A stretch of DNA of 55,469 bases from IMG/VR virus record IMGVR_UViG_3300036861_000067, positions 1 to 55,469 of that record. One strand, written 5' to 3'. This stretch comes from a virus. The notes under the pieces were generated by a model. It saw only the letters and a program-made list of their open reading frames with translations. It made no database searches and was not told the origin of the DNA. The position numbers and the translations under genes were made by a program. This document shows positions 1 through 55,469 of the stretch, piece by piece (the stretch's first letter is position 1; each line of letters starts with the position of its first letter).

Positions 1-163
1 GACTTAGGCACCAAAGGTGTAGTGGGTGGGGCAATCAATACGATTTCCGAAGCGGTGACAACGGCAACGATTGGCCTGTCTTATACCGCCCAATGGAAAT
101 CCACCAAACTTGCTTATGCCCAGCCGGGTGAATCCTTGTCGCTGACCCATCCTAAGCGGGTTG
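1..163. repeat. Terminal overlap, left copy (same as 55307-55469)
   Basis: Bases 1-163 match 55307-55469 except at one position: a at 37 versus g at 55343. Both copies sit in the same frame of one tail gene, so joining them gives a continuous reading frame. This is most simply an assembly overlap of a circular or circularly permuted genome. A true direct terminal repeat is less likely because it would lie inside a structural gene and should be identical at both ends. The mismatch changes an Asn codon (left) to Asp (right). Confidence 0.9.
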
Positions 164-426
164 TCCAGGTTGGTTTCGTATTGGCCGACGCCTACGCGCA
201 GAGTTTGAAGTTTGGCCCTGATTTCACCACTTTGGATGATTTGCCACTTTATGAGCAGGATTTGGCGATAGTGGTCAGTACCGTAGATACAGCATACGAT
301 GAAAAGCTGATTGAGTTCCCCGGTGAGTGGAGCAGCGATTCTCGCGTTTGCCTACAAGCCGCTAGCCCGCGCCCGGTTACGGTATTGGCCGCTGTGTTGT
401 CCTATGACACAAATGAAAAATCATGA
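1..426 (+). CDS. Tail tubular protein B-like, C-terminal part (gene continues from 53060)
   Basis: The window opens inside this gene. Reading from base 1 gives the last 141 residues, ending at TGA 424-426. The gene begins at 53060, and joining 53060-55306 to 1-426 gives a protein of about 890 residues. Tail tubular protein B (T7 gp12 type) forms the tail nozzle. The assignment rests on position directly after a tail tubular A-like gene and before internal virion genes, on length, and on a beta-rich, low-cysteine composition. The stop overlaps the start of the next gene as ATGA, so the two are translationally coupled. Confidence 0.8.
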   Translation, partial: DLGTKGVVGGAINTISEAVTTATIGLSYTAQWKSTKLAYAQPGESLSLTHPKRVVQVGFVLADAYAQSLKFGPDFTTLDDLPLYEQDLAIVVSTVDTAYDEKLIEFPGEWSSDSRVCLQAASPRPVTVLAAVLSYDTNEKS

Positions 427-776
427 AGATCGTACCGGCAACCGAAGGACTGATTCGGGAATATTACGGCGACGAGCCAATACCAACTATGCGAGCCTGG
501 GTAGTCCTGGATGGTGAGAAACCGGTAGCGGTTGGTGGATTCGTCAGGATAAGCCAGAAGGTGATGGCTGTGTTTTCAGAATCCAAAGAGGGTGAGCGGG
601 AACAGCATAAGTTGACGGCTTTGAAATTTGCCAAGACGCTGATGAAGATTGCTGACGAACATGATTGGACTTTGGTGGCTGACCCAGCATGTGATATTGA
701 AACGGCTACCAAGTTCTTAGCCCACTTGGGATTTGAACCGAATGAGAATGGAGTGTACGTAAGATGGGCGGATTAA
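423..776 (+). CDS. GNAT-like acetyltransferase-fold phage protein
   Basis: This 117-residue protein overlaps the preceding tail gene by 4 bases and the next gene by 13. It opens with MKIVPATEGLIREYYG and contains RAWVVLDGEKPVAVGGF, a pattern like the central strands of the GNAT fold. The end, with a LGFEPNENGVYVRW-type segment, resembles the final strand of GNAT domains. The usual R/QxxGxG/A acetyl-CoA loop is not obvious, so it may be a catalytically inactive or structural derivative. Small GNAT-like genes are often found between tail tubular B and internal virion genes in podoviruses. Whether it is part of the virion is unknown. Confidence 0.6.
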   Translation: MKIVPATEGLIREYYGDEPIPTMRAWVVLDGEKPVAVGGFVRISQKVMAVFSESKEGEREQHKLTALKFAKTLMKIADEHDWTLVADPACDIETATKFLAHLGFEPNENGVYVRWAD

Positions 777-1384
777 CATCCATAGGGCCGGCACTGCAAA
801 TAGGTGGTGCTATCGGAAGTGCTTTCGGCCAACGCTCTGCTGCGAAAGCGCAGCAAGCGCAGTTCAACGCTGCCGCGCAAAACGAGAGGGTAGCTTCCGA
901 GTTTGAAGCCAAGCAGGCCGACTATCTGGCGGGGCAAGCCAAAGCTGTTTCACAGATAGAAGGCTACCAGCAGCGCAAAGCCGCCGCTTTGCTTGCGTCC
1001 AAAGCCCTCGCCAATGCCGCAGGAAGCGGCGCAGGCACGTCCGACCCGACCGTGGTGGATCTGATTAGCGATATTTACGCCGAAGGCGCGTACCGGTCCG
1101 CGCTGGCCGCCTATGAGGGGGAAGAACAAGCCCGCAGCTACACCATCGCTGCGCAGGCCCGCCGCTTGGGTGGGCAAAGCGCCGCCGCTGCCAGAACCGC
1201 CGAAGGCGCGAATATCGCCCGCGCCGGTCAGATGTCCATGTTCTCCACTTTGTTGAAGGGGGGTTCATCTTTTCTGGACCGTTATGGTGAAACCTTCAGC
1301 AAAGCGCCCGCTCCGTCAGGTGGATCTGCTGTAACTGCGACTTATGGCGCTGGGCCATTCGCCGGGTATAACTTCGGGGGCTAA
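764..1384 (+). CDS. Internal virion protein, T7 gp14-like
   Basis: This 206-residue protein is Ala-, Gln- and Arg-rich and begins with a glycine-rich hydrophobic stretch (residues 1-22), followed by a long helical region of AAKAQQAQFNAAAQNE type. Internal virion protein B of T7-like phages has this layout and is ejected to help form the channel through the host envelope. The start overlaps the previous gene and has GGAG about 10 bases upstream. It sits immediately before gp15- and gp16-like genes, which fixes its place in the ejectosome set. Confidence 0.75.
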   Translation: MGGLTSIGPALQIGGAIGSAFGQRSAAKAQQAQFNAAAQNERVASEFEAKQADYLAGQAKAVSQIEGYQQRKAAALLASKALANAAGSGAGTSDPTVVDLISDIYAEGAYRSALAAYEGEEQARSYTIAAQARRLGGQSAAAARTAEGANIARAGQMSMFSTLLKGGSSFLDRYGETFSKAPAPSGGSAVTATYGAGPFAGYNFGG

Positions 1385-1386
1385 CC

Positions 1387-3273
1387 ATGCCTAAGCTGCC
1401 AACTGTAGAACAATTAGGCCAAACACCAACACCATCAGTGCGCGGTGGCGTCACGCCTTTGAATCTGGCAACTCCGAACTTATCCCATGCCGCGCAAGCC
1501 GAAGCCGAGTTTGGCCAAGCCATGGCCGGTCTGGGCGATACCCTTGGTAAACTGGCGCAAAAAGAAAAGCTGAACCTGGACACATTGCGCAAGACGGAAG
1601 CAATCAACCAGTTGAAATCCGGTTACATGAAACTGCAAACCGGTGATCCAGAAACCGGGGCTGAAGGCTTTAGCCAAGTTCTGAATGGTGATGCAGTCAA
1701 GCGGCCATTGGTGGAAGAATACCGGCAGAAGCGCCAGGATTTGAAAGACAAGATTCGGGAAAGTCTTTCCAGCGAAGAACAGAAGATCCAGTTCGACCGG
1801 GAAGCTGTTGTAGAAGATCAAATGCATGACTCGCGTTTGTACCAGCACATTGCCCAGCAATCGGTGAATTACCGGAAAGTAAATTTTGAAGCCGCTAAGG
1901 AATTGGACCGTAACATCGCCGCGCTGAACTGGAATAAGCCTGGCGAAATCCAGATGGCGATCTTGCGCATGCAAGTGAACGTCAAGCATGAACTGCGAAT
2001 GGAAGGCTATGACGATGCCCGTCCACAGGACAGGAACACCATCGATGCGGTGCTGACCGCCGAGGAATCCAAGCTTCACGATGCGGTTATCCGCACCATG
2101 TTGATGAACGGCAGTGATGCTGCTGCGCTGAACTATTTCAAATCTATCGAGAACGAACCCGGAAGGTTGACGCCGGAAGCAAGATCGCAACTTGGAACGA
2201 TGGTGCATGCTTCATCTGTGGATGGTGAAGCTGCTGCTATCGCCAAAGAGATTTTCGACCGGCATGCCGGGACTGATGTCAACGCCGCTACCAATCTAGA
2301 ACTGTTAATGAATGAAGTGGATGCTTTGCCTGTTAGCCAACAGATCAAAGACAAAGCTAAAGCGAATTTGTCTCAAAGGGCGCATGTGCGCGACTACACC
2401 GCAGGGGAACTCAATAAGCAAAATGTAGCTACTCTATTGGGTAAGTTCGAGAAAGGTGTACCACTGGAACAACTCCAACGCGACCCGGCTTGGATGGCAC
2501 TGGCCGGCACTGGTGAACAAGCGGAATTAACCAAATACATGAATGATCGCGGCTATACCCTTCAGCAACGCGCTGCGCATGATGCCGAATATGAGGAAGG
2601 CTTGAAGTCACGGGCTGGCTTTAAAAAATATTGGGAACTGTCGAATCCTATGGTGTTGTCTGGTATGACCGAAGCACAGATCCTGGCGCTGGCGCCAACG
2701 CTGGGTCAGCGCCTGACTGGCAATTTGATGGAAATGAAACGTCGTGTTTCCACCGCTGACGGCAGACATGCGGTTCAACTGGATGCCGACATGTTCAATA
2801 TCTATGCAGCTAAAGCAGGACTAGATCCATATAAGACCAAGCAAAGCGCCGAATCGAAAGAGAAGCTAGGCCGGCTGCGCAACTTCGTTGAAGGCGTGAT
2901 CGATGTCAAACAGCGGATTCTGAAGCGTGAACTATATCGTGAAGAAAAAGAAGAACTGATGGAAAAAGAAATCAATCGTGTGGTGCAAACACCGACTTGG
3001 TTGTTTGGCCTGGCTGGCGGTAAGAAAGTGCCGGCTGCCACCGTCACGCCGGAAGATCGCTCCAAGTACATTGTCCGGTTTGAAAAAATCCCGCCTGACT
3101 GGACGTTGGCGTTTGCCAATAAGCTACGGTCTGAAGGGATAGTTCCGCAGAGATGGACTCCACAGCAAATCTATCGCGCCAAGAAAAGCGCCTTTGAGCA
3201 TGCCTATGTAATCGACCAGACAGGCGGCACCCTCAAAGAAGCCTTGGAAGCATTCGGAGCGCCCATCCGATGA
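1387..3273 (+). CDS. Internal virion protein, T7 gp15-like
   Basis: This 628-residue, largely helical, charged protein follows the gp14-like gene by 2 bases and overlaps the gp16-like gene by 4. It contains long coiled-coil-like stretches (residues about 40-250) and no catalytic motif that I recognise. By order and size it matches the second ejected internal core protein of T7-like podoviruses, which builds the tube between the outer and inner membranes during DNA ejection. The call rests on synteny and composition rather than a sequence signature. Confidence 0.7.
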   Translation: MPKLPTVEQLGQTPTPSVRGGVTPLNLATPNLSHAAQAEAEFGQAMAGLGDTLGKLAQKEKLNLDTLRKTEAINQLKSGYMKLQTGDPETGAEGFSQVLNGDAVKRPLVEEYRQKRQDLKDKIRESLSSEEQKIQFDREAVVEDQMHDSRLYQHIAQQSVNYRKVNFEAAKELDRNIAALNWNKPGEIQMAILRMQVNVKHELRMEGYDDARPQDRNTIDAVLTAEESKLHDAVIRTMLMNGSDAAALNYFKSIENEPGRLTPEARSQLGTMVHASSVDGEAAAIAKEIFDRHAGTDVNAATNLELLMNEVDALPVSQQIKDKAKANLSQRAHVRDYTAGELNKQNVATLLGKFEKGVPLEQLQRDPAWMALAGTGEQAELTKYMNDRGYTLQQRAAHDAEYEEGLKSRAGFKKYWELSNPMVLSGMTEAQILALAPTLGQRLTGNLMEMKRRVSTADGRHAVQLDADMFNIYAAKAGLDPYKTKQSAESKEKLGRLRNFVEGVIDVKQRILKRELYREEKEELMEKEINRVVQTPTWLFGLAGGKKVPAATVTPEDRSKYIVRFEKIPPDWTLAFANKLRSEGIVPQRWTPQQIYRAKKSAFEHAYVIDQTGGTLKEALEAFGAPIR

Positions 3274-6200
3274 CGCCCCTAGAATTCTTTATTTCCAAAG
3301 GCTGGAGCAACGAACAAGCCCAAGGGATTGTGGCCAACCTGTCGCGTGAATCCGCATTTAATCACAATGCGGTGGGTGACAACGGCCAAGCTTATGGCCT
3401 TGCCCAATGGCACCATGACCGCCAAGCTAATTTTCAGAAAGTCTTTAATAAAAGTATTCGCCAATCCAGTTTTGAAGAACAATTGGCATTCGTTCACCAT
3501 GAGCTGACTCAAGGTGCTGAACAAGCAGCCGGCAATCGCTTGAAGCAAGTCAAAACCGCTGCCGACGCTGAATCCGTGGTACGTCAATACTACGAGCGCC
3601 CAGCCAAGACAGCCGCTATCGCCGCCGCTGGCCGTGCCAGTGTGGATCTTTTCCAGAAGACAACAGCCAAGCCGCCCATCACCTTATTCGGTGGTGAAGC
3701 CGCTGTTCGTCGTACCCAAGCCGGTGATTTGTTCCAAGGCAATGCCGGGCAAGATGCAGCATTGACCAATTCGGTCATGACCAAGAACGACAAGGCGGCG
3801 CGAATTCTGCAAATGCAGTTCAAGACCGGCCTGCCGACTTCGGTGATTGAGAGCAACCTGGATAAGATCGAACAGGAAACCAAACGTGCCGATTTCAATG
3901 TAGAGAAGTTCCGTGCGCAAAGTCCATTGCTGGCTGCTTGGTTGGCCAAGAATCCCATGCATGGCGCGGTGGCTCAAGATGACTATCACAGCCTGACAGC
4001 CTTGGAGCAATTGTGGGCCACAGCCAAAGCTCTGCCGCAAGGGATAACCGAAGCGGCTAAAGGACTTCAACTATCTTACCTGGACTATGAAGCCGCAGCC
4101 GGCACCATCTCACCGCAACAGGATTTGGAACGCAAACGGTTGGCCAGTGAAGTAGAATCCACGTCGATGCAGAACATGGAAGGTGCGCCATCATGGACCA
4201 AGGCGCTGGGTTTGCTCGTAGGGCAACTTGCACCAATGGGGGCTGAAGCTGTCAAGCAAGGCGCTGAGAAAGGCATAGCATTAGGTGCGCCGGCTGGGAT
4301 GGCGATGGGTGCGCTATATGGCGGTACTGCCGGTTCGATTATTCCTGGCGCTGGTACGCTGGTAGGTGTGGAAGCAGGCGCACTTGCCGGTGGCGTTTTC
4401 GGTGGCGTGCAAGGTATGCGTACTGTCGCCACGGCTTCTTTTGCCGAGCAAACCTATCGGCAAGCGGTGGGTAATGCCTACCGCCAATTTGAAGGAATCA
4501 AAGATGCGGATGGCAATCCTATCGACCCTACTGCTGCAAGAATGGCTGCAATCATGGTGGGCATTCCAAATACTGCTATTCAATTCGCAAGCCTATCTAA
4601 AATCCTTAAAGCGGTCCCTGGTGGGGAAAAGCTAATCGGCGTGCTCCCTAAAGACGCGATGGCGAAAGTCCTGGCGCGTCCTTCAGTCATGGCCGCCGTC
4701 AAGGGTTTCAGCAAGCGATATGCTGGCGCAGTTGGGTCTGTCGCCTTCATGACCGGACTTCAGCAAATGGTGAATATCATCGGGCGAGAAGTCGCCACTG
4801 GTGATGTCGGCGCTGGTGTCACCCGGCAGGATTGGCAATCTATTGTTGAATCGGCGGTTATAGGCGCAAAAGGTGTGGCCATGTTGGGTGGGGCTGTTTC
4901 CGCACCCAAAGTGATAGAGCTGTACCACGATATGAACAAGGCCGCCAAGACCGAGCAATTCATGAAGGATCTTGGCAATATCACTTCCGAATCCAAAGTC
5001 TACAAGGAATCGCCACAGGCTCTGCGCGATTACGTAGATCATCTAAAGGAGAGCGGGCCAGTCAAGGATGTGTTCATCTCGGTGGATAAGTGGGATGCGT
5101 TATTCCAAGACCAAGCGCCGGACGCCGCCAAGGAAGTATTCGGCAATCTGGACCAATATCTAGAGGCCAAGACGATTGGCGGGCCTGACGGCCACGGTGA
5201 TCTGGTAGTCCCGATTGGGTTGTACGCCGAGAAATTGGCCGGCACCAAATTCCATGAAGCCTTGATTGGTGACACCCGGTTGGGGCCGAATGAGCTGACG
5301 CCAAACGAAGCGCGAGCAATAGCCCGCAGCGAACCTGAAATCGTAGAGGCACTTAAAAAAGAAATGGCAGAAACGGATGCCAAGAACCAGCCACTGCTAA
5401 CTATCTATGGTGACGTTTACCAAAAGGCGTTGATGGCTGGCCGGAATGCTTTTGAGGCAAACCGTGAAGCTGGCGCTTACGTTTCGCGGCTTGTGTCCCG
5501 CGCTTCCCGCCTGAACATGGACCCGCTGGCACTATACAACGAACAACCGTTGACCTTGAGGGAAGGGCTGCCGCCTGAAGCGCAGGACGCACTGCAGAAG
5601 TACAACCAGCAATTGGTGGAACCCGCCGTCCCAACGCCGCAGCGCCTGCCACTGCCTGGGGGCAAGATCAAATTACCCAAGGCCACGCCGATTGAGACAA
5701 AGACCGCCGTTGATGCCCTGGCCGCCGCCCAAGCCAGTGAACAGGATTTCGGCGTCTTTGGTGCCACCATCCACCCGACTAAGGGCAACTTGTCCGGCCA
5801 AGAAGGTGTGGCCGTAGCCGGTTATCCGCAGCGTGGTGTCGTGACCGATGGCGCACCTACGGCGCGAGACATTGAAGTATTCATGCGCCGGAACCGTGAC
5901 ATCTTCAAGGCCGACAAGAACGCGGCGCTGGGGCTATGGGTTGATAGCGATACCGGCAAAGGCTACATCGACATCACCAATGTCCTGCCACGTGAACAAG
6001 CCGTGGCTCAGGGCGAATCCTTGGGTGAACTGGCCGTTTGGGATTTGGGCAAAGGTGAAGAAATCCGCCTGCCTACACAGAAGGAAGTTGGCCAGCAAGT
6101 GTTGTTCCAAGGCGAGCGTGGCGCTTCCATCCCCGGCAAGAACCTGATTGCTTTCCTGAAGGATTCGGACCCGACCACGTTTGTCCACGAAGCCAGTCAC

Positions 6201-9200
6201 CTTTGGCTGGAAGAACTGCGCCAGGATGCAATGCGCCGGGATGCACCAGAGCAATTGAAGGCCGATTGGGAAACCGCCAAGAAAGCAATTGGTGCCACCG
6301 ATTTGCAGATCCCGCTTGAAGCCCACGAGAAATTTGCCCGGATGGGCGAAGCCTATGTAATGAAGGGTGAAGCCCCGTCGCTGGGTCTAAGGGAAATCTT
6401 CGCCCAATGGAAAGAGTGGTTCATCAGGGTTTACAAGAATGCCGACATCCTTGGTGTGGAAATCTCGCCAGAAATGCGCGATGTGATGGACCGGTTGTGG
6501 GCCAGCGATGAAGCGATCAAAGCAGCACGCGAACGCAACACCTACGATGTGCTGCTGCTCAAGCGTGAGGATATGACTGAAGCCGAATGGAAGACTTACA
6601 CCGACATGATCGCTGAAGCCAAGGCCAAAGCAGAGGACACCTTCCGCGTCAAAGTCATGAAGGAATTACGCGCCGAGCGGCTGGAAGAATGGCGCAAGGA
6701 AAAGCGGACGCTCGAGAAATCAGTGCGTGCTGAAATCCTGGAGAACCCCATTTATCAGGCCGCCTATTTCCTGTGGGCCGGGCTGAAATCCGATGGCACC
6801 AAGATTGAAGGCTTGGCATCCACCAAACTGGATAAGCAAACTCTGCTGGACATGGGCGTGAATCTCAAAGACCTGCCATTCCGTTATACCGAAAACGGGT
6901 TGCATCCTGACGTGGTGGCACAGATGTTTGGGCTTCCATCTGGTGAAGCCCTGGTAAGGGAATTGATTGGCCTGCCTTCTCTGAAAAAAGCCATCGACGA
7001 AGAAGTCAAATATCGGATGCGCGAATCCCATGGCGATCTGATGCTTGACCCAAACTTCGAGGACAAGGTTGGCATGGAAGTACAGAATACCCGGCAGATC
7101 GACGTGTTCAATTTCGAGATGCGTATCCTCAAACGCATGGGTGCGAGAAAAGAAACCACTCACCCGGCAATCGTTAAGGACATCGCACGCCAGATCATTG
7201 GCCGGAAAAAGATAAGCGAACTGAATCCCAAGGTTTATGAGGCTGCCGCGCTGAAAGCGGCGCAGGAAGCCGACGACGCCATGTTGGGGCAGGAGTTCCG
7301 CGCCGGCACTGGACGCAACCTGGATAAAGCCCTGGATGCCAAAGCCCGCCAGATGCTGAACATCTATCTCTACCGGGAAGCGGTTGAAGCGCGGGAGACA
7401 GTGGACTCATGGACCAAAGTAACTAGGAAATTCCTGTCACGCTCTGACGAACGGCTGGCCCGCACCCGCAACATGGATATGGTCAACGCCGCCCGCGCTA
7501 TCGCATCAGTACATGGGATGGGTGTGGGTGGTGAGGCCGCCGCTGATGTGCATATGCGGGCACTGGCTGACTATGACCCGCAAACTTACATGGACATGAA
7601 AGACATCGTAGAGCTGGCATCTGCCGATGGCCGCACCATCGAAGACATGAGTTACGACGATTTCAAAACGGTGCAGGCTGCAATCGATGGATTATGGCAT
7701 TTGGCGGCACGCTCCAAGCAATCTGACATCGACGGCAAGATGATTGCTCGCAGCCAAATCGTTGGTGATCTGAACGGCATCACCAGTTCGTTGATTCCGC
7801 CAGGGTTCAAACGCGCCGGTTATGAGCGCAGGGCAACCAAGTGGGAAAAAACCAAACGGGATTTGCTTGGGGCTGGTGCCTTTATGCGCCGTATTGAGTT
7901 TTGGGTGGATGCGATGGATAGTGGCGACCCGCATGGATTCTTCCGCAAGTACATCTGGAACCCAATCAGTTTTGCTGCCGACATGTTCCGTGACCAGCGC
8001 CGGATCTACTTGGAAAAATATTTGGAATTGGTCAAATCCATTCCAAAAGATGTATTCGCACCAGGGAAAATCGATGCGGTGAAGGATCTGAATTATACCT
8101 TTGATGACAAGGTGCATTTGCTTGGTGCGATGATGCACATGGGTAACGATTCCAATCGTGCCAAATTCTTGATTCCAAAGGGTTGGGCTACCTTCGATGC
8201 CGAAGGCAATCTGGACACCAGCCGTTGGGATGCTTTCGTCAAACGAATGGAAGATGAGGGGGTAGTTACCAAAGCCGATTACGACTACATGCAGGCGGTA
8301 GGTGATCTGTTCGAGGAACTGAAGCCGGAAGCCTGGAAAACGCACAAGGAAATCTATGGCTTTTACCCGGATGAAGTCACCCGCCGCCCGTTCAAGACGC
8401 AATTTGGTGATTACGCTGGCTGGTATTACCCGGCGCTCGCTGATCCTTTCATGGTGGAGGATGCAGCAATCCACCAGGAAAAAGAAGCCATGGAGAGTAA
8501 GCCAAGTAGTTTCATCTTCCCGACTACCGGGCGCGGTTCATTACGAAATCGGAACGAGAACTATCGCACCCATCTTACGATGGACCTGGGGCTTATCCCC
8601 CAGCACATTGAAAAAGTCTTGCGCTTCACCCACATGGAGAAATATGTGAAGGATGTGGGCAGGATTATAACCGACAAGAATTTCAGGGAAGTACTTGCTA
8701 ACTTCGATTCAGAAATTGCCCAGGTGGCTTTGGTCCCTTGGCTGCAAAGATCCGCATTGCAACAGGTGGAACAACCGAGTGGACCGAGACTGCAAAACTA
8801 CGATCAATATGTGCATGCCTTGCGCACCAACGTTGCCATGAACAGCATGGTGTTTAATGCATCGGTGGCGCTTCAGCAATTGACGGGTATTTTCCAAGCA
8901 TCGACCAAAGTAGAATGGCGTTATCTGGCCGGCGCTCTGGTGCGTTACGTTACGTCACCAGGACAATACGCCAACGCGATTGCGGAAGATTCTTCTTTCA
9001 TGCGGAACCGGTCACACACAGTATTGTTCGAGATGCAGCGTAACATCGACAACATCATGCTGAATCCTTCGCGCTTCGATAAGGGTAAGGCCTTCATGCG
9101 TGAGCATGGCTACATCTTGACTTCAGCTATACAAAACATGGTGGATCATGTTGTATGGGGTGGCGCTTACGAGAAAGCTACACGAGAAGGCTATGGCGAA

Positions 9201-9905
9201 GTGGATGCGCGGCGAATCGCTGACAGCGCAGTGCGTGAAACCCAAGGCAGTTTCAATGCCGAGGATATTTCCCGGCTGGAAGCTGGCAACGCTTTCTCGC
9301 GACTATTCACTATGTTCTATTCCTACTTCAATATGTCGGCCAACCTGAATGCCACTGAGTTCATCAAGGCTCGCCGTCAAGGTGGCTTTGCCGGCGCCAG
9401 CCGCGCCCTATACGTCTACGCCTTCGGCTTCGCTATTCCGAATATCATTGCGGAAGCTATCTCTCAGGGAGTGAGCGGCGATCTGTGGGACGACAAAGAT
9501 GATGACGGTTATCTTGACACCATGGGTTCCATTTTCTTCGGTAGCCAAGTAAAAGGGCTGACCGCCATGGTTCCCGGCGCAGGCCAAGTCATTCAAGTCA
9601 TGGTGAATCGATTCGACGACAAGTGGTATAACGATCATATCAGCACGTCACCCGCAGTAAATGCCATCGAAGCGGCTGGCAGAGTTCCATATGACGCCTA
9701 CAAGATCGCTACCGAAGATGAGGTAGCCATGCGTGGTCCCATCCACGATGCTTTGACCTTGATCGGCCTGGTGTCCGGGGTGCCGGTCGGTCCGTTGGCT
9801 AAACCGCTGGGCTATATTGCTAACAGACAACAAGGCGAATATGAAGAACCTGAAAACGCCCTTGAGACTACACGCGGTCTAATTAGTGGAAGGGCTTCAC
9901 GATGA
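3270..9905 (+). CDS. Large polyvalent internal virion protein (gp16-like) with lysozyme and HExxH motifs
   Basis: At 2211 residues this is the largest gene. Residues 1-120 (LEFFISKGWSNEQAQGIVAN onward, with a Glu in LSRESAFN) match phage tail lysozyme domains that open peptidoglycan during DNA entry. A glycine-rich hydrophobic section lies at about 330-385. Residues about 830-940 have the pattern of a conserved domain of large phage polyvalent proteins (GLWVDSDTGKGYIDI). A zinc metallopeptidase-like HEASH motif lies at 973-977 (FVHEASHLWLEEL). The C-terminal half is helical, with a hydrophobic region near 1940-2010 and an acidic DDKDDDG stretch near 2074. It ends in ATGA coupling to the next gene. 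Known gp16 proteins are ejected and carry a transglycosylase; the added peptidase motif is typical of polyvalent ejected proteins. Confidence 0.8.
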   Translation: MTPLEFFISKGWSNEQAQGIVANLSRESAFNHNAVGDNGQAYGLAQWHHDRQANFQKVFNKSIRQSSFEEQLAFVHHELTQGAEQAAGNRLKQVKTAADAESVVRQYYERPAKTAAIAAAGRASVDLFQKTTAKPPITLFGGEAAVRRTQAGDLFQGNAGQDAALTNSVMTKNDKAARILQMQFKTGLPTSVIESNLDKIEQETKRADFNVEKFRAQSPLLAAWLAKNPMHGAVAQDDYHSLTALEQLWATAKALPQGITEAAKGLQLSYLDYEAAAGTISPQQDLERKRLASEVESTSMQNMEGAPSWTKALGLLVGQLAPMGAEAVKQGAEKGIALGAPAGMAMGALYGGTAGSIIPGAGTLVGVEAGALAGGVFGGVQGMRTVATASFAEQTYRQAVGNAYRQFEGIKDADGNPIDPTAARMAAIMVGIPNTAIQFASLSKILKAVPGGEKLIGVLPKDAMAKVLARPSVMAAVKGFSKRYAGAVGSVAFMTGLQQMVNIIGREVATGDVGAGVTRQDWQSIVESAVIGAKGVAMLGGAVSAPKVIELYHDMNKAAKTEQFMKDLGNITSESKVYKESPQALRDYVDHLKESGPVKDVFISVDKWDALFQDQAPDAAKEVFGNLDQYLEAKTIGGPDGHGDLVVPIGLYAEKLAGTKFHEALIGDTRLGPNELTPNEARAIARSEPEIVEALKKEMAETDAKNQPLLTIYGDVYQKALMAGRNAFEANREAGAYVSRLVSRASRLNMDPLALYNEQPLTLREGLPPEAQDALQKYNQQLVEPAVPTPQRLPLPGGKIKLPKATPIETKTAVDALAAAQASEQDFGVFGATIHPTKGNLSGQEGVAVAGYPQRGVVTDGAPTARDIEVFMRRNRDIFKADKNAALGLWVDSDTGKGYIDITNVLPREQAVAQGESLGELAVWDLGKGEEIRLPTQKEVGQQVLFQGERGASIPGKNLIAFLKDSDPTTFVHEASHLWLEELRQDAMRRDAPEQLKADWETAKKAIGATDLQIPLEAHEKFARMGEAYVMKGEAPSLGLREIFAQWKEWFIRVYKNADILGVEISPEMRDVMDRLWASDEAIKAARERNTYDVLLLKREDMTEAEWKTYTDMIAEAKAKAEDTFRVKVMKELRAERLEEWRKEKRTLEKSVRAEILENPIYQAAYFLWAGLKSDGTKIEGLASTKLDKQTLLDMGVNLKDLPFRYTENGLHPDVVAQMFGLPSGEALVRELIGLPSLKKAIDEEVKYRMRESHGDLMLDPNFEDKVGMEVQNTRQIDVFNFEMRILKRMGARKETTHPAIVKDIARQIIGRKKISELNPKVYEAAALKAAQEADDAMLGQEFRAGTGRNLDKALDAKARQMLNIYLYREAVEARETVDSWTKVTRKFLSRSDERLARTRNMDMVNAARAIASVHGMGVGGEAAADVHMRALADYDPQTYMDMKDIVELASADGRTIEDMSYDDFKTVQAAIDGLWHLAARSKQSDIDGKMIARSQIVGDLNGITSSLIPPGFKRAGYERRATKWEKTKRDLLGAGAFMRRIEFWVDAMDSGDPHGFFRKYIWNPISFAADMFRDQRRIYLEKYLELVKSIPKDVFAPGKIDAVKDLNYTFDDKVHLLGAMMHMGNDSNRAKFLIPKGWATFDAEGNLDTSRWDAFVKRMEDEGVVTKADYDYMQAVGDLFEELKPEAWKTHKEIYGFYPDEVTRRPFKTQFGDYAGWYYPALADPFMVEDAAIHQEKEAMESKPSSFIFPTTGRGSLRNRNENYRTHLTMDLGLIPQHIEKVLRFTHMEKYVKDVGRIITDKNFREVLANFDSEIAQVALVPWLQRSALQQVEQPSGPRLQNYDQYVHALRTNVAMNSMVFNASVALQQLTGIFQASTKVEWRYLAGALVRYVTSPGQYANAIAEDSSFMRNRSHTVLFEMQRNIDNIMLNPSRFDKGKAFMREHGYILTSAIQNMVDHVVWGGAYEKATREGYGEVDARRIADSAVRETQGSFNAEDISRLEAGNAFSRLFTMFYSYFNMSANLNATEFIKARRQGGFAGASRALYVYAFGFAIPNIIAEAISQGVSGDLWDDKDDDGYLDTMGSIFFGSQVKGLTAMVPGAGQVIQVMVNRFDDKWYNDHISTSPAVNAIEAAGRVPYDAYKIATEDEVAMRGPIHDALTLIGLVSGVPVGPLAKPLGYIANRQQGEYEEPENALETTRGLISGRASR

Positions 9906-10486
9906 ACCCAAAACTCAGGGCACTTGAACGGTCACTATCTTTGGTGACGCAACAGGAAGCTCTAGGCACCAAGCTAGGGAACACATCCATCAAAGGCGCT
10001 TTGGAAATCTTGATAGATACGGTACACAGCGCCGACGAAGCCGTTGCTGAACGAGATGCTGCCAAAGCCGAAGCCGCTGAATTGAAAAAAGCCTTCACCA
10101 CTTTGCAGCAACAGGTGCTTTCCGGCAAAGACGAGATGATGGCTAAATTAAAAGCTACCATGGATGAGTCCAAGAAAGAGGCGGCTGCCATGCAAGCCGA
10201 GCACATGGCTGAAGCGAAAGAAACTCAAGCTTTAGTTACTGCATTGGTTCAAGAACTGGCCGAGGGAAAGGCCAACATAGCGATTGCCGAAGCTAAGGTT
10301 GTCGCCGCCGAAAGGATGTGTGCAACCTATGAAAAACAAATGGCCAAGATGAAAATGCCAGTGGCCGCCGCACCAGCGAAACAGATGGTGATGCCGCAGC
10401 AAAAGGTTTTAAAAGATTTGAATGCCCATATTCAACGTGACGAGCTTGGGCGAATCGTCAACGTTTCTTATACGCCTGTATATTAA
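9902..10486 (+). CDS. Coiled-coil protein of unknown function
   Basis: This 194-residue protein overlaps the gp16-like gene by 4 bases. Residues about 40-155 are almost purely Ala, Lys, Glu and Gln (AVAERDAAKAEAAELKKAF), a long coiled coil, followed by a Pro/Met-rich linker and a short C-terminal segment ending VNVSYTPVY. Its place between internal virion and appendage genes suggests a virion-associated or assembly role, but no family was recognised. Confidence 0.6.
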   Translation: MNPKLRALERSLSLVTQQEALGTKLGNTSIKGALEILIDTVHSADEAVAERDAAKAEAAELKKAFTTLQQQVLSGKDEMMAKLKATMDESKKEAAAMQAEHMAEAKETQALVTALVQELAEGKANIAIAEAKVVAAERMCATYEKQMAKMKMPVAAAPAKQMVMPQQKVLKDLNAHIQRDELGRIVNVSYTPVY

Positions 10487-10498
10487 GGAGCTAGAACC

Positions 10499-10939
10499 AT
10501 GGCCGGTTTTTCCGACACATTTGAAAGCGATCTGTGCAAGCTGATTTTCAACGCAACGGCAATCAGCAACGTGGCCGACAATGCGGCCACGGCGCCTTTG
10601 ACTAACCTGTGGGTTTCCCTGCACACTGCCGACCCTGGTGACACCGGCACGCAAGGCACCAACGAAGGGGGCTATACCGCTTACACCCGCATCAGCGTGG
10701 CGCGAACCACTGCCGGCTGGACGGTGACTGGCGTAACGACCGTAAGCCCGGTGGCCAACATCGACTTCCCGCAAGTCGCCACTACGTCTACTGGCACGTT
10801 CACCCACGCTGCTATTGGTGTGACTTCGGCTTCGACCGCAGGCAAGATCATCGCGGCTGGCACCATTAGCCCGAACATCAATTTCAGCCAGAACGTGACG
10901 CCACGCCTGACTACGGCTTCCAGCTTCACGCTTGATTAA
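10499..10939 (+). CDS. Phage appendage/structural protein (Gp80-like family)
   Basis: This 146-residue protein has a strong AAGGAG site 8 bases before the ATG. It starts with a short helix (FESDLCKLIFNATAI) followed by LWVSLHTADPGDTGTQGT and YTAYTRISVARTTAGWT. This layout is shared by a widespread family of tailed-phage structural proteins near tail fibre genes. The rest is Thr/Ala/Ser-rich beta structure. A tail fibre base or decoration role is likely; the family resemblance is from memory. Confidence 0.65.
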   Translation: MAGFSDTFESDLCKLIFNATAISNVADNAATAPLTNLWVSLHTADPGDTGTQGTNEGGYTAYTRISVARTTAGWTVTGVTTVSPVANIDFPQVATTSTGTFTHAAIGVTSASTAGKIIAAGTISPNINFSQNVTPRLTTASSFTLD

Positions 10940-10951
10940 TAGGGGGGCATC

Positions 10952-11665
10952 ATGGCTGTTACATGGGACAAAGCCTTATTCGATGCCGCCTACCAACTTA
11001 ATGCAGAACCTGATGGCCATCCGAATACTCGGGCGGCCATCATGTTGCATTACAATCGGTATGTGCTGGCACCAGAACAATTGCGCCGAGCGCAATTTTT
11101 CATCCAACAATTCAACCTCACAGCAGCCGATAGCGTGCTGGACGTGGGGTGTGGGTTCGGCTGGACTGTGGAAGCGTTGAACAACTTGGGCATTCCCACC
11201 ATCGGTACAGATGTGTCTGCCTACATTCAGGGGAACAAATCGTTAAATGAAGATAGCGACATCGATGCGGCCATTCGGGCGGTCGGGCTTGACCCGACGA
11301 ATGGTGAAGGCCTTGGCCATTTCAACCGTCTGCGTGGTGGTGGGGTACGTACTACTGCCACTGTACTTAACGAGGATTCTTCTACGAATGCTTCACGTAA
11401 TCGAGTGAAGAATGCGGCGCTGAGTGGTAATTTCACCCTCATCATTACCGAGGATTTGGTGACATCTCTCACTGATTCTGAATGCGCAGTGTTGCAGTCC
11501 AACATCGTCAAATATGGGGCGACCATCCGTATCTGCCATTTCCTGACTGAGTTCGCCAATCCCAATGCGCCATTCTTTTTTAATTCCAAGAGTTTGGCCG
11601 ATTGGAAACTTCTCTTTCCCACTGCCACCATTATCGCTGATGGCTATGTTTACCGGGTGGCATAA
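10952..11665 (+). CDS. SAM-dependent methyltransferase-like protein in the tail module
   Basis: This 237-residue protein has a GGGGG ribosome site. Residues about 50-75 carry the class I methyltransferase glycine loop VLDVGCGFGWTVEAL followed by a second strand ending in GTDVS, the usual ribose-binding acidic position. The C-terminal half keeps an alternating strand/helix pattern (NFTLIITEDLVTSL). The substrate is unknown. Lying directly before the tail fibre gene, it could methylate a virion protein or a surface sugar. A methyltransferase placed inside a tail appendage operon is unusual. Confidence 0.7.
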   Translation: MAVTWDKALFDAAYQLNAEPDGHPNTRAAIMLHYNRYVLAPEQLRRAQFFIQQFNLTAADSVLDVGCGFGWTVEALNNLGIPTIGTDVSAYIQGNKSLNEDSDIDAAIRAVGLDPTNGEGLGHFNRLRGGGVRTTATVLNEDSSTNASRNRVKNAALSGNFTLIITEDLVTSLTDSECAVLQSNIVKYGATIRICHFLTEFANPNAPFFFNSKSLADWKLLFPTATIIADGYVYRVA

Positions 11666-14134
11666 ATGGCATTCCCGACGACAATCAGCACAACCTTTGG
11701 CGCAAGCCTGGGATTCAGTGGCCCATTTTTGTCGTCTGGTGGCAACGTCTATGTCATTACCATTTCCAATACTGGAGGGGATGATCTTAGGGCTTATAAA
11801 GCTACTGATCCAACTTCCAGTTTTACCGCTGTAGGCACCGATGTTTCTGTCACATCCGGCGATGCCATACAAGGCGTAAGTATTGTTCAAAGTGGTGACA
11901 ACCTTCATGTTGTTTCAGTTGATGGCAGCGCCGCTAATAAAGATTTACGTTATCACGTTTTCAGCATGTCTAGTGATAGTTGGACTACTTCAAACGAATT
12001 AATAAAAGACAATGCTACTCCTGTCACTGGCTTCGTTCCCTATCCAGTATCCATTTCTATCCGTTCCGATGGCGATGTGATTGTACTTTACAATGGCAGT
12101 AGTGTTGCCAATATGGGGAATGATAGAGAACGTGTAGTTTATGCTCGCCGTGAAGCCGGGGTTTGGACAATTGATGTAGCAGTAGATAATGGTGGTGCAA
12201 CTAACTGGATAGCCGGTGCAGTTGTTATTGGCTCTAGTGATCGGATGCACTTCTTTTTCGTGGATGATGGTGCTTCTGATGCCTATCAACGCGCATTGAC
12301 TTCTGCAAATTCTCTCCAAGCCTTCCCTGCTTCATATGATACGGTTATCAATACCGGGGATACAGTTCAGGAACAGAAAGGCATTTCTTATGTAAGTGGA
12401 GCAAATACAAAAGTCCGTTATCCTTGTGTAGATGGTAATGTCAATGAGCTGAATTCAGCAAAATGCGATTCTGCCGATACTCCAACGATGTCAGAAGATA
12501 CTGACATTACCGGAGCGACTAGTTTTGCACAAGCAGACAATGCTGCCTCATTTGCCGCTGACGGAACGACCCTTTGGAATACCTTTATACAAGCTAGTAC
12601 CTCTGATATATTTACCCAATCCAATGCCGATGATGGTGGGTGGTCTGCTCCTGCTTCTTTTTACGCTGGCACAGTAACCAAGATTTACACCAACGTCTAC
12701 ACCAGGGGCAGTGACACCGTTCTTGCAATGGTGTTTACGGAAACTGACCCCAAATATCACGAAAAAGTTTTATCTTCTGCTGGCAATGCTGCATCACTCA
12801 CCGCCGCCGCCACGCTGACATGGACGGGTGCATCCACCGCTGCCGTCCCATTCTCTGATACTGCTGTTGGTGCATTGACCTGGAATGGCAAGACAACCGC
12901 TGCATCTGCCTTCAGCGATACTGCCGCCGCCGTTCTGACGTGGACGGGTGCGCAAACCCTCAAAGGTAATTGGACCGCTGCCGCTGTCGGCAATCTGACA
13001 TGGGCTGGTGCGTCCACCGCCGCCGACGCTTTCAGTTCTTCAGCCGCCGCTGTTGTGACCTGGAATGCCACATCGACAGCTACATCTGCCTTCAGCGATA
13101 CGGCTGCCGCTGTCCTGACATGGAATGGTGCCTCAACCGCCACATCGAATTTCAATCAGGCTGCTGTCGCCACACTCACCTGGAACGGCGTAGGCATTAC
13201 GTCTGCTGCGCTTAGCATCCCGGCTGTCGCCGCACTGACCTGGGACACCAAGACTTTCATCAGCGCGGATCTATCGGCTGCCGGCGCCGCCGTCCTGACA
13301 TGGAACGGCGCGGCTACAACTGCCAGCGCATGGAGCGCCACCACAGCCGCCGTTCTGACGTGGAATGGCACTGGCCTATACTCCGGCGCGTGGAGCGCCA
13401 CTGCCGCCGCCAGCGTGACCTGGGAAGGCACCGATGGCACTGCCGCCGCCACTGAAGCCGCTATCAGCATAGCGGCTGCCGGATCTGTTACCTGGAATGG
13501 CACGGCCACCAGCACCTCAGACTGGAATGCCATCGCGGCTGGTAGTCTGACATGGACTGGTGCATCGGATGTTGCAGGCAGGCTCACGCAAGGCGGTGCC
13601 ACATCGACGCTAGACTTCCAAGCCGTCATCTTCATGAACGGCGCTTGGAATGTAGCAACGACCGCCGCCGTCACCTGGACCGGCACATCGAATGCGTCTG
13701 GTGATTGGGCTGAAATAGCCGTTGGCAACTTGACTTGGAACGGAGCAGAAACCGCCGCTGGTGCCTTCAGCGATACGGCTGCTGCTGTGCTTACCTGGGA
13801 TACCAAAGCATTCACCAGCGGGGCGTGGAGCGCGGCTGCTGTCGGACTTGAGAGCTGGACCGGCGCGGAACTGACTCAAACTGGCAGTGATGCCAGCTTT
13901 ATCGCTGCTGCCGCCGCCAACTTCGCGGGTGAAGCTGTCGCCAGCGGCGCTGCAGAGATTGTGGCCAGCGCGGTTCTTACATTCACTGGCACCACGACAG
14001 GCGCTAAAAAGAATCTGGATGGCTGGAAGCCAAGGCCGAATAGAATTGAAGAAGATGAAGAAAAGCTTTTGGAAGAACTGAAGAAAGGCGCGTTGATGTT
14101 CTTCCAACAGGGAGGCGGCCATGGCTACCACTGA
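11666..14134 (+). CDS. Tail fibre/adhesin with repeat C-terminal region
   Basis: This 822-residue protein starts right after the stop of the methyltransferase gene. Residues 1-370 are beta-rich with propeller-like features (SIRSDGDVIVLY, RMHFFFVDDGA). Residues about 375-770 are roughly 18 imperfect copies of a 20-residue unit such as AAAVLTWNGASTATSAFSDT, suggesting a beta-solenoid or stacked shaft. The C-terminus is charged and helical (IEEDEEKLLEELKKGA). It is likely the receptor-binding fibre. Its end overlaps the next small gene by 14 bases. Confidence 0.75.
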   Translation: MAFPTTISTTFGASLGFSGPFLSSGGNVYVITISNTGGDDLRAYKATDPTSSFTAVGTDVSVTSGDAIQGVSIVQSGDNLHVVSVDGSAANKDLRYHVFSMSSDSWTTSNELIKDNATPVTGFVPYPVSISIRSDGDVIVLYNGSSVANMGNDRERVVYARREAGVWTIDVAVDNGGATNWIAGAVVIGSSDRMHFFFVDDGASDAYQRALTSANSLQAFPASYDTVINTGDTVQEQKGISYVSGANTKVRYPCVDGNVNELNSAKCDSADTPTMSEDTDITGATSFAQADNAASFAADGTTLWNTFIQASTSDIFTQSNADDGGWSAPASFYAGTVTKIYTNVYTRGSDTVLAMVFTETDPKYHEKVLSSAGNAASLTAAATLTWTGASTAAVPFSDTAVGALTWNGKTTAASAFSDTAAAVLTWTGAQTLKGNWTAAAVGNLTWAGASTAADAFSSSAAAVVTWNATSTATSAFSDTAAAVLTWNGASTATSNFNQAAVATLTWNGVGITSAALSIPAVAALTWDTKTFISADLSAAGAAVLTWNGAATTASAWSATTAAVLTWNGTGLYSGAWSATAAASVTWEGTDGTAAATEAAISIAAAGSVTWNGTATSTSDWNAIAAGSLTWTGASDVAGRLTQGGATSTLDFQAVIFMNGAWNVATTAAVTWTGTSNASGDWAEIAVGNLTWNGAETAAGAFSDTAAAVLTWDTKAFTSGAWSAAAVGLESWTGAELTQTGSDASFIAAAAANFAGEAVASGAAEIVASAVLTFTGTTTGAKKNLDGWKPRPNRIEEDEEKLLEELKKGALMFFQQGGGHGYH
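12790..13990. repeat. About 18 imperfect 60-bp coding repeats in the tail fibre gene
   Basis: Within the fibre gene a unit of about 60 bp recurs, encoding a 20-residue pattern with a core of LTWNG or LTWTG followed by Ala/Thr and then SAFSD or similar. Copies differ at many positions, and near 13430-13460 and 13570-13640 the spacing is disturbed. Such arrays can expand or contract by recombination and so tune fibre length. Confidence 0.75.
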
Positions 14135-14459
14135 TCGGGTGAATGTAACGAATCACCAAGTGAACACGACCGACCGCATGGGCCAAGTCGTGACGCTTGG
14201 CAGCGCGATTGTCGAAGCGTCTTTCTCTATCAACGTGACGGCGAATCTGGTAGCCGGCCAAAATTCAGCTAATGGCGCTGCCTTGTCTGTTGTGGCCGCC
14301 GCCGTCATCACCATGTTCAATGGCAGTCAAGGGCCATGGCCGGTGTACTGGAATCCTCAGCCAGCCGCGACTTTCTCTGCTGCTGGTGCGACAATCAAAG
14401 CAGCGGATTGGAGTTGCGATGCTGTGCTTACCGGCGATTTCGAGGGGGCCAGCACATGA
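14121..14459 (+). CDS. Small tail protein, paralogue of the start of the next gene
   Basis: This 112-residue protein resembles the first ~105 residues of the following tail collar protein. Shared features are a repeated TDR motif, DRxGQ, LGxA, an Ala-rich core, SxGPWPVYW/SFGLWAVYW and a closing TGD/SGD. It therefore looks like a stand-alone copy of the docking domain without the collar domain. It overlaps both neighbours (14 bases upstream, ATGA downstream), so all three are probably made together. Confidence 0.65.
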   Translation: MATTDRVNVTNHQVNTTDRMGQVVTLGSAIVEASFSINVTANLVAGQNSANGAALSVVAAAVITMFNGSQGPWPVYWNPQPAATFSAAGATIKAADWSCDAVLTGDFEGAST

Positions 14460-15376
14460 CTTCAACTGATCGTCTTTCTAATGTTGATAGCCTACGCACC
14501 ATTACTGACAGATTGGGGCAGACTCTGATTCTTGGTGACGCCCGTGTGTCGGCTGACTTTTCCATGGCTGCCAATATCGTGGCGGCAGCCGCTGGTGCAG
14601 CTATACCCGCTGTGCCGTTTGCTGTGAATGCTGTTACATCATTGCTCTGGCAAAATGCCAGCTTCGGCCTTTGGGCTGTTTATTGGTCTAGCGTAAGTAA
14701 TTCGGTTCTTTCCTTTGGTGGCGCAAGTGTATTCGCCGTACCGTTCAGCATGACGGCCACCAGTTCGTTCCAATTAAGTGGAGATATTTTCATGACTGGT
14801 GAAGTGGCTATGTTCGCTGGGCCTACGGCGCCAGCAGGTTGGCTTGAATGTGATGGTACGGCAGTAAGCCGAACCACTTATTCAGCCTTGTTCGCAATCA
14901 TCGGCACGACCTATGGAGTGGGGGATGGCAGTACGACATTCAACTTGCCGGAATGCCGAGGGGAATTTTTCCGAAGCTACGACCATGGCCGAGGTGTGGA
15001 TACCGGGCGCGTGCTTGGTAGTACGCAGACAGCCGATAACGCACCGCATAGTCATGGTGTAAATGACAGTGGCCATAGCCATGGAGTAAGTGACGGTGGC
15101 CACACCCATTCACTTGAAAGATATACATTTACTAGTGGGGGCACTGGTGATGATAGTACTGCTGGACGACTTTCATTTGGCAGTGCTGGGGATAATAACG
15201 ATAGTACCGTTTCTTTGGTGACAATACCCTTTGCTGGTGCAAGAGGTGATACTAGAGCTGCAAACGCTGGAACAGGTGTTTCTGTTAACGGCGCTACTAC
15301 TGGCATTTCAACTCAAAGCGCAGGCACCGAGGGACGACCACGCAATATCGCATTCATGACCATTATCAAATTCTAA
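14456..15376 (+). CDS. Tail collar domain protein (receptor-binding appendage)
   Basis: A 306-residue protein; the ATG at 14456 overlaps the previous stop and fits better than the in-frame ATG at 14336. Residues 1-105 parallel the preceding protein. Residues about 115-180 match the phage tail collar domain (VAMFAGPTAPAGWLECDG, YGVGDGSTTFNLPECRGEFF). Then comes HSHGVNDSGHSHGVSDGGHT, a His-rich metal-binding repeat typical of collar/fibre tips, and the protein ends GRPRNIAFMTIIKF, the normal collar end. It is likely the adhesin tip. Confidence 0.85.
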   Translation: MTSTDRLSNVDSLRTITDRLGQTLILGDARVSADFSMAANIVAAAAGAAIPAVPFAVNAVTSLLWQNASFGLWAVYWSSVSNSVLSFGGASVFAVPFSMTATSSFQLSGDIFMTGEVAMFAGPTAPAGWLECDGTAVSRTTYSALFAIIGTTYGVGDGSTTFNLPECRGEFFRSYDHGRGVDTGRVLGSTQTADNAPHSHGVNDSGHSHGVSDGGHTHSLERYTFTSGGTGDDSTAGRLSFGSAGDNNDSTVSLVTIPFAGARGDTRAANAGTGVSVNGATTGISTQSAGTEGRPRNIAFMTIIKF

Positions 15377-15386
15377 GGTGATAGCC

Positions 15387-15569
15387 ATGTTGACCAGCGA
15401 AGAAAAAACACCATTGGAACAGATCCTGTTCAAGCTTGACGAACTAGACAAGCGCCTTGCCAAGATTGAAAAGTATCTGGAACGGCAAAAAGGTTTCATC
15501 GGTGGTGTGCTGTTCATCGGCGCGGGTGTTGCTTGGCTTATCGACACAGTAAAGGATTGGATAAGATGA
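15387..15569 (+). CDS. Small holin-like membrane protein
   Basis: A 60-residue protein. The ATG at 15387 has AAGG 8 bases upstream. Residues 8-34 form a charged amphipathic helix or coiled coil (LDELDKRLAKIEKYLERQ) and residues 37-54 are one membrane segment, followed by a short charged tail. This XhlA-like layout fits a single-span holin or holin accessory. It overlaps the endolysin gene by 4 bases, which supports a lysis role. Confidence 0.65.
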   Translation: MLTSEEKTPLEQILFKLDELDKRLAKIEKYLERQKGFIGGVLFIGAGVAWLIDTVKDWIR

Positions 15570-16042
15570 CCGAACTGGAAGAACTCGCCATCAAGATAGC
15601 CGAGGAAACCAAGTTGAACCCGGCGCTGGCGCTGGCGGTTTGCAAGGTAGAGTCAAGCTGGAACCCCTACGCGATTCGGTTTGAGCTGCTGTTCAAGAAG
15701 AATTACATCGATGGGAAGAAGGTGAAAATATTCGGCTGGCAATGTAGCGAGAACACAGAACGAATTGCACTGGCCACGTCCTGGGGGTTGATGCAGATCA
15801 TGGGTGCTACGGCCAGAGGCATGGGGTTCGATAAAGTTTTCTTGTCTGAATTGCTGGTGCCAGAAACTAATCTGCGCCTGGGATGCAATTTGTTGTCTCG
15901 ACTGCTGGAAAAATGGGGCAAGCTGGATGGCGCCATCTCTGCCTACAATGCCGGCAAGCCTACGGTGCGCAATGCTGTTTACGTCAATAAGGTGAAACAG
16001 GAGATGAAACGCTATGAAAGCCTACTTGCTGCACGGGATTGA
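15566..16042 (+). CDS. Endolysin, lytic transglycosylase (SLT/goose-lysozyme-like)
   Basis: A 158-residue protein without a signal peptide. It has the classic SLT signature: a catalytic Glu at about residue 29 in CKVESSWNPYAIR, then SWGLMQIMGATARGMGF and later SAYNAGKPTV. It cleaves peptidoglycan between MurNAc and GlcNAc. The start at 15566 overlaps the holin-like stop. Lacking an export signal, it needs the holin for access to the wall. Confidence 0.88.
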   Translation: MTELEELAIKIAEETKLNPALALAVCKVESSWNPYAIRFELLFKKNYIDGKKVKIFGWQCSENTERIALATSWGLMQIMGATARGMGFDKVFLSELLVPETNLRLGCNLLSRLLEKWGKLDGAISAYNAGKPTVRNAVYVNKVKQEMKRYESLLAARD

Positions 16043-16562
16043 AACCCAAGATCCAGAACGTTCCACCATCAGTTTCTTGAGGGATTACTTGACAGGGCTT
16101 GACGTGGTGATCCTGGGCTACGGCTACATCCCGGCGCTATTCGCTTTCATCACCAACATCATCGATTGGATCATTGAACGGCGGTTGCGAAAGCTCATTG
16201 AGCCTGGCAGCCTTATCATCGGCCACAGCAACGGCTGCACCATCGGTTGGCGTCTTTCCAACAAGATAGCAACGCACGGGCTTGTTCTCATCAATCCGGC
16301 TTTGGATAACGACATATCCTTTCATCCCGAATTGAAGTTCATCCACATCTATTGGAGTCCTAAAGACTCTGTGAGTTGGCTTAGTCAATTTGTGCCTTTC
16401 TCAGATTGGGGTTTGATGGGTGTCACCGGCTACAAAGGAAAAGATCCCCGAGTCAAGCAGTTCAACATGAACCTTGAACACACCGAAATCGGGGATCATG
16501 AGGCTGAGTGGGGGCCGGTCATCAACGAAGCAATTCATCAAGCTTTAGCTTCACCGAGCTAA
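16014..16562 (+). CDS. Alpha/beta hydrolase in the lysis cassette
   Basis: A 182-residue protein overlapping the endolysin by 29 bases. It begins MKAYLLHGIETQD, a first strand and oxyanion region, and carries the nucleophile elbow GHSNG (Ser72). A candidate acid lies in YWSPKDSV and a candidate His is near residue 162 (GDHEAEW), so a full triad is plausible. A hydrophobic stretch at 37-53 could contact membrane. An esterase or lipase next to holin and endolysin suggests attack on outer-membrane lipid or O-antigen esters at lysis. The substrate is inferred only. Confidence 0.65.
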   Translation: MKAYLLHGIETQDPERSTISFLRDYLTGLDVVILGYGYIPALFAFITNIIDWIIERRLRKLIEPGSLIIGHSNGCTIGWRLSNKIATHGLVLINPALDNDISFHPELKFIHIYWSPKDSVSWLSQFVPFSDWGLMGVTGYKGKDPRVKQFNMNLEHTEIGDHEAEWGPVINEAIHQALASPS

Positions 16563-16788
16563 CTCCGCCATTGCAGTAAGTCAGGTCATGGTCAGCCAGG
16601 GCATCTTGCACCCGATGCGAAACGAACTTGGTCATTAACACCACATAGTCGGACGACTCAGCCGTGGCTTTGATTTGTCGTGGTGATTCATCCACATCGG
16701 CAAAGCGTAGATCCAACTGATTGCCGTAAATGGATTTGATCTTATCGGCCTGGACACCACGCAGGCCGACGATGGTTACGCTAGTCAT
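16522..16788 (-). CDS. DUF2325-like small protein
   Basis: An 88-residue protein convergent with the hydrolase gene; their 3' ends overlap by about 41 bases. The order SDYVVLMTKFVSHRVQDAL, then YCNGGVSS, then a helix resembles DUF2325 proteins (a Rossmann-like fold with SH and G-x-S loops), whose role is not settled. It is the last gene of the leftward replication operon. The ATG overlaps the stop of the 38-residue reading frame upstream. Confidence 0.55.
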   Translation of the reverse strand: MTSVTIVGLRGVQADKIKSIYGNQLDLRFADVDESPRQIKATAESSDYVVLMTKFVSHRVQDALADHDLTYCNGGVSSVKLKLDELLR

Positions 16789-16897
16789 AATCGCAGTGTT
16801 TCAAATGGTTAAGCCGGTCAAATTCCTTGATGTACTCAGCCATTGTTAAAGGCTCCAAGGCTTTATACATTACAGGGATATGCAGTTTATATTTCAT
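16781..16897 (-). CDS. Short hypothetical protein (38 aa)
   Basis: Begins MKYKLHIPVMYKALEP and ends LKHCDYD. An AGGAAG site precedes the ATG by about 7 bases, and the stop overlaps the next start. These signals support translation in this tightly packed operon. No family was recognised. Confidence 0.5.
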   Translation of the reverse strand: MKYKLHIPVMYKALEPLTMAEYIKEFDRLNHLKHCDYD

Positions 16898-16898
16898 C

Positions 16899-17252
16899 TC
16901 AGTTCTTCCTAATAATTAATTTCTTTTCACCAGTCAGAATGGTGACACCTTTAACATTCTCGCCAGCTTCGATGCGCTTTTCCAGTGCGCCGACAGAGAC
17001 TCGCTTCTCTAGCAGATCGAGTGCATTGTTCTTGATGATGTAATCAGAGAACGAAACCCAATCGGAAACCTCAGCGGTCTTTGGCGTGGTGAAATATGCT
17101 AATGCCACCTCGGATTTAAACTTATCCAAGCCATCATTTTCCATCCGCTCTTGAAGTTTGAACCCAAGCATTTCGATCTGTTCATTAAACAGTTCGGTCA
17201 TGCGGTCACGCTTGGTGCGCAATGCCTGGATCTGTGCGAGTAGAGCTTCCAT
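16899..17252 (-). CDS. Conserved phage hypothetical protein
   Basis: A 117-residue protein with an N-terminal helix (MEALLAQIQALRTKRDRMTE). It has a middle part with FSDYIIKNNALDLLEKRVS and an ending VKGVTILTGEKKLIIRKN. Segments of this kind with a charged helix then a GV turn are frequent in phage replication regions. I do not know a function. The start abuts the stop of the upstream gene. Confidence 0.55.
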   Translation of the reverse strand: MEALLAQIQALRTKRDRMTELFNEQIEMLGFKLQERMENDGLDKFKSEVALAYFTTPKTAEVSDWVSFSDYIIKNNALDLLEKRVSVGALEKRIEAGENVKGVTILTGEKKLIIRKN

Positions 17253-17590
17253 CAGAATAGACCTCTTGTTATACCCATTACACTGGCGCCATCCACTACG
17301 TCCGGCTGCCAGCCTTGCGGTTCTTCTGCCGGATCAAAGCCAACCCATTCTGGCTCACTTAGCCGTACACGTAGACCTGCATAAACTTCCATACAGATTT
17401 TACGCCAGTAATTATCACCTTGAGGCGACTCACCCCAAATAAATGCTTTATGAAACGCATAAAAATCGTGTGTTAACGTGTTTTGCAATACTACAAGCAA
17501 TTCAATCTTTTCCATATCGTCCAGATAGTCCAGAGCAAATTGCTTAATGTTCGGGCGTAAAGCCCAAGTAGGATCTTCCATAACGTCCAT
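17252..17590 (-). CDS. Hypothetical protein
   Basis: A 112-residue acidic protein. The ATG at 17590 is chosen because a strong GGAGGT lies 6 bases upstream; a longer in-frame reading would place that site inside the gene. Trp- and Asp-rich, with no recognisable motif. It shares one base with the next gene and belongs to the leftward replication operon. Confidence 0.55.
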   Translation of the reverse strand: MDVMEDPTWALRPNIKQFALDYLDDMEKIELLVVLQNTLTHDFYAFHKAFIWGESPQGDNYWRKICMEVYAGLRVRLSEPEWVGFDPAEEPQGWQPDVVDGASVMGITRGLF

Positions 17591-17644
17591 AATATTACCT
17601 CCTTGTGTACCCCTATGATACATAGCCAAGTAGGTGAAGTCAAA

Positions 17645-18277
17645 TTATTTTTTGCCAATGTGAAGCAGATAGGCATGGCAGTGGATCTTGGCAGGACACC
17701 AGAAGCAGTGACTACCGGCCACCGCCTTGGGGTTCTCCTTCAAGCCTTCCTCTATGGCAGCTTCCACCTTCGGCTTGAACTTCAGGATGTGCTCAACGGT
17801 GGTATCCCACGGGCGCACGGGAATACCGGTGCTGTTAGGCTGAATGATGGTAAGCCTGACCTTGGCATAGCGCGGCAAGGGGAATTCCCGTAGCGCACCA
17901 AGCGCATATAGCTTGAGCTGGAGGTTGTCGGTGGCATGCACCAGCTTCTTACCAAATTTTAAATCACTAACATACAAGGCTTCCGGCGCGTCAACTCTTA
18001 TTGCATCGGCTGTACCCTCGCATAGATCCGGCACGATGACGACTTTACGTTCTACGAACAGTTCGCCGGGTTGATTGCGCACAAGTTGCAGATAGGTTTG
18101 TAATACACTATTAGCATTCTCGCCTGACAATAAGAGATCGGCAGCAATAGCATGCTGTCTCGTACCTTCTTCAGCGGCTGCGTTAGTAGTGGATGGATAA
18201 AATTTACTCATTTTCACTGAATAGCCACAACGCATCCATCTTTCTGCCGCGCTGGGTGAAAAAAGAGCGTGACTCAT
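17645..18277 (-). CDS. DUF2800-type PD-(D/E)XK nuclease-like protein
   Basis: A 210-residue protein beginning MSHALFSPSAAERWMRCGYS, the typical DUF2800 start. The core EGTADAI followed by LYVSDLKFGKKLV gives the D...D-x-K pattern of RecB/Cas4-like nucleases, then NLQLKLYALGAL. Cysteines near the C-terminus (CFWCPAKIHC) follow the Cas4-like plan, where four cysteines bind an iron-sulfur cluster with one more upstream. The family commonly accompanies phage DNA polymerase A and helicase genes and is thought to act in recombination or replication. Confidence 0.8.
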   Translation of the reverse strand: MSHALFSPSAAERWMRCGYSVKMSKFYPSTTNAAAEEGTRQHAIAADLLLSGENANSVLQTYLQLVRNQPGELFVERKVVIVPDLCEGTADAIRVDAPEALYVSDLKFGKKLVHATDNLQLKLYALGALREFPLPRYAKVRLTIIQPNSTGIPVRPWDTTVEHILKFKPKVEAAIEEGLKENPKAVAGSHCFWCPAKIHCHAYLLHIGKK

Positions 18278-18348
18278 AATGTATTACCTTCATGGTATTT
18301 TCTTTTCGCCTGGAGATAGGCAGCGTGTGCTTCCTCATGTGAAATCAT
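18274..18348 (-). CDS. Possible 24-aa peptide between two coupled genes
   Basis: The frame MISHEEAHAAYLQAKRKYHE then six more residues fills the space between the resolvase-like and DUF2800 genes. It overlaps both in ATGA style at each end. GGTAG lies upstream of its ATG and GAAGG within it may serve the DUF2800 start. It may be real or may simply maintain coupling. Confidence 0.35.
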   Translation of the reverse strand: MISHEEAHAAYLQAKRKYHEGNTL

Positions 18349-18674
18349 AATAAACTACCTTTCTCAAACCAAACAACCGGGTTCATGCCTTGGCGCTGAA
18401 TCAACCAGAACCTAGTGCCGTGGATCTTTGACATCAAACACCAGGGGAGCTTGCGAGCTTTGGCTTGCTCCATTGCCTGTTGGCGGTGGGCAACTGTAAT
18501 GCTGACACAGTTCTTTACTTCGACGCTCCACGTCACACCAAAAGGGTCAACGCCAATCAAATCTTCCGCCTTGTAGCCAGCACTTACCGGCACGGTAGAC
18601 CAGTCATGATCTTTCAATAGGGCTTCGGCGGTGGTTTGGCCCCTTCGCCCCTTGTCTCTAGAAGCCTTACTCAC
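18345..18674 (-). CDS. Holliday-junction resolvase-like PD-(D/E)XK nuclease
   Basis: A 109-residue protein. An opening basic helix (SKASRDKGRRGQTTAEALLK) precedes DLIGVDPFGVTWSVEVKNC, where D...E-V-K is the catalytic core of this fold, and a final FWLIQRQGM strand. The size and layout match small phage resolvases and VRR-type nucleases that cut branched DNA before packaging. It overlaps the polymerase gene by 4 bases, so the two are co-translated. Confidence 0.75.
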   Translation of the reverse strand: MSKASRDKGRRGQTTAEALLKDHDWSTVPVSAGYKAEDLIGVDPFGVTWSVEVKNCVSITVAHRQQAMEQAKARKLPWCLMSKIHGTRFWLIQRQGMNPVVWFEKGSLL

Positions 18675-20602
18675 TTGGTGTATCTCCTACTAATCTTACC
18701 CTCAGCCATGATCGGCAAGCCTTCGCTCCAATCCTCGCCAGCCGCCATGGTGGCTAGAAAATCTTCTAACACTTCGTCTGGTTCTTCTTCGTCTACTTCG
18801 TCCACTATTTCATCATGAACATGGATGCGAACGCATTCACCACGCAACCGCCGCAACGCCCCGGCCAGCAGATCGTAGGCAATGGCCTGGGCCAAGTTCT
18901 CTGTTAGCAATCCGTACCACAGCCTGACGACCGGCCATTCCTGCACGCCAGCCTTTGGTGAACGGTTCCCGCGCCGATACTCAACACAATCGCCATAGTC
19001 GTCCTGCACTATCCGGGCGAACGGATAGCACATCAGCCGCCCGGACGGCAACCGGCACCATAGGTGTTCGCCGTCGAACAGGTAGTTAACCGGGCCAACC
19101 GGGAACATCGCCCCCGGCGAATACATCGCCAGCAGCACGGCGTCGCGTAGCGCCGGCCACAACCCTTGCGTAATCCGCGTGTACTTGCCCCGGTAGGCGG
19201 CCACCAGCGCCTTGCGCTCGTCGATGGGTACGTCAATGCCTTCCTTCTTCAAAGACCGCGCCAAGGCGCCTTCACCGCCCCCGAATCCAAGGCCAAGCAC
19301 GCAAGCCTTGAACACCTTGTATTCCTTCGGCGTTTCCGTCTTGCTGATCTTCCGGCAAGTCACGGCTTCACCAAAGCTTGAGTAAGGGCTGACGCCGGAG
19401 CGGAACAACTGCAGTAGCTCAGTCTCGCCGGCCAGCCATGCCGTAATGCGTGCTTCGATCTGCGCGTAGTCGCCAATTAGGAAAACCTTGCCGGGTGAAG
19501 CGATGAAAGTTGGGCGAACAAGTTTGGCCAAGATGGTGACTGGGTCATCCAGCATCTTCAGTGCGGCATGATTATCTTCAAGCATGAATGGTATGGCTTC
19601 GGGGAATGTCTCAGCCATGGTGTTGTGGACTTGCGCCCCTGTAGATGAATAGCGCCCAGTCTGTCCAGCACCACGAAACATGAACAGGCCGCGTAGGTAA
19701 TCGTCAATCGACTTGCGGTCTAGCATGGCCTGATACTTGGATACAGCCGCCTTGGCTTGGCCGGAACGGATTTCCAGAACCTGCTTGACGTTGTCTGGTA
19801 TGTCGGATTCGTCCAGCAAATCGATGATCGTACCCTTACTCAAATCCTCAACCGGTTTCCATTGGGTGGCCACCCAAGATTTGATCTTTTCAACCTGGGT
19901 ATGCGCCGTGACCCAGCCTTTGGTGAGGATGGTTAACGCACGGTCATTGTCGATGTGTTCTTTCTCAGCAAACCAGATAGCATGGGATGCCAGCTTGGTG
20001 TCAATCATTACACCACGGTCGTTGATTTCCTCACTGATGTGATAGTCGGTTAGTTCGCTGTCTGTGAATGGGATGAACGTGTGGAACAAGGCGCGTTCGA
20101 CTTTCACATCCTGCCGGCAGTATTCGGCCAGCCGTTCGTAATCGCGTGGGTCATCCCACCATACCGGTACATTGCCATATTCCATTGACCTGGGCTTGCA
20201 CAACTTTAGCATCAAGTAGTGCCCCTCCTTGTCCTTGAGCTGTGGGATGCCGGCAAAGCGGGCGGCCTTGTCCAAACCGCCAGGATAACCCCTGGCGCGG
20301 GATAAGGCGGCCACGCAATAGAATTGACTTAGAGGGATGGTGGGGAAGCCATGGCGCGGCATCACGTTGTTCCAAATCAGGCGCTCGAATTGTGCATTCC
20401 ATGCACCAAAATGTTCGCCTTGCTTCAGGTGATAGAGAAGTTCGCTTGGTGGGTCTTCACCGGGCAACCAGAGTTCCACATCTCCACCATCAAATGCATA
20501 AGCCAAGCAATTCACATCCGTGGTCGGGTGGGCCGCGTAGTTATAAATTCCACCTTTGAGTAAATCAAAGGTGGAACGGGTTTCAAAATCTGCATGTATC
20601 AT
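18671..20602 (-). CDS. DNA polymerase, family A
   Basis: A 643-residue replicative polymerase that begins directly with a 3'-5' exonuclease-like domain (MIHADFETRSTFDLL, Asp5/Glu7). It lacks a 5' nuclease domain, as in T7-type enzymes. Motif A is GDYAQIEARITAWLAGE with Asp at about 378. The O-helix region is FKACVLGLGFGGG, and motif C is HVHDEIVDEV with Asp at about 597. It overlaps genes on both sides by 4 bases in the leftward operon, next to a resolvase and a DUF2800 protein. Some phages of this gene set also carry a separate single-stranded DNA binding protein; none is certain here. Confidence 0.92.
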   Translation of the reverse strand: MIHADFETRSTFDLLKGGIYNYAAHPTTDVNCLAYAFDGGDVELWLPGEDPPSELLYHLKQGEHFGAWNAQFERLIWNNVMPRHGFPTIPLSQFYCVAALSRARGYPGGLDKAARFAGIPQLKDKEGHYLMLKLCKPRSMEYGNVPVWWDDPRDYERLAEYCRQDVKVERALFHTFIPFTDSELTDYHISEEINDRGVMIDTKLASHAIWFAEKEHIDNDRALTILTKGWVTAHTQVEKIKSWVATQWKPVEDLSKGTIIDLLDESDIPDNVKQVLEIRSGQAKAAVSKYQAMLDRKSIDDYLRGLFMFRGAGQTGRYSSTGAQVHNTMAETFPEAIPFMLEDNHAALKMLDDPVTILAKLVRPTFIASPGKVFLIGDYAQIEARITAWLAGETELLQLFRSGVSPYSSFGEAVTCRKISKTETPKEYKVFKACVLGLGFGGGEGALARSLKKEGIDVPIDERKALVAAYRGKYTRITQGLWPALRDAVLLAMYSPGAMFPVGPVNYLFDGEHLWCRLPSGRLMCYPFARIVQDDYGDCVEYRRGNRSPKAGVQEWPVVRLWYGLLTENLAQAIAYDLLAGALRRLRGECVRIHVHDEIVDEVDEEEPDEVLEDFLATMAAGEDWSEGLPIMAEGKISRRYTK

Positions 20603-21057
20603 TTTATTAGATTTTCAGTAGGAGTCGGAAGGGTTACGTCACGTTGCAAGGTATTGTGATCGAATATTACGGCGGCTGCATAACGCTGTAGAAGTTCCTG
20701 TTTCCTTTTTAAAAGTGGGTCATCTGTAACGACCACAACAGTTTTCTTTACTGAACGCAGAATCTTACGTGTACCACATTGCGCACCTTTTTCACCAGCT
20801 TCAATCCTTTCACCATTACTAAGAACCTTCAACCCAAGGCCATGTAATGACCCTAATTCAATGTTAAAATGTTGGAGCAATTTACGACGCCAAGCATTGG
20901 TGACTACCTTGTAGCGAGCAGACCTGATAGGATGGCCAAGCACTTTTTCAATTGATTCATGTAAGATAATATTTCCCACATCAAAAGGTTCAAAAGTCTT
21001 AATCAATTTCTCAACTTCTGGTGCAGTTGGAATACCGCCAAAAAACATTTTACTCAT
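20599..21057 (-). CDS. Conserved phage protein of unknown function
   Basis: A 152-residue protein. The ATG at 21057 is preceded by AAGGAGATTTGAA. Residues 1-70 look helical, with FDVGNIILHESIEKVLGHPI then RYKVVTNAWRRKLL. The C-terminal half has KKTVVVVTDDPLLKRKQELL. The arrangement resembles a phage DNA-metabolism protein but no family is certain. The gene lies downstream of two hairpin plus pentamer-repeat modules in its leader, and its end overlaps the polymerase start. Confidence 0.55.
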   Translation of the reverse strand: MSKMFFGGIPTAPEVEKLIKTFEPFDVGNIILHESIEKVLGHPIRSARYKVVTNAWRRKLLQHFNIELGSLHGLGLKVLSNGERIEAGEKGAQCGTRKILRSVKKTVVVVTDDPLLKRKQELLQRYAAAVIFDHNTLQRDVTLPTPTENLIK

Positions 21058-21070
21058 TTCAAATCTCCTT

Positions 21071-21130
21071 GTGCATAAAGCACCCATGCCTCGCCAAACC
21101 TAGCCGCGCCTCGCCAAGCCACGCCACGCT
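21071..21130 (-). repeat. Hairpin plus pentamer-repeat module A
   Basis: On the plus strand GTGC-ATAAA-GCAC (21071-21083) is followed by about nine 5-bp units of NNGCC type up to 21130. Read in the direction of transcription (minus), the array comes first, then the 4-bp-stem hairpin, then the AAGGAG ribosome site of the 20599-21057 gene. One of four such modules. Confidence 0.8.
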
Positions 21131-21140
21131 TTAATATCTT

Positions 21141-21205
21141 GTGCATAAAGCACCCATGCCTAGCCCAACCTAGCCTCGCCTTGCCATGCCACGCCGAACC
21201 GCGCT
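21141..21205 (-). repeat. Hairpin plus pentamer-repeat module B
   Basis: Second copy in the same spacer: GTGC-ATAAA-GCAC at 21141-21153, identical to module A, then about ten NNGCC-like pentamers reaching the stop of the upstream gene at 21205. Tandem to module A and separated from it by TTTAATATCTT. Confidence 0.8.
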
Positions 21206-21864
21206 TAAATCCTTTTAATTACCACAGTAAATCTGCCAAATGGCCCTGGAGTTTTACCGCCAGGACGCCAATCACCTAAACCTTTATACTGCCCGGCAAA
21301 AGTGAGAATGTCTTTCAAAACTTCATCAGTGATCTGTTCATCCATTATTGAAAGCGTGCCATAAAGTGACCAGCTATCAAAACGTGGGCGCACCCGGACA
21401 TGCTTACTTGTGCCGATCTTTGCCCGCTTAATGAAAAGACTGAAGCCAAGAGCTTCTACAGCTTTGCGATGCGCTTTAAAATCTTCTACATCTTTCAAAG
21501 CGTGAATGTGCTGGATAGGAATAGCTTGCCCGTTAACTGATAATTCCCAATCAGCTTCAGGAGCGATGCCGCTTTGAGTTTGTGACTTAAAAGTTTTACC
21601 AGATTTGCCACCTGGAACTGGCACCATCGCGCCACCTTCCATAATGCAGCGCATGACATTATCGCTTGGCATAGTGACGAATTTACCATCATGGTAAACT
21701 GAACCAATCCAACGAAATGCGGGTGAACGATCATCTCCGGCTTTACTTCCTTTTTTATTATGCGGGTCATTTTTCCAATCATCCATGGAATCCGACCAAT
21801 CAATATTGTCCCAATGCATAAGTAATGGGGTCTGACCAGTAACGAAAACTTCATATCTACGCAT
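21205..21864 (-). CDS. Conserved phage protein, possibly RAMP/Cas7-like fold
   Basis: A 219-residue protein; the start at 21864 has AAAGGTG 6 bases upstream. It opens MRRYEVFVTGQTPLLMHWDN. It has FVTMPSDNVMRCIMEGGAM in the middle and ends with GLGDWRPGGKTPGPFGRFTV. The small-residue-rich segment near the start, the P-S-x-x-x-x-R-x-x-x-x-G-x helix and a glycine-rich C-terminal loop recall RAMP-type RNA-binding folds. This is a weak resemblance. No CRISPR array or other Cas gene is present. It is flanked on both sides by pentamer-repeat spacers. Confidence 0.55.
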   Translation of the reverse strand: MRRYEVFVTGQTPLLMHWDNIDWSDSMDDWKNDPHNKKGSKAGDDRSPAFRWIGSVYHDGKFVTMPSDNVMRCIMEGGAMVPVPGGKSGKTFKSQTQSGIAPEADWELSVNGQAIPIQHIHALKDVEDFKAHRKAVEALGFSLFIKRAKIGTSKHVRVRPRFDSWSLYGTLSIMDEQITDEVLKDILTFAGQYKGLGDWRPGGKTPGPFGRFTVVIKRI

Positions 21865-21884
21865 GAAAATCACCTTTAAAATTT

Positions 21885-21978
21885 GTGCAAACGCACCCTT
21901 GCCTCACCTGGCCCCGCCTTGCCCAGCCAGGCCGCGCCACGCCTTGCCCGGCCGTGCCATGCCAAGCCGCGCCGCGAC
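21885..21978 (-). repeat. Hairpin plus pentamer-repeat module C
   Basis: GTGC-AAAC-GCAC at 21885-21896, then about sixteen NNGCC-type pentamers to 21978. On the transcribed (minus) strand it lies in the leader of the 21205-21864 gene, with the hairpin nearest the ATG. Confidence 0.8.
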
Positions 21979-21987
21979 TAATTTAAT

Positions 21988-22071
21988 GTGCTTACGCACC
22001 CTTGCCCTGCCTCACCCCGCCGCACCTCGCCCGGCCCGGCCCGGCCTGGCCCGGCCTAGTCTAGCCTTACC
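21988..22071 (-). repeat. Hairpin plus pentamer-repeat module D
   Basis: GTGC-TTAC-GCAC at 21988-21999, then about fourteen pentamers, several exact CGGCC copies, ending at the stop of the 22072-22407 gene. The hairpin stem is identical to the other three modules while the loop differs. Confidence 0.8.
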
Positions 22072-22407
22072 TTATCTCTCAATCTCCCGTAATTCAATCC
22101 GGGTTCCACGTTCTTCCACAGCCACCAGTTCCAAGCATTTCTTCTCAATGTAAGCCGCTGATGTCTCCCCTGGTGTAATCGGCGGCTGAAGAACAAAAGC
22201 CAAGATCCCACGAACATGTTCTTCCGGTACTGTCGGGTGCGCCCGCTTCAAAGCTTCGATGATCTTCGGCAGATTCATCATGTAGATAAGGCCGGTAGCT
22301 TCACGCGTCACCTGGGCATATTCCTTACACGTTACTTCCTTTGTGACGGGCGCAGTTGCGCCCATCGCTGGCCCTGCAAGCAGGGCCAGCAACAGAATGC
22401 TTTTCAT
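22072..22407 (-). CDS. Secreted protein of unknown function
   Basis: A 111-residue protein with a clear signal peptide (MKSILLLALLAGPAMGA, cleavage after about residue 17). The mature part has two cysteines (TCKEYAQ and KKCLEL) likely to form one disulfide, and a helical middle (LPKIIEALKRAHPTVP). Small periplasmic proteins in phage genomes can serve in superinfection exclusion or envelope modification, but nothing specific is visible. It starts 3 bases after the stop of the upstream gene. Confidence 0.6.
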   Translation of the reverse strand: MKSILLLALLAGPAMGATAPVTKEVTCKEYAQVTREATGLIYMMNLPKIIEALKRAHPTVPEEHVRGILAFVLQPPITPGETSAAYIEKKCLELVAVEERGTRIELREIER

Positions 22408-22410
22408 GAT

Positions 22411-23070
22411 TTACACCAGGGGAGGTCTATCCAAGATCGGAACATCGCTTACCGGCTTTCCGTTTTCATCCAGCCAAGCGACAATATTAAGGATGGGATT
22501 GTAGATGGTCCCATACTCTTTATTTTTATGCTGGTAGCTGTCCGACGACAATTCGATTACAGGGTAGAAGCGTTTGGGATTTTCCTGATAGCCATATGCG
22601 ATCTTGCCGGCCAGATCCAGAATGGCGCGGCGGCCACCAAGAGAGTTGGTTCTGTAGACGACTTGCATGCCGTCGAAGGAAGCAAGGTTGACGCTGACTT
22701 GATCTTCCCAGCCGCGCCCGGATGGTGCTTTACCGCCAGGAGGAATGCCGCCAGAGTTGACCGGGCCGAGTTTGTCAGGATCTACCGGCCCCATGCTCAA
22801 CGGCTGCATGACTTCACCTTCAATGCCGCCCTGCCACCAAGCGACATAGCCGGTCTGCACTGATACCGGGTTGACAATGAATTGCTGGCCTTCATGCACG
22901 GCTTCGCTTTCCTGGCCGAGAACCCATTGCCCTACCTTGGTGAGTCTAAGCAAAGCTTGGCCACCCATAAGCCCGGCTTTGGCCGCGCCGAGAGATGCCA
23001 GATCCTGTTGGAGTTTATCGCGGGAAGGAAGTTGGACATTACCGAAGAATTTTGCGACATCGTTAGCCAT
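22411..23070 (-). CDS. Conserved phage protein of unknown function
   Basis: A 219-residue protein; the ATG at 23070 is preceded by AAAGGCG. It has a conserved-looking core (VVYRTNSLGGRRAILDLAGK, then FYPVIELSSDSYQHKNKEYG and PILNIVAWLDENG). This beta-rich pattern with aromatic residues suggests a nucleic-acid binding or structural role and could even be the missing single-stranded DNA binding protein. That is speculation. A terminator lies just upstream, so it may have its own promoter or depend on readthrough. Confidence 0.55.
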   Translation of the reverse strand: MANDVAKFFGNVQLPSRDKLQQDLASLGAAKAGLMGGQALLRLTKVGQWVLGQESEAVHEGQQFIVNPVSVQTGYVAWWQGGIEGEVMQPLSMGPVDPDKLGPVNSGGIPPGGKAPSGRGWEDQVSVNLASFDGMQVVYRTNSLGGRRAILDLAGKIAYGYQENPKRFYPVIELSSDSYQHKNKEYGTIYNPILNIVAWLDENGKPVSDVPILDRPPLV

Positions 23071-23095
23071 TTGAGTTTCGCCTTTAGAGTATTTG

Positions 23096-23122
23096 AAAAA
23101 AAGCCGGTTACTTTTCACCGGC
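23096..23122 (-). terminator. Rho-independent terminator on the minus strand
   Basis: GCCGGT/ACCGGC stem (23103-23108 with 23117-23122), an 8-base loop, and seven T residues on the minus strand side. It lies between the candidate noncoding RNA and the 22411-23070 gene. Confidence 0.75.
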
Positions 23123-23470
23123 AAGCCATCTGGTTCCTACGTCATGTCTACCAGCAACCCAGCTCAGGTGAGCAAGCAGGCTACAGCCAGCGCCCATCAA
23201 CGCCGGATACTGTACTTGGCCGCCCTCGCAAAGCGGAACCTCCTTGCTCTTAATCTGCCGGCCCTTCCCCGGCTTGGGATTGCTATTGATGAGGGGTAAG
23301 ACCCCATCGCAAATCCGTGTAATTCATGACCCGGTTTTTATTAAGCGAAACCGGTTCCTGTAAAACGCTCTTGGGTGTGTCGATAACCATCTCTGACAAA
23401 AGTTAATAAAGCACACCCAAACGCCCCCGACAAACTCGCTTCGGCCATTTGGGGTTCTTAAGTTGCTTGG
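23096..23470 (-). ncRNA. Candidate structured noncoding RNA ended by a terminator
   Basis: This 400-base stretch has no convincing gene but several perfect stems. TTGGGTGTG (23371-23379) pairs with 23412-23420. CCGGTTT (23331-23337) pairs with 23348-23354. GGGG/CCCC lies at 23293-23305, GCCGG/CCGGC at 23257-23273 and CCGC/GCGG at 23220-23236. The terminator at 23096-23122 then closes the region. The T-run places the RNA on the minus strand, in line with the operon. It could be an abundant small RNA, an attenuator or a riboswitch-like leader. I recognise no known class. Two short open frames inside (35 codons on minus, 51 codons on plus) lack good ribosome sites. Confidence 0.55.
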
Positions 23471-23471
23471 C

Positions 23472-23618
23472 TCACTTGAAACAACCGGCGCCACGACAAT
23501 GACCGAAGTTGGTGCCACCGCCGTCTGCGCCGCTGCGCCCACCCTTGTCGCCACATTCACCAGCCGCCATAGCGCCCGCGCTGAACAACATCATCAGTAC
23601 AACCAAGATCGCTTTCAT
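23472..23618 (-). CDS. Small secreted Gly/Cys-rich peptide (48 aa)
   Basis: Begins MKAILVVLMMLFSAGAMAA, a clean signal peptide cleaved near residue 19. The mature part of about 29 residues is Gly-rich with three cysteines and ends CRGAGCFK. The start lies one base after the stop of the 23620-24066 gene, so translation is coupled. It could be a toxin-like peptide, a periplasmic effector or a lysis accessory; there is no family match from memory. Confidence 0.55.
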   Translation of the reverse strand: MKAILVVLMMLFSAGAMAAGECGDKGGRSGADGGGTNFGHCRGAGCFK

Positions 23619-23619
23619 G

Positions 23620-24066
23620 TTAAACCCCAAAGTGTGTTAGCACATCGGCAATCGCCGCATGCTGCTCCGGCTTCAGCTCAGTGAAACGGCTGACGCCAAA
23701 ATTGCCGAGAACTTCCAGCGCCTTGTCGTAATCCTTGGCTACTAGATTGGTGAAGCGGACCTGCAGTTCTTCGGGCGCCGATGCTGGTGTAGTAGCTTGC
23801 TCAGATGCTGCCGCCTCTGGCTCTGACCCTGCTGCCGGATCTTCGCCTTTCACCTTTGCCGGACGGCCACGGCGCTTGCCTTCGGCTGCTGGCGCTGCCG
23901 CTGGTGCGGATTCGTCTTGTGCCGTTGGTTCATCCGATGGTCTGAAATATCTGGTTTCAGGATCTAGAGGATGAACATTAGCCGGGACACCAGCCAATGC
24001 CAGGAAAGCGCCCAAATGCTCAGCCGAAACTACAACCGGCTTATCGAAAGTCACAGCGAAACTCAT
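23620..24066 (-). CDS. Acidic/Ala-rich protein with AT-hook-like motif
   Basis: A 148-residue protein. An N-terminal segment (MSFAVTFDKPVVVSAEHLGA) is followed by a low-complexity Pro/Ala/Glu linker containing KRRGRPAKVKG, an AT-hook-like DNA-binding core (RGRP). A compact C-terminal domain ends ELKPEQHAAIADVLTHFGV. It may coat or organise phage DNA. It overlaps the upstream Arc-like gene by 4 bases. Confidence 0.55.
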   Translation of the reverse strand: MSFAVTFDKPVVVSAEHLGAFLALAGVPANVHPLDPETRYFRPSDEPTAQDESAPAAAPAAEGKRRGRPAKVKGEDPAAGSEPEAAASEQATTPASAPEELQVRFTNLVAKDYDKALEVLGNFGVSRFTELKPEQHAAIADVLTHFGV

Positions 24067-24242
24067 ACTAGATCCTTTTTGGTTGGTGAAGGTGCCGTAA
24101 AGCGCTGTTCGTAAGCTTCCTCAATCAACACCTGCATCTCAGCGGAAAGGCTGCGCCGGTTTGCACCAGCCAAAGCTTCTAGCTTGGCGCGTATGCCTTT
24201 GGTTCCGTAGATATGCAACGTGTCGTAAACTGTCTTTTTCAT
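24063..24242 (-). CDS. Arc/MetJ-type ribbon-helix-helix regulator
   Basis: A 59-residue protein from the ATG at 24242. Residues 1-50 fit the ribbon-helix-helix plan: a strand (KTVYDTLHIYG), a helix (IRAKLEALAGANR) and a second helix (SLSAEMQVLIEEAYEQRF). Such proteins bind short palindromes as dimers of dimers. A perfect 14-bp palindrome sits just upstream (24251-24264), which suggests autoregulation. It is the first gene of the leftward replication operon and divergent to the helicase. Confidence 0.75.
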   Translation of the reverse strand: MKKTVYDTLHIYGTKGIRAKLEALAGANRRSLSAEMQVLIEEAYEQRFTAPSPTKKDLV

Positions 24243-24250
24243 AATATGGT

Positions 24251-24264
24251 ATGTAGTGCTACAT
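24251..24264. promoter_or_regulatory. Perfect palindrome ATGTAG-TG-CTACAT, likely operator
   Basis: Inverted repeat 9 bases upstream of the Arc-like gene and within the divergent control region. Spacing and symmetry suit a ribbon-helix-helix repressor, which would then control its own operon and perhaps the helicase promoter. Confidence 0.55.
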
Positions 24265-24280
24265 GTTGTCAAGGTTGAAT

Positions 24281-24308
24281 TTGAACCCTATATGTCGTAA
24301 GCTAATAC
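24281..24308 (+). promoter_or_regulatory. Possible sigma70-type promoter for the helicase operon
   Basis: TTGAAC, a 16-base spacer and TAATAC, ending about 30 bases before the ATG at 24339. A weaker minus-strand candidate (TTGTGT at 24314-24309, TATAGG at 24292-24287) overlaps it and would serve the Arc-like gene. Confidence 0.4.
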
Positions 24309-24338
24309 ACACAACCAACCTTGTCAAGAAAACGCCAT

Positions 24339-25652
24339 ATGCCGACACTTCGACCATCCCAAGCTAAAGCCGTATCGGAAATCCTGACATCCAAATTACT
24401 TTTGGCAGATGTAGGCGCAGGCAAGACAGCCACAGCTTTAAAAGCCATAGAGCGGAAATCCATTGTAGCTAAAAAACGCGTGCTAGTGGTAGGCACCAAA
24501 CGAATCTGCGATAGCGTTTGGGGTGAAGAAATCAAAATCTGGACGCCGGGTTTCAGCTATGCCTCTGTCGCCGGTCGGCCCGCTTCCCTCCGTAGTGTAA
24601 TTTTGGAAGGGTCTGTTTTCGACATCGTCGGCATCAACTTCGAAAACCTGATTTGGGCCATCAACACCTACGGCGAGGAACTGCCGCGCATGTTCCCCTG
24701 GCTGGTGATCGATGAATCCAGCCGGGTAGAAAATCCCGGCAGCAAGACCTTCAAGAAGCTGAAGCCATTGCTTCCTCTGTTCGAGTGGCGCTTGCCGATG
24801 ACCGGCACACCACGCGCCAATCATCTCTATGACCTATGGGGCAGCGCCTATCTCGCGGATCTTGGCAAAGCCCTGGGCATCTATCGGCAAGCCTTCCAGC
24901 AGCGGTGGTTCTACCCGGTGAGCAGGCCAATAGGTTTCGATTGGGTGCCTAAGCCAGTGGCCGAACAGGAAATCTACAAGCGGCTGGCATCCGTGGCGCA
25001 TCGCATGCCATTCACGCACCAAGCCCCCATGGAAATCGATGTAAAGATCCAATTAAACGACAAGGTAAAACGGATTCAAGCCAAGATCGACAAAGCCAAG
25101 GATGATGACTGCACCATCGATGGTGTGACCTATAAGCGTGACGGCCAACGCGTATCTGCCAAGCAACTGCAGCTCTCGTCCGGCTTCATGTATACCGATA
25201 CCGGCGAAACCCTCGAACTGCATACCGACAAGATCGATGCCCTTTGGGACATCATCCTCGAAGCCAAGGGCGAACCCGTCATGGTGGTGTATCAGTTCGA
25301 GCACGAGCGCGACGCTATACTGAATCATTTCCCCCAAGCTAGGACGTTGACCGATGCCACCACGTTGAAACAGTGGAATGCCGGCGAGATTGAAATGCTG
25401 CTGGTACATCCCCTCTCTTGCGGCCATGGCCTCAACGCGCAGTTCTCCGGCTGCGATCTGCAAGTCTGGTTCACGCCAACGCATGATGCGGAACTTTACA
25501 CCCAAACCATTGGCCGCCTGAATCGGCCAGGGAATCCTAAAACTGTCCGTGTTCTTCGCCTGATTATGCAGGGCACCAAAGACGCCGCTTGCTATGCTGT
25601 CGTCGCCGCCCGTCAGCGCGGGGAACACGCAACCCTGGACATGTTTGAATGA
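24339..25652 (+). CDS. SF2 (SNF2-like) helicase
   Basis: A 437-residue protein beginning MPTLRPSQAKAVSEI. Motif I is ADVGAGKTATA (residues about 24-34), motif II is WLVIDESSRVEN, motif III is MTGTP and the motif VI region is YTQTIGRLNRPGNPKTV. This is the standard phage SNF2-type DNA translocase/helicase found with DUF2800 and polymerase A genes. The start at 24339 is the best ATG, though its ribosome site is weak. It overlaps the primase gene by 4 bases. Confidence 0.88.
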   Translation: MPTLRPSQAKAVSEILTSKLLLADVGAGKTATALKAIERKSIVAKKRVLVVGTKRICDSVWGEEIKIWTPGFSYASVAGRPASLRSVILEGSVFDIVGINFENLIWAINTYGEELPRMFPWLVIDESSRVENPGSKTFKKLKPLLPLFEWRLPMTGTPRANHLYDLWGSAYLADLGKALGIYRQAFQQRWFYPVSRPIGFDWVPKPVAEQEIYKRLASVAHRMPFTHQAPMEIDVKIQLNDKVKRIQAKIDKAKDDDCTIDGVTYKRDGQRVSAKQLQLSSGFMYTDTGETLELHTDKIDALWDIILEAKGEPVMVVYQFEHERDAILNHFPQARTLTDATTLKQWNAGEIEMLLVHPLSCGHGLNAQFSGCDLQVWFTPTHDAELYTQTIGRLNRPGNPKTVRVLRLIMQGTKDAACYAVVAARQRGEHATLDMFE

Positions 25653-27811
25653 ATATTGGATTCGATGAAATCTTCAAGGAATTAGCCCCACTTCCGAGGT
25701 GGGTTCCCTATCAAATAGTTTGGAATGAAAAGCGCCAGAAGTACGACAAGATTCCCTACAACGGCACTCGTAAGTTATTTACAACGAGGCCAGATGAATG
25801 GGGGAATCTGGAACATGCTTGTGAATTAGCCAAACACCCTTCTGTTTCCGGCGTAGGCTTGGTGCTAACGTCCGGCATCACTTACGCCGGCTGGCGCTTG
25901 ATCGGCTTAGACTATGACCAAGTGGACTTCGCCAACTTCAAGCCGATGTTCCGTGGCTATACGGAAAAATCTCCTTCCGGTACTGGTGTAAGGGCTTTTG
26001 CCTGGGTCCCCGAGCCTTGGGCGGTTCGTTACAAAGATACCCAAGTAAAACATCCTTACTGTGACCATTGCGAAATCTACCTGGGCACAGCGCCACGCTT
26101 CCTGACCGTCACGTTTGACACCATCGACGAGGATTACATTCCGAGCCTGAAACCTAAAGCCTCCGCAAAAGTAAATATTGGTGCTCTTGAAGCTTTGGAA
26201 AAGCTGCTAAAACCAGCCGAAGCCAAGCGAGTAGATCCACCAAAAGTCGAAACCGAACCCATAAATTTCTCTGGCATTCTGCTATCCAAAGAACATCAAG
26301 ATTTATTGGCTGGCTGCTATAAAGGTGATCGTTCTTCATGTTTGCACGGTTTGTTGATCCAGCTTATCGACGCCGGCAAGAGTCAGGCCGAACTTGTCGC
26401 CACCATCATCTCAACTCCAGCGCTCTGGCAATACTGTCTTTCCCATCGCAATAACGATCCTGATAAGGCCGCCATATTCGCCGAGTGGGAAGTAAGCCAT
26501 GCCTATAAGAATTCCCTGACTTCAAAGCGTGATGCCCTGGTTGGATTCAACAAGGCATGGGCAGATCCAACCACGCCCGACGAGGATGAGGAAGAAGAAC
26601 TACCTCAGCTTGAAGACCTTACTTTTCCCGAACATCTGTTCGACGATGCCCAAGGTTTGGTAGGTGAGATTGCCCACTGGATCTATGCCGCTTCCTATGC
26701 GCCACGCAAAGAGTTTTCCTATGCGTGTGCCCTGTCTATGGTGGCCACCATGATCGGCCCCTACTGCACCCAAGGCACACGCGGCGGCATTCTCAACCTG
26801 TACATAGCCCTCATTGGTGGCACAGGGACAGGCAAGAATGAAGCGTTCGACAACATGGCCAGGCTACTGGCCGAAACCGACGCCAAGGACTGCATACTAG
26901 GCTTCCCGGCTTCGGAAGCGGCCTTGCGCCAACAATTGGTACACACACCCAACATTCTGCTGCGCGTGGACGAGCTGGCGCACCGGATGAAGTTGATAAG
27001 CCAGAACGAGAATGGCTTGGCCGGCTGCATCCTTGAAGCCTACAACGGCACCCGCATGCCACCCAAGACTTACGCCGACGCCAAGAAAACCTTGCCGGCA
27101 ATTGAAACACCATTCGTCCAGATCATCGGCGGCGCGACCGACAAGGTTTGGGATGTGCTGAACGACTCCCACATGGAAGACGGCACGCTGAACAGATTCA
27201 TTTTCTCCTGTCTGCCCGACAAGGCTGAATACAGCTTCAATCCAAAGCCATGCGCTGTCGTCACCAAGGAATTCAGGGACAGGCTGAACAAATTCTTTCG
27301 TGAAGGCAAGCGGTGGGATCTGATTGGATACTGCCCGCCAGGAATGGGCCGGGTAGTTCAGTTTGGTGAAGGTGTGGAGGACGCGGTAATCGAATTGAAC
27401 CGTGGCAACTGGACACCGCAGCAAGACGAGCGCTACGGTACTTTGTGGTCGCGCTATGTGATGCACGTCACAAAGATCGCTTGCATCCTGGCGGTGGGTG
27501 ATGACCGGCTTACTGTCACCATGGATGACTTCGAGGAAGCCAGAACCTTCATGACTTGGAGTGTGCTCAACACCCAGCACAAGGTAGTCAATAGAGTATC
27601 AAGCAGCAACTTTGAAGGGTTGGAGAAGAAACTGTTGTCGAAGCTTAAAGAATTTGGAAAGATGCGCCCACGTGATGCTTATCGTTTCTTGCGCATCAAG
27701 AAACGTGAAATGGATGAACTGGTGATGACGCTATTGGATGCCGGCGAGATTGAAGTGATAGAAAAACAAAGTGGCCAGTGGCTATCGTTACCAAAGAAAA
27801 ACCCGGCTTAG
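25649..27811 (+). CDS. Primase-helicase (PrimPol-like N-terminus, DUF3987-like ATPase)
   Basis: A 720-residue protein. The N-terminus (LPRWVPYQIVWNEKRQKYDK, then WRLIGLDYDQVDF and SPSGTGVRAFAWV) has the layout of primase-polymerase domains of plasmids and phages. A linker at about 200-300 leads to a P-loop ATPase: Walker A GGTGTGKNE near residue 390 (Asn replaces the usual Thr/Ser) and Walker B NILLRVDELAHR near 435. The C-terminus (about 660-715) looks like a winged helix. It probably unwinds and primes the replication fork for the family A polymerase. Its stop codon lies in the loop of the terminator that follows. Confidence 0.8.
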   Translation: MNIGFDEIFKELAPLPRWVPYQIVWNEKRQKYDKIPYNGTRKLFTTRPDEWGNLEHACELAKHPSVSGVGLVLTSGITYAGWRLIGLDYDQVDFANFKPMFRGYTEKSPSGTGVRAFAWVPEPWAVRYKDTQVKHPYCDHCEIYLGTAPRFLTVTFDTIDEDYIPSLKPKASAKVNIGALEALEKLLKPAEAKRVDPPKVETEPINFSGILLSKEHQDLLAGCYKGDRSSCLHGLLIQLIDAGKSQAELVATIISTPALWQYCLSHRNNDPDKAAIFAEWEVSHAYKNSLTSKRDALVGFNKAWADPTTPDEDEEEELPQLEDLTFPEHLFDDAQGLVGEIAHWIYAASYAPRKEFSYACALSMVATMIGPYCTQGTRGGILNLYIALIGGTGTGKNEAFDNMARLLAETDAKDCILGFPASEAALRQQLVHTPNILLRVDELAHRMKLISQNENGLAGCILEAYNGTRMPPKTYADAKKTLPAIETPFVQIIGGATDKVWDVLNDSHMEDGTLNRFIFSCLPDKAEYSFNPKPCAVVTKEFRDRLNKFFREGKRWDLIGYCPPGMGRVVQFGEGVEDAVIELNRGNWTPQQDERYGTLWSRYVMHVTKIACILAVGDDRLTVTMDDFEEARTFMTWSVLNTQHKVVNRVSSSNFEGLEKKLLSKLKEFGKMRPRDAYRFLRIKKREMDELVMTLLDAGEIEVIEKQSGQWLSLPKKNPA

Positions 27812-27822
27812 GCCGGGTTTTT
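27797..27822. terminator. Bidirectional terminator between convergent operons
   Basis: An 11-bp perfect stem AAAAACCCGGC/GCCGGGTTTTT with a TTAG loop, flanked by A-runs and T-runs so that it works on either strand. It ends the helicase-primase operon (plus) and the accessory operon (minus). The primase stop codon TAG is in the loop. Confidence 0.88.
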
Positions 27823-27823
27823 C

Positions 27824-27943
27824 TCAGCACCAGACAACTCCTTTTGTGTCGTAGTCCCCAGCTATCAAATCCTGGCTGGAAAATATCACCCAAGTTTCAG
27901 AATCCCACGGTGCTGGTGAAGTGCCAGCTAGATCCATTGCCAT
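27824..27943 (-). CDS. Short hypothetical protein (39 aa)
   Basis: Begins MAMDLAGTSPAPWDSETWVI and ends GVVWC. It is the last frame before the shared terminator, which lies 2 bases beyond its stop. The ribosome site is weak (GGTGG). Kept because it fills the operon end. Confidence 0.4.
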   Translation of the reverse strand: MAMDLAGTSPAPWDSETWVIFSSQDLIAGDYDTKGVVWC

Positions 27944-27966
27944 TTGCACCCACCATTTTCTATGTG

Positions 27967-28152
27967 TTAGCACCATATCACCCCACACCAGACTTCCCGA
28001 TAGTGCGCCTCCTCGGTATAAGGGAAAAACTCCACGGCAAAAGCCAGATGGATATGCGGGCCGATATAGCCATCAGCCAGCCTGAATGCCGCCACTTCCC
28101 GGAAGTGCGAGACTTCCAGCATGTTGTCAACGTTTAGATTTCTGGTGAGCAT
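27967..28152 (-). CDS. Hypothetical protein
   Basis: A 61-residue protein. The ATG at 28152 has GAGG 9 bases upstream. It opens MLTRNLNVDNMLEVSHFREV and is rich in aromatic residues and histidine. It overlaps the upstream 48-residue frame by 26 bases. No family was recognised. Confidence 0.5.
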   Translation of the reverse strand: MLTRNLNVDNMLEVSHFREVAAFRLADGYIGPHIHLAFAVEFFPYTEEAHYREVWCGVIWC

Positions 28153-28273
28153 TTCTAATTTCCTCAAGTCTGTGGCGTATTACATCGTCAGCCGTCAAAG
28201 GCTTGATAATCTTCGCTCTAAATTCCCGGTAGGCCCAATGTGCTCTCCACCATGCCCTAAGTTTCTTCAGCAT
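28127..28273 (-). CDS. Short basic hypothetical protein (48 aa)
   Basis: Begins MLKKLRAWWRAHWAYREFRA, strongly basic and Trp-rich, and ends HQKSKR. AGGA sits 6 bases before the ATG, and its start overlaps the stop of the upstream gene. The amphipathic basic helix could bind membrane or nucleic acid. Function unknown. Confidence 0.5.
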   Translation of the reverse strand: MLKKLRAWWRAHWAYREFRAKIIKPLTADDVIRHRLEEIRNAHQKSKR

Positions 28274-28478
28274 GATCTTTCCTATGCAGATATTTGTTGG
28301 CTTCAGTGATTGCCTGAAACCTCAACTGATATGCTATATCCCTGGGTAGTATCTGCAACAAGTCCGGCACCTTCACCTCATCACTCATGATTATCAGGGT
28401 CACTATTTCATGACCTTCAAAATAAAAATCAATTTTTAAATTAGTCCCTGGGTAAGGAATTCTAGCATATCCGTTCAT
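28257..28478 (-). CDS. Hypothetical protein
   Basis: A 73-residue protein starting MNGYARIPYPGTNLKIDFYF, mixed beta then helical (DLLQILPRDIAYQLRFQAI). The start overlaps the upstream stop as ATGA and GGTGAA lies upstream. Not recognised. Confidence 0.5.
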   Translation of the reverse strand: MNGYARIPYPGTNLKIDFYFEGHEIVTLIIMSDEVKVPDLLQILPRDIAYQLRFQAITEANKYLHRKDHAEET

Positions 28479-28684
28479 AATGGTTCACCAAGTGCTGGAT
28501 AAATCTCCCTTGCTATTTCAGTTGGTATTTTTTCGAGGGCTTCGGAAAGTAAAAGGCTTGGCTGCTCTTGCGCATAGTGACGGATTGCGTCAGCGAGCAT
28601 TTTGTTAGTTTCCAGGGATTTGGCCAGGAGGTCCGAATGGATACGGTATCCACAAGCCCCGCAAACGATTTGATAGTGTGACAT
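28475..28684 (-). CDS. Small protein with a zinc-knuckle-like start
   Basis: A 69-residue protein from ATG 28684; a TTG start at 28717 is possible. The start MSHYQIVCGACGYRIHSDLL has a CxxC pair but no second pair, so metal binding would need two chains or other ligands. The rest is helical and acidic. Position is within a chain of coupled accessory genes. Confidence 0.45.
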   Translation of the reverse strand: MSHYQIVCGACGYRIHSDLLAKSLETNKMLADAIRHYAQEQPSLLLSEALEKIPTEIAREIYPALGEPL

Positions 28685-28697
28685 CTGATTCACCCAT

Positions 28698-28892
28698 TTA
28701 ATAATTTCCCTCTGCAAGCCAACCGTTTGCGATCATAACCGCAATCAAATCAGCTTTATCAAAATCCCCATCAAGGGTGATATATTCATGCTCTCCGTAG
28801 TGACTTATATCGCTGATATAGGCACCGAAGCTGCTGGTTCGATAATCGCCATGACCACTCTGAATATGTATAACGGCTTCGTCTTTAGTCAT
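28698..28892 (-). CDS. Hypothetical protein
   Basis: A 64-residue acidic protein beginning MTKDEAVIHIQSGHGDYRTS, with SDISHYGEHEYITLDGDF and a closing helix. The ATG at 28892 overlaps the stop of the exported nuclease gene. Many small phage early proteins look like this; no function is assigned. Confidence 0.5.
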   Translation of the reverse strand: MTKDEAVIHIQSGHGDYRTSSFGAYISDISHYGEHEYITLDGDFDKADLIAVMIANGWLAEGNY

Positions 28893-29281
28893 TTGATCTT
28901 CCCAATGTCGGGCGCCGGGCAGGCCCAGCCTTTGCCCTTGCGTTTGAATGCGCAGATCCACCGCTCAAGCCTGTCCTTTTGCTTGCCGGCGACTACCGTT
29001 TGCCACTGCATGTTAGCGGGGCTGTCAGCGCCACCGGCACACAAGGGCACTATATGATCCACGACATGGTCAGGACACGCGCCACGGGCCTTTCCCGTGG
29101 CCGGGCAGGGGTGTATAGACCGGAAGGCCCGCACTTGCGCTGGATCCCTGACAGTTTCGGCGTTTACAAACTGTGAGATTGACGACCCTATTATCATTCC
29201 CCACAAAAGCCAACAGCCACGATTAACCCATGTCATGTACACCAATCCACGATCTTCTTCACTCTCGCCTTTGTACTTCAT
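28889..29281 (-). CDS. Membrane-anchored or exported HNH nuclease
   Basis: A 130-residue protein from ATG 29281 (GGTGGTAAGG upstream). A hydrophobic segment at about residues 22-38 acts as a signal or anchor. The rest is an HNH domain: FRSIHPCPATGKARGACPDH, then VVDHIVPLCAGG and NMQWQTVVAGKQKDR. This compact His-Pro-Cys plus DHIVPL layout recurs in phage-encoded exported nucleases. It could degrade DNA in the periplasm, for example incoming rival phage DNA. It sits within the accessory operon. Confidence 0.75.
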   Translation of the reverse strand: MKYKGESEEDRGLVYMTWVNRGCWLLWGMIIGSSISQFVNAETVRDPAQVRAFRSIHPCPATGKARGACPDHVVDHIVPLCAGGADSPANMQWQTVVAGKQKDRLERWICAFKRKGKGWACPAPDIGKIK

Positions 29282-29487
29282 GACAGCCTTACCACCTTGC
29301 AGACTTCGTGATGAATGTCCGGCCAAAGATCATTGGCTTCATTGCACACGCGCACTGCCATGTTCTCAGTCACGAATACCGCTGGTCCCCGGCCATCCGG
29401 GTAGCCAAACAGGCCTATCCCGCTGCCGTCCTTGCGACTATAGGCGATGACCCAAGGTGCAGTATCGGGGATAGTGTCGGGTTTCAT
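29278..29487 (-). CDS. Hypothetical protein
   Basis: A 69-residue protein. The ATG at 29487 has GGGGG upstream. It starts MKPDTIPDTAPWVIAYSRKD, with a beta-rich first half and NMAVRVCNEANDLWPDIHHE later. It overlaps the HNH gene by 4 bases. Not recognised. Confidence 0.5.
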   Translation of the reverse strand: MKPDTIPDTAPWVIAYSRKDGSGIGLFGYPDGRGPAVFVTENMAVRVCNEANDLWPDIHHEVCKVVRLS

Positions 29488-29753
29488 GATTGCCCCCATC
29501 TGGTGATTTGCATCACCACATAAAGCACATCGTCAAAGAAATCCTGCTTCCTAACACCAGCGTTGTAGATCCCGACCATGGTATAAAAGCCTGGGGTTTC
29601 CTGCCGGCGATGACAAGCGTTGGTATCTTCGCGCAAACACTCGATTTGGTGTTTGCGGTCTACGTAGACATAGAATTGAAGATCGCTGGCCACGATGCGC
29701 CGCCACGCGTTTTCAAGTGCTACATTAATTTGAGAAACACGAGTTAATTCCAT
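29484..29753 (-). CDS. Hypothetical protein
   Basis: An 89-residue protein with a strong AGGAG site. The middle reads QFYVYVDRKHQIECLREDTN, then GFYTMVGIYNAG. It is the first gene after a terminator, so a promoter should lie in 29754-29857, but I see no clear consensus there. Confidence 0.5.
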   Translation of the reverse strand: MELTRVSQINVALENAWRRIVASDLQFYVYVDRKHQIECLREDTNACHRRQETPGFYTMVGIYNAGVRKQDFFDDVLYVVMQITRWGQS

Positions 29754-29857
29754 CTGCTACTCTCCTTTAGTCCTCCTGTGGTGATACATATATTCTATCA
29801 ACTAACGCCAGGGGTTTCCATGCTATCAATAGATCAAATAGTTATATAGTAGGCAAC

Positions 29858-29887
29858 AAAAAGCCCCAAGCTGTTACGCTTGGGGCT
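29858..29887 (-). terminator. Terminator on the minus strand
   Basis: A 10-bp perfect stem AGCCCCAAGC/GCTTGGGGCT (29862-29871 with 29878-29887), a 6-base loop and a T-run on the minus side. It follows the 29947-30156 gene and separates two parts of the accessory block. Confidence 0.85.
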
Positions 29888-29946
29888 GCGCCCACTTGGG
29901 CAGTTTCCACCGGGTCAATCAGCCAGTGGGGGGAGAACACTTCATT

Positions 29947-30156
29947 CTAGTTGAAGTCGAAAGGATAATTCAAGATTCGGTTTTCGACCTCAGCCGCATA
30001 TTTGCAAGTCCGGCCTATCACTGCGCCATCTTTCATCAGGCACCAGCCCTTCATGCTGTTCTTGATGACGATTTCATCGCCGTTGTCCATGCTTACCTTC
30101 ATGCCGTCGATGACGTGGCCTAGCATGGGGTGAAATCTAGCTTGTGTGGTTTTCAT
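29947..30156 (-). CDS. Hypothetical protein
   Basis: A 69-residue protein with AAGGAG upstream. It begins MKTTQARFHPMLGHVIDGMK, then VSMDNGDEIVIKNSMKGWCL, a small beta-barrel-like pattern. The start overlaps the stop of the preceding 57-residue frame. No family was recognised. Confidence 0.5.
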   Translation of the reverse strand: MKTTQARFHPMLGHVIDGMKVSMDNGDEIVIKNSMKGWCLMKDGAVIGRTCKYAAEVENRILNYPFDFN

Positions 30157-30326
30157 TTCTCTAACTCCTTAAAATTGTCCTGCTGTTCGTGTTCCAATTG
30201 TTCTTGCGCCGTTGCGGCATCGCTCATCAGGCGACCAAAAGCATGTGCGCCCATACCGTAATGTTTGGCTTGTTCTTCAATTATTCTATCAAGCCAGCAA
30301 TGGTAATCGTCTGGTGTGGTTTTCAT
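30153..30326 (-). CDS. Short hypothetical protein (57 aa)
   Basis: Begins MKTTPDDYHCWLDRIIEEQA and is helical and acidic to the end. AAGGAG lies 8 bases before the ATG. Overlaps of 4 bases with both neighbours mark it as part of the operon. Confidence 0.55.
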   Translation of the reverse strand: MKTTPDDYHCWLDRIIEEQAKHYGMGAHAFGRLMSDAATAQEQLEHEQQDNFKELEK

Positions 30327-31048
30327 GATTGAATCTCCTTAAATGCGTTTTCTACCATCGAATTGAAGTTTTGCTTTTGTTTGGCTCTCGCAGCAGCCCA
30401 CGCAGCAGCCTCCGCAGCAGCCTCCGCAGCAGCCCACGCAGCAGCCTCCGCAGCAGCCCACGCAGCAGCCCTCGCAGCAGCCCTCGCAGCAGCCCTCGCA
30501 GCAGCCCACGCAGCAGCCAACGCAGCAGCCCACGCAGCAGCCCTCGCAGCAGCCCTCGCAGCAGCCTCCGCAGCAGCCTCCGCAGCAGCCCACGCAGCAG
30601 CCCTCGCAGCAGCCCTCGCAGCAGCCCTCGCAGCAGCCCCCGCAGCAGCCCCCGCAGCAGCCCTCGCAGCAGCCCCCGCAGCAGCTCTTAGCCCCGCATC
30701 GCCGGTTTTCAAATACTCAATAACGATTTCTGGTGCATCCCATAGGTGGACTACATCCAAAGCGCATTGCCGCGCAAAGTCGCGTAAAAGATTTTCAGCA
30801 TTTAACGTAGCCAAGATTTTGCGCCGACTCGCAACACATTTATCCTCATCTTCAAGAATTTTTCCATCCAACTCCACCAAGTGCAGCAAATTTCCTGGCG
30901 CGTAAGTAAAAGCATCGAACGGTTCCACACTGGCATGCAAACCCGACTCGCAAAAAACAATATCCCTTTCATATTCAAGCCATTCGCCAATGGGTGGGAT
31001 TTTCCGGCCATCCCGTAGTTTTTCACTCGTGAAATGATAAGCAATCAT
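30323..31048 (-). CDS. DUF7666-like protein with Ala-rich tetrapeptide repeats
   Basis: A 241-residue protein. Residues 1-115 (MIAYHFTSEKLRDGRKIPPI, VFCESGLHASVEPFDAFTYA) form a globular domain seen in many environmental phages. Residues about 120-220 are uninterrupted AAAX repeats, where X is Arg, Trp, Glu, Gly or Leu. The tail ends MVENAFKEIQS. The repeats should form a long amphipathic helix. Function is unknown; binding to a partner protein or DNA has been guessed only from composition. It is coupled to genes on both sides. Confidence 0.7.
   Translation of the reverse strand: MIAYHFTSEKLRDGRKIPPIGEWLEYERDIVFCESGLHASVEPFDAFTYAPGNLLHLVELDGKILEDEDKCVASRRKILATLNAENLLRDFARQCALDVVHLWDAPEIVIEYLKTGDAGLRAAAGAAARAAAGAAAGAAARAAARAAARAAAWAAAEAAAEAAARAAARAAAWAAALAAAWAAARAAARAAARAAAWAAAEAAAWAAAEAAAEAAAWAAARAKQKQNFNSMVENAFKEIQS
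30391..30678. repeat. 24 tandem 12-bp coding repeats
   Basis: Twenty-four units of CAGCAGCCnnCG type (plus strand) encode AAAX in the DUF7666-like gene. Nearly all variation falls in one codon of each unit: TGG, AGG, GAG, GGG or TTG on the coding strand. The array is prone to slippage and its copy number may vary. Confidence 0.9.
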
Positions 31049-31554
31049 CAGATAAGTCCATGTTCGGCAAAAGAGTAATAACCATCACCCACGACGATAT
31101 GGTCCAACACCGTCACGTCAATCATACGCATGGCGATCTTGATTTCAGAGGTGAGAAGCTTGTCAGCTTCGCTGGGTTCGGCGCGGCCAGAGGGGTGATT
31201 GTGGTACACCACGACAGACATCGCACTCACCTTCAGTGCCAATTTTGCCAGTTCGCGGATATGGACGTGGCAGCTAGTCGCGCCGCCGTGAAACATGATC
31301 TCGTCACCAATGACCCCGTTTTGCCCATCCAGCAGCAACATCCCGAAATGCTCTCGTGTTTCCATGGACAACTTGAGTTGCAGATACTGGCCACACATGG
31401 CAGCACCTTGGATGTAGGACACTGGCCGACGTCTTTCCAAACGGCGGCGCAATACTTCCATGGCTTGGGCAATAATTTCATCGTTTTCATGTTCGACGTA
31501 AGTTGTAATACCCGTGAGGTAATTGGGTGTGTTTTCGGATTTAACCGGAAGCAT
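31048..31554 (-). CDS. radC: RadC/JAB-domain protein
   Basis: A 168-residue protein with the RadC C-terminal JAB core: HFGMLLLDGQNG, then HVHIRELAKLAL, VVVYHNHPSGRAEPSEAD (His118, His120, Asp131) and TVLDHIVVGDG. The helix-hairpin-helix part of chromosomal RadC is missing, as is usual in phages and plasmids. Its biochemical role is unresolved. A hairpin leader much like that of the DUF932 gene precedes it. Confidence 0.85.
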   Translation of the reverse strand: MLPVKSENTPNYLTGITTYVEHENDEIIAQAMEVLRRRLERRRPVSYIQGAAMCGQYLQLKLSMETREHFGMLLLDGQNGVIGDEIMFHGGATSCHVHIRELAKLALKVSAMSVVVYHNHPSGRAEPSEADKLLTSEIKIAMRMIDVTVLDHIVVGDGYYSFAEHGLI

Positions 31555-31630
31555 GGTGGTTTCCTTTTGCTAGATAGGGCAACAGCGCCCACGCTAGAAC
31601 CCCGTAAGGCTCTAGCATTGGAGTTGTTAG
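31555..31630 (-). promoter_or_regulatory. Structured leader upstream of radC (copy 1)
   Basis: On the minus strand it has a CTAGA-type hairpin, then GTGGGCGCTGTTGCCC (stem GGGC/GCCC), then AAAAGGAAA immediately before the ATG. It aligns well with the leader at 32779-32855. It probably belongs to the radC RNA motif class, which I recall as a conserved structure upstream of such genes. Confidence 0.6.
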
Positions 31631-31809
31631 AGATTCACCCCACATCTAGGGGGTTGACCATACCATAGAGTTCGCACCAAAACTTGAGCGTCGGATGGTG
31701 TTGAAATCGCATACCATTCAGCAAAAATTTCAGCATTTTCCCTGTCAGCAAAAACCGCCAGGATTTTTCCTGGCGAGTTTTCGCAATCTTCCACGATATA
31801 AACGTTCAT
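31627..31809 (-). CDS. Hypothetical protein
   Basis: A 60-residue protein. MNVYIVEDCENSPGKILAVF then DRENAEIFAEWYA gives a small alpha/beta domain. The start directly follows the stop of the DUF932 gene. Not recognised. Confidence 0.5.
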   Translation of the reverse strand: MNVYIVEDCENSPGKILAVFADRENAEIFAEWYAISTPSDAQVLVRTLWYGQPPRCGVNL

Positions 31810-32778
31810 CTAGGCCAGCATTAGATTTAGTGCGGCTTGTTTGAACGTATCGCCGTTACCCCATTGGGCATTCAGGATCCGCTGGTCGTCGGATTTAGCC
31901 CGTGAAGCATGGTCAACGTAGTCGGTAATGGCATTCAGGTAGCCCCACGCCGTATACTGTGCCCCTGGCAGATCCTGGCCGGCACCAGAGCGGAACAGTT
32001 CCAGAATCTTGGTGTATGGCGTGCTGTTTTTAATCCGACTCTCGTCTGCGATACTCTTTTCGGTCAACAGCTTCAGGGTGAACTCTTCAGCCATGCGCCG
32101 TGAAACCTTCAGCTCTTGCAGCTCACGTGCTGTGGTGCAGAATGCGCCGAATTCGGCGTGTGCAGCTTCAATGGCTGCCATGGCCTCACCCGGCTTGAAC
32201 ACTGACCTATGGGAAGTCTTATGTGCCGCCTTGCTGCCGGCACGCGCCATTGACAGGGTGTTGTTACATACCGTTCTCACCGTAGTCCAGCGGGCTTCAG
32301 TGGCGCTGCTGCCGTCACAGCTAGAGCTAAGCAGCACGTAAGGGATAACCATGTCACCCTCACCTACCAGCACACCATCGCCCAGCTTGGCGGTGGCGAA
32401 ATAGCGCTTCCCTCCGAACAGTACACCAGCCGATTCGAGTTGCAATCCACCTTGGTCTGCCCAATCGCGGAAGAATTCCAGCACTTCCAAAGGCTGAACG
32501 ACTTTATAACCATCGCTCACCAAACCCAGCGGCGCCCCGGTATCGCTTCGAAACAACACGACTTGGTCGTCCATCTGGCGATAGTCGATTTGCTGCGCGT
32601 TACGCGATACGGCATAGCGAACAAAGCTGCGTTGGATTTTGTAGTCCAAGCCAGCTTGCGAAGCCCAGACATCCAACGATGCACCAGGCTCCATAAATTG
32701 GCCTAGGCCATGCCAGCGATCACCAACGGCAGCGAATTCGGCAAAGCCATTTTCACGGATAGAAATTTCGTGCGACAT
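31810..32778 (-). CDS. DUF932 phage/plasmid-like protein
   Basis: A 322-residue protein typical of DUF932: WHGLGQFMEPGASLDVWASQ near the start, then VLFRSDTGAPLGLVSDGYKV and TVRTVCNNTLSMA in the middle. Its C-terminal end is AWGYLNAITDYVDHASRAKS. The family is widespread in phages and plasmids and is made in quantity by some, but its role is not established. It has a structured leader and an AAGGAAA ribosome site. Confidence 0.85.
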   Translation of the reverse strand: MSHEISIRENGFAEFAAVGDRWHGLGQFMEPGASLDVWASQAGLDYKIQRSFVRYAVSRNAQQIDYRQMDDQVVLFRSDTGAPLGLVSDGYKVVQPLEVLEFFRDWADQGGLQLESAGVLFGGKRYFATAKLGDGVLVGEGDMVIPYVLLSSSCDGSSATEARWTTVRTVCNNTLSMARAGSKAAHKTSHRSVFKPGEAMAAIEAAHAEFGAFCTTARELQELKVSRRMAEEFTLKLLTEKSIADESRIKNSTPYTKILELFRSGAGQDLPGAQYTAWGYLNAITDYVDHASRAKSDDQRILNAQWGNGDTFKQAALNLMLA

Positions 32779-32855
32779 GATAGTTTCCTTTTGCGAGGGT
32801 TAAAGGGCAAGAGCGCCCACTCTAGCGCCCATCAGACGCTAGAATTGGAGTTCTT
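32779..32855 (-). promoter_or_regulatory. Structured leader upstream of the DUF932 gene (copy 2)
   Basis: Minus strand: AACTCCAATTCTAGCG hairpin arm, GGGCGCTAGA, then GTGGGCGCTCTTGCCC (GGGC/GCCC stem) and AAAAGGAAA before the ATG. The stems are kept relative to copy 1 while the loop sequences differ, a sign of RNA-level selection. Confidence 0.6.
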
Positions 32856-32940
32856 ACTGGTGGCAATGTCCAGCTTCGATCAAAGCCATGGCTTGACGGC
32901 CATAACATCCTTGTAGTTGCCACACAAAGCCGTTTAGCAC
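32854..32940 (-). CDS. Possible 28-aa peptide with GTG start
   Basis: Reads VLNGFVWQLQGCYGRQAMAL plus eight residues, overlapping the upstream 47-residue gene by 7 bases and ending at the leader of the DUF932 gene. No clear ribosome site, so coding is uncertain. Confidence 0.3.
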   Translation of the reverse strand: MLNGFVWQLQGCYGRQAMALIEAGHCHQ

Positions 32941-33077
32941 CAGATAATGTCAGAGAAGACCCAGCTAATGACACCAGCCATTTGTTGGTTCCCAATGACC
33001 ATTGTTGGGTTGGAAAGGAACTGTTGTTCCTCATATTCATTCAGGCCCAAGGCCCAAAATTGCCATAGGTTGCTCAT
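32934..33077 (-). CDS. Short hypothetical protein (47 aa)
   Basis: Begins MSNLWQFWALGLNEYEEQQF and ends SWVFSDIIWC. GGAG lies 7 bases before the ATG. It has hydrophobic and aromatic patches but no clear membrane span. Position in the coupled accessory operon supports it. Confidence 0.5.
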   Translation of the reverse strand: MSNLWQFWALGLNEYEEQQFLSNPTMVIGNQQMAGVISWVFSDIIWC

Positions 33078-33088
33078 TGCTATCTCCG

Positions 33089-33274
33089 TCAAACCGGCTC
33101 GAATCTCCAAAGCCAGCCATTTATCGTTATGAATTCCTGGTTATCCGAATCCCAAGCCTTGAAACAGCTATCCAAGTCAGTGTCCGGTTTTACTAGGATG
33201 AACATATATTCCTCATCACAAGAGGCGAGATAACCCTCTGTGTATCCAGCTAGTACTGCTACGTTATCGGTCAT
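33089..33274 (-). CDS. Hypothetical protein
   Basis: A 61-residue protein with GAAGGG upstream. It starts MTDNVAVLAGYTEGYLASCD and has EYMFILVKPDTDLDSCFKAW then GWLWRFEPV. It is acidic and beta-rich. It is the first gene downstream of the structured leader at 33283-33500. No family was recognised. Confidence 0.5.
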   Translation of the reverse strand: MTDNVAVLAGYTEGYLASCDEEYMFILVKPDTDLDSCFKAWDSDNQEFITINGWLWRFEPV

Positions 33275-33282
33275 GATCGAAT

Positions 33283-33500
33283 CCCTTCATGTTGTTAGGT
33301 GCGTGTCTCTCCACGCTGTCACGAACTGCCATCGTTAAGGCCGGATAAGGCTCGCCCCCGCCTAATACACTCGTGGGTGAGTCCTGTTGCCAGGGCTCAC
33401 CAGCTTGTGTATTTGCTCAAGTCCGGTTGATACATTGAGCTACCCCGCCGCCTGTCCGCCTGATGAGTCCAAAGATTTACGCTATCGGCGTGAGCCAGCA
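33283..33500 (-). ncRNA. Structured leader or small RNA region
   Basis: There is no convincing gene in 33275-33631. Several stems nest well. GCGTG/CACGC lies at 33301-33316. AATACAC (33364-33370) with GTGTATT (33407-33413) encloses GGTGAG-CCTG/CAGG-CTCACC (33376-33401). GCTCAA/TTGAGC lies at 33415-33440. On the minus strand the inner loop is GCAA with one A-C mismatch; on the plus strand that position is a G-U pair, so the strand is not certain. Gene direction favours a leader of the leftward accessory operon. A 22-codon frame (33264-33332, minus) overlaps the next start and might be a leader peptide. Confidence 0.45.
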
Positions 33501-33631
33501 ACTTCGGATCTATCTTCGAGTCAGCGGGTATTTTGTGCTACGTATCGTTTTGTTAAAGATCATGTGTTGCTGTGCTACACACCTAGTATCGTAAACCACA
33601 CCAAAAAGGGCAAGAACTTTTTCACAGTTTT

Positions 33632-33844
33632 CTAAAAAGACGACGGATTCTGCTGTTTGAGAATTATTGTCGTTTGGATTTCGAGGATTTTTTGGGAAAG
33701 TTGCGCCGCTATTCTTATCCCTGCCGACAAGTTCTCTGTACCATCGCCATACTTCACGTTAAGTTGCTCCAGAATCTCTACAGTTTCGTAATCCAAAGTC
33801 ACACCACGTTGTGTTTTGGGTTTACTGGTGCGTTTATTAGCCAT
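33632..33844 (-). CDS. Ribbon-helix-helix-like regulator
   Basis: A 70-residue protein; the ATG at 33844 has AAAGGG 8 bases upstream. A basic start (MANKRTSKPKTQ) precedes RGVTLDYETVEILEQLNVKY, a strand-helix pair, then NLSAGIRIAAQL as the second helix. This is the ribbon-helix-helix plan of small phage and plasmid repressors. It lies beside a dense cluster of GTGACA sites and a 29-bp inverted repeat, likely targets for it or for a replication protein. Confidence 0.6.
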   Translation of the reverse strand: MANKRTSKPKTQRGVTLDYETVEILEQLNVKYGDGTENLSAGIRIAAQLSQKILEIQTTIILKQQNPSSF

Positions 33845-33877
33845 TTGAGTCCCTTTCAGTACGCTGTTAGAGTAACA

Positions 33878-33906
33878 AGTATAGTATATGGATAAGTATA
33901 CAACAA
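33878..33906 (-). promoter_or_regulatory. Sigma70-type promoter for the RHH-like gene
   Basis: Minus strand TTGTTG (33906-33901), a 17-base spacer and TATACT (33883-33878), about 34 bases before the ATG. The left arm of the 29-bp inverted repeat starts 16 bases upstream of the -35, so binding there could repress or activate. Confidence 0.6.
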
Positions 33907-33914
33907 GTATCCAT

Positions 33915-34210
33915 TTCGCTGTCACGTGACAGATCCGTGACACCTGTGACAAATAGAGCTTTAATGTATACTTTGTAGGAACTATACAGTTTTGCTGTCA
34001 CAGGTGTCACGGATTTGTCACGTGGGTTTTGTGACAGCCAAATCGTTGCTGGGCGTGGGTTTCCTATATATGTCACAAAAAAACATTCTTTCTTTTTTTA
34101 TATAAGAATAAATAGAAATAAATTCATTTGGTGAATTTATTAATTCGTTTTTCGTGTAAAACAGCGGAAAAGACGTGACAACGTGACACTGTTATAACAT
34201 AACATTAATT
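33915..34210. other. Candidate origin/control region: GTGACA cluster and AT-rich stretch
   Basis: GTGACA or its complement TGTCAC starts at 33920, 33926, 33937, 33946, 33996, 34005, 34016, 34031, 34071, 34175 and 34183: eleven copies in under 270 bases. An AT-rich block spans 34077-34160 and holds AAATTCA-TTTGG-TGAATTT. The region lies between divergent operons. Iteron-like words, an AT-rich unwinding block and a large palindrome fit a replication origin; an operator cluster is the main alternative. Confidence 0.55.
33923..34024. repeat. 29-bp near-perfect inverted repeat
   Basis: Arms 33923-33951 and 33996-34024 are complementary at 28 of 29 positions, with a 44-base centre. Each arm contains three GTGACA-type words. 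The centre holds TATACT and ACTATAC elements that could be promoter parts on either strand. Confidence 0.9.
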
Positions 34211-34291
34211 ATGTGTTACTCGGCCCATTGGTGTCAACAATTACGCTGCTGGTGTAAACAATCAAATCCCTTCCAACTTTCAGCCAAAACC

Positions 34292-34319
34292 TTGACTCCA
34301 TTCGCCATATTCCTAGACT
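34292..34319 (+). promoter_or_regulatory. Possible promoter for the sugar cassette
   Basis: TTGACT, a 16-base spacer and TAGACT, ending 29 bases before the ATG at 34349. Upstream, TGGTGTCAACAATTA and TGGTGTAAACAATCA form a short direct repeat (about 34230-34268). Confidence 0.4.
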
Positions 34320-34348
34320 GGTGCTGTGTTACTCGTGGCCATAATCCA

Positions 34349-35248
34349 ATGAACACAATCAAGTCCATTCTCGTGACTGGTGGCACCGGCTCATTCGGTC
34401 AGGCCTTTGTCCCGTTCCTACTCTCGAAACCTGAAATCGAGCGCATTGTCGTCTATTCCCGTGGCGAACATGCACAAGCGAACCTAAGAATAGCCCTGGC
34501 TGCCACAGAAACCGGCCGCCACGCGCTTGAACGCATCAGGTGGATGGTAGGGGATGTCCGTGACCTTGCGCGTCTAGAAAGGGCCTTAACGGGCTGCGAT
34601 GCCGTAGTCCACGCTGCCGCATTGAAGCGTATCGAAGTGGGTTATTACAACCCCGACGAGATGGTAAAGACCAATATCATTGGCACTATGAATGTGATTG
34701 AAGCTGCGACCCGGACAAAATGCGGCCTGGTAGTGGGGCTTTCATCTGACAAGGCATTCCAGCCTGTTAGCCCTTATGGCGTGTCCAAAGCCATGGCTGA
34801 AAGCTTGTTATTGGCAGCAAACAACATGCATGGCCGGCGTGGCCCGCGATTCGCCGTCACCCGGTATGGCAATATCTGGAATGCTCAAGGGTCTGTAGTG
34901 CCTACCTGGCGCAGCATCATGGAGGGGAATCCCATTATCCCTGTTCAATTACCTGTTACCGATTTCGATTGCACCCGGTATTTTATGACCCTGGACGAGG
35001 CCGTGGATTTAGTCTGGAAATTGTTGCTGAACATGCATGGTGGCGAGGTCGCAATTCCTGATTGGCTGCCGGCGTATCGCCTTGGGGATTTAATGCTGGC
35101 TTTTAAACTACGTTATGGGGTGAAAGTAGAGGCAGTAGAAAAAGGCCTGCCAAGTTGGGAAAAATTGCATGAATCGATGGACTTGACCCATTGCAGCAAG
35201 AATGCGCGTCGAATGGTATTAAGTGAACTGGTGGAGTTACTGAAATGA
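34349..35248 (+). CDS. pseB: PseB-like UDP-GlcNAc 4,6-dehydratase (SDR family)
   Basis: A 299-residue protein. The ATG at 34349 starts right at the NAD-binding strand SILVTGGTGSFGQAF; a longer in-frame reading upstream looks noncoding. It has WMVGDVRDLARLERAL and VHAAALKRIEVGYYNP. The catalytic LSSDKAFQPVSPYGVSKAMA (Asp/Lys pair plus Tyr-x-x-x-Lys) then follows, and later YFMTLDEAVDLV. This matches the FlaA1/PseB inverting dehydratases that start pseudaminic acid synthesis. It is slightly short for the family (about 330). First gene of the nonulosonate cassette; no clear ribosome site. Confidence 0.82.
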   Translation: MNTIKSILVTGGTGSFGQAFVPFLLSKPEIERIVVYSRGEHAQANLRIALAATETGRHALERIRWMVGDVRDLARLERALTGCDAVVHAAALKRIEVGYYNPDEMVKTNIIGTMNVIEAATRTKCGLVVGLSSDKAFQPVSPYGVSKAMAESLLLAANNMHGRRGPRFAVTRYGNIWNAQGSVVPTWRSIMEGNPIIPVQLPVTDFDCTRYFMTLDEAVDLVWKLLLNMHGGEVAIPDWLPAYRLGDLMLAFKLRYGVKVEAVEKGLPSWEKLHESMDLTHCSKNARRMVLSELVELLK

Positions 35249-35358
35249 AACGTAGTGCAGAATATGAGGCCTGGCTGCATATGCGTCGTAGATGTAGCAA
35301 AATCACATCTAAGGATTGGCCCAACTTATCGTGCTTCGCATCCAGAAGATCTAAGTAA
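35245..35358 (+). CDS. Short HNH/AP2-like fragment (37 aa)
   Basis: Overlaps the PseB stop as ATGA. SAEYEAWLHMRRRCSKITSK resembles the opening of phage HNH/AP2 endonucleases (YxxWxxMxxRC) but stops soon after. It may be an eroded homing endonuclease or a trimmed adaptor gene. Confidence 0.4.
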   Translation: MKRSAEYEAWLHMRRRCSKITSKDWPNLSCFASRRSK

Positions 35359-35382
35359 TTTCTCAAAATCTAAGAGAAAATC

Positions 35383-36009
35383 ATGAAAAACCCCTTTGAT
35401 ATTGTTCGTGAATTTGAGTTTGCCGTAGCAGAGTATACTGGTGCCCCTTTTGTAGTATCAGTCTCATCTTGCACCATGGCGTTATTGTTGGCTGTTAAAT
35501 GGCATATCGACTGTTGCGGCCTTGTGCGGCCTAGACCAGAACCCGTGAAAATCACAATCCCTAAACGCACCTACGTTTCCGTCCCAATGTCGATTATTCA
35601 CGCAGGGGGCCGGGTGCAATTCGATGACCGGGATTGGGTTGGATCGTATCAACTTAATCCTTTGCCAGTTTGGGATTGTGCCCGTCATTTCACAGCCAAT
35701 ATGTATTACCCTGGCGGTTTCGAGTGCGTTTCATTCCACGCAACTAAAACCCTTGGCGATACTCAAGGTGGTGCAATATTGCATGACAATCCGCAAGCCG
35801 ACGCGTGGTTCAGGCGCATGCGGTTTGACGGCCGAACTGAGGGAGTTGCGCCGAAGAATGATTGCTTCAAGGAAATAGGCTGGCACTGCTACATGTCCCC
35901 GGACGTGGCCGCGAGACTGCTGCTTAAACTGTCGTCACTGCCGTTGGATAATTACCCGTTGCCGAATGATGACTATCCTGACCTTAGCCAGATGGAGATA
36001 TTTAAATGA
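35383..36009 (+). CDS. Shortened PseC-like DegT/DnrJ aminotransferase
   Basis: A 208-residue protein versus about 380 for the family. It keeps the large-domain landmarks: VVSVSSCTMALLLAV at about 25-38, TIPKRTYVSVPMSI at 58-71, the aspartate in VWDCARHF and SFHATKTLGDTQGGAI with the PLP lysine at about 122. The C-terminal small domain is missing or reduced. A full-length relative converts the 4-keto sugar from PseB to the 4-amino sugar. This copy may be a minimal enzyme or may need a partner; no frameshift is visible. Confidence 0.65.
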   Translation: MKNPFDIVREFEFAVAEYTGAPFVVSVSSCTMALLLAVKWHIDCCGLVRPRPEPVKITIPKRTYVSVPMSIIHAGGRVQFDDRDWVGSYQLNPLPVWDCARHFTANMYYPGGFECVSFHATKTLGDTQGGAILHDNPQADAWFRRMRFDGRTEGVAPKNDCFKEIGWHCYMSPDVAARLLLKLSSLPLDNYPLPNDDYPDLSQMEIFK

Positions 36010-36218
36010 GTAGATCCAAAGTTGATATGACTGTGGGAGTTGATGATGCCGGTTTCGTAATTCTTACTGCACCGATAGAAGGTGAAGATTATGTGGTTAA
36101 GTTGGGTTTTGATCCACATCAAGCCTATGACGTGGCGCATAGTCTGATATACATGGCACGCAAAGCTTTGGAAGCCGAGCAAACCCCTGGTGACGATCCC
36201 GATGAAAGCCACATTTAA
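36006..36218 (+). CDS. Small protein, paralogue set member 1
   Basis: A 70-residue protein coupled to the aminotransferase by ATGA. The pattern is strand (GFVILTAP), strand (DYVVKLGF), helix (AYDVAHSLIYMARKALEA). The next two genes follow the same plan, so the three look like diverged copies. Function unknown. Confidence 0.55.
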   Translation: MSRSKVDMTVGVDDAGFVILTAPIEGEDYVVKLGFDPHQAYDVAHSLIYMARKALEAEQTPGDDPDESHI

Positions 36219-36414
36219 AATCTCTGCACATCTTGGTGAAGTCTTAATCCAATTGCCACCATATACAGAAGTTCTTGATAAGGGCGAATCCTTGGTTTTT
36301 GCTTTATCGCCGAATGACGCGATTAAGCTTGCTGACTTAATCTATGAACAAGCCCATGTGGCGGCTTTATCGAAGCTGGTCACATTACAATTGAAAGACA
36401 AAGATGAAAATTGA
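36202..36414 (+). CDS. Small protein, paralogue set member 2
   Basis: A 70-residue protein from ATG 36202 (a GTG at 36190 is also possible). LGEVLIQLPPYTE, then LVFALSPNDAIKLADLIYEQ parallels the neighbours on both sides. It overlaps both by 11-17 bases. Confidence 0.55.
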   Translation: MKATFKISAHLGEVLIQLPPYTEVLDKGESLVFALSPNDAIKLADLIYEQAHVAALSKLVTLQLKDKDEN

Positions 36415-36700
36415 AATCTTTGATCGCGCCGGGCAGGTGATTCTGGCCATTCCAGAAAAAGACTGGAATCTAATATTCGAATCTGGCCAAGCGGTGGATA
36501 TTGCCAACACCATTCTCCACGCTGCGCAGAATTGTGGGGCAGACATCAAATTCGAGGTGGAGAAACCCATCGTAAGCGAGATGCAGCGCCTGCAAATGGT
36601 GGCTAGAGCTAATCACATCATGCGCAGCATGCAGCAAGTCAAGGACAAGAACAAGGTGGCCGTGGCCATTGTCGATTCTATTTTGGGGACTGTGCTATGA
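36404..36700 (+). CDS. Small protein, paralogue set member 3
   Basis: A 98-residue protein. AGQVILAIPEKDWNLIFESG and AVDIANTILHAAQN repeat the plan of the two genes before it; a basic helical extension follows (QRLQMVARANHIMRSMQQVK). It is coupled to the cytidylyltransferase by ATGA. Function unknown. Confidence 0.55.
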   Translation: MKIEIFDRAGQVILAIPEKDWNLIFESGQAVDIANTILHAAQNCGADIKFEVEKPIVSEMQRLQMVARANHIMRSMQQVKDKNKVAVAIVDSILGTVL

Positions 36701-37275
36701 ATATCGCCATTATCCCCGCTCGCGGTGGATCCACCCGTATCCCAATGAAAAACATTAAAATGTTTCACGGCAAGCCCATCATTGCCTATTCAATCGAAAA
36801 AGCATTCGAGTCTGGATTGTTCGACCGGGTGATTGTGTCCACGGATTCTGTGGCAATTGCCGATGTGGTGAATGAATATGGCGCTGAAATTTGGTTGCGT
36901 AATCCCGAATATGGCCGCAATGAAGTCGGGACACAGGAAGTGGTGAAGGAATGTCTGTTGGGGAATGATGCGCAAGAAGATGATATGGTGGTTTGTATTT
37001 ACGCCACGGCACCGTTAATGAGTGTTGAGGATTTAATCGATGGATTCCACGTGGCTGCGCATGGTGCATGCACCTACGCATTCAGCGTGGGAACAGATCC
37101 TCTCTGTGATGCCGGGCAATTCTATTGCGGATATGCAGATGTTTTCCTGAATGATGAACCTTTGATTACCGATTTAACTTCGATGATCCCGATTGCGCCC
37201 GAACGGGTATGCGACATCAATACACCCGAAGATTGGGCGCGGGCCGAGCAAATGTACTTGGAGCTGAACAAATGA
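36697..37275 (+). CDS. pseF: PseF/NeuA-like CMP-nonulosonate cytidylyltransferase
   Basis: A 192-residue protein opening MNIAIIPARGGSTRIPMKNI, the nucleotide-binding signature of CMP-sialic/pseudaminic acid synthetases. KPIIAYSIEKAFESGLFDRV and IVSTDSVAIADVVNEYGAEI follow, then MVVCIYATAPLMSVEDLIDG and a closing INTPEDWARAE. It activates the nonulosonic acid with CTP. Slightly short for PseF (about 230) but all core motifs are present. The previous and following genes overlap it by 4 bases. Confidence 0.83.
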   Translation: MNIAIIPARGGSTRIPMKNIKMFHGKPIIAYSIEKAFESGLFDRVIVSTDSVAIADVVNEYGAEIWLRNPEYGRNEVGTQEVVKECLLGNDAQEDDMVVCIYATAPLMSVEDLIDGFHVAAHGACTYAFSVGTDPLCDAGQFYCGYADVFLNDEPLITDLTSMIPIAPERVCDINTPEDWARAEQMYLELNK

Positions 37276-37856
37276 ACGAACAAGAGAAACTTTGGCATGG
37301 AACCTTTGGTGATGCCTATCACGTGCGCAATGGCCAGAAAAACCGGCTCATGTTCTGGATGCAAATCCTGGGCAAGTGTGACATCACATCAGCTTTGGAG
37401 ATAGGCGCCGGGCAGGGTGATAACCTGGTGGCGCTGCGCACTCTCTTTCCCACGGCACGGCTGGCCGGCATCGAGATAAACCTGACTGCCGCCGAGATAA
37501 TGGCGCAGCGCGGATTTGCTGCCATCAACGCGCCAGCCAGCAGCAGTCTCAATCTCCCAACTTACGATCTGGTGTTCACTCGCGGGCTGCTGATCCATTT
37601 GCCGGAAGATAAACTCGAAGATGTGTTCCGGCTGGCCTATGAGAAAACGCTACGCTATATTTGCTTTGCCGAATATTTTTCAACCGAACGGCGTGAGGTG
37701 AATTACCGTGGCTTCTCTCAAGCGTTATTCACTGACGACTTTGTATCCCGTTTTATGGCTCAATATCCTGATACTGATCTGGTTGATTATGGCTTTGTTT
37801 ACTCTCGCGATGGTCATGATTCGATTAATTGGTTCCTGATGGAGATTAAATCATAA
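37272..37856 (+). CDS. Pseudaminic acid biosynthesis-associated methyltransferase
   Basis: A 194-residue protein from ATG 37272. The start LWHGTFGDAYHVRNGQKNRL is the family hallmark, then ALEIGAGQGDNLVALRTLFP (SAM loop) and DLVFTRGLLIHLPEDKL. The family occurs beside pse genes and is assumed to methylate the sugar or an intermediate; no substrate is proven here. Coupled to PseF upstream and to a small membrane protein downstream (TAATG). Confidence 0.82.
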   Translation: MNEQEKLWHGTFGDAYHVRNGQKNRLMFWMQILGKCDITSALEIGAGQGDNLVALRTLFPTARLAGIEINLTAAEIMAQRGFAAINAPASSSLNLPTYDLVFTRGLLIHLPEDKLEDVFRLAYEKTLRYICFAEYFSTERREVNYRGFSQALFTDDFVSRFMAQYPDTDLVDYGFVYSRDGHDSINWFLMEIKS

Positions 37857-37948
37857 TGCTTTTATATGGGTTGACTCTAATTGTCGTGGTGGCATTGGTC
37901 GGGTGTTTAATTGTGATTTGGATGAATGGGGACAATGATGACGATTAA
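37856..37948 (+). CDS. Single-span membrane peptide (30 aa)
   Basis: MLLYGLTLIVVVALVGCLIV then IWMNGDNDDD: one membrane span and an acidic tail. It starts in the stop of the methyltransferase (TAATG). It could anchor or modulate the sugar enzymes or the envelope; purely structural inference. Confidence 0.5.
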   Translation: MLLYGLTLIVVVALVGCLIVIWMNGDNDDD

Positions 37949-38432
37949 AATTTGTACAGTTGAAGGTTGCAATAGAAAATCAATGCGTCATGGTTTGTGT
38001 AATATGCACTCTCAGCGCGTTTACGCAGGTAAATCAGTTGGACCGGCCGAACCATTAAGAGCACCAAATGGAAGTGGGGACATCTCTAGCGGGTATAGGG
38101 TATTCGGAAAGAAGGCCGAGCATATCACTATCGCTGAAAAAGCGTTAGGACATGCACTTCCTGTTGGTGCAGTAGTGCACCACGTTAATGAAGATCGACT
38201 GGATAATAGACCAGAGAATTTAGTTATTTGCCAAAATCAAGCTTATCACGTTTTACTGCATAGACGGATGCGGGCTTTAGAAGAATGTGGTCACGCTGAC
38301 TGGATGAAATGTGAGTTTTGCCATCAATACGATACTCCTGAAAACCTTTACATAAGACCTAATAAATACGCAGGATTCCATCGTTCTTGCAGCGCAAAAC
38401 ACGCGAGGGATAAACGCAATGGAACGCTGTAA
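37938..38432 (+). CDS. HNH endonuclease
   Basis: A 164-residue protein from ATG 37938 (alternatives 37926 and 37935). An N-terminal zinc motif (CTVEGCNRKSMRHGLCNMH) precedes the HNH core VVHHVNEDRLDNRPENLVIC and YHVLLHRRMRAL; a second cysteine group follows (CEFCHQYD). This is a typical free-standing phage homing-type nuclease. It interrupts the sugar cassette and overlaps the amidotransferase by 14 bases. Confidence 0.82.
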   Translation: MTIKICTVEGCNRKSMRHGLCNMHSQRVYAGKSVGPAEPLRAPNGSGDISSGYRVFGKKAEHITIAEKALGHALPVGAVVHHVNEDRLDNRPENLVICQNQAYHVLLHRRMRALEECGHADWMKCEFCHQYDTPENLYIRPNKYAGFHRSCSAKHARDKRNGTL

Positions 38433-39486
38433 AAGGTGTCTTATAGTTTCAACCCGGCCCGACACGGCATTTACTAATGGTGTTTGCAGCGCCTGTCTTT
38501 CCCACGACGCACAGCAAGCCATTGACTGGAAGGCCCGTAAAGATTGGCTGGTGAAAGTCCTTGAAAGCCAAAAGCCAAATGGCACCGGCTTTGATTGCGT
38601 CGTGGCTTCGAGTGGCGGCAAAGACTCCCATGCCCAGGTTAAGATCCTACTTGACATGGGTGTGCGCCCGCTTATTGTAACCGCGACGACTTGTTTTTTA
38701 ACGTCAATTGGCCGTATCAACATCGACAACCTGAAACGCTATGCTGCCACCATCGAAGTCACGCCGAATCAAGAAGTACGTGCAAAACTCAATTATCTCG
38801 GCCTTATGCTCGTGGGGGATGTTTCCTGGCCGGAACATGTGGCTATCTTTACGACGCCTTTACGCATGGCATCTGCTCTTGGCATCCCGTTGGTGTTCTA
38901 TGGAGAAAATCCGCAATCGCAATACGGCGGCCCGCCTGGAACCTATGACGCGATGCAAATGACCCACCGGTGGGTGAGCGAATTTGGCGGATTCCTTGGA
39001 CTTCGCCCTGATGACATGGTAGGCCAGAAGGGAATCACGAAACAGGATATGGCTGAATATCAATTCCCTGATGTCAAAGCCGTCAAGAAAGTGGGCTGCC
39101 AGGCTCATTTTCTTGGCCAATATCTGGGGCCATGGGATAGCCACCAGAATGCCAAAACCGCGATCAAGATGGGCATGGAATGGCGGCTGCCGTTTGCTGG
39201 TAACTGGTGGGCGCATGAGAACCTGGACAACGCCATGACCGGGATTCATGACTTCATGATGCTGCGCAAGTATGGTTTGAGCCGTGCTTGTCAGCAGTTG
39301 TCGGTGGACATCCGCACCGGTCGAATCAGCCGTGTCGATGCGTTGATGCATTTGACTGAGTTGGAAAAACAATTTCCCTGGGAGTATGCGCAAGTACCGA
39401 TTCGGGATGTGCTTGATCGGCTTGGAATCCAAATGAACGAGCTGAACAATATCATGGAGAAATTTACAAATCATGAAATTCTGTAA
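38419..39486 (+). CDS. pseA: PseA/WbpG-like N-acetyl sugar amidotransferase
   Basis: A 355-residue protein. Two cysteine pairs at the start (CKRCLIVSTRPDT, VCSACLSHD) and the PP-loop CVVASSGGKDSHAQVKILL mark the N-acetyl sugar amidotransferase family. It continues VTATTCFLTSIGRINIDNLK. With ammonia from a HisH/HisF pair, these enzymes convert an acetamido group to an acetamidino group on pseudaminic acid or LPS sugars. HisF is encoded nearby at 40430; no HisH was seen, so ammonia might come from the host enzyme. Confidence 0.85.
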   Translation: MERCKRCLIVSTRPDTAFTNGVCSACLSHDAQQAIDWKARKDWLVKVLESQKPNGTGFDCVVASSGGKDSHAQVKILLDMGVRPLIVTATTCFLTSIGRINIDNLKRYAATIEVTPNQEVRAKLNYLGLMLVGDVSWPEHVAIFTTPLRMASALGIPLVFYGENPQSQYGGPPGTYDAMQMTHRWVSEFGGFLGLRPDDMVGQKGITKQDMAEYQFPDVKAVKKVGCQAHFLGQYLGPWDSHQNAKTAIKMGMEWRLPFAGNWWAHENLDNAMTGIHDFMMLRKYGLSRACQQLSVDIRTGRISRVDALMHLTELEKQFPWEYAQVPIRDVLDRLGIQMNELNNIMEKFTNHEIL

Positions 39487-39709
39487 AGATTGCGATTATT
39501 ACCTGACAAATCCAAACAATAGTTGGGTAGAGCACAAATGCACCCATTCTGGTGCAGCAGATCCAGTAACCGGCGAACCGATGCAATGTTGGACCATGCG
39601 GCATGAAGCGCCAGCGCCAGGATTTCCGCCTAATTGTGGCTATCAAGCGATCTGGTTCAAGCCGAAAGCCCAGACAGCCCCCAACATCTACACAACCGGG
39701 GTGGATTAG
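39473..39709 (+). CDS. Small zinc-finger-like protein
   Basis: A 78-residue protein, MKFCKDCDYYLTNPNNSW, then HKCTHSGAADPVTGEPMQCW and a closing CGYQAIWFKPK. Cysteines are spaced for one zinc site. Small proteins of this type are common in phage genomes. It overlaps the amidotransferase by 14 bases. Confidence 0.6.
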   Translation: MKFCKDCDYYLTNPNNSWVEHKCTHSGAADPVTGEPMQCWTMRHEAPAPGFPPNCGYQAIWFKPKAQTAPNIYTTGVD

Positions 39710-39710
39710 A

Positions 39711-39911
39711 ATGTCTAGGCCGTTGGAGATGGTCGAACGGGTTAAATTCAATAAATATTGGAATTCATACCCGTATCTTGTGGCTTTGCCTGTTGAACAC
39801 CCGGCACGGGAGATTTGCTGGCGTGCTTGGTGGCGGCAAGTGAATGCTGATATGACGATTCGTGAATGGAATCGGGAACTGGTGAAAGCCAGCGAGTATG
39901 AATCCAGTTAA
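39711..39911 (+). CDS. Hypothetical protein
   Basis: A 66-residue protein from ATG 39711 with GGTGGA upstream. Aromatic-rich: KFNKYWNSYPYLVALPVEHP, then ICWRAWWRQVNADMTIREWN. It overlaps the next gene by 14 bases. Not recognised. Confidence 0.5.
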   Translation: MSRPLEMVERVKFNKYWNSYPYLVALPVEHPAREICWRAWWRQVNADMTIREWNRELVKASEYESS

Positions 39912-40440
39912 AGACCGCACCGGGCGGGTGCTCGGCACCATGCTGTTCGGCCTATACCCAACAACCGTTGAGCGTGGTCATCAACGTTGGATGTTTCGTT
40001 GTGATTGCGGAAATTTGGTTGAGTGTGAAGGCGCCGCTGTCGGCCCTGGCCGTGGCCGGCGCAAGTCATGTGGCTGCAAGCAATTGGAAGTCCGCCAGAA
40101 ATTCCAGTACATAGAGCGTGTGCCATTGGATCTGTTCGGGTTCGAGTCCGGGCGGCTTACGGCGGTGGCCCTGGTGGGGAAAGATAAATGGAACAATAAC
40201 ACTTGGTATTGTGTATGCCGTTGCGGTGGTGAAAAGGTCATAGCAGCCTATTTTTTGCGGCTACATCGCAGTAATTCTTGCGGATGTCTGCAAGCTGAGG
40301 TACGGGTGCAGAATGCTTACCGTCTGGGTGAATGGCGGCGCGAGCATAGCCGCGCCTATGTAAATCCATTATGGAGTTTGTTTAATAAACCCTGTATCCA
40401 CGCACGCAAAGCCAAAAAGGTTAAAGGATATGCTGGCTAA
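39898..40440 (+). CDS. Double zinc-ribbon phage protein (HNH/AP2-related)
   Basis: A 180-residue protein with two similar halves. RWMFRCDCGNLVECEGAAV to KSCGCKQLE, then WYCVCRCGGEKVIAAYFLRL to SNSCGCLQAE. The CxCG...SCGC pair is a DNA-binding ribbon found in phage homing-endonuclease-like proteins. No HNH core is visible in this copy. It may regulate or guide a nuclease. It overlaps HisF by 11 bases. Confidence 0.6.
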   Translation: MNPVKDRTGRVLGTMLFGLYPTTVERGHQRWMFRCDCGNLVECEGAAVGPGRGRRKSCGCKQLEVRQKFQYIERVPLDLFGFESGRLTAVALVGKDKWNNNTWYCVCRCGGEKVIAAYFLRLHRSNSCGCLQAEVRVQNAYRLGEWRREHSRAYVNPLWSLFNKPCIHARKAKKVKGYAG

Positions 40441-41191
40441 ACGTATTATCCCCATTTTGCTTTATCGAAATGGTAATCTGGTCAAGGGTCAACAATTCAT
40501 AAGCGGGCGTGTGGTGGGTAATTGCCAACAAGCCGCCGAGATTCATCAGGCGCGAGAAGTCGATGAGCTGATCGTGTTGGATGTGGCGGCTTCACCAGCC
40601 AACAAGCCACCCGATTTCGCCGCCATGCGAAGGTTGACGCAATGCTGCTTCATGCCAATCACTGTTGGGGGTGGCGTAAGCGAGGTAAGCCACGTTAGAG
40701 ACTTGCTAGCCGGTGGTGCCGACAAGGTGGTAATCGGAACAGCGGCGGTAAAAGACCCTTTTTTTATCGCTAAATGCGCAGATAAATTTGGCAGTCAAGC
40801 GATTGTCGTTTCGGTTGACATCCTGGCATCTCGCAACAAGTGGATTCTCACCAGCAATTGCGGTATATGGCGGCGTGACCGGCATGATATAACCCCTCTG
40901 GATTTCATCAAGGATATGGTAAAGCGTGGTGCTGGTGAAATCATGATTAACAGCGTCAACCGTGATGGGATGATGAACGGCTATGATCTACGTTTCTTGC
41001 GGCGTGTCGTCAACGAGGTTGATGTACCAATTATTATTGCCGGTGGTTGTGGCTCTTACGCTCATATGCGTGACGCTTTACGCGTCGGCGCTGATGCTGT
41101 CGCGGCTGGCGCACTATTCCAATTCACTGATTGCACACCTAGAGGTGCTGCTGAATATCTCCAAAAGTACGGGATTGAGGTGAGACTATGA
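40430..41191 (+). CDS. HisF-like cyclase subunit of the LPS/pseudaminic acid type
   Basis: A 253-residue TIM-barrel protein close to HisF: PITVGGGVSEVSHVRDLLAG, KVVIGTAAVKDPFFI, GAGEIMINSVNRDGMMNGYD and a closing GADAVAAGALFQF. The N-terminus is IIPILLYRNGNLVKG, where the catalytic Asp11 of histidine-pathway HisF is replaced by a non-acidic residue; the later Asp in VSVDILASRNKW is kept. That pattern fits the HisF paralogues that deliver ammonia to PseA/WbpG rather than making histidine. The gene is coupled to the PseH-like acetyltransferase. Confidence 0.82.
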   Translation: MLAKRIIPILLYRNGNLVKGQQFISGRVVGNCQQAAEIHQAREVDELIVLDVAASPANKPPDFAAMRRLTQCCFMPITVGGGVSEVSHVRDLLAGGADKVVIGTAAVKDPFFIAKCADKFGSQAIVVSVDILASRNKWILTSNCGIWRRDRHDITPLDFIKDMVKRGAGEIMINSVNRDGMMNGYDLRFLRRVVNEVDVPIIIAGGCGSYAHMRDALRVGADAVAAGALFQFTDCTPRGAAEYLQKYGIEVRL

Positions 41192-41670
41192 GATTTGAAC
41201 CTGTTCACGCTGGAACCTTGCGCCATGTGATGGCGCTGTATTCCCTCTTGCAAGAGCGTAAAGTGGAGATAAATATTTCTCATAAGAAAATGCCGACCTA
41301 CGAGGAACACGTCGAATTTGTGAAATCAGATCCCTATAAGGCTTGGTATATCTGCACCATGGCAGATGAAGTCGTTGGTTCGGTATATTTGACCCATCAG
41401 AACGAAATCGGGATCTTTGTGTTCAATCGGTATCAGGGGATAGGCTATGGGCGGCTGATGATCGAACAGTTGCGCCAACTGCATGATGGCCCGTTCTACG
41501 CCAACGTGAGTCCGAAGAATGCGGCATCGCAAGGTTTCTTCACACATCTCGGTGCCAAGCAGATCCAGGTGACATATGAGCTTTCCGAAAATTATAAAGC
41601 GCCTAGAAATTCAGGGTATGCCGATGAAAAAGATGTACCCGGATTTACTAAACGGGGTTCTCTACCATGA
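41188..41670 (+). CDS. GNAT acetyltransferase, PseH-like
   Basis: A 160-residue protein. MRFEPVHAGTLRHVMALYSL opens, AWYICTMADEVVGSVYLTHQ forms the central sheet, and NRYQGIGYGRLMIEQLRQLH is the acetyl-CoA loop (QxxGxG). Within a pse cassette it most likely N-acetylates the 4-amino sugar (PseH step), but the sequence alone does not fix the acceptor. It overlaps neighbours by 4 bases on both sides. Confidence 0.75.
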   Translation: MRFEPVHAGTLRHVMALYSLLQERKVEINISHKKMPTYEEHVEFVKSDPYKAWYICTMADEVVGSVYLTHQNEIGIFVFNRYQGIGYGRLMIEQLRQLHDGPFYANVSPKNAASQGFFTHLGAKQIQVTYELSENYKAPRNSGYADEKDVPGFTKRGSLP

Positions 41671-42665
41671 ACTTTCCTAAACCGTTTATCGTAGCTGAAA
41701 TCGGAGCTTCACACAATGGCAGTTATTCAAATGCTATACGGCTCATCGAAGCGGCTCATGAAGCTGGCGCGGACGCTGTCAAATTCCAAACCTACCTGCC
41801 TGAAGAAATTGCGGTTGATGTACCAATTGTTTCGGGGCCGTGGGCTGGACGTTCCTATCACGATTTATACAGTGAAGCGGCCATGCCCTGGGTCTGGTAC
41901 GAAACACTATTCGGCCATGCGCGGAAGTTGGGGCTGGTCCCCTTCGCCACACCATTTTCGGAAGCCGCCGTCAAGCGGCTGGAAACCGTTTACTGCCCGA
42001 TTTTTAAAATTGCCAGCAGCGAAATCACGCATCTACGGCTTATCGCGGCTGCCGCCAAAACGGGGAAGCCGTTGATTATATCAACAGGCATGGCTTCGCT
42101 TGCCGAGATTCTGGCCGCCAGGAAAGTCGCAAAAGACAACGGCGCGACGCAAATCACCTTCCTGCATTGCATTGCCGCCTACCCGGCGCAGCCAGAAGAT
42201 TTCAACCTGAACAACTTGGTGTTCATGAAGCATGCCGGTCTGAACATCGGCTTGTCAGATCATAGTCCTGGCTGGGTGACTGCTGTGGCCGCCGTGGCGA
42301 TGGGTGCAATGGTGATCGAGAAGCACTTAGTATTGGACCGGGCAAACGGTGGACCTGATGCAGCATTCTCGCTGAATCCACATGAGTTTGAATCTCTGGT
42401 GTGGGCTTGCCGTACCGCCTATGCCGCGCTGGGTGGCAAGCCGATGTTTGGTGTTCATCCTGCTGAAAAAGACAGCGAACAATACCGCCGTTCGATTTGG
42501 GTGGTGAAACCGATGAAAGCCGGGCAAGTGATTACCGAATCTGATGTGGCTATCCTTCGGCCAAATTATGGGCTACCGCCAGCAGAATGGGATAAAATCA
42601 TAGGGATACCCGTAACACAGGATATAGAAGCCGTTACACCACTTGGCTTGGAACACTTTAGATAA
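41667..42665 (+). CDS. pseI: PseI/NeuB-like nonulosonic acid synthase
   Basis: A 332-residue protein. It has PFIVAEIGASHNGSYSNAIR, GADAVKFQTYLPEEIAVDV, then FKIASSEITHLRLI and KPLIISTGMASLAEI. IGLSDHSPGWVTAVAAVAMG and VIEKHLVLDRANGGPDAAFS follow. These are the NeuB TIM-barrel motifs for phosphoenolpyruvate condensation. The C-terminus has a SAF-type antifreeze-like domain (RRSIWVVKPMKAGQVITESD). DxxYSEAAMPW-type segments favour PseI/LegI over sialic acid NeuB, though this is not decisive. The stop abuts the small terminase start. Confidence 0.87.
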   Translation: MNFPKPFIVAEIGASHNGSYSNAIRLIEAAHEAGADAVKFQTYLPEEIAVDVPIVSGPWAGRSYHDLYSEAAMPWVWYETLFGHARKLGLVPFATPFSEAAVKRLETVYCPIFKIASSEITHLRLIAAAAKTGKPLIISTGMASLAEILAARKVAKDNGATQITFLHCIAAYPAQPEDFNLNNLVFMKHAGLNIGLSDHSPGWVTAVAAVAMGAMVIEKHLVLDRANGGPDAAFSLNPHEFESLVWACRTAYAALGGKPMFGVHPAEKDSEQYRRSIWVVKPMKAGQVITESDVAILRPNYGLPPAEWDKIIGIPVTQDIEAVTPLGLEHFR

Positions 42666-43180
42666 TGGCTACTGAATACCATCCTTCAATGGCGGGCCGG
42701 GTACGCGATCTTTGCTACCTGGGCGCGACCAATGCCGAGATAGCCCACTTGCTTGGGGTGGGTCTCACTACGCTCGAAAAATGGCGTGAGGAATACCCGG
42801 AATTCGATTATGCCTGGAAAGATGGCAAGTCATATGCCGATGCAAAAGTCGCCAAGTCTTTATTCAAGCGGGCTTGTGGTTATACTACGACCAAGTGGAA
42901 AGAAACCAAGGATGGCACTTTCACTGAAGAAGTTCATGTTGCGCCGGATGTTGGCGCCTGTATCTTCTGGCTGACAAATCGCCAACCTGACCACTGGCAA
43001 CAGAAGATAGAGCACACCGGGCAGAACGGTGGGCCGATTCAGATTGAGCAAATGTCCGAGGTGGAAATTGCTAGGCGTGTGGCCTTTGCCCTGGCAAAAG
43101 CTGCCAATATCATTGAGTCAGAGCCTGTAAAGGAGATTGAAAATGGCAGCAGTTCTACGAGGGAAGCCGAGCAGCCGTAG
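42665..43180 (+). CDS. terS: Terminase small subunit
   Basis: A 171-residue protein. An N-terminal helix-turn-helix (GATNAEIAHLLGVGLTTLEK) is followed by YADAKVAKSLFKRACGYTTT and FWLTNRQPDHWQQKIEHTGQ, a common small terminase pattern. It recognises the packaging site. It starts in the last base of the PseI stop and lies upstream of the large subunit, with four small genes between. Confidence 0.82.
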   Translation: MATEYHPSMAGRVRDLCYLGATNAEIAHLLGVGLTTLEKWREEYPEFDYAWKDGKSYADAKVAKSLFKRACGYTTTKWKETKDGTFTEEVHVAPDVGACIFWLTNRQPDHWQQKIEHTGQNGGPIQIEQMSEVEIARRVAFALAKAANIIESEPVKEIENGSSSTREAEQP

Positions 43181-43529
43181 TTTTGGCTCAGTGGATATAA
43201 CCACAGCGGCTGATGGTTTAAGCGATGTGGTGAATCTGACCGGGCTTACACTTTCAGCCATGCAAACTTCTACAGATTGGTCGGCTGCCGTTATCGGGTT
43301 CCAAGGTAACGTTGACGGGTCCACCAACTACTACAATTTCTACGACAAAGACGGCAACCTCTATTACCACACAGTTGGTGCAAACCGGATGGTTATCTTT
43401 GATCCCGCCGTGTTTGCTGGCGTGCAAACCCTACGTTTGATTAGTGAAACGACAGCCGGCGTGGCCGTAGCGCAAGCCGTGGTTCGCACCATCAAGTTGG
43501 GCCTTTCCGAATATGTGATTGCAGACTGA
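43143..43529 (+). CDS. Probable virion-associated protein
   Basis: A 128-residue protein from ATG 43143 with AAGGAG 8 bases upstream. Beta-rich: SVDITTAADGLSDVVNLTGL, then DWSAAVIGFQGNVDGSTNYY and DKDGNLYYHTVG. The layout suits a small head or decoration protein. It overlaps the small terminase by 38 bases. Confidence 0.5.
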   Translation: MAAVLRGKPSSRSFGSVDITTAADGLSDVVNLTGLTLSAMQTSTDWSAAVIGFQGNVDGSTNYYNFYDKDGNLYYHTVGANRMVIFDPAVFAGVQTLRLISETTAGVAVAQAVVRTIKLGLSEYVIAD

Positions 43530-43540
43530 GGGTTGATGTC

Positions 43541-43684
43541 ATGCCTCTTTATCACGGGAAAAAGAACATTGGTCGAAATATCGAAACACTAGTTAGCGAA
43601 GGACGACCGTTGGATCAATCGAAAGCTATCGCTTTACGAAAAGCTGGTGTGCCCCGTAAGGCACCACAGAAGAAAAAGAAGTAA
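43541..43684 (+). CDS. Small basic head-region protein (47 aa)
   Basis: MPLYHGKKNIGRNIETLVSE then RPLDQSKAIALRKAGVPRKA and a Lys-rich tail. A G-x-x-x-x-Q-x-x-A-I-A pattern of this kind recurs in short phage head-region proteins. GAGGG precedes the start. It possibly binds DNA or scaffold. Confidence 0.6.
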   Translation: MPLYHGKKNIGRNIETLVSEGRPLDQSKAIALRKAGVPRKAPQKKKK

Positions 43685-43738
43685 CCTCGCGCCCGAAGGT
43701 TTCGGCGGCCATTTAGCATAAGCATAGGAGTTAGCATC

Positions 43739-44215
43739 ATGGCATATGGAAACAAAATCACCACGTCCAAGCATGGTCGGCGACTTGGCTTGCAGCGCAT
43801 GTCCACCGCAGAAACGGGTGGCGCTGCTGCAAGTGAATTCCTAGTCGGACCGGATGACACCCGTGTTGGCGTCACTACCGCCGAAACGACTTCCACCAAC
43901 GTAAAAGCCTATGGCTTCAGCGTATTGCCTGGCACCAGTGCGGCATCCAGCGCGGTATATACACTGGAACCGCCGATTCCCGGCGTGCGCAAGGTCATCG
44001 TTGGCAGCACAGATAACGGTCCGGTCTTCATCAAAACCGCAAATGCGGAAACGATTGTTTCGACTTTGGGTTCTTCGCATACCACTGTGAAGGTTTCCAG
44101 TGTCGGGGGTTCGTTTGAATTGGTCGGCATAACGACTGCCCGTTGGGCCTCTCTCGGTCTAACCAGTGGCACTTCGTCGCAGGCCAGCGGTTTTGTCCTG
44201 ACTACTTCGACCTAA
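43739..44215 (+). CDS. Probable virion structural protein
   Basis: A 158-residue, Ser/Thr/Val-rich, beta-rich protein with TAGGAGTTAG before the ATG. It begins MAYGNKITTSKHGRRLGLQR, then a smooth beta pattern such as PGVRKVIVGSTDNGPVFIKT. It is followed at once by a strong terminator, which fits a highly expressed decoration or head protein. Confidence 0.5.
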   Translation: MAYGNKITTSKHGRRLGLQRMSTAETGGAAASEFLVGPDDTRVGVTTAETTSTNVKAYGFSVLPGTSAASSAVYTLEPPIPGVRKVIVGSTDNGPVFIKTANAETIVSTLGSSHTTVKVSSVGGSFELVGITTARWASLGLTSGTSSQASGFVLTTST

Positions 44216-44218
44216 TGG

Positions 44219-44245
44219 ACACCGGGGAGAAATCCCCGGTTTTTG
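44219..44245 (+). terminator. Rho-independent terminator
   Basis: ACCGGGGA/TCCCCGGT stem (44221-44228 with 44233-44240), GAAA loop and TTTT. It ends the transcript that includes the small terminase and the 43739-44215 gene. Confidence 0.85.
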
Positions 44246-44248
44246 TGC

Positions 44249-45184
44249 ATGACTCCTGCTGAAATCAAGAGAATCTTCTTTAACTCCGAAGCCGAGAATG
44301 TCTGTCTGCTTGGTTCCGCGCCGGCATCGTTGCGCCTTGCGCCGTTCGGCAACGCCAATTGGGCAATGATTGGTTGTAGCCCTGGTGTGTACGGCGTAGC
44401 GCCGCGCAATGAGGCTTGGGTGGAGCTTCACCGGTATGAACCCGGCCAGCCGTGGTTCAGTCCTGAATATTGCCAATTCCTGATTAACTATCCTGGCCCG
44501 GTCTGGATGGCCGAGAAGCGTCCCGAGATTAAGAACTCGGTTGAGTTGCCGCTGGAAATGCTGATCCAGAAGTACTCGCCGTATTTCTTCTCGTCGTCGC
44601 TGGCCTATATGATGGCCATGGCTATCGAAGCACAATTCAAGAAGATCGCCCTGTTTGGTGTAGACATGGCCGCCGCCACGGAATACAAAGACCAGCGTTT
44701 GGGCTGCCAGTATTTCGCAATCATCGCCCGCGCTCACGGCATTGAAGTGGGGGTTCCACCCGAATCCGATCTGTTCCGTCCGGCGCCGCTGTATGGTGTG
44801 AGCGAGACATCCCATGCCAGGATCAAATTCCTGGCACGGCGGCGCGAGCTGGAATCCCGGTTGGCTGAATGCCTGCAAGGACAGGCACAGGCTAAGGACA
44901 CCAGCCTGTTCTTGCGCGGTGCGCTGGAGGATCTGGAGTGGGCGGAAATGGATTGGTTGGGCAATGTCGATGGACCATCCAACGGCTTCCTGTCGCCGCC
45001 CATCGTGGCCGCCATGCAGCAGTATAACTTCACGATGACACCAGAGCCTGAGCAAGATCCAGTGAGTCGGGCTTACGGTGGTGATTTTATAGCCGCTGGC
45101 CGTGTCGGTGAAGTGGTTTGGACAGTTAAAGACGGAGAACCAGTTGAACCTAGACCAGATGGTAGCCCTCTTAGCGAAAACTGA
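44249..45184 (+). CDS. DUF115/Maf-like Rossmann protein
   Basis: A 311-residue protein. VCLLGSAPASLRLAPFGNAN opens, then GVYGVAPRNEAWVELHRYEP, FFSSSLAYMMAMAIEAQFKK and IALFGVDMAAATEYKDQRLG. A glycine loop, an S-S-x-x-x-x-M-A helix and a G-x-D-M strand follow the plan of DUF115/MptE-like domains, which include the Maf glycosyltransferases that attach pseudaminic acid to flagellin. Similar genes occur near terminases in other phages without a proven role. With pse genes just upstream, a transferase role is an attractive inference. Confidence 0.6.
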   Translation: MTPAEIKRIFFNSEAENVCLLGSAPASLRLAPFGNANWAMIGCSPGVYGVAPRNEAWVELHRYEPGQPWFSPEYCQFLINYPGPVWMAEKRPEIKNSVELPLEMLIQKYSPYFFSSSLAYMMAMAIEAQFKKIALFGVDMAAATEYKDQRLGCQYFAIIARAHGIEVGVPPESDLFRPAPLYGVSETSHARIKFLARRRELESRLAECLQGQAQAKDTSLFLRGALEDLEWAEMDWLGNVDGPSNGFLSPPIVAAMQQYNFTMTPEPEQDPVSRAYGGDFIAAGRVGEVVWTVKDGEPVEPRPDGSPLSEN

Positions 45185-46706
45185 GAAAGGCACAATTGAT
45201 GAGGCCGTATCCATGTCCAAAGGCATGGCATGGATACCTTCGCCCGGTCCACAGACTGATGCCTATTTTTCCAAAGCCGATGTGCTCTTGTATGGCGGAG
45301 AGCCAGGGGGAGGTAAGACGAGTCTCGAAATCGGTTTATCTTTAACCGCGCATACTCGGTCCCTGATTCTGCGCCGACAATACACAGACTTGGGTGCGAT
45401 TGTCGAAGAAGCGATTAGATTCAATGGCACGCGCAAGGGTTACAACGGTAGCCCGCCGCCAAGCCTACGAACAGTAGATGGCCGATTCATTGAATTCGGC
45501 GCCGCCGCCAGAATTGGTGATGAACAGCACTGGATGGGCAACCCACACGATTTGATTTGCTTGGATGAGGCAACGCACTTTGCTGAAACGCAAGTGCGTT
45601 TCTTTATGGGCTGGAACCGTTCGGTAGATGTTGGGCAGCGATGCCGCGTAGTGCTCGCTACCAACCCACCGCTATCCAGTGAGGGTGTTTGGGTAATCGA
45701 AATGTTCGCGCCGTGGCTGGACCCACGGCACCCGAATCCAGCCAAGTTTGGCGAATTGCGATGGTACGTGACAGATGAGAATGGCCAGGATAAAGAAGTC
45801 AATGGACCAGAACCAACTTTGGTTGGTGAGAAACTGGTTACACCAATGTCACGCACGTTCATCCCTGCCGGTCTGTCCGATAATCCATTCCTGGTCAATA
45901 CCGATTATCAATCCCGGCTGGATGCGTTAACCGAGCCATTTAGATCGATTTTGCTGGGCGGCTTCCTCGCTTCCTTCAAGGATGCCGAAGGCCAATGCAT
46001 ACCCACTGCTTGGATCAAAGCTGCGCAGCAGCGGTGGCGCGAGCATCCGAAGCCACCTAAAGATGTGCCGATGTGTGCAATGGGTGTGGATGTGGCGCAA
46101 GGCGGCGACGATGAAACTGTGCTGGCGCCACGGTATGATGACTGGTTTGCTGAGATGATTACCAAGCCTGGACGTGAAACTCCATTGGGGCGTGACGTTG
46201 CCGGGTTCATTGTGGCCAATCGCCAAGATAGTGCCATAGTGGTTTTGGACATGGGTGGTGGTTACGGTGGTTCCACCTATGAGCATTTGGTAGAGAATGA
46301 AATAGAAGTGCGAGCTTATAAAGGCGCAGCTGGTGTTGAAACCCGCACCAAAGACCGTCAAATGAAATTCACAAATAAACGCACTGAGGCTTATTATCGA
46401 CTTCGTGAGGCTTTGGACCCGTCGCAGGAAGGCGGTTCAACGATTGCGCTGCCGGATGATCCGAAGTTGACCGCAGATTTGACCGCGCCTACGGTTAAGA
46501 CAACAAGGCGAGGGCTTGAGCTAGAATCCAAAGAGGATGTTTGCAAGCGATTGGGCCGTTCAACTGATCGTGGTGACGCGGTGGTAATGGCATTTTCCGA
46601 TGGTCCTAAATTCATTACTGATGGTGGAGTTTGGAAAGATAAGGCGGCGATGGGTTTGAAGGGCCGAACTCCGAAAGTCATTACAGCGCGAGATAGGAGG
46701 AAATGA
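45144..46706 (+). CDS. terL: Terminase large subunit
   Basis: A 520-residue protein from a TTG at 45144 (GGAG upstream); ATG 45159 is the alternative. Walker A GGEPGGGKTS is near residue 52, Walker B LICLDEATHF near 138 and the motor segment VVLATNPPLSSEG near 168. The RNase H-like nuclease starts at MGVDVAQGGDDETV near 312 and continues to GDAVVMAFSD. It packages DNA through the portal. The start overlaps the DUF115-like gene. Confidence 0.92.
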   Translation: MNLDQMVALLAKTEKGTIDEAVSMSKGMAWIPSPGPQTDAYFSKADVLLYGGEPGGGKTSLEIGLSLTAHTRSLILRRQYTDLGAIVEEAIRFNGTRKGYNGSPPPSLRTVDGRFIEFGAAARIGDEQHWMGNPHDLICLDEATHFAETQVRFFMGWNRSVDVGQRCRVVLATNPPLSSEGVWVIEMFAPWLDPRHPNPAKFGELRWYVTDENGQDKEVNGPEPTLVGEKLVTPMSRTFIPAGLSDNPFLVNTDYQSRLDALTEPFRSILLGGFLASFKDAEGQCIPTAWIKAAQQRWREHPKPPKDVPMCAMGVDVAQGGDDETVLAPRYDDWFAEMITKPGRETPLGRDVAGFIVANRQDSAIVVLDMGGGYGGSTYEHLVENEIEVRAYKGAAGVETRTKDRQMKFTNKRTEAYYRLREALDPSQEGGSTIALPDDPKLTADLTAPTVKTTRRGLELESKEDVCKRLGRSTDRGDAVVMAFSDGPKFITDGGVWKDKAAMGLKGRTPKVITARDRRK

Positions 46707-46707
46707 G

Positions 46708-46875
46708 ATGGCGCGTCCTAATGATGAAGGATTACCTGCAATTCTTGTAGGCACCTATGGCTTGAATGACAGCAGTAAAAAGCATAAGAAGAAATGGAAA
46801 TGGATTTCTAGGCAGCGTGGGCGGGCTGGTACTTTACTTAATGATGCAGGGATTTCTGAATTTTTAGGGGGCTGA
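46708..46875 (+). CDS. Small protein with shared C-terminal motif (55 aa)
   Basis: MARPNDEGLPAILVGTYGLN then a Lys-rich stretch, RGRAGTLLNDAG and a C-terminal LGG. The VGTYGLN and RGR-x-x-T-L motifs recur in the following gene. AGGAGG precedes the start. Possibly a head-assembly accessory. Confidence 0.6.
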   Translation: MARPNDEGLPAILVGTYGLNDSSKKHKKKWKWISRQRGRAGTLLNDAGISEFLGG

Positions 46876-46876
46876 T

Positions 46877-47278
46877 ATGTCCAGATTGTCTACCATTAAA
46901 CACGCGCAAGAACTCTACACATCAACCGGTGGGAGTGAATACAAACAGGGTGAAGCGAGGAAAGGTATGCTAGCTACGATTACAAGAGGGGAAGAATCAT
47001 TGGCCGGCGTAGATAGAATTGCCGGAAGCATGGCAAGAGCACGATTAGAAGAATTTGATAGATTGATAGCTCAAGGCAAATCCACTCCGGCTGCCGTTAC
47101 TGCGCCTGCTGCCGCTGCCGCAGCTCCAATAGCACAACCTACCAATGCTGAAACCATCACCGCTGGTGAAGTCGGCACCTATGGCTTGAATGCGACTAAG
47201 AAAAAATCCGCCAGTAGAGGGCGGGTAAGCACGATCTTGGGTGAACTTGGCGCGGCTGCCGAGACTTTAGGAGGTTGA
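46877..47278 (+). CDS. Head-region protein with RGRxSTIL tail
   Basis: A 133-residue protein. The N-terminal half is helical (LSTIKHAQELYTSTGGSEYK), the centre Ala/Pro-rich, and the end VGTYGLNATKKKSASRGRVS then TILGELG and ETLGG. The tail is shared with the neighbours on both sides. It starts 1 base after the previous stop with a GGGG site. Confidence 0.6.
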   Translation: MSRLSTIKHAQELYTSTGGSEYKQGEARKGMLATITRGEESLAGVDRIAGSMARARLEEFDRLIAQGKSTPAAVTAPAAAAAAPIAQPTNAETITAGEVGTYGLNATKKKSASRGRVSTILGELGAAAETLGG

Positions 47279-47279
47279 C

Positions 47280-47684
47280 ATGCTACGAAATAAACCCCGG
47301 CTTGAAGGTCCGTTGGCCGCAGTAGGCGGTAGTCTGATCGGTGGCCTGATTGGCGGTGGTGGCACTATCGCCGGTTTGGCTACTGTTGGCGGTATTGTGG
47401 GGTCTGCCATTGGCGGGATTGCGGCCAGTTCCTTGTTCAAGGAAAAGACACCATCCTTCCCTACCGTCCAGGCGCCAGGAACCCCGGCGCCACCGCAGAT
47501 TCCGACCGTGCCTGCTTTAGCAGAACCCGGCGCTACCCCCACTGGTGAAGGCGCGAGTCTCACGCCAGCCGAAATCGCCGCGGGCAACGCGCAGAAAGCC
47601 CGACGTGGCCGGTTGTCCACTATCCTGTCACAGCAACGGCAAGAGACTGCCGTTGGTGAAACGACAAATGAAACGTTAGGCTAA
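47280..47684 (+). CDS. Gly-rich membrane-like protein with RGRxSTIL tail
   Basis: A 134-residue protein. Residues 10-52 are a glycine-zipper-like hydrophobic stretch (GGSLIGGLIGGGGTIAGLAT), then a Pro-rich linker, and the end KARRGRLSTILSQQRQ to ETLG. A glycine zipper suggests membrane insertion, perhaps a minor ejected virion protein. It precedes the portal gene. Confidence 0.6.
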   Translation: MLRNKPRLEGPLAAVGGSLIGGLIGGGGTIAGLATVGGIVGSAIGGIAASSLFKEKTPSFPTVQAPGTPAPPQIPTVPALAEPGATPTGEGASLTPAEIAAGNAQKARRGRLSTILSQQRQETAVGETTNETLG

Positions 47685-47686
47685 CC

Positions 47687-49339
47687 ATGGACGACAAGAA
47701 ACTGTTTCAACAGGGAGAACAGCTTTTCACAAAAAGATCATCCCTGGTGAATCTCTGGCAGGAGATAGCTGAGAACTTTTACCCGGAGCGTGCTGACTTC
47801 ACAGTGAAGCGCAGCCTGGGAACCGACTTCGCTGCCAACCTTACAACCAGCTATCCAATCTTGGCACGCCGGGATCTGGCCAGTTATTTCTCATTCATGC
47901 TTCGGCCTACTGAAAAATCCTGGTTTCACATGAAAATTGGTGACGATGAAACCATGGAGAATCAGGATGGCGAAGTCAAAAGCTGGCTGCAATGGGCGGC
48001 CAAGATCCAGCGCCGCGCCATGTATGACCGAGGTTCGCTGTTCATTCGTGCCACCAAAGAGGCCGATCATGACTTCGCTTCCTTTGGCCAATGCGCCATT
48101 TCGATTGAGCTAAACAAGAATCGGAATGGCTTGCTATATCGTTGCTGGCATCTAAGAGATATGGCCTGGCAGGAAAACGAGGAAGGCAAGATCGGTTCCA
48201 TTTTCCGTAAGTGGAAGCCCACTGTTCAGGATCTGGTACGACTTTTTGGTGAATCGAAAGTACACCAGGAAACCGTAACCCGCGCCAAGAAAGAACCATT
48301 CGCTGAGGCTGATTGCCGACATATCGTGGTTGAAGCTGACATGGTGGATGAGAAATTCAATACACCTTACGTTTCCATTTACTACGATGCCGAGCATTTC
48401 CATGTGATCGAAAAGGTGGGTGTGCATTCACCCATCTACGTGATCCCCCGCTGGCAAACCGTGTCAGGTTCCCAATACTCTTATTCACCAGCCACCGTCG
48501 CCGCCTTGCCTGATGCGCGGTTGCTGCAAGCCATGACCTACACGCTTCTGGAAGCCGGTGAGAAACACACCAATCCACCGATGATTGCGGTACAGGAAGC
48601 CATCCGTTCTGACATATCTGTCTACGCGGGTGGGATTACCTGGGTGGATGCGGCTTACGATGAGAAGATGGGTGAAGTGCTGCGCCCGCTGACCCAGGAT
48701 AAATCAGGCATGCCGCTGGGCATCGATATGGCGCGGGACACCCGTGCCATGTTGGCCGAAGCATTCTTCCTCAACAAATTGAATTTGCCGCAGCGAGCGC
48801 CGGAGATGACGGCCTATGAAGTTGGCCAGCGAATCCAACAGTACATCAGGGATGCGCTGCCTTTATTCGAACCAATGGAGCTTGAATACAATGGTGCGCT
48901 CTGCGAAGAAACTTTCTCACTTATGCTCCGCTCAGGTGCGTTTGGCTCACCTTTTGACTTACCTAAAGCGTTGCAGGGACAGGAGTTACACTTCGGTTTT
49001 GAAAGCCCACTACATGAAGCGATTGAGAGAGAAAAAGGAAACCGATTCCTGGAAGCCCAGCAATTCATAGCAGGCGCAGTCCAACTAGATCCAACCGTGG
49101 CTTACGTAGTTGATGCCAAGAAAGCCTTGCGTGATGCGCTTGCTGGTATCGGTGTGCCGAATGAATGGGTTCATAGCGAGGAAGTCGTGGCCGCCGCCGT
49201 TCAACAAGCCGCAGAGGCCCAGCAACAGCAAGCGCAATTGGCGACTTTGCAACAAGGTGGTGAAGCGGCCAAAGCCTTGGGTGAAGCCAGTGAAAGCTTT
49301 GCCAACCAGACTTTTGCCGGAATGCCGGGGGGTATCTAA
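47687..49339 (+). CDS. Portal (head-tail connector) protein
   Basis: A 550-residue protein of the podovirus connector family: LVNLWQEIAENFYPERADFT, then LARRDLASYFSFMLRPTEKS and SWFHMKIGDDE near the start. GMPLGIDMARDTRAMLAEAF and LPQRAPEMTAYEVGQRIQQY are in the wing/stem region. The Gln/Ala-rich C-terminus is a helical barrel-like tail. Forms the ring through which DNA passes. Confidence 0.9.
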   Translation: MDDKKLFQQGEQLFTKRSSLVNLWQEIAENFYPERADFTVKRSLGTDFAANLTTSYPILARRDLASYFSFMLRPTEKSWFHMKIGDDETMENQDGEVKSWLQWAAKIQRRAMYDRGSLFIRATKEADHDFASFGQCAISIELNKNRNGLLYRCWHLRDMAWQENEEGKIGSIFRKWKPTVQDLVRLFGESKVHQETVTRAKKEPFAEADCRHIVVEADMVDEKFNTPYVSIYYDAEHFHVIEKVGVHSPIYVIPRWQTVSGSQYSYSPATVAALPDARLLQAMTYTLLEAGEKHTNPPMIAVQEAIRSDISVYAGGITWVDAAYDEKMGEVLRPLTQDKSGMPLGIDMARDTRAMLAEAFFLNKLNLPQRAPEMTAYEVGQRIQQYIRDALPLFEPMELEYNGALCEETFSLMLRSGAFGSPFDLPKALQGQELHFGFESPLHEAIEREKGNRFLEAQQFIAGAVQLDPTVAYVVDAKKALRDALAGIGVPNEWVHSEEVVAAAVQQAAEAQQQQAQLATLQQGGEAAKALGEASESFANQTFAGMPGGI

Positions 49340-49606
49340 TTGAGAGTCCCACAAGTATATTTCCCACCAGCTTGGGAATTAGCAGATATAGCAGCTTTGA
49401 AAGGTTTGGCGAACGGTACAGCTTCGCCAGATCAACAGCAGCGGGCTTTGAAATGGATAATCGAAAACGCAGCCGCCACCTATAACTTGTCGTATCGCCC
49501 GACTGACCGGGATACGGCATTTGCCGAAGGACGGCGTTTTGTCGGGCTTCAGATCGTGAAGGCTTTGCATCTGGACCTGTCACTTTTCAGGAAGAATGAA
49601 TCATGA
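49340..49606 (+). CDS. Small head-region protein (Bbp19-like)
   Basis: An 88-residue protein starting with TTG right after the portal stop; GGGGGG lies 6-10 bases upstream. SYRPTDRDTAFAEGRRFVGL, then a helix, resembles small BPP-1 Bbp19-type proteins found between portal and scaffold. The role is not known; coupled to the scaffold gene by 4 bases. Confidence 0.55.
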   Translation: MRVPQVYFPPAWELADIAALKGLANGTASPDQQQRALKWIIENAAATYNLSYRPTDRDTAFAEGRRFVGLQIVKALHLDLSLFRKNES

Positions 49607-50529
49607 AATTTCGAAATGCTTGGATGAAATACTATGCGGAAGCTGAAGCTGATGGGGATGTGGGTGGTAGCGGGGTTGTCGATGGTGGCGGCGCTGATGA
49701 TAGCGGCACTGGCGATGACGATGGTGGTACTCCTGCGCCTGCTGGTGATTGGCCTGGAGATTGGCGTAACAAGATTTCGCCGGATGGTAAACACGCCAAA
49801 ACGCTAGATCGTTTTGCCAGCCCAACTGCGATGTTCGAGTCTTACCAAGCCCTACGTCAGCGTCTTGACTCTGGTGAATTCAAGGCCGTGGTTCCATTTC
49901 CCGATAAAGGCACGCCGGAGGAACAAACGGCATGGCGTAAGTCCAACGGTCTTCCCGAATCACCGGACGGCTATAACTTGAAATTCAATGATGGCTTGGT
50001 GATCGGTGATGCAGACAAACCCATTGTTGATGATTTTCTGAAAGCGGCGCATGCGGCCAATGCCAGTCCCGAGCAAGTCAACGGGATGTTGCATTGGTAT
50101 TACGAGCTGCAAGAAAAGAACATGGCCAAACAGGAAGAGGCCGACGCCAATTACCATCGGGAATCAGAAGACGCTTTGCGTGCTGAATGGGGTGGTGAAT
50201 ACCGATCCAATATCAACATGATTAAGGGTTTGTTGAACACCATTCCTGAGAGCGCACGCGATGCTTTTTTGAATGCGCGTGACGGCGACGGCAAAGCCCT
50301 TTTGAATCACCCGGAAATTGCTCGTTGGCTGGTGCATACTGCCCGCACTATTAATCCAGTAGTAACTCTTGTGCCGAATGCCGGCGCGAATGTGGCTGGC
50401 GCAATCGATGATGAAATCGCAGCGATTGAGAAAACCATGAAAGAAAATAGGAAAGCGTACAACTCGGATGCCAAGATGCAGCAACGTCTACGGGATTTGT
50501 ACGATGCCCGCCAACGTGCATCTCATTGA
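49603..50529 (+). CDS. Capsid scaffolding protein
   Basis: A 308-residue acidic protein. Residues 15-45 are a Gly/Asp-rich linker. WPGDWRNKISPDGKHAKTLD with KTLDRFASPTAMFESYQALR and FPDKGTPEEQTAWRKSNGLP then YNLKF are the usual scaffold motifs of T7-like environmental phages. The rest is helical, and the basic C-terminal helix (KMQQRLRDLYDARQRASH) likely binds the capsid protein. It directly precedes the major capsid gene. Confidence 0.85.
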   Translation: MKFRNAWMKYYAEAEADGDVGGSGVVDGGGADDSGTGDDDGGTPAPAGDWPGDWRNKISPDGKHAKTLDRFASPTAMFESYQALRQRLDSGEFKAVVPFPDKGTPEEQTAWRKSNGLPESPDGYNLKFNDGLVIGDADKPIVDDFLKAAHAANASPEQVNGMLHWYYELQEKNMAKQEEADANYHRESEDALRAEWGGEYRSNINMIKGLLNTIPESARDAFLNARDGDGKALLNHPEIARWLVHTARTINPVVTLVPNAGANVAGAIDDEIAAIEKTMKENRKAYNSDAKMQQRLRDLYDARQRASH

Positions 50530-50713
50530 GGAATGGTTTATAGTAATCTCATTGGGTAACTTTCCATTAGGAAACCCCACTTTTTAAAAGGCACCAAGTA
50601 GTTCGGCCCCTTATAGGTCGGACCAGTCCCGGCAACGGATAACCTGGATTCCAGAACCAGCTTAGGATAACCCGGCGAACGGTTGAAACTGATCGTTTAA
50701 AGGAGCATATCAA
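50530..50713 (+). promoter_or_regulatory. Structured spacer before the major capsid gene
   Basis: This 184-base gap holds TTCC-ATTA-GGAA, two GGATAACC copies (50637 and 50668 region) and CCGGCAACGG/CCGGCGAACGG near-repeats, then AAGGAG before the capsid ATG. There is no clear sigma70 promoter. It could be a stability hairpin region or a late promoter of unknown type. Confidence 0.35.
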
Positions 50714-51565
50714 ATGTCTGATACTGCATTCCAAACACAGTATCGCCAAGAGTTCATTGCTGGTTTTGAAGCCAAGGCAACTCTCTTGCGCGATACTGTG
50801 ACGACCGAAGCCGTCATCAAGGGAAATACCGCTGTGTTTCTCGTAGCGGATTCCGGTGGCGCCACTGCTGTAACGCGTGGTGTCAACGGTATGATCCCGG
50901 CACGCGCTGACAACAACGCCCAAAACTCCGTCGTCCTGACTGAATGGCACGATCTGGTTAAAAAGACTGGCTTTAATATTTTTGCCAGTCAAGGCAACCA
51001 GCGTGAAATCATGCAGATGACTACGATGGGCGTTGTCAACCGCAAGATCGACGACCTTATCATCACCGAACTGAACACCGCCACCAACGATACCGGCGCT
51101 GCCACCACTGGTACGGTGTCCATGTTCCAACACGCCAAAGTTATCCTTGGTAACAACAGCGTGCCTTGGGATTCCAACGTCACCTTGCTGACCACGTCTG
51201 CTTTCCTGGCTTATCTGGAGCAAGCGCCGGAATTCGCTAACGCGCAATATGTGGATATTCGCCCGTACACTGGTGAAACTGCATCCTGGCGTGACAAGCC
51301 GATGGCCTACCGGTGGAGAAACTGCTTGATTATTGAGCATCCGAACCTTCCGGGCAAAGCCACTTCGGCTGAAAAATGCTTCATGTACCATAAGAGCGCA
51401 ATTGGCCAAGCCGCCAACACGGACGGTCTGGAAACCCCGGTCGGTTACGACGAGGAACAGGCTTATTCCTGGGCGCGGGCTTCGATGTACATGGCTGCGA
51501 AGTTGCTGCAAAACAGCGGCATCGTTGTGATTAACCATGACGGCAGTGCTTACGCCGCACAGTAA
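50714..51565 (+). CDS. Major capsid protein
   Basis: A 283-residue protein with a strong AAGGAG site. MSDTAFQTQYRQEFIAGFEA, then GNTAVFLVADSGGATAVTRG, FNIFASQGNQREIMQMTTMG and a C-terminal AYSWARASMYMAAKLLQNSG. This is the HK97-fold major capsid type found in T7-like environmental podoviruses. It has an N-arm, E-loop-like stretch and closing helix-strand. It lies between scaffold and a decoration-like gene. Confidence 0.87.
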   Translation: MSDTAFQTQYRQEFIAGFEAKATLLRDTVTTEAVIKGNTAVFLVADSGGATAVTRGVNGMIPARADNNAQNSVVLTEWHDLVKKTGFNIFASQGNQREIMQMTTMGVVNRKIDDLIITELNTATNDTGAATTGTVSMFQHAKVILGNNSVPWDSNVTLLTTSAFLAYLEQAPEFANAQYVDIRPYTGETASWRDKPMAYRWRNCLIIEHPNLPGKATSAEKCFMYHKSAIGQAANTDGLETPVGYDEEQAYSWARASMYMAAKLLQNSGIVVINHDGSAYAAQ

Positions 51566-51581
51566 CTAAGGAGGCTTTATC

Positions 51582-51941
51582 ATGGCTTACTCTGGCACTA
51601 CTGCCGCGTCGTCGCTGGTCAACCCGCCGCGCTGTATCGTTGAACCTCTAGTTAACGCTTCGACTGGTTCGACCGGTATGGTTACGACCCCAGGCGCTCC
51701 GGGCGGTCAAGGTGGTAGCTTGTGGTTCTATAGCTCCACCAACCTGACCACGGATGTCACGGCTTCCGCTTTCTTTACTGATGGCAAGCAGTTGGGTATG
51801 AGTCCCGGCGACGTTGTTATCAATGTCCAATTCAGTTCGATTGGTTCTAGTGTCGAATTGCTTATCGGCGTGATTACCGGCGTCAGCACTTCCGGCGCCA
51901 CGATGTCCACTGGTGCTGCAATGACTTCGACGTTTGCTTAA
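51582..51941 (+). CDS. Probable head decoration protein
   Basis: A 119-residue protein with AAGGAGG upstream. Beta-rich and Ser/Thr/Gly-rich: GGSLWFYSSTNLTTDVTASA, then GKQLGMSPGDVVINVQFSS. Position right after the capsid gene, followed by a strong hairpin, fits a decoration or head-fibre base protein. Confidence 0.55.
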   Translation: MAYSGTTAASSLVNPPRCIVEPLVNASTGSTGMVTTPGAPGGQGGSLWFYSSTNLTTDVTASAFFTDGKQLGMSPGDVVINVQFSSIGSSVELLIGVITGVSTSGATMSTGAAMTSTFA

Positions 51942-51946
51942 CCTAA

Positions 51947-51966
51947 ATGGGGGCTTCGGCCCCCAT
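51947..51966 (+). terminator. Strong TTCG-loop hairpin, partial terminator or processing site
   Basis: ATGGGGGC-TTCG-GCCCCCAT, a perfect 8-bp stem with a stable tetraloop, but no T-run follows. It may reduce readthrough or protect the capsid mRNA 3' end. Confidence 0.6.
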
Positions 51967-51984
51967 TGTCCTGTGGAAACAATC

Positions 51985-52413
51985 ATGAAATTAGACCCAA
52001 CACGCTTTTCCCAAGGCGACTTCATAAACGCGAGTTACACCATCACCGTCGAAGCCGGCACCACGCTTGACGATGTGTTGAAGCCGGAATTCCTGGCCAA
52101 TGTCTCTAACAAACTTCGGCCCTATGATCGCGTTCATGTTCGCATCGATACCGGCGAATGGTATGCGGAATGTCTGGTGCTATCGGCTGGCCGGGTATGG
52201 GCTAAACTGATGCCGATGCTCGTTCTTGATTTGACGACTCAGGATGTGGAAATTACTCAAGGCGAAGCCGCCGACGAATATCAAGTAGCTTTCCGAGGGC
52301 CGCATTTGAAATTCTGCATCATTCGCAAGTCCGACCGGGAAGTTATCAAGGAACAGATACCAACCAAGATCGAAGCACAAAACTGGCTCGCTTCTTATTC
52401 TCTGACGAGGTGA
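51985..52413 (+). CDS. Hypothetical protein between capsid and tail genes
   Basis: A 142-residue protein from ATG 51985 (GGAAAC upstream). It reads SQGDFINASYTITVEAGTTL and later YQVAFRGPHLKFCIIRKSDR, mostly beta. It may be a head-completion protein; position only. Confidence 0.5.
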   Translation: MKLDPTRFSQGDFINASYTITVEAGTTLDDVLKPEFLANVSNKLRPYDRVHVRIDTGEWYAECLVLSAGRVWAKLMPMLVLDLTTQDVEITQGEAADEYQVAFRGPHLKFCIIRKSDREVIKEQIPTKIEAQNWLASYSLTR

Positions 52414-52417
52414 AATC

Positions 52418-53056
52418 ATGGCCACCCAATTAGGACTATTCAACGAGGCGCTGCGCCTGATTGGGGAGCGCCGACTTGCCAGCACTACTGAAAACCGAGA
52501 ACCGGCGCGATTGCTGCTGGATGTGTGGGCTGATGGTGCGGTGAACTATTGTCTGGAACAAGGGCAATGGAAATTTGCCATGCGAGCGGTGAAGATTACC
52601 AAATCCACTACATCAATTCCGGCTTTCGGCTACAAGAACGCCTTTGATATGCCGAACGATCATATCCGTACCGCTGGCGTCTGCGAGGATGAATTCTTCA
52701 ATGTGCCATTGATAGCTGTCTTGGAAGAAGTCGGATTCTGGTTTGCCGACATCGACCCAATCTATGTCCGATACACTTCCAATGCCGCCAACTACGGCAA
52801 TGACTTAACCCGTTGGCCGGATACATTCACTAAGTATGTGGCTGCTTTCCTGGCTTCTGAAATCGTTTTATCTCTGACCCAAGATGCCGAGAAAGCCAAA
52901 ACGATCTTCGCTATCTTGGCCCAGCGATTGAAAGATTCTCGCAGCAAGGATGCTCTGGAAGGTGCTACCGCATTCCCGCCGTCTGGATCTTGGAGTGGTT
53001 CACGACGCCAAGGCATCAACCGGAGTCGCGGGAATCGCAATCAATTGATTGGATAA
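52418..53056 (+). CDS. Tail tubular protein A-like (gp11 type)
   Basis: A 212-residue protein. LGLFNEALRLIGERRLASTT opens, then LLLDVWADGAVNYCLEQGQW with WKFAMRAVKITK, FDMPNDHIRTAGVCEDEFF and YVAAFLASEIVLSLTQDAEK. These match the tail tubular A family, the adaptor ring under the portal. A basic Arg/Gly tail ends the protein. Confidence 0.85.
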   Translation: MATQLGLFNEALRLIGERRLASTTENREPARLLLDVWADGAVNYCLEQGQWKFAMRAVKITKSTTSIPAFGYKNAFDMPNDHIRTAGVCEDEFFNVPLIAVLEEVGFWFADIDPIYVRYTSNAANYGNDLTRWPDTFTKYVAAFLASEIVLSLTQDAEKAKTIFAILAQRLKDSRSKDALEGATAFPPSGSWSGSRRQGINRSRGNRNQLIG

Positions 53057-53059
53057 ACC

Positions 53060-55469
53060 ATGCAAAGAGCCACCGCTTTTTATGGGTTCAACCGGGGACT
53101 AGCCTCACGACTGGCCTTGGCGCGAGTCGATTTGAAGCGGTTGGCCCTTTCTGCTGAAACCATGGATAACTGGATGCCGCGTGTCCTGGGTAGCATGATG
53201 CTGCGCCCCGGCATGAAGTACCTTGGCAATTCCAAAGCCAACCTACAAGCCCGCCATTTGCCTTTTATTTTTTCCACTGACGATACCGCTCTGGTGGAAT
53301 TGACCAACACCATCATGCGGGTGTGGGTCAACGACGCTTTGATTACTCGTGTGGCTGTAACTACCACCATCACTAATGGCACCTTCGATACCGACTTGAC
53401 CGGTTGGACCGATAGCGATGAAGCGGGTGGTACTTCCGCATGGCAGACGGGTGGCTACATGGGCCTGACTGGCGATGGCACCAACGCCGCTATTCGGGAC
53501 CAAACCGTAACTGTAGCAGCCGGCGATCAAAACAAGGAGCATGCCCTACGAATCATCATTCAGCGCGGGCCAGTTGTCTTGCGTGTCGGTTCAACAGTTG
53601 GTGGCGATGAGTACATTGCCGAGACAACGCTGGATACCGGTTATCACTCGCTGGCTTTCACGCCAACCGGCAATTTCACCATTCGATTCCAAAGCATTCT
53701 GAAACGAATTGTCCTGGTGGATTCGGTAGCGATTGAAGCTGCTGGCGTCATGGAAATTACCGCGCCATGGCTGACTGCTGATTTGAGAATGATCCGTTCT
53801 GACCAGTCCGGTGACATTCTTTTCGTCGCGGCCAAAGGCTATTTGCAGCGAAAGATCGAACGCCGCGCAGTACGATCATGGTCGTTGGTCTGGTATCTAT
53901 CCGACAATGGCCCTTACCTGCTTGAAAACAAAACCGAAACCACGATTGCAGCAAGTGCTACTTCTGGTAACGTCACGCTCACCGCCAGCCGGGGTATCTT
54001 TGTGTCCGGCCATATTGGCGCCTTGTTCAAAGTCAAATCTGTTGGACAGCGAGTATCTGCCGCTATCGCAGCGCAGAACACATTCACCAGCACCATTCAG
54101 GTTACAGGAGTTGGGGAGAATCGGCGCTTCGCCATTACCATCACGGGCACCTGGGTTGCTACTGTTACAGTGCAACGCTCAATTGGCGATGCCCTTAATT
54201 TTGTAGATGTGGTCAATTACACAACCAATCAGGCGACGACGCTTGCTGACGGCCTGGATAACCAAACCGTTTTCTATCGTATCGGCATCAAGACCGGCAA
54301 TTACACTTCCGGCACTGCAACTTGCACCCTGGATTACCCGCTGGGCAGCATTACCGGTGTGGCACGGATTACCGGCTTTACCAGTTCAACCTCCGTCGCT
54401 GCCGAAGTTTTGACCGAGTTTGGATCTACGACCGGCAGCAAATATTGGTCTGAAGGTTCCTGGTCTACCATCAATGGCTTCCCAACCGCCGTCGCTTTCT
54501 ATGAAGGCCGCCTATGGTGGGCCGGCAAGAACGGCATTTTTGGATCTGTTTCCGATGACTTCTACAACTTTAATCCTGATACCGTTGGTGATTCTGGCCC
54601 TATTAATCGTACTGTTGGTAGTGGGCCTGTGGACGACATTAATTGGATTCTTCCCCTACAAAGACTCATTGTTGGCGCGGAAGGCGCAGAGCATTCGGTG
54701 CGGGCTACGTCGTTTGATGAAGTTTTGACACCTTCCAACTTCAACATCAAAGAAGCATCTACCCAAGGCAGTAATTCCACGATTGCCGCCAAGATCGATA
54801 GCCGGGGTGTATACGTGCAACGTGGCGGTACACGGCTATTCGAATTGGCCTTCGATGGTGAAGTCGGGGATTACCGCAGTACTGAAGCAACGATCATCGT
54901 TCCTGAAGTGGGTGAACCTTCGATTGTGCATGTGGCTATTCAGCGCCTGCCTGACACACGAATCCATTGCGTCCGGTCCGATGGGGTAGTCGCTGTCATG
55001 ATCTACAACCATGTGGAGAATGTGAACTGCTGGGTGACGGTCACATCGGGTGGATCTGGTGTAGTCGAAGATGTAGTTGTGTTGCCGGGTACTACCGAGG
55101 ATGCGGTTTATTACAGCGTGAAACGCACCATTAACGGTTCCACCGTTCGCTTTTTGGAGAGATGGGCATTGGAATCGGAAGCGCGTGGCGGCACTACCAA
55201 CAAAGTAGCAGATGCCTACATAACCTATTCCGGCGCCGCCGTCACGACTATCAGTGGTTTGGATCATCTCGAAGGCAAACAGGTTACAGTGTGGGGGAAT
55301 GGCAAAGACTTAGGCACCAAAGGTGTAGTGGGTGGGGCAATCGATACGATTTCCGAAGCGGTGACAACGGCAACGATTGGCCTGTCTTATACCGCCCAAT
55401 GGAAATCCACCAAACTTGCTTATGCCCAGCCGGGTGAATCCTTGTCGCTGACCCATCCTAAGCGGGTTG
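53060..55469 (+). CDS. Tail tubular protein B-like, N-terminal part (continues at 1-426)
   Basis: Starts MQRATAFYGFNRGLASRLAL and continues open to the window end. Joined through the 163-base overlap it has about 890 residues. The opening of this family reads SPRLALRxDLxRYxxxLExMxN in relatives; here RLALARVDLKRLALSAETMD then NWMPRVLGSMMLRPGMKYLG is a good match. The middle is beta-rich with a IEFRMNPDFIF-like YLQRKIERRAVRSWSLVWYL segment. It forms the nozzle below tail tubular A. Confidence 0.82.
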   Translation, partial: MQRATAFYGFNRGLASRLALARVDLKRLALSAETMDNWMPRVLGSMMLRPGMKYLGNSKANLQARHLPFIFSTDDTALVELTNTIMRVWVNDALITRVAVTTTITNGTFDTDLTGWTDSDEAGGTSAWQTGGYMGLTGDGTNAAIRDQTVTVAAGDQNKEHALRIIIQRGPVVLRVGSTVGGDEYIAETTLDTGYHSLAFTPTGNFTIRFQSILKRIVLVDSVAIEAAGVMEITAPWLTADLRMIRSDQSGDILFVAAKGYLQRKIERRAVRSWSLVWYLSDNGPYLLENKTETTIAASATSGNVTLTASRGIFVSGHIGALFKVKSVGQRVSAAIAAQNTFTSTIQVTGVGENRRFAITITGTWVATVTVQRSIGDALNFVDVVNYTTNQATTLADGLDNQTVFYRIGIKTGNYTSGTATCTLDYPLGSITGVARITGFTSSTSVAAEVLTEFGSTTGSKYWSEGSWSTINGFPTAVAFYEGRLWWAGKNGIFGSVSDDFYNFNPDTVGDSGPINRTVGSGPVDDINWILPLQRLIVGAEGAEHSVRATSFDEVLTPSNFNIKEASTQGSNSTIAAKIDSRGVYVQRGGTRLFELAFDGEVGDYRSTEATIIVPEVGEPSIVHVAIQRLPDTRIHCVRSDGVVAVMIYNHVENVNCWVTVTSGGSGVVEDVVVLPGTTEDAVYYSVKRTINGSTVRFLERWALESEARGGTTNKVADAYITYSGAAVTTISGLDHLEGKQVTVWGNGKDLGTKGVVGGAIDTISEAVTTATIGLSYTAQWKSTKLAYAQPGESLSLTHPKRV
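55307..55469. repeat. Terminal overlap, right copy (same as 1-163)
   Basis: Matches bases 1-163 with one mismatch (g at 55343 versus a at 37). See the left copy. Unique genome length is then 55,306 bp. Confidence 0.9.

Follow-up and report, generated by a model that had tools for sequence, protein, structure and literature searches.

The locus between positions 20599 and 22074 raises the question of what is formed by four short modules, each a hairpin beside a run of degenerate pentamers, that surround a small gene of the window (the whole 55,469-nt stretch of viral DNA analyzed here). The original prediction offered a processing site, translation control, a linker or a mobile repeat; none of these is the best fit, and guide RNAs fit the modules better. 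We conclude that the locus (20599-22074, minus strand) is very probably a VIPR system of an uncultivated tailed phage, with the modules as its guide RNAs.

VIPR (Viral Interference Programmable Repeat) is described in PMC13142463 (bioRxiv 2026.04.26.720920), besides which our literature search found no further papers on VIPR. As reported there, it combines small (~20 kDa), phage-encoded, RAMP-like Vipr proteins with vrRNAs, which are ~100-nt, Vipr-bound RNAs made up of 9-16 YNNGG units with a structured tail at the 3' end. Vipr coats the RNA, the NN dinucleotides read DNA with a 1-nt skip between them, and the complex reads double-stranded DNA, its binding silencing transcription. Seven VIPR types have been published (PMC13142463).

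Organization of the locus

The four modules lie on the minus strand around the gene at 21205-21864, between the end of the gene at 22072-22407 and the gene at 20599-21057. On that strand each module reads as (GGYNN)n followed by GG and a hairpin, GTGC-N4/5-GCAC, which starts 2 nt past the last GGYNN unit. The features, under the names that they would carry in a VIPR system, are as follows:

22000-22074, minus strand: vrRNA1 guide array, 15 YNNGG units (sequence parsing); NN order 5'-3' AA AA TA TA CG CA CG CG CG GA GC GG GA AG (AA)
21988-21999, minus strand: vrRNA1 tail hairpin GTGC-GTAA-GCAC (sequence, MFE fold)
21897-21976, minus strand: vrRNA2 guide array, 16 YNNGG units (sequence parsing); NN order GC GC TT AT AC CG AA GT GC CT TG AA GG CA GA (AA)
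21885-21896, minus strand: vrRNA2 tail hairpin GTGC-GTTT-GCAC, followed by a ribosome site and the vipr ATG (sequence, MFE fold)
21205-21864, minus strand: vipr gene, 219-aa RAMP homologue of phrog_4652 (homology, model)
21154-21203, minus strand: vrRNA3 guide array, 10 YNNGG units (sequence parsing); NN order GC TC GT AT AA GA TA TG TA (AT)
21141-21153, minus strand: vrRNA3 tail hairpin GTGC-TTTAT-GCAC (sequence, MFE fold)
21084-21128, minus strand: vrRNA4 guide array, 9 YNNGG units (sequence parsing); NN order GT GT TT GA GC TA TT GA (AT)
21071-21083, minus strand: vrRNA4 tail hairpin GTGC-TTTAT-GCAC, abutting AAGGAG and the vap ATG (sequence, MFE fold)
20599-21057, minus strand: vap gene of 152 aa, distantly homologous to the gene in the vap1 position of SUSP1 (profile, model)

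The stop codon of the gene upstream overlaps the first unit of vrRNA1, whose array contains one imperfect unit (GACTA). The vipr gene starts with the ATG at 21864, with an alternative GTG at 21873. Sequence parsing confirmed that all four predicted modules are real: in none of 100 first-order Markov simulations of the window did the longest GGYNN run, with one miss allowed, exceed 5 units, compared with 8 to 15 units here. A tandem-repeat scan of the window placed degenerate pentamers in the VIPR locus only.

The window also encodes terminase and head-tail adaptor genes, and the gene upstream of the locus (22411-23124) has a match in a family of phage nucleotidyltransferases (phrog_9528, E 1.6e-19). 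Elsewhere, a 12-bp repeat occurs 25 times (30387-30685) within the minus-strand gene at 30323-31048, the product of which is an alanine-rich AAAR/AAAW/AAAE tetrapeptide repeat. A DNA similarity search in phages gave no match for the window, and Rfam gave none for the window and 11 related loci.

The Vipr and Vap proteins

The protein encoded at 21205-21864 falls into phrog_4652 (E 1.7e-19). It matched chain 36pp_D of PDB 36pp, annotated as 'SUSP1 Vipr protein', with E 2.8e-44 by a profile built without SUSP1 sequences and with E 3.8e-10 by single sequence, and tblastn matched it to a hypothetical-protein gene of SUSP1 (record position 28474-29061, E 6e-9). The AlphaFold model of the protein has a pLDDT of 94.8, and Foldseek returned 23 matches to it at E<=0.001, all chains of type III/VII CRISPR effector complexes, the leading ones all being Cas7/Csm3-type RAMP subunits. 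These results establish the homology and the fold of Vipr. Furthermore, the protein carries a conserved C-terminal motif, GxGDxRPxxxGxxGxF, which fits the glycine-rich loop of RAMP proteins. Pfam, NCBIfam and PADLOC gave nothing for Vipr or Vap, and a host search by Vipr gave no match in a set of 369 genomes and one weak match in a set of 289.

A 41-row Vipr tree places the window on a long branch (support 90/100) together with L249-L254, L005, L007, L008, L026 and L097. In this tree, for which the bootstrap is not settled, the window clade stands apart from SUSP1 with LESphi2 and from Trine with LittleE. The Vipr of the window is thus in a clade distinct from SUSP1.

The relation of Vap to known genes is established at the profile level: a profile built from ten window-clade members, without SUSP1, found the gene after the SUSP1 vipr (E 4e-7) and the gene after vipr in LittleE (E 9e-7). 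Vap homologues adjoin vipr in many array loci. The Vap model (pLDDT 91.4) has a predicted winged-helix-like look with long helices, and Foldseek gave weak winged-helix matches to it (best E 0.04). The products of type II vap genes are predicted DNA-binding proteins (PMC13142463).

Arrays in other genomes and their linkage to vipr

A viral-contig search by the pentamer pattern alone, with the hairpin not required, retrieved at least 120 stretches, and degenerate arrays were found in 113 stretches among the matches listed. On the opposite strand, the related viral arrays have near-uniform NN, G or A at the third position and C at the last two. With GGY fixed and NN near-uniform they are not simple, mutable tandem repeats. 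The same pentamer pattern in bacterial genomes gave mostly plain tandem repeats.

The arrays are linked to vipr. Members of phrog_4652 were present in 42 of the 48 contigs picked by the array pattern (5 of them by array plus hairpin) and in none of the 14 control genomes; the tally is 44/50 once two protein-picked contigs are added. Among the matches listed, vipr lay inside the fetched stretch at 87 of the 113 array loci, with a median of 49 bp between array and gene, and at these listed loci 284 of the 287 arrays within 3 kb of vipr were on the same strand as the gene. In ten bacterial genomes, all five with clearly degenerate arrays have a Vipr protein, and the other five are without one. 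The SUSP1 locus has an array grammar identical in kind beside its vipr homologue.

Three variants of array architecture were seen in addition. First, five loci (L048, L015, L012, L028 and L046) have very dense arrays, in which a 4-nt TGCC or a brief constant word divides the pentamer blocks and hairpins are lacking between them; these are possibly the 'staggered' overlapping vrRNAs of PMC13142463. Second, L010, L014 and L044 have long conserved non-pentamer spacers between arrays, unlike the hairpin tail and with no Rfam match. Third, tRNA T-arm-like GGTTCGANTCC elements lie between or after GGYNN arrays in Gordonia phage Trine (L257, 3565-3735) and Mycobacterium phage LittleE (L258, 2745-2925), closed by acceptor-like stems such as GCTCC...GGAGC and TCCGGG...CCCGGA, and ARAGORN reported an irregular tRNA that lacks a normal anticodon at 3771-3839 of L257. 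vrRNA tails may thereby mimic tRNA ends for processing; the portion of the PMC13142463 main text that was available names hammerhead-interspersed arrays and not tRNA-like spacers.

The tail hairpin

Each of the four window RNAs retains the hairpin in its MFE fold. Across the window clade, a hairpin of at least 4 bp occurs at a fixed offset after the array and GG in 30 of 42 arrays, compared with 1.6% at random positions. Six stem sequences were found (GTGC, GCTG, GCGC, GGTC, GCTA and GCCC), and stem pairs 2, 3 and 4, three of the four pairs, show changes on both sides. The covariation check suggested in the original prediction thus yielded compensatory changes in this clade; the identity of the stems, claimed there too, holds within the window, but relatives vary in compensated fashion. 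Its view that the period of 5 is non-coding and under selection on DNA or RNA is borne out for the RNA level, with arrays and compensated hairpins recurring in relatives rather than being absent from them. Over all Vipr-bearing loci, a simple hairpin was counted at 83 of 383 3' ends, 49 at the 5' end and 57 in shuffled sequence; the simple hairpin is therefore a trait of the window clade and not of VIPR tails in general.

The last NN before the tail in the window clade is AA, AT or GA in 30 of 33 cases, and the inner units differ; therefore, this dinucleotide can be read as part of the handle. Tentatively, and with somewhat more doubt than confidence, we suggest that the window clade (the same members as in the tree) could be a VIPR subtype of its own, its handle being a minimal hairpin (GG and a 4-5 bp stem with a loop of 3-5, the last NN being AA, AT or GA), in which only the preceding NN would specify the target.

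Target searches and alternative explanations

Targets with a 1-nt skip were not found in viral contigs by searches that were exact-match or small. Guide cores matched viral contigs 0 times for 10 units of vrRNA2, 6 times for 8 units of vrRNA2, 20 times for 8 units of vrRNA3 and 60 times for 9 units of vrRNA1; these matches were rejected as targets, with flanking units matching at about chance level and the vrRNA3 matches falling in mixed reading frames. In 399 Pseudomonadota genomes, with up to three mismatches, one match to vrRNA1 was found, and reversed control patterns matched too. No self-targeting was seen within the window. Skip rules of 0-3 nt, applied with 479 guides to the small database of collected array loci, showed no difference and no 1-nt-skip excess, and near-matches, including that of an L009 guide to the window, were within chance. 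Because these searches relied on exact matching or on small sets, and the host search by Vipr gave at most one weak match, the missing targets are weak counter-evidence, limiting the VIPR reading without contradicting it.

The alternative that survives best, though we consider it improbable, is that the modules are vrRNAs by descent whose guides have decayed and no longer match a living target. The absence of targets in viral contigs and in the 399 Pseudomonadota genomes agrees with decay, as does the imperfect unit of vrRNA1, but apart from that unit the GGY frame is kept throughout the 50 units, the tails are intact, the vipr frame is open and the fold of its product is predicted with confidence.

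Considerably less likely still is a cis-acting leader, in which array and hairpin would bind a repeat-binding protein and control vipr and vap translation in cis with no guide role, on the model of TRAP, which binds spaced triplets. Modules 2 and 4 do lie directly before ribosome sites, and the module 4 hairpin abuts the AAGGAG before vap; in each pair it is the gene-proximal module that shows the predicted order of array, hairpin and ribosome site, the distal module being followed by the next array. A leader leaves the hypervariable NN, the tandem module pairs and the array-vipr linkage across viral contigs unexplained, and three of the four SUSP1 vrRNAs are downstream of the protein genes (PMC13142463). 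Autoregulation in cis could, for its part, coexist with a guide role. Functionless simple tandem repeats made by slippage, as a mobile or recombination-prone linker, have a negligible chance of being right: the same pattern also retrieves many bacterial contigs that have ordinary tandem repeats and no Vipr, but here tail, strand and neighbour gene are all fixed, the array-vipr linkage and tail covariation count against slippage, and slippage would copy NN too, yet NN is about uniform while GGY is held.

Comparison with known systems

The VIPR reading rests on a RAMP-fold Vipr homologue, arrays of 9-16 YNNGG units with fixed GGY and hypervariable NN, a structured conserved 3' tail, intergenic vrRNAs beside vipr in a phage, and an accompanying vap gene. 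The closest comparison is the type II VIPR of Escherichia phage SUSP1 (PMC13142463, PDB 36pp), which likewise has four YNNGG vrRNAs, each ending in a structured 3' tail, placed around a small vipr and vap operon in a phage genome, with a homologous Vipr and, at low identity, a related Vap. The window differs from SUSP1 as follows: First, its Vipr is ~27% identical, lies on another branch of the tree and has 219 aa instead of about 195. Second, its tail consists of a minimal hairpin of 4 bp in place of the pseudoknot described for the SUSP1 clade (PMC13142463). Third, two vrRNAs precede vipr and two lie between vipr and vap, in contrast to one before and three after in SUSP1. Compared with type II, then, Vap is related to the gene at the SUSP1 vap1 position and the Vipr branch is separate.

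VIPR also occurs in Pseudomonas prophages of the P. fulva clade (PMC13142463). As a related gene, compared alongside this published clade and with putative membership in it, we considered P. aeruginosa phage LESphi2 (L256), which like the window has vipr followed by a vap homologue and an upstream GGYNN array ending in GGG and a hairpin; its Vipr, however, branches with SUSP1 and its tail is different. The predicted Vipr fold, with a glycine-rich loop near the C terminus, resembles the Csm3/Cas7 RAMP subunits of class 1 CRISPR-Cas, and repeated subunits would coat a guide RNA in both. Unlike CRISPR-Cas, the locus has no repeat-spacer array among the repeats found, the guide information is non-contiguous and the single RAMP is small. 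A CRISPR-Cas array of identical repeats and unique spacers was therefore rejected, the tandem-repeat scan having given only degenerate pentamers at this locus.

Proposed mechanism and significance

From PMC13142463 we infer RNA expression, RNP assembly, the 1-nt-skip code and silencing for the window. Four short RNAs would be made, each a GGY/NN pentamer run capped by a 3' hairpin handle, and copies of Vipr, probably about one per pentamer, would coat each RNA, gripping its GGY triplets while leaving the NN dinucleotides exposed. This exposed series would pair with double-stranded DNA bearing the same dinucleotides with one base skipped (NNxNNx...), so that the predicted same-sense target strings are NNx repeats of the NN lists given above. 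Bound complexes would block transcription of the targets, presumably genes that belong to a rival phage, satellite or prophage, and the 152-aa Vap may act as a DNA-binding helper. Since a long branch separates the window Vipr clade from SUSP1, its code could differ in detail.

VIPR, a class of RNA-guided DNA recognition described only very recently, has been proposed to be older than CRISPR. The locus would add a compact phage-borne example, whose Vipr falls outside the branches studied by experiment and whose tail is simpler. Since the array grammar alone recovers VIPR from unannotated viral contigs, it can be used as an annotation-free detector. The targets of the guides, once found, would reveal competitors of this phage.
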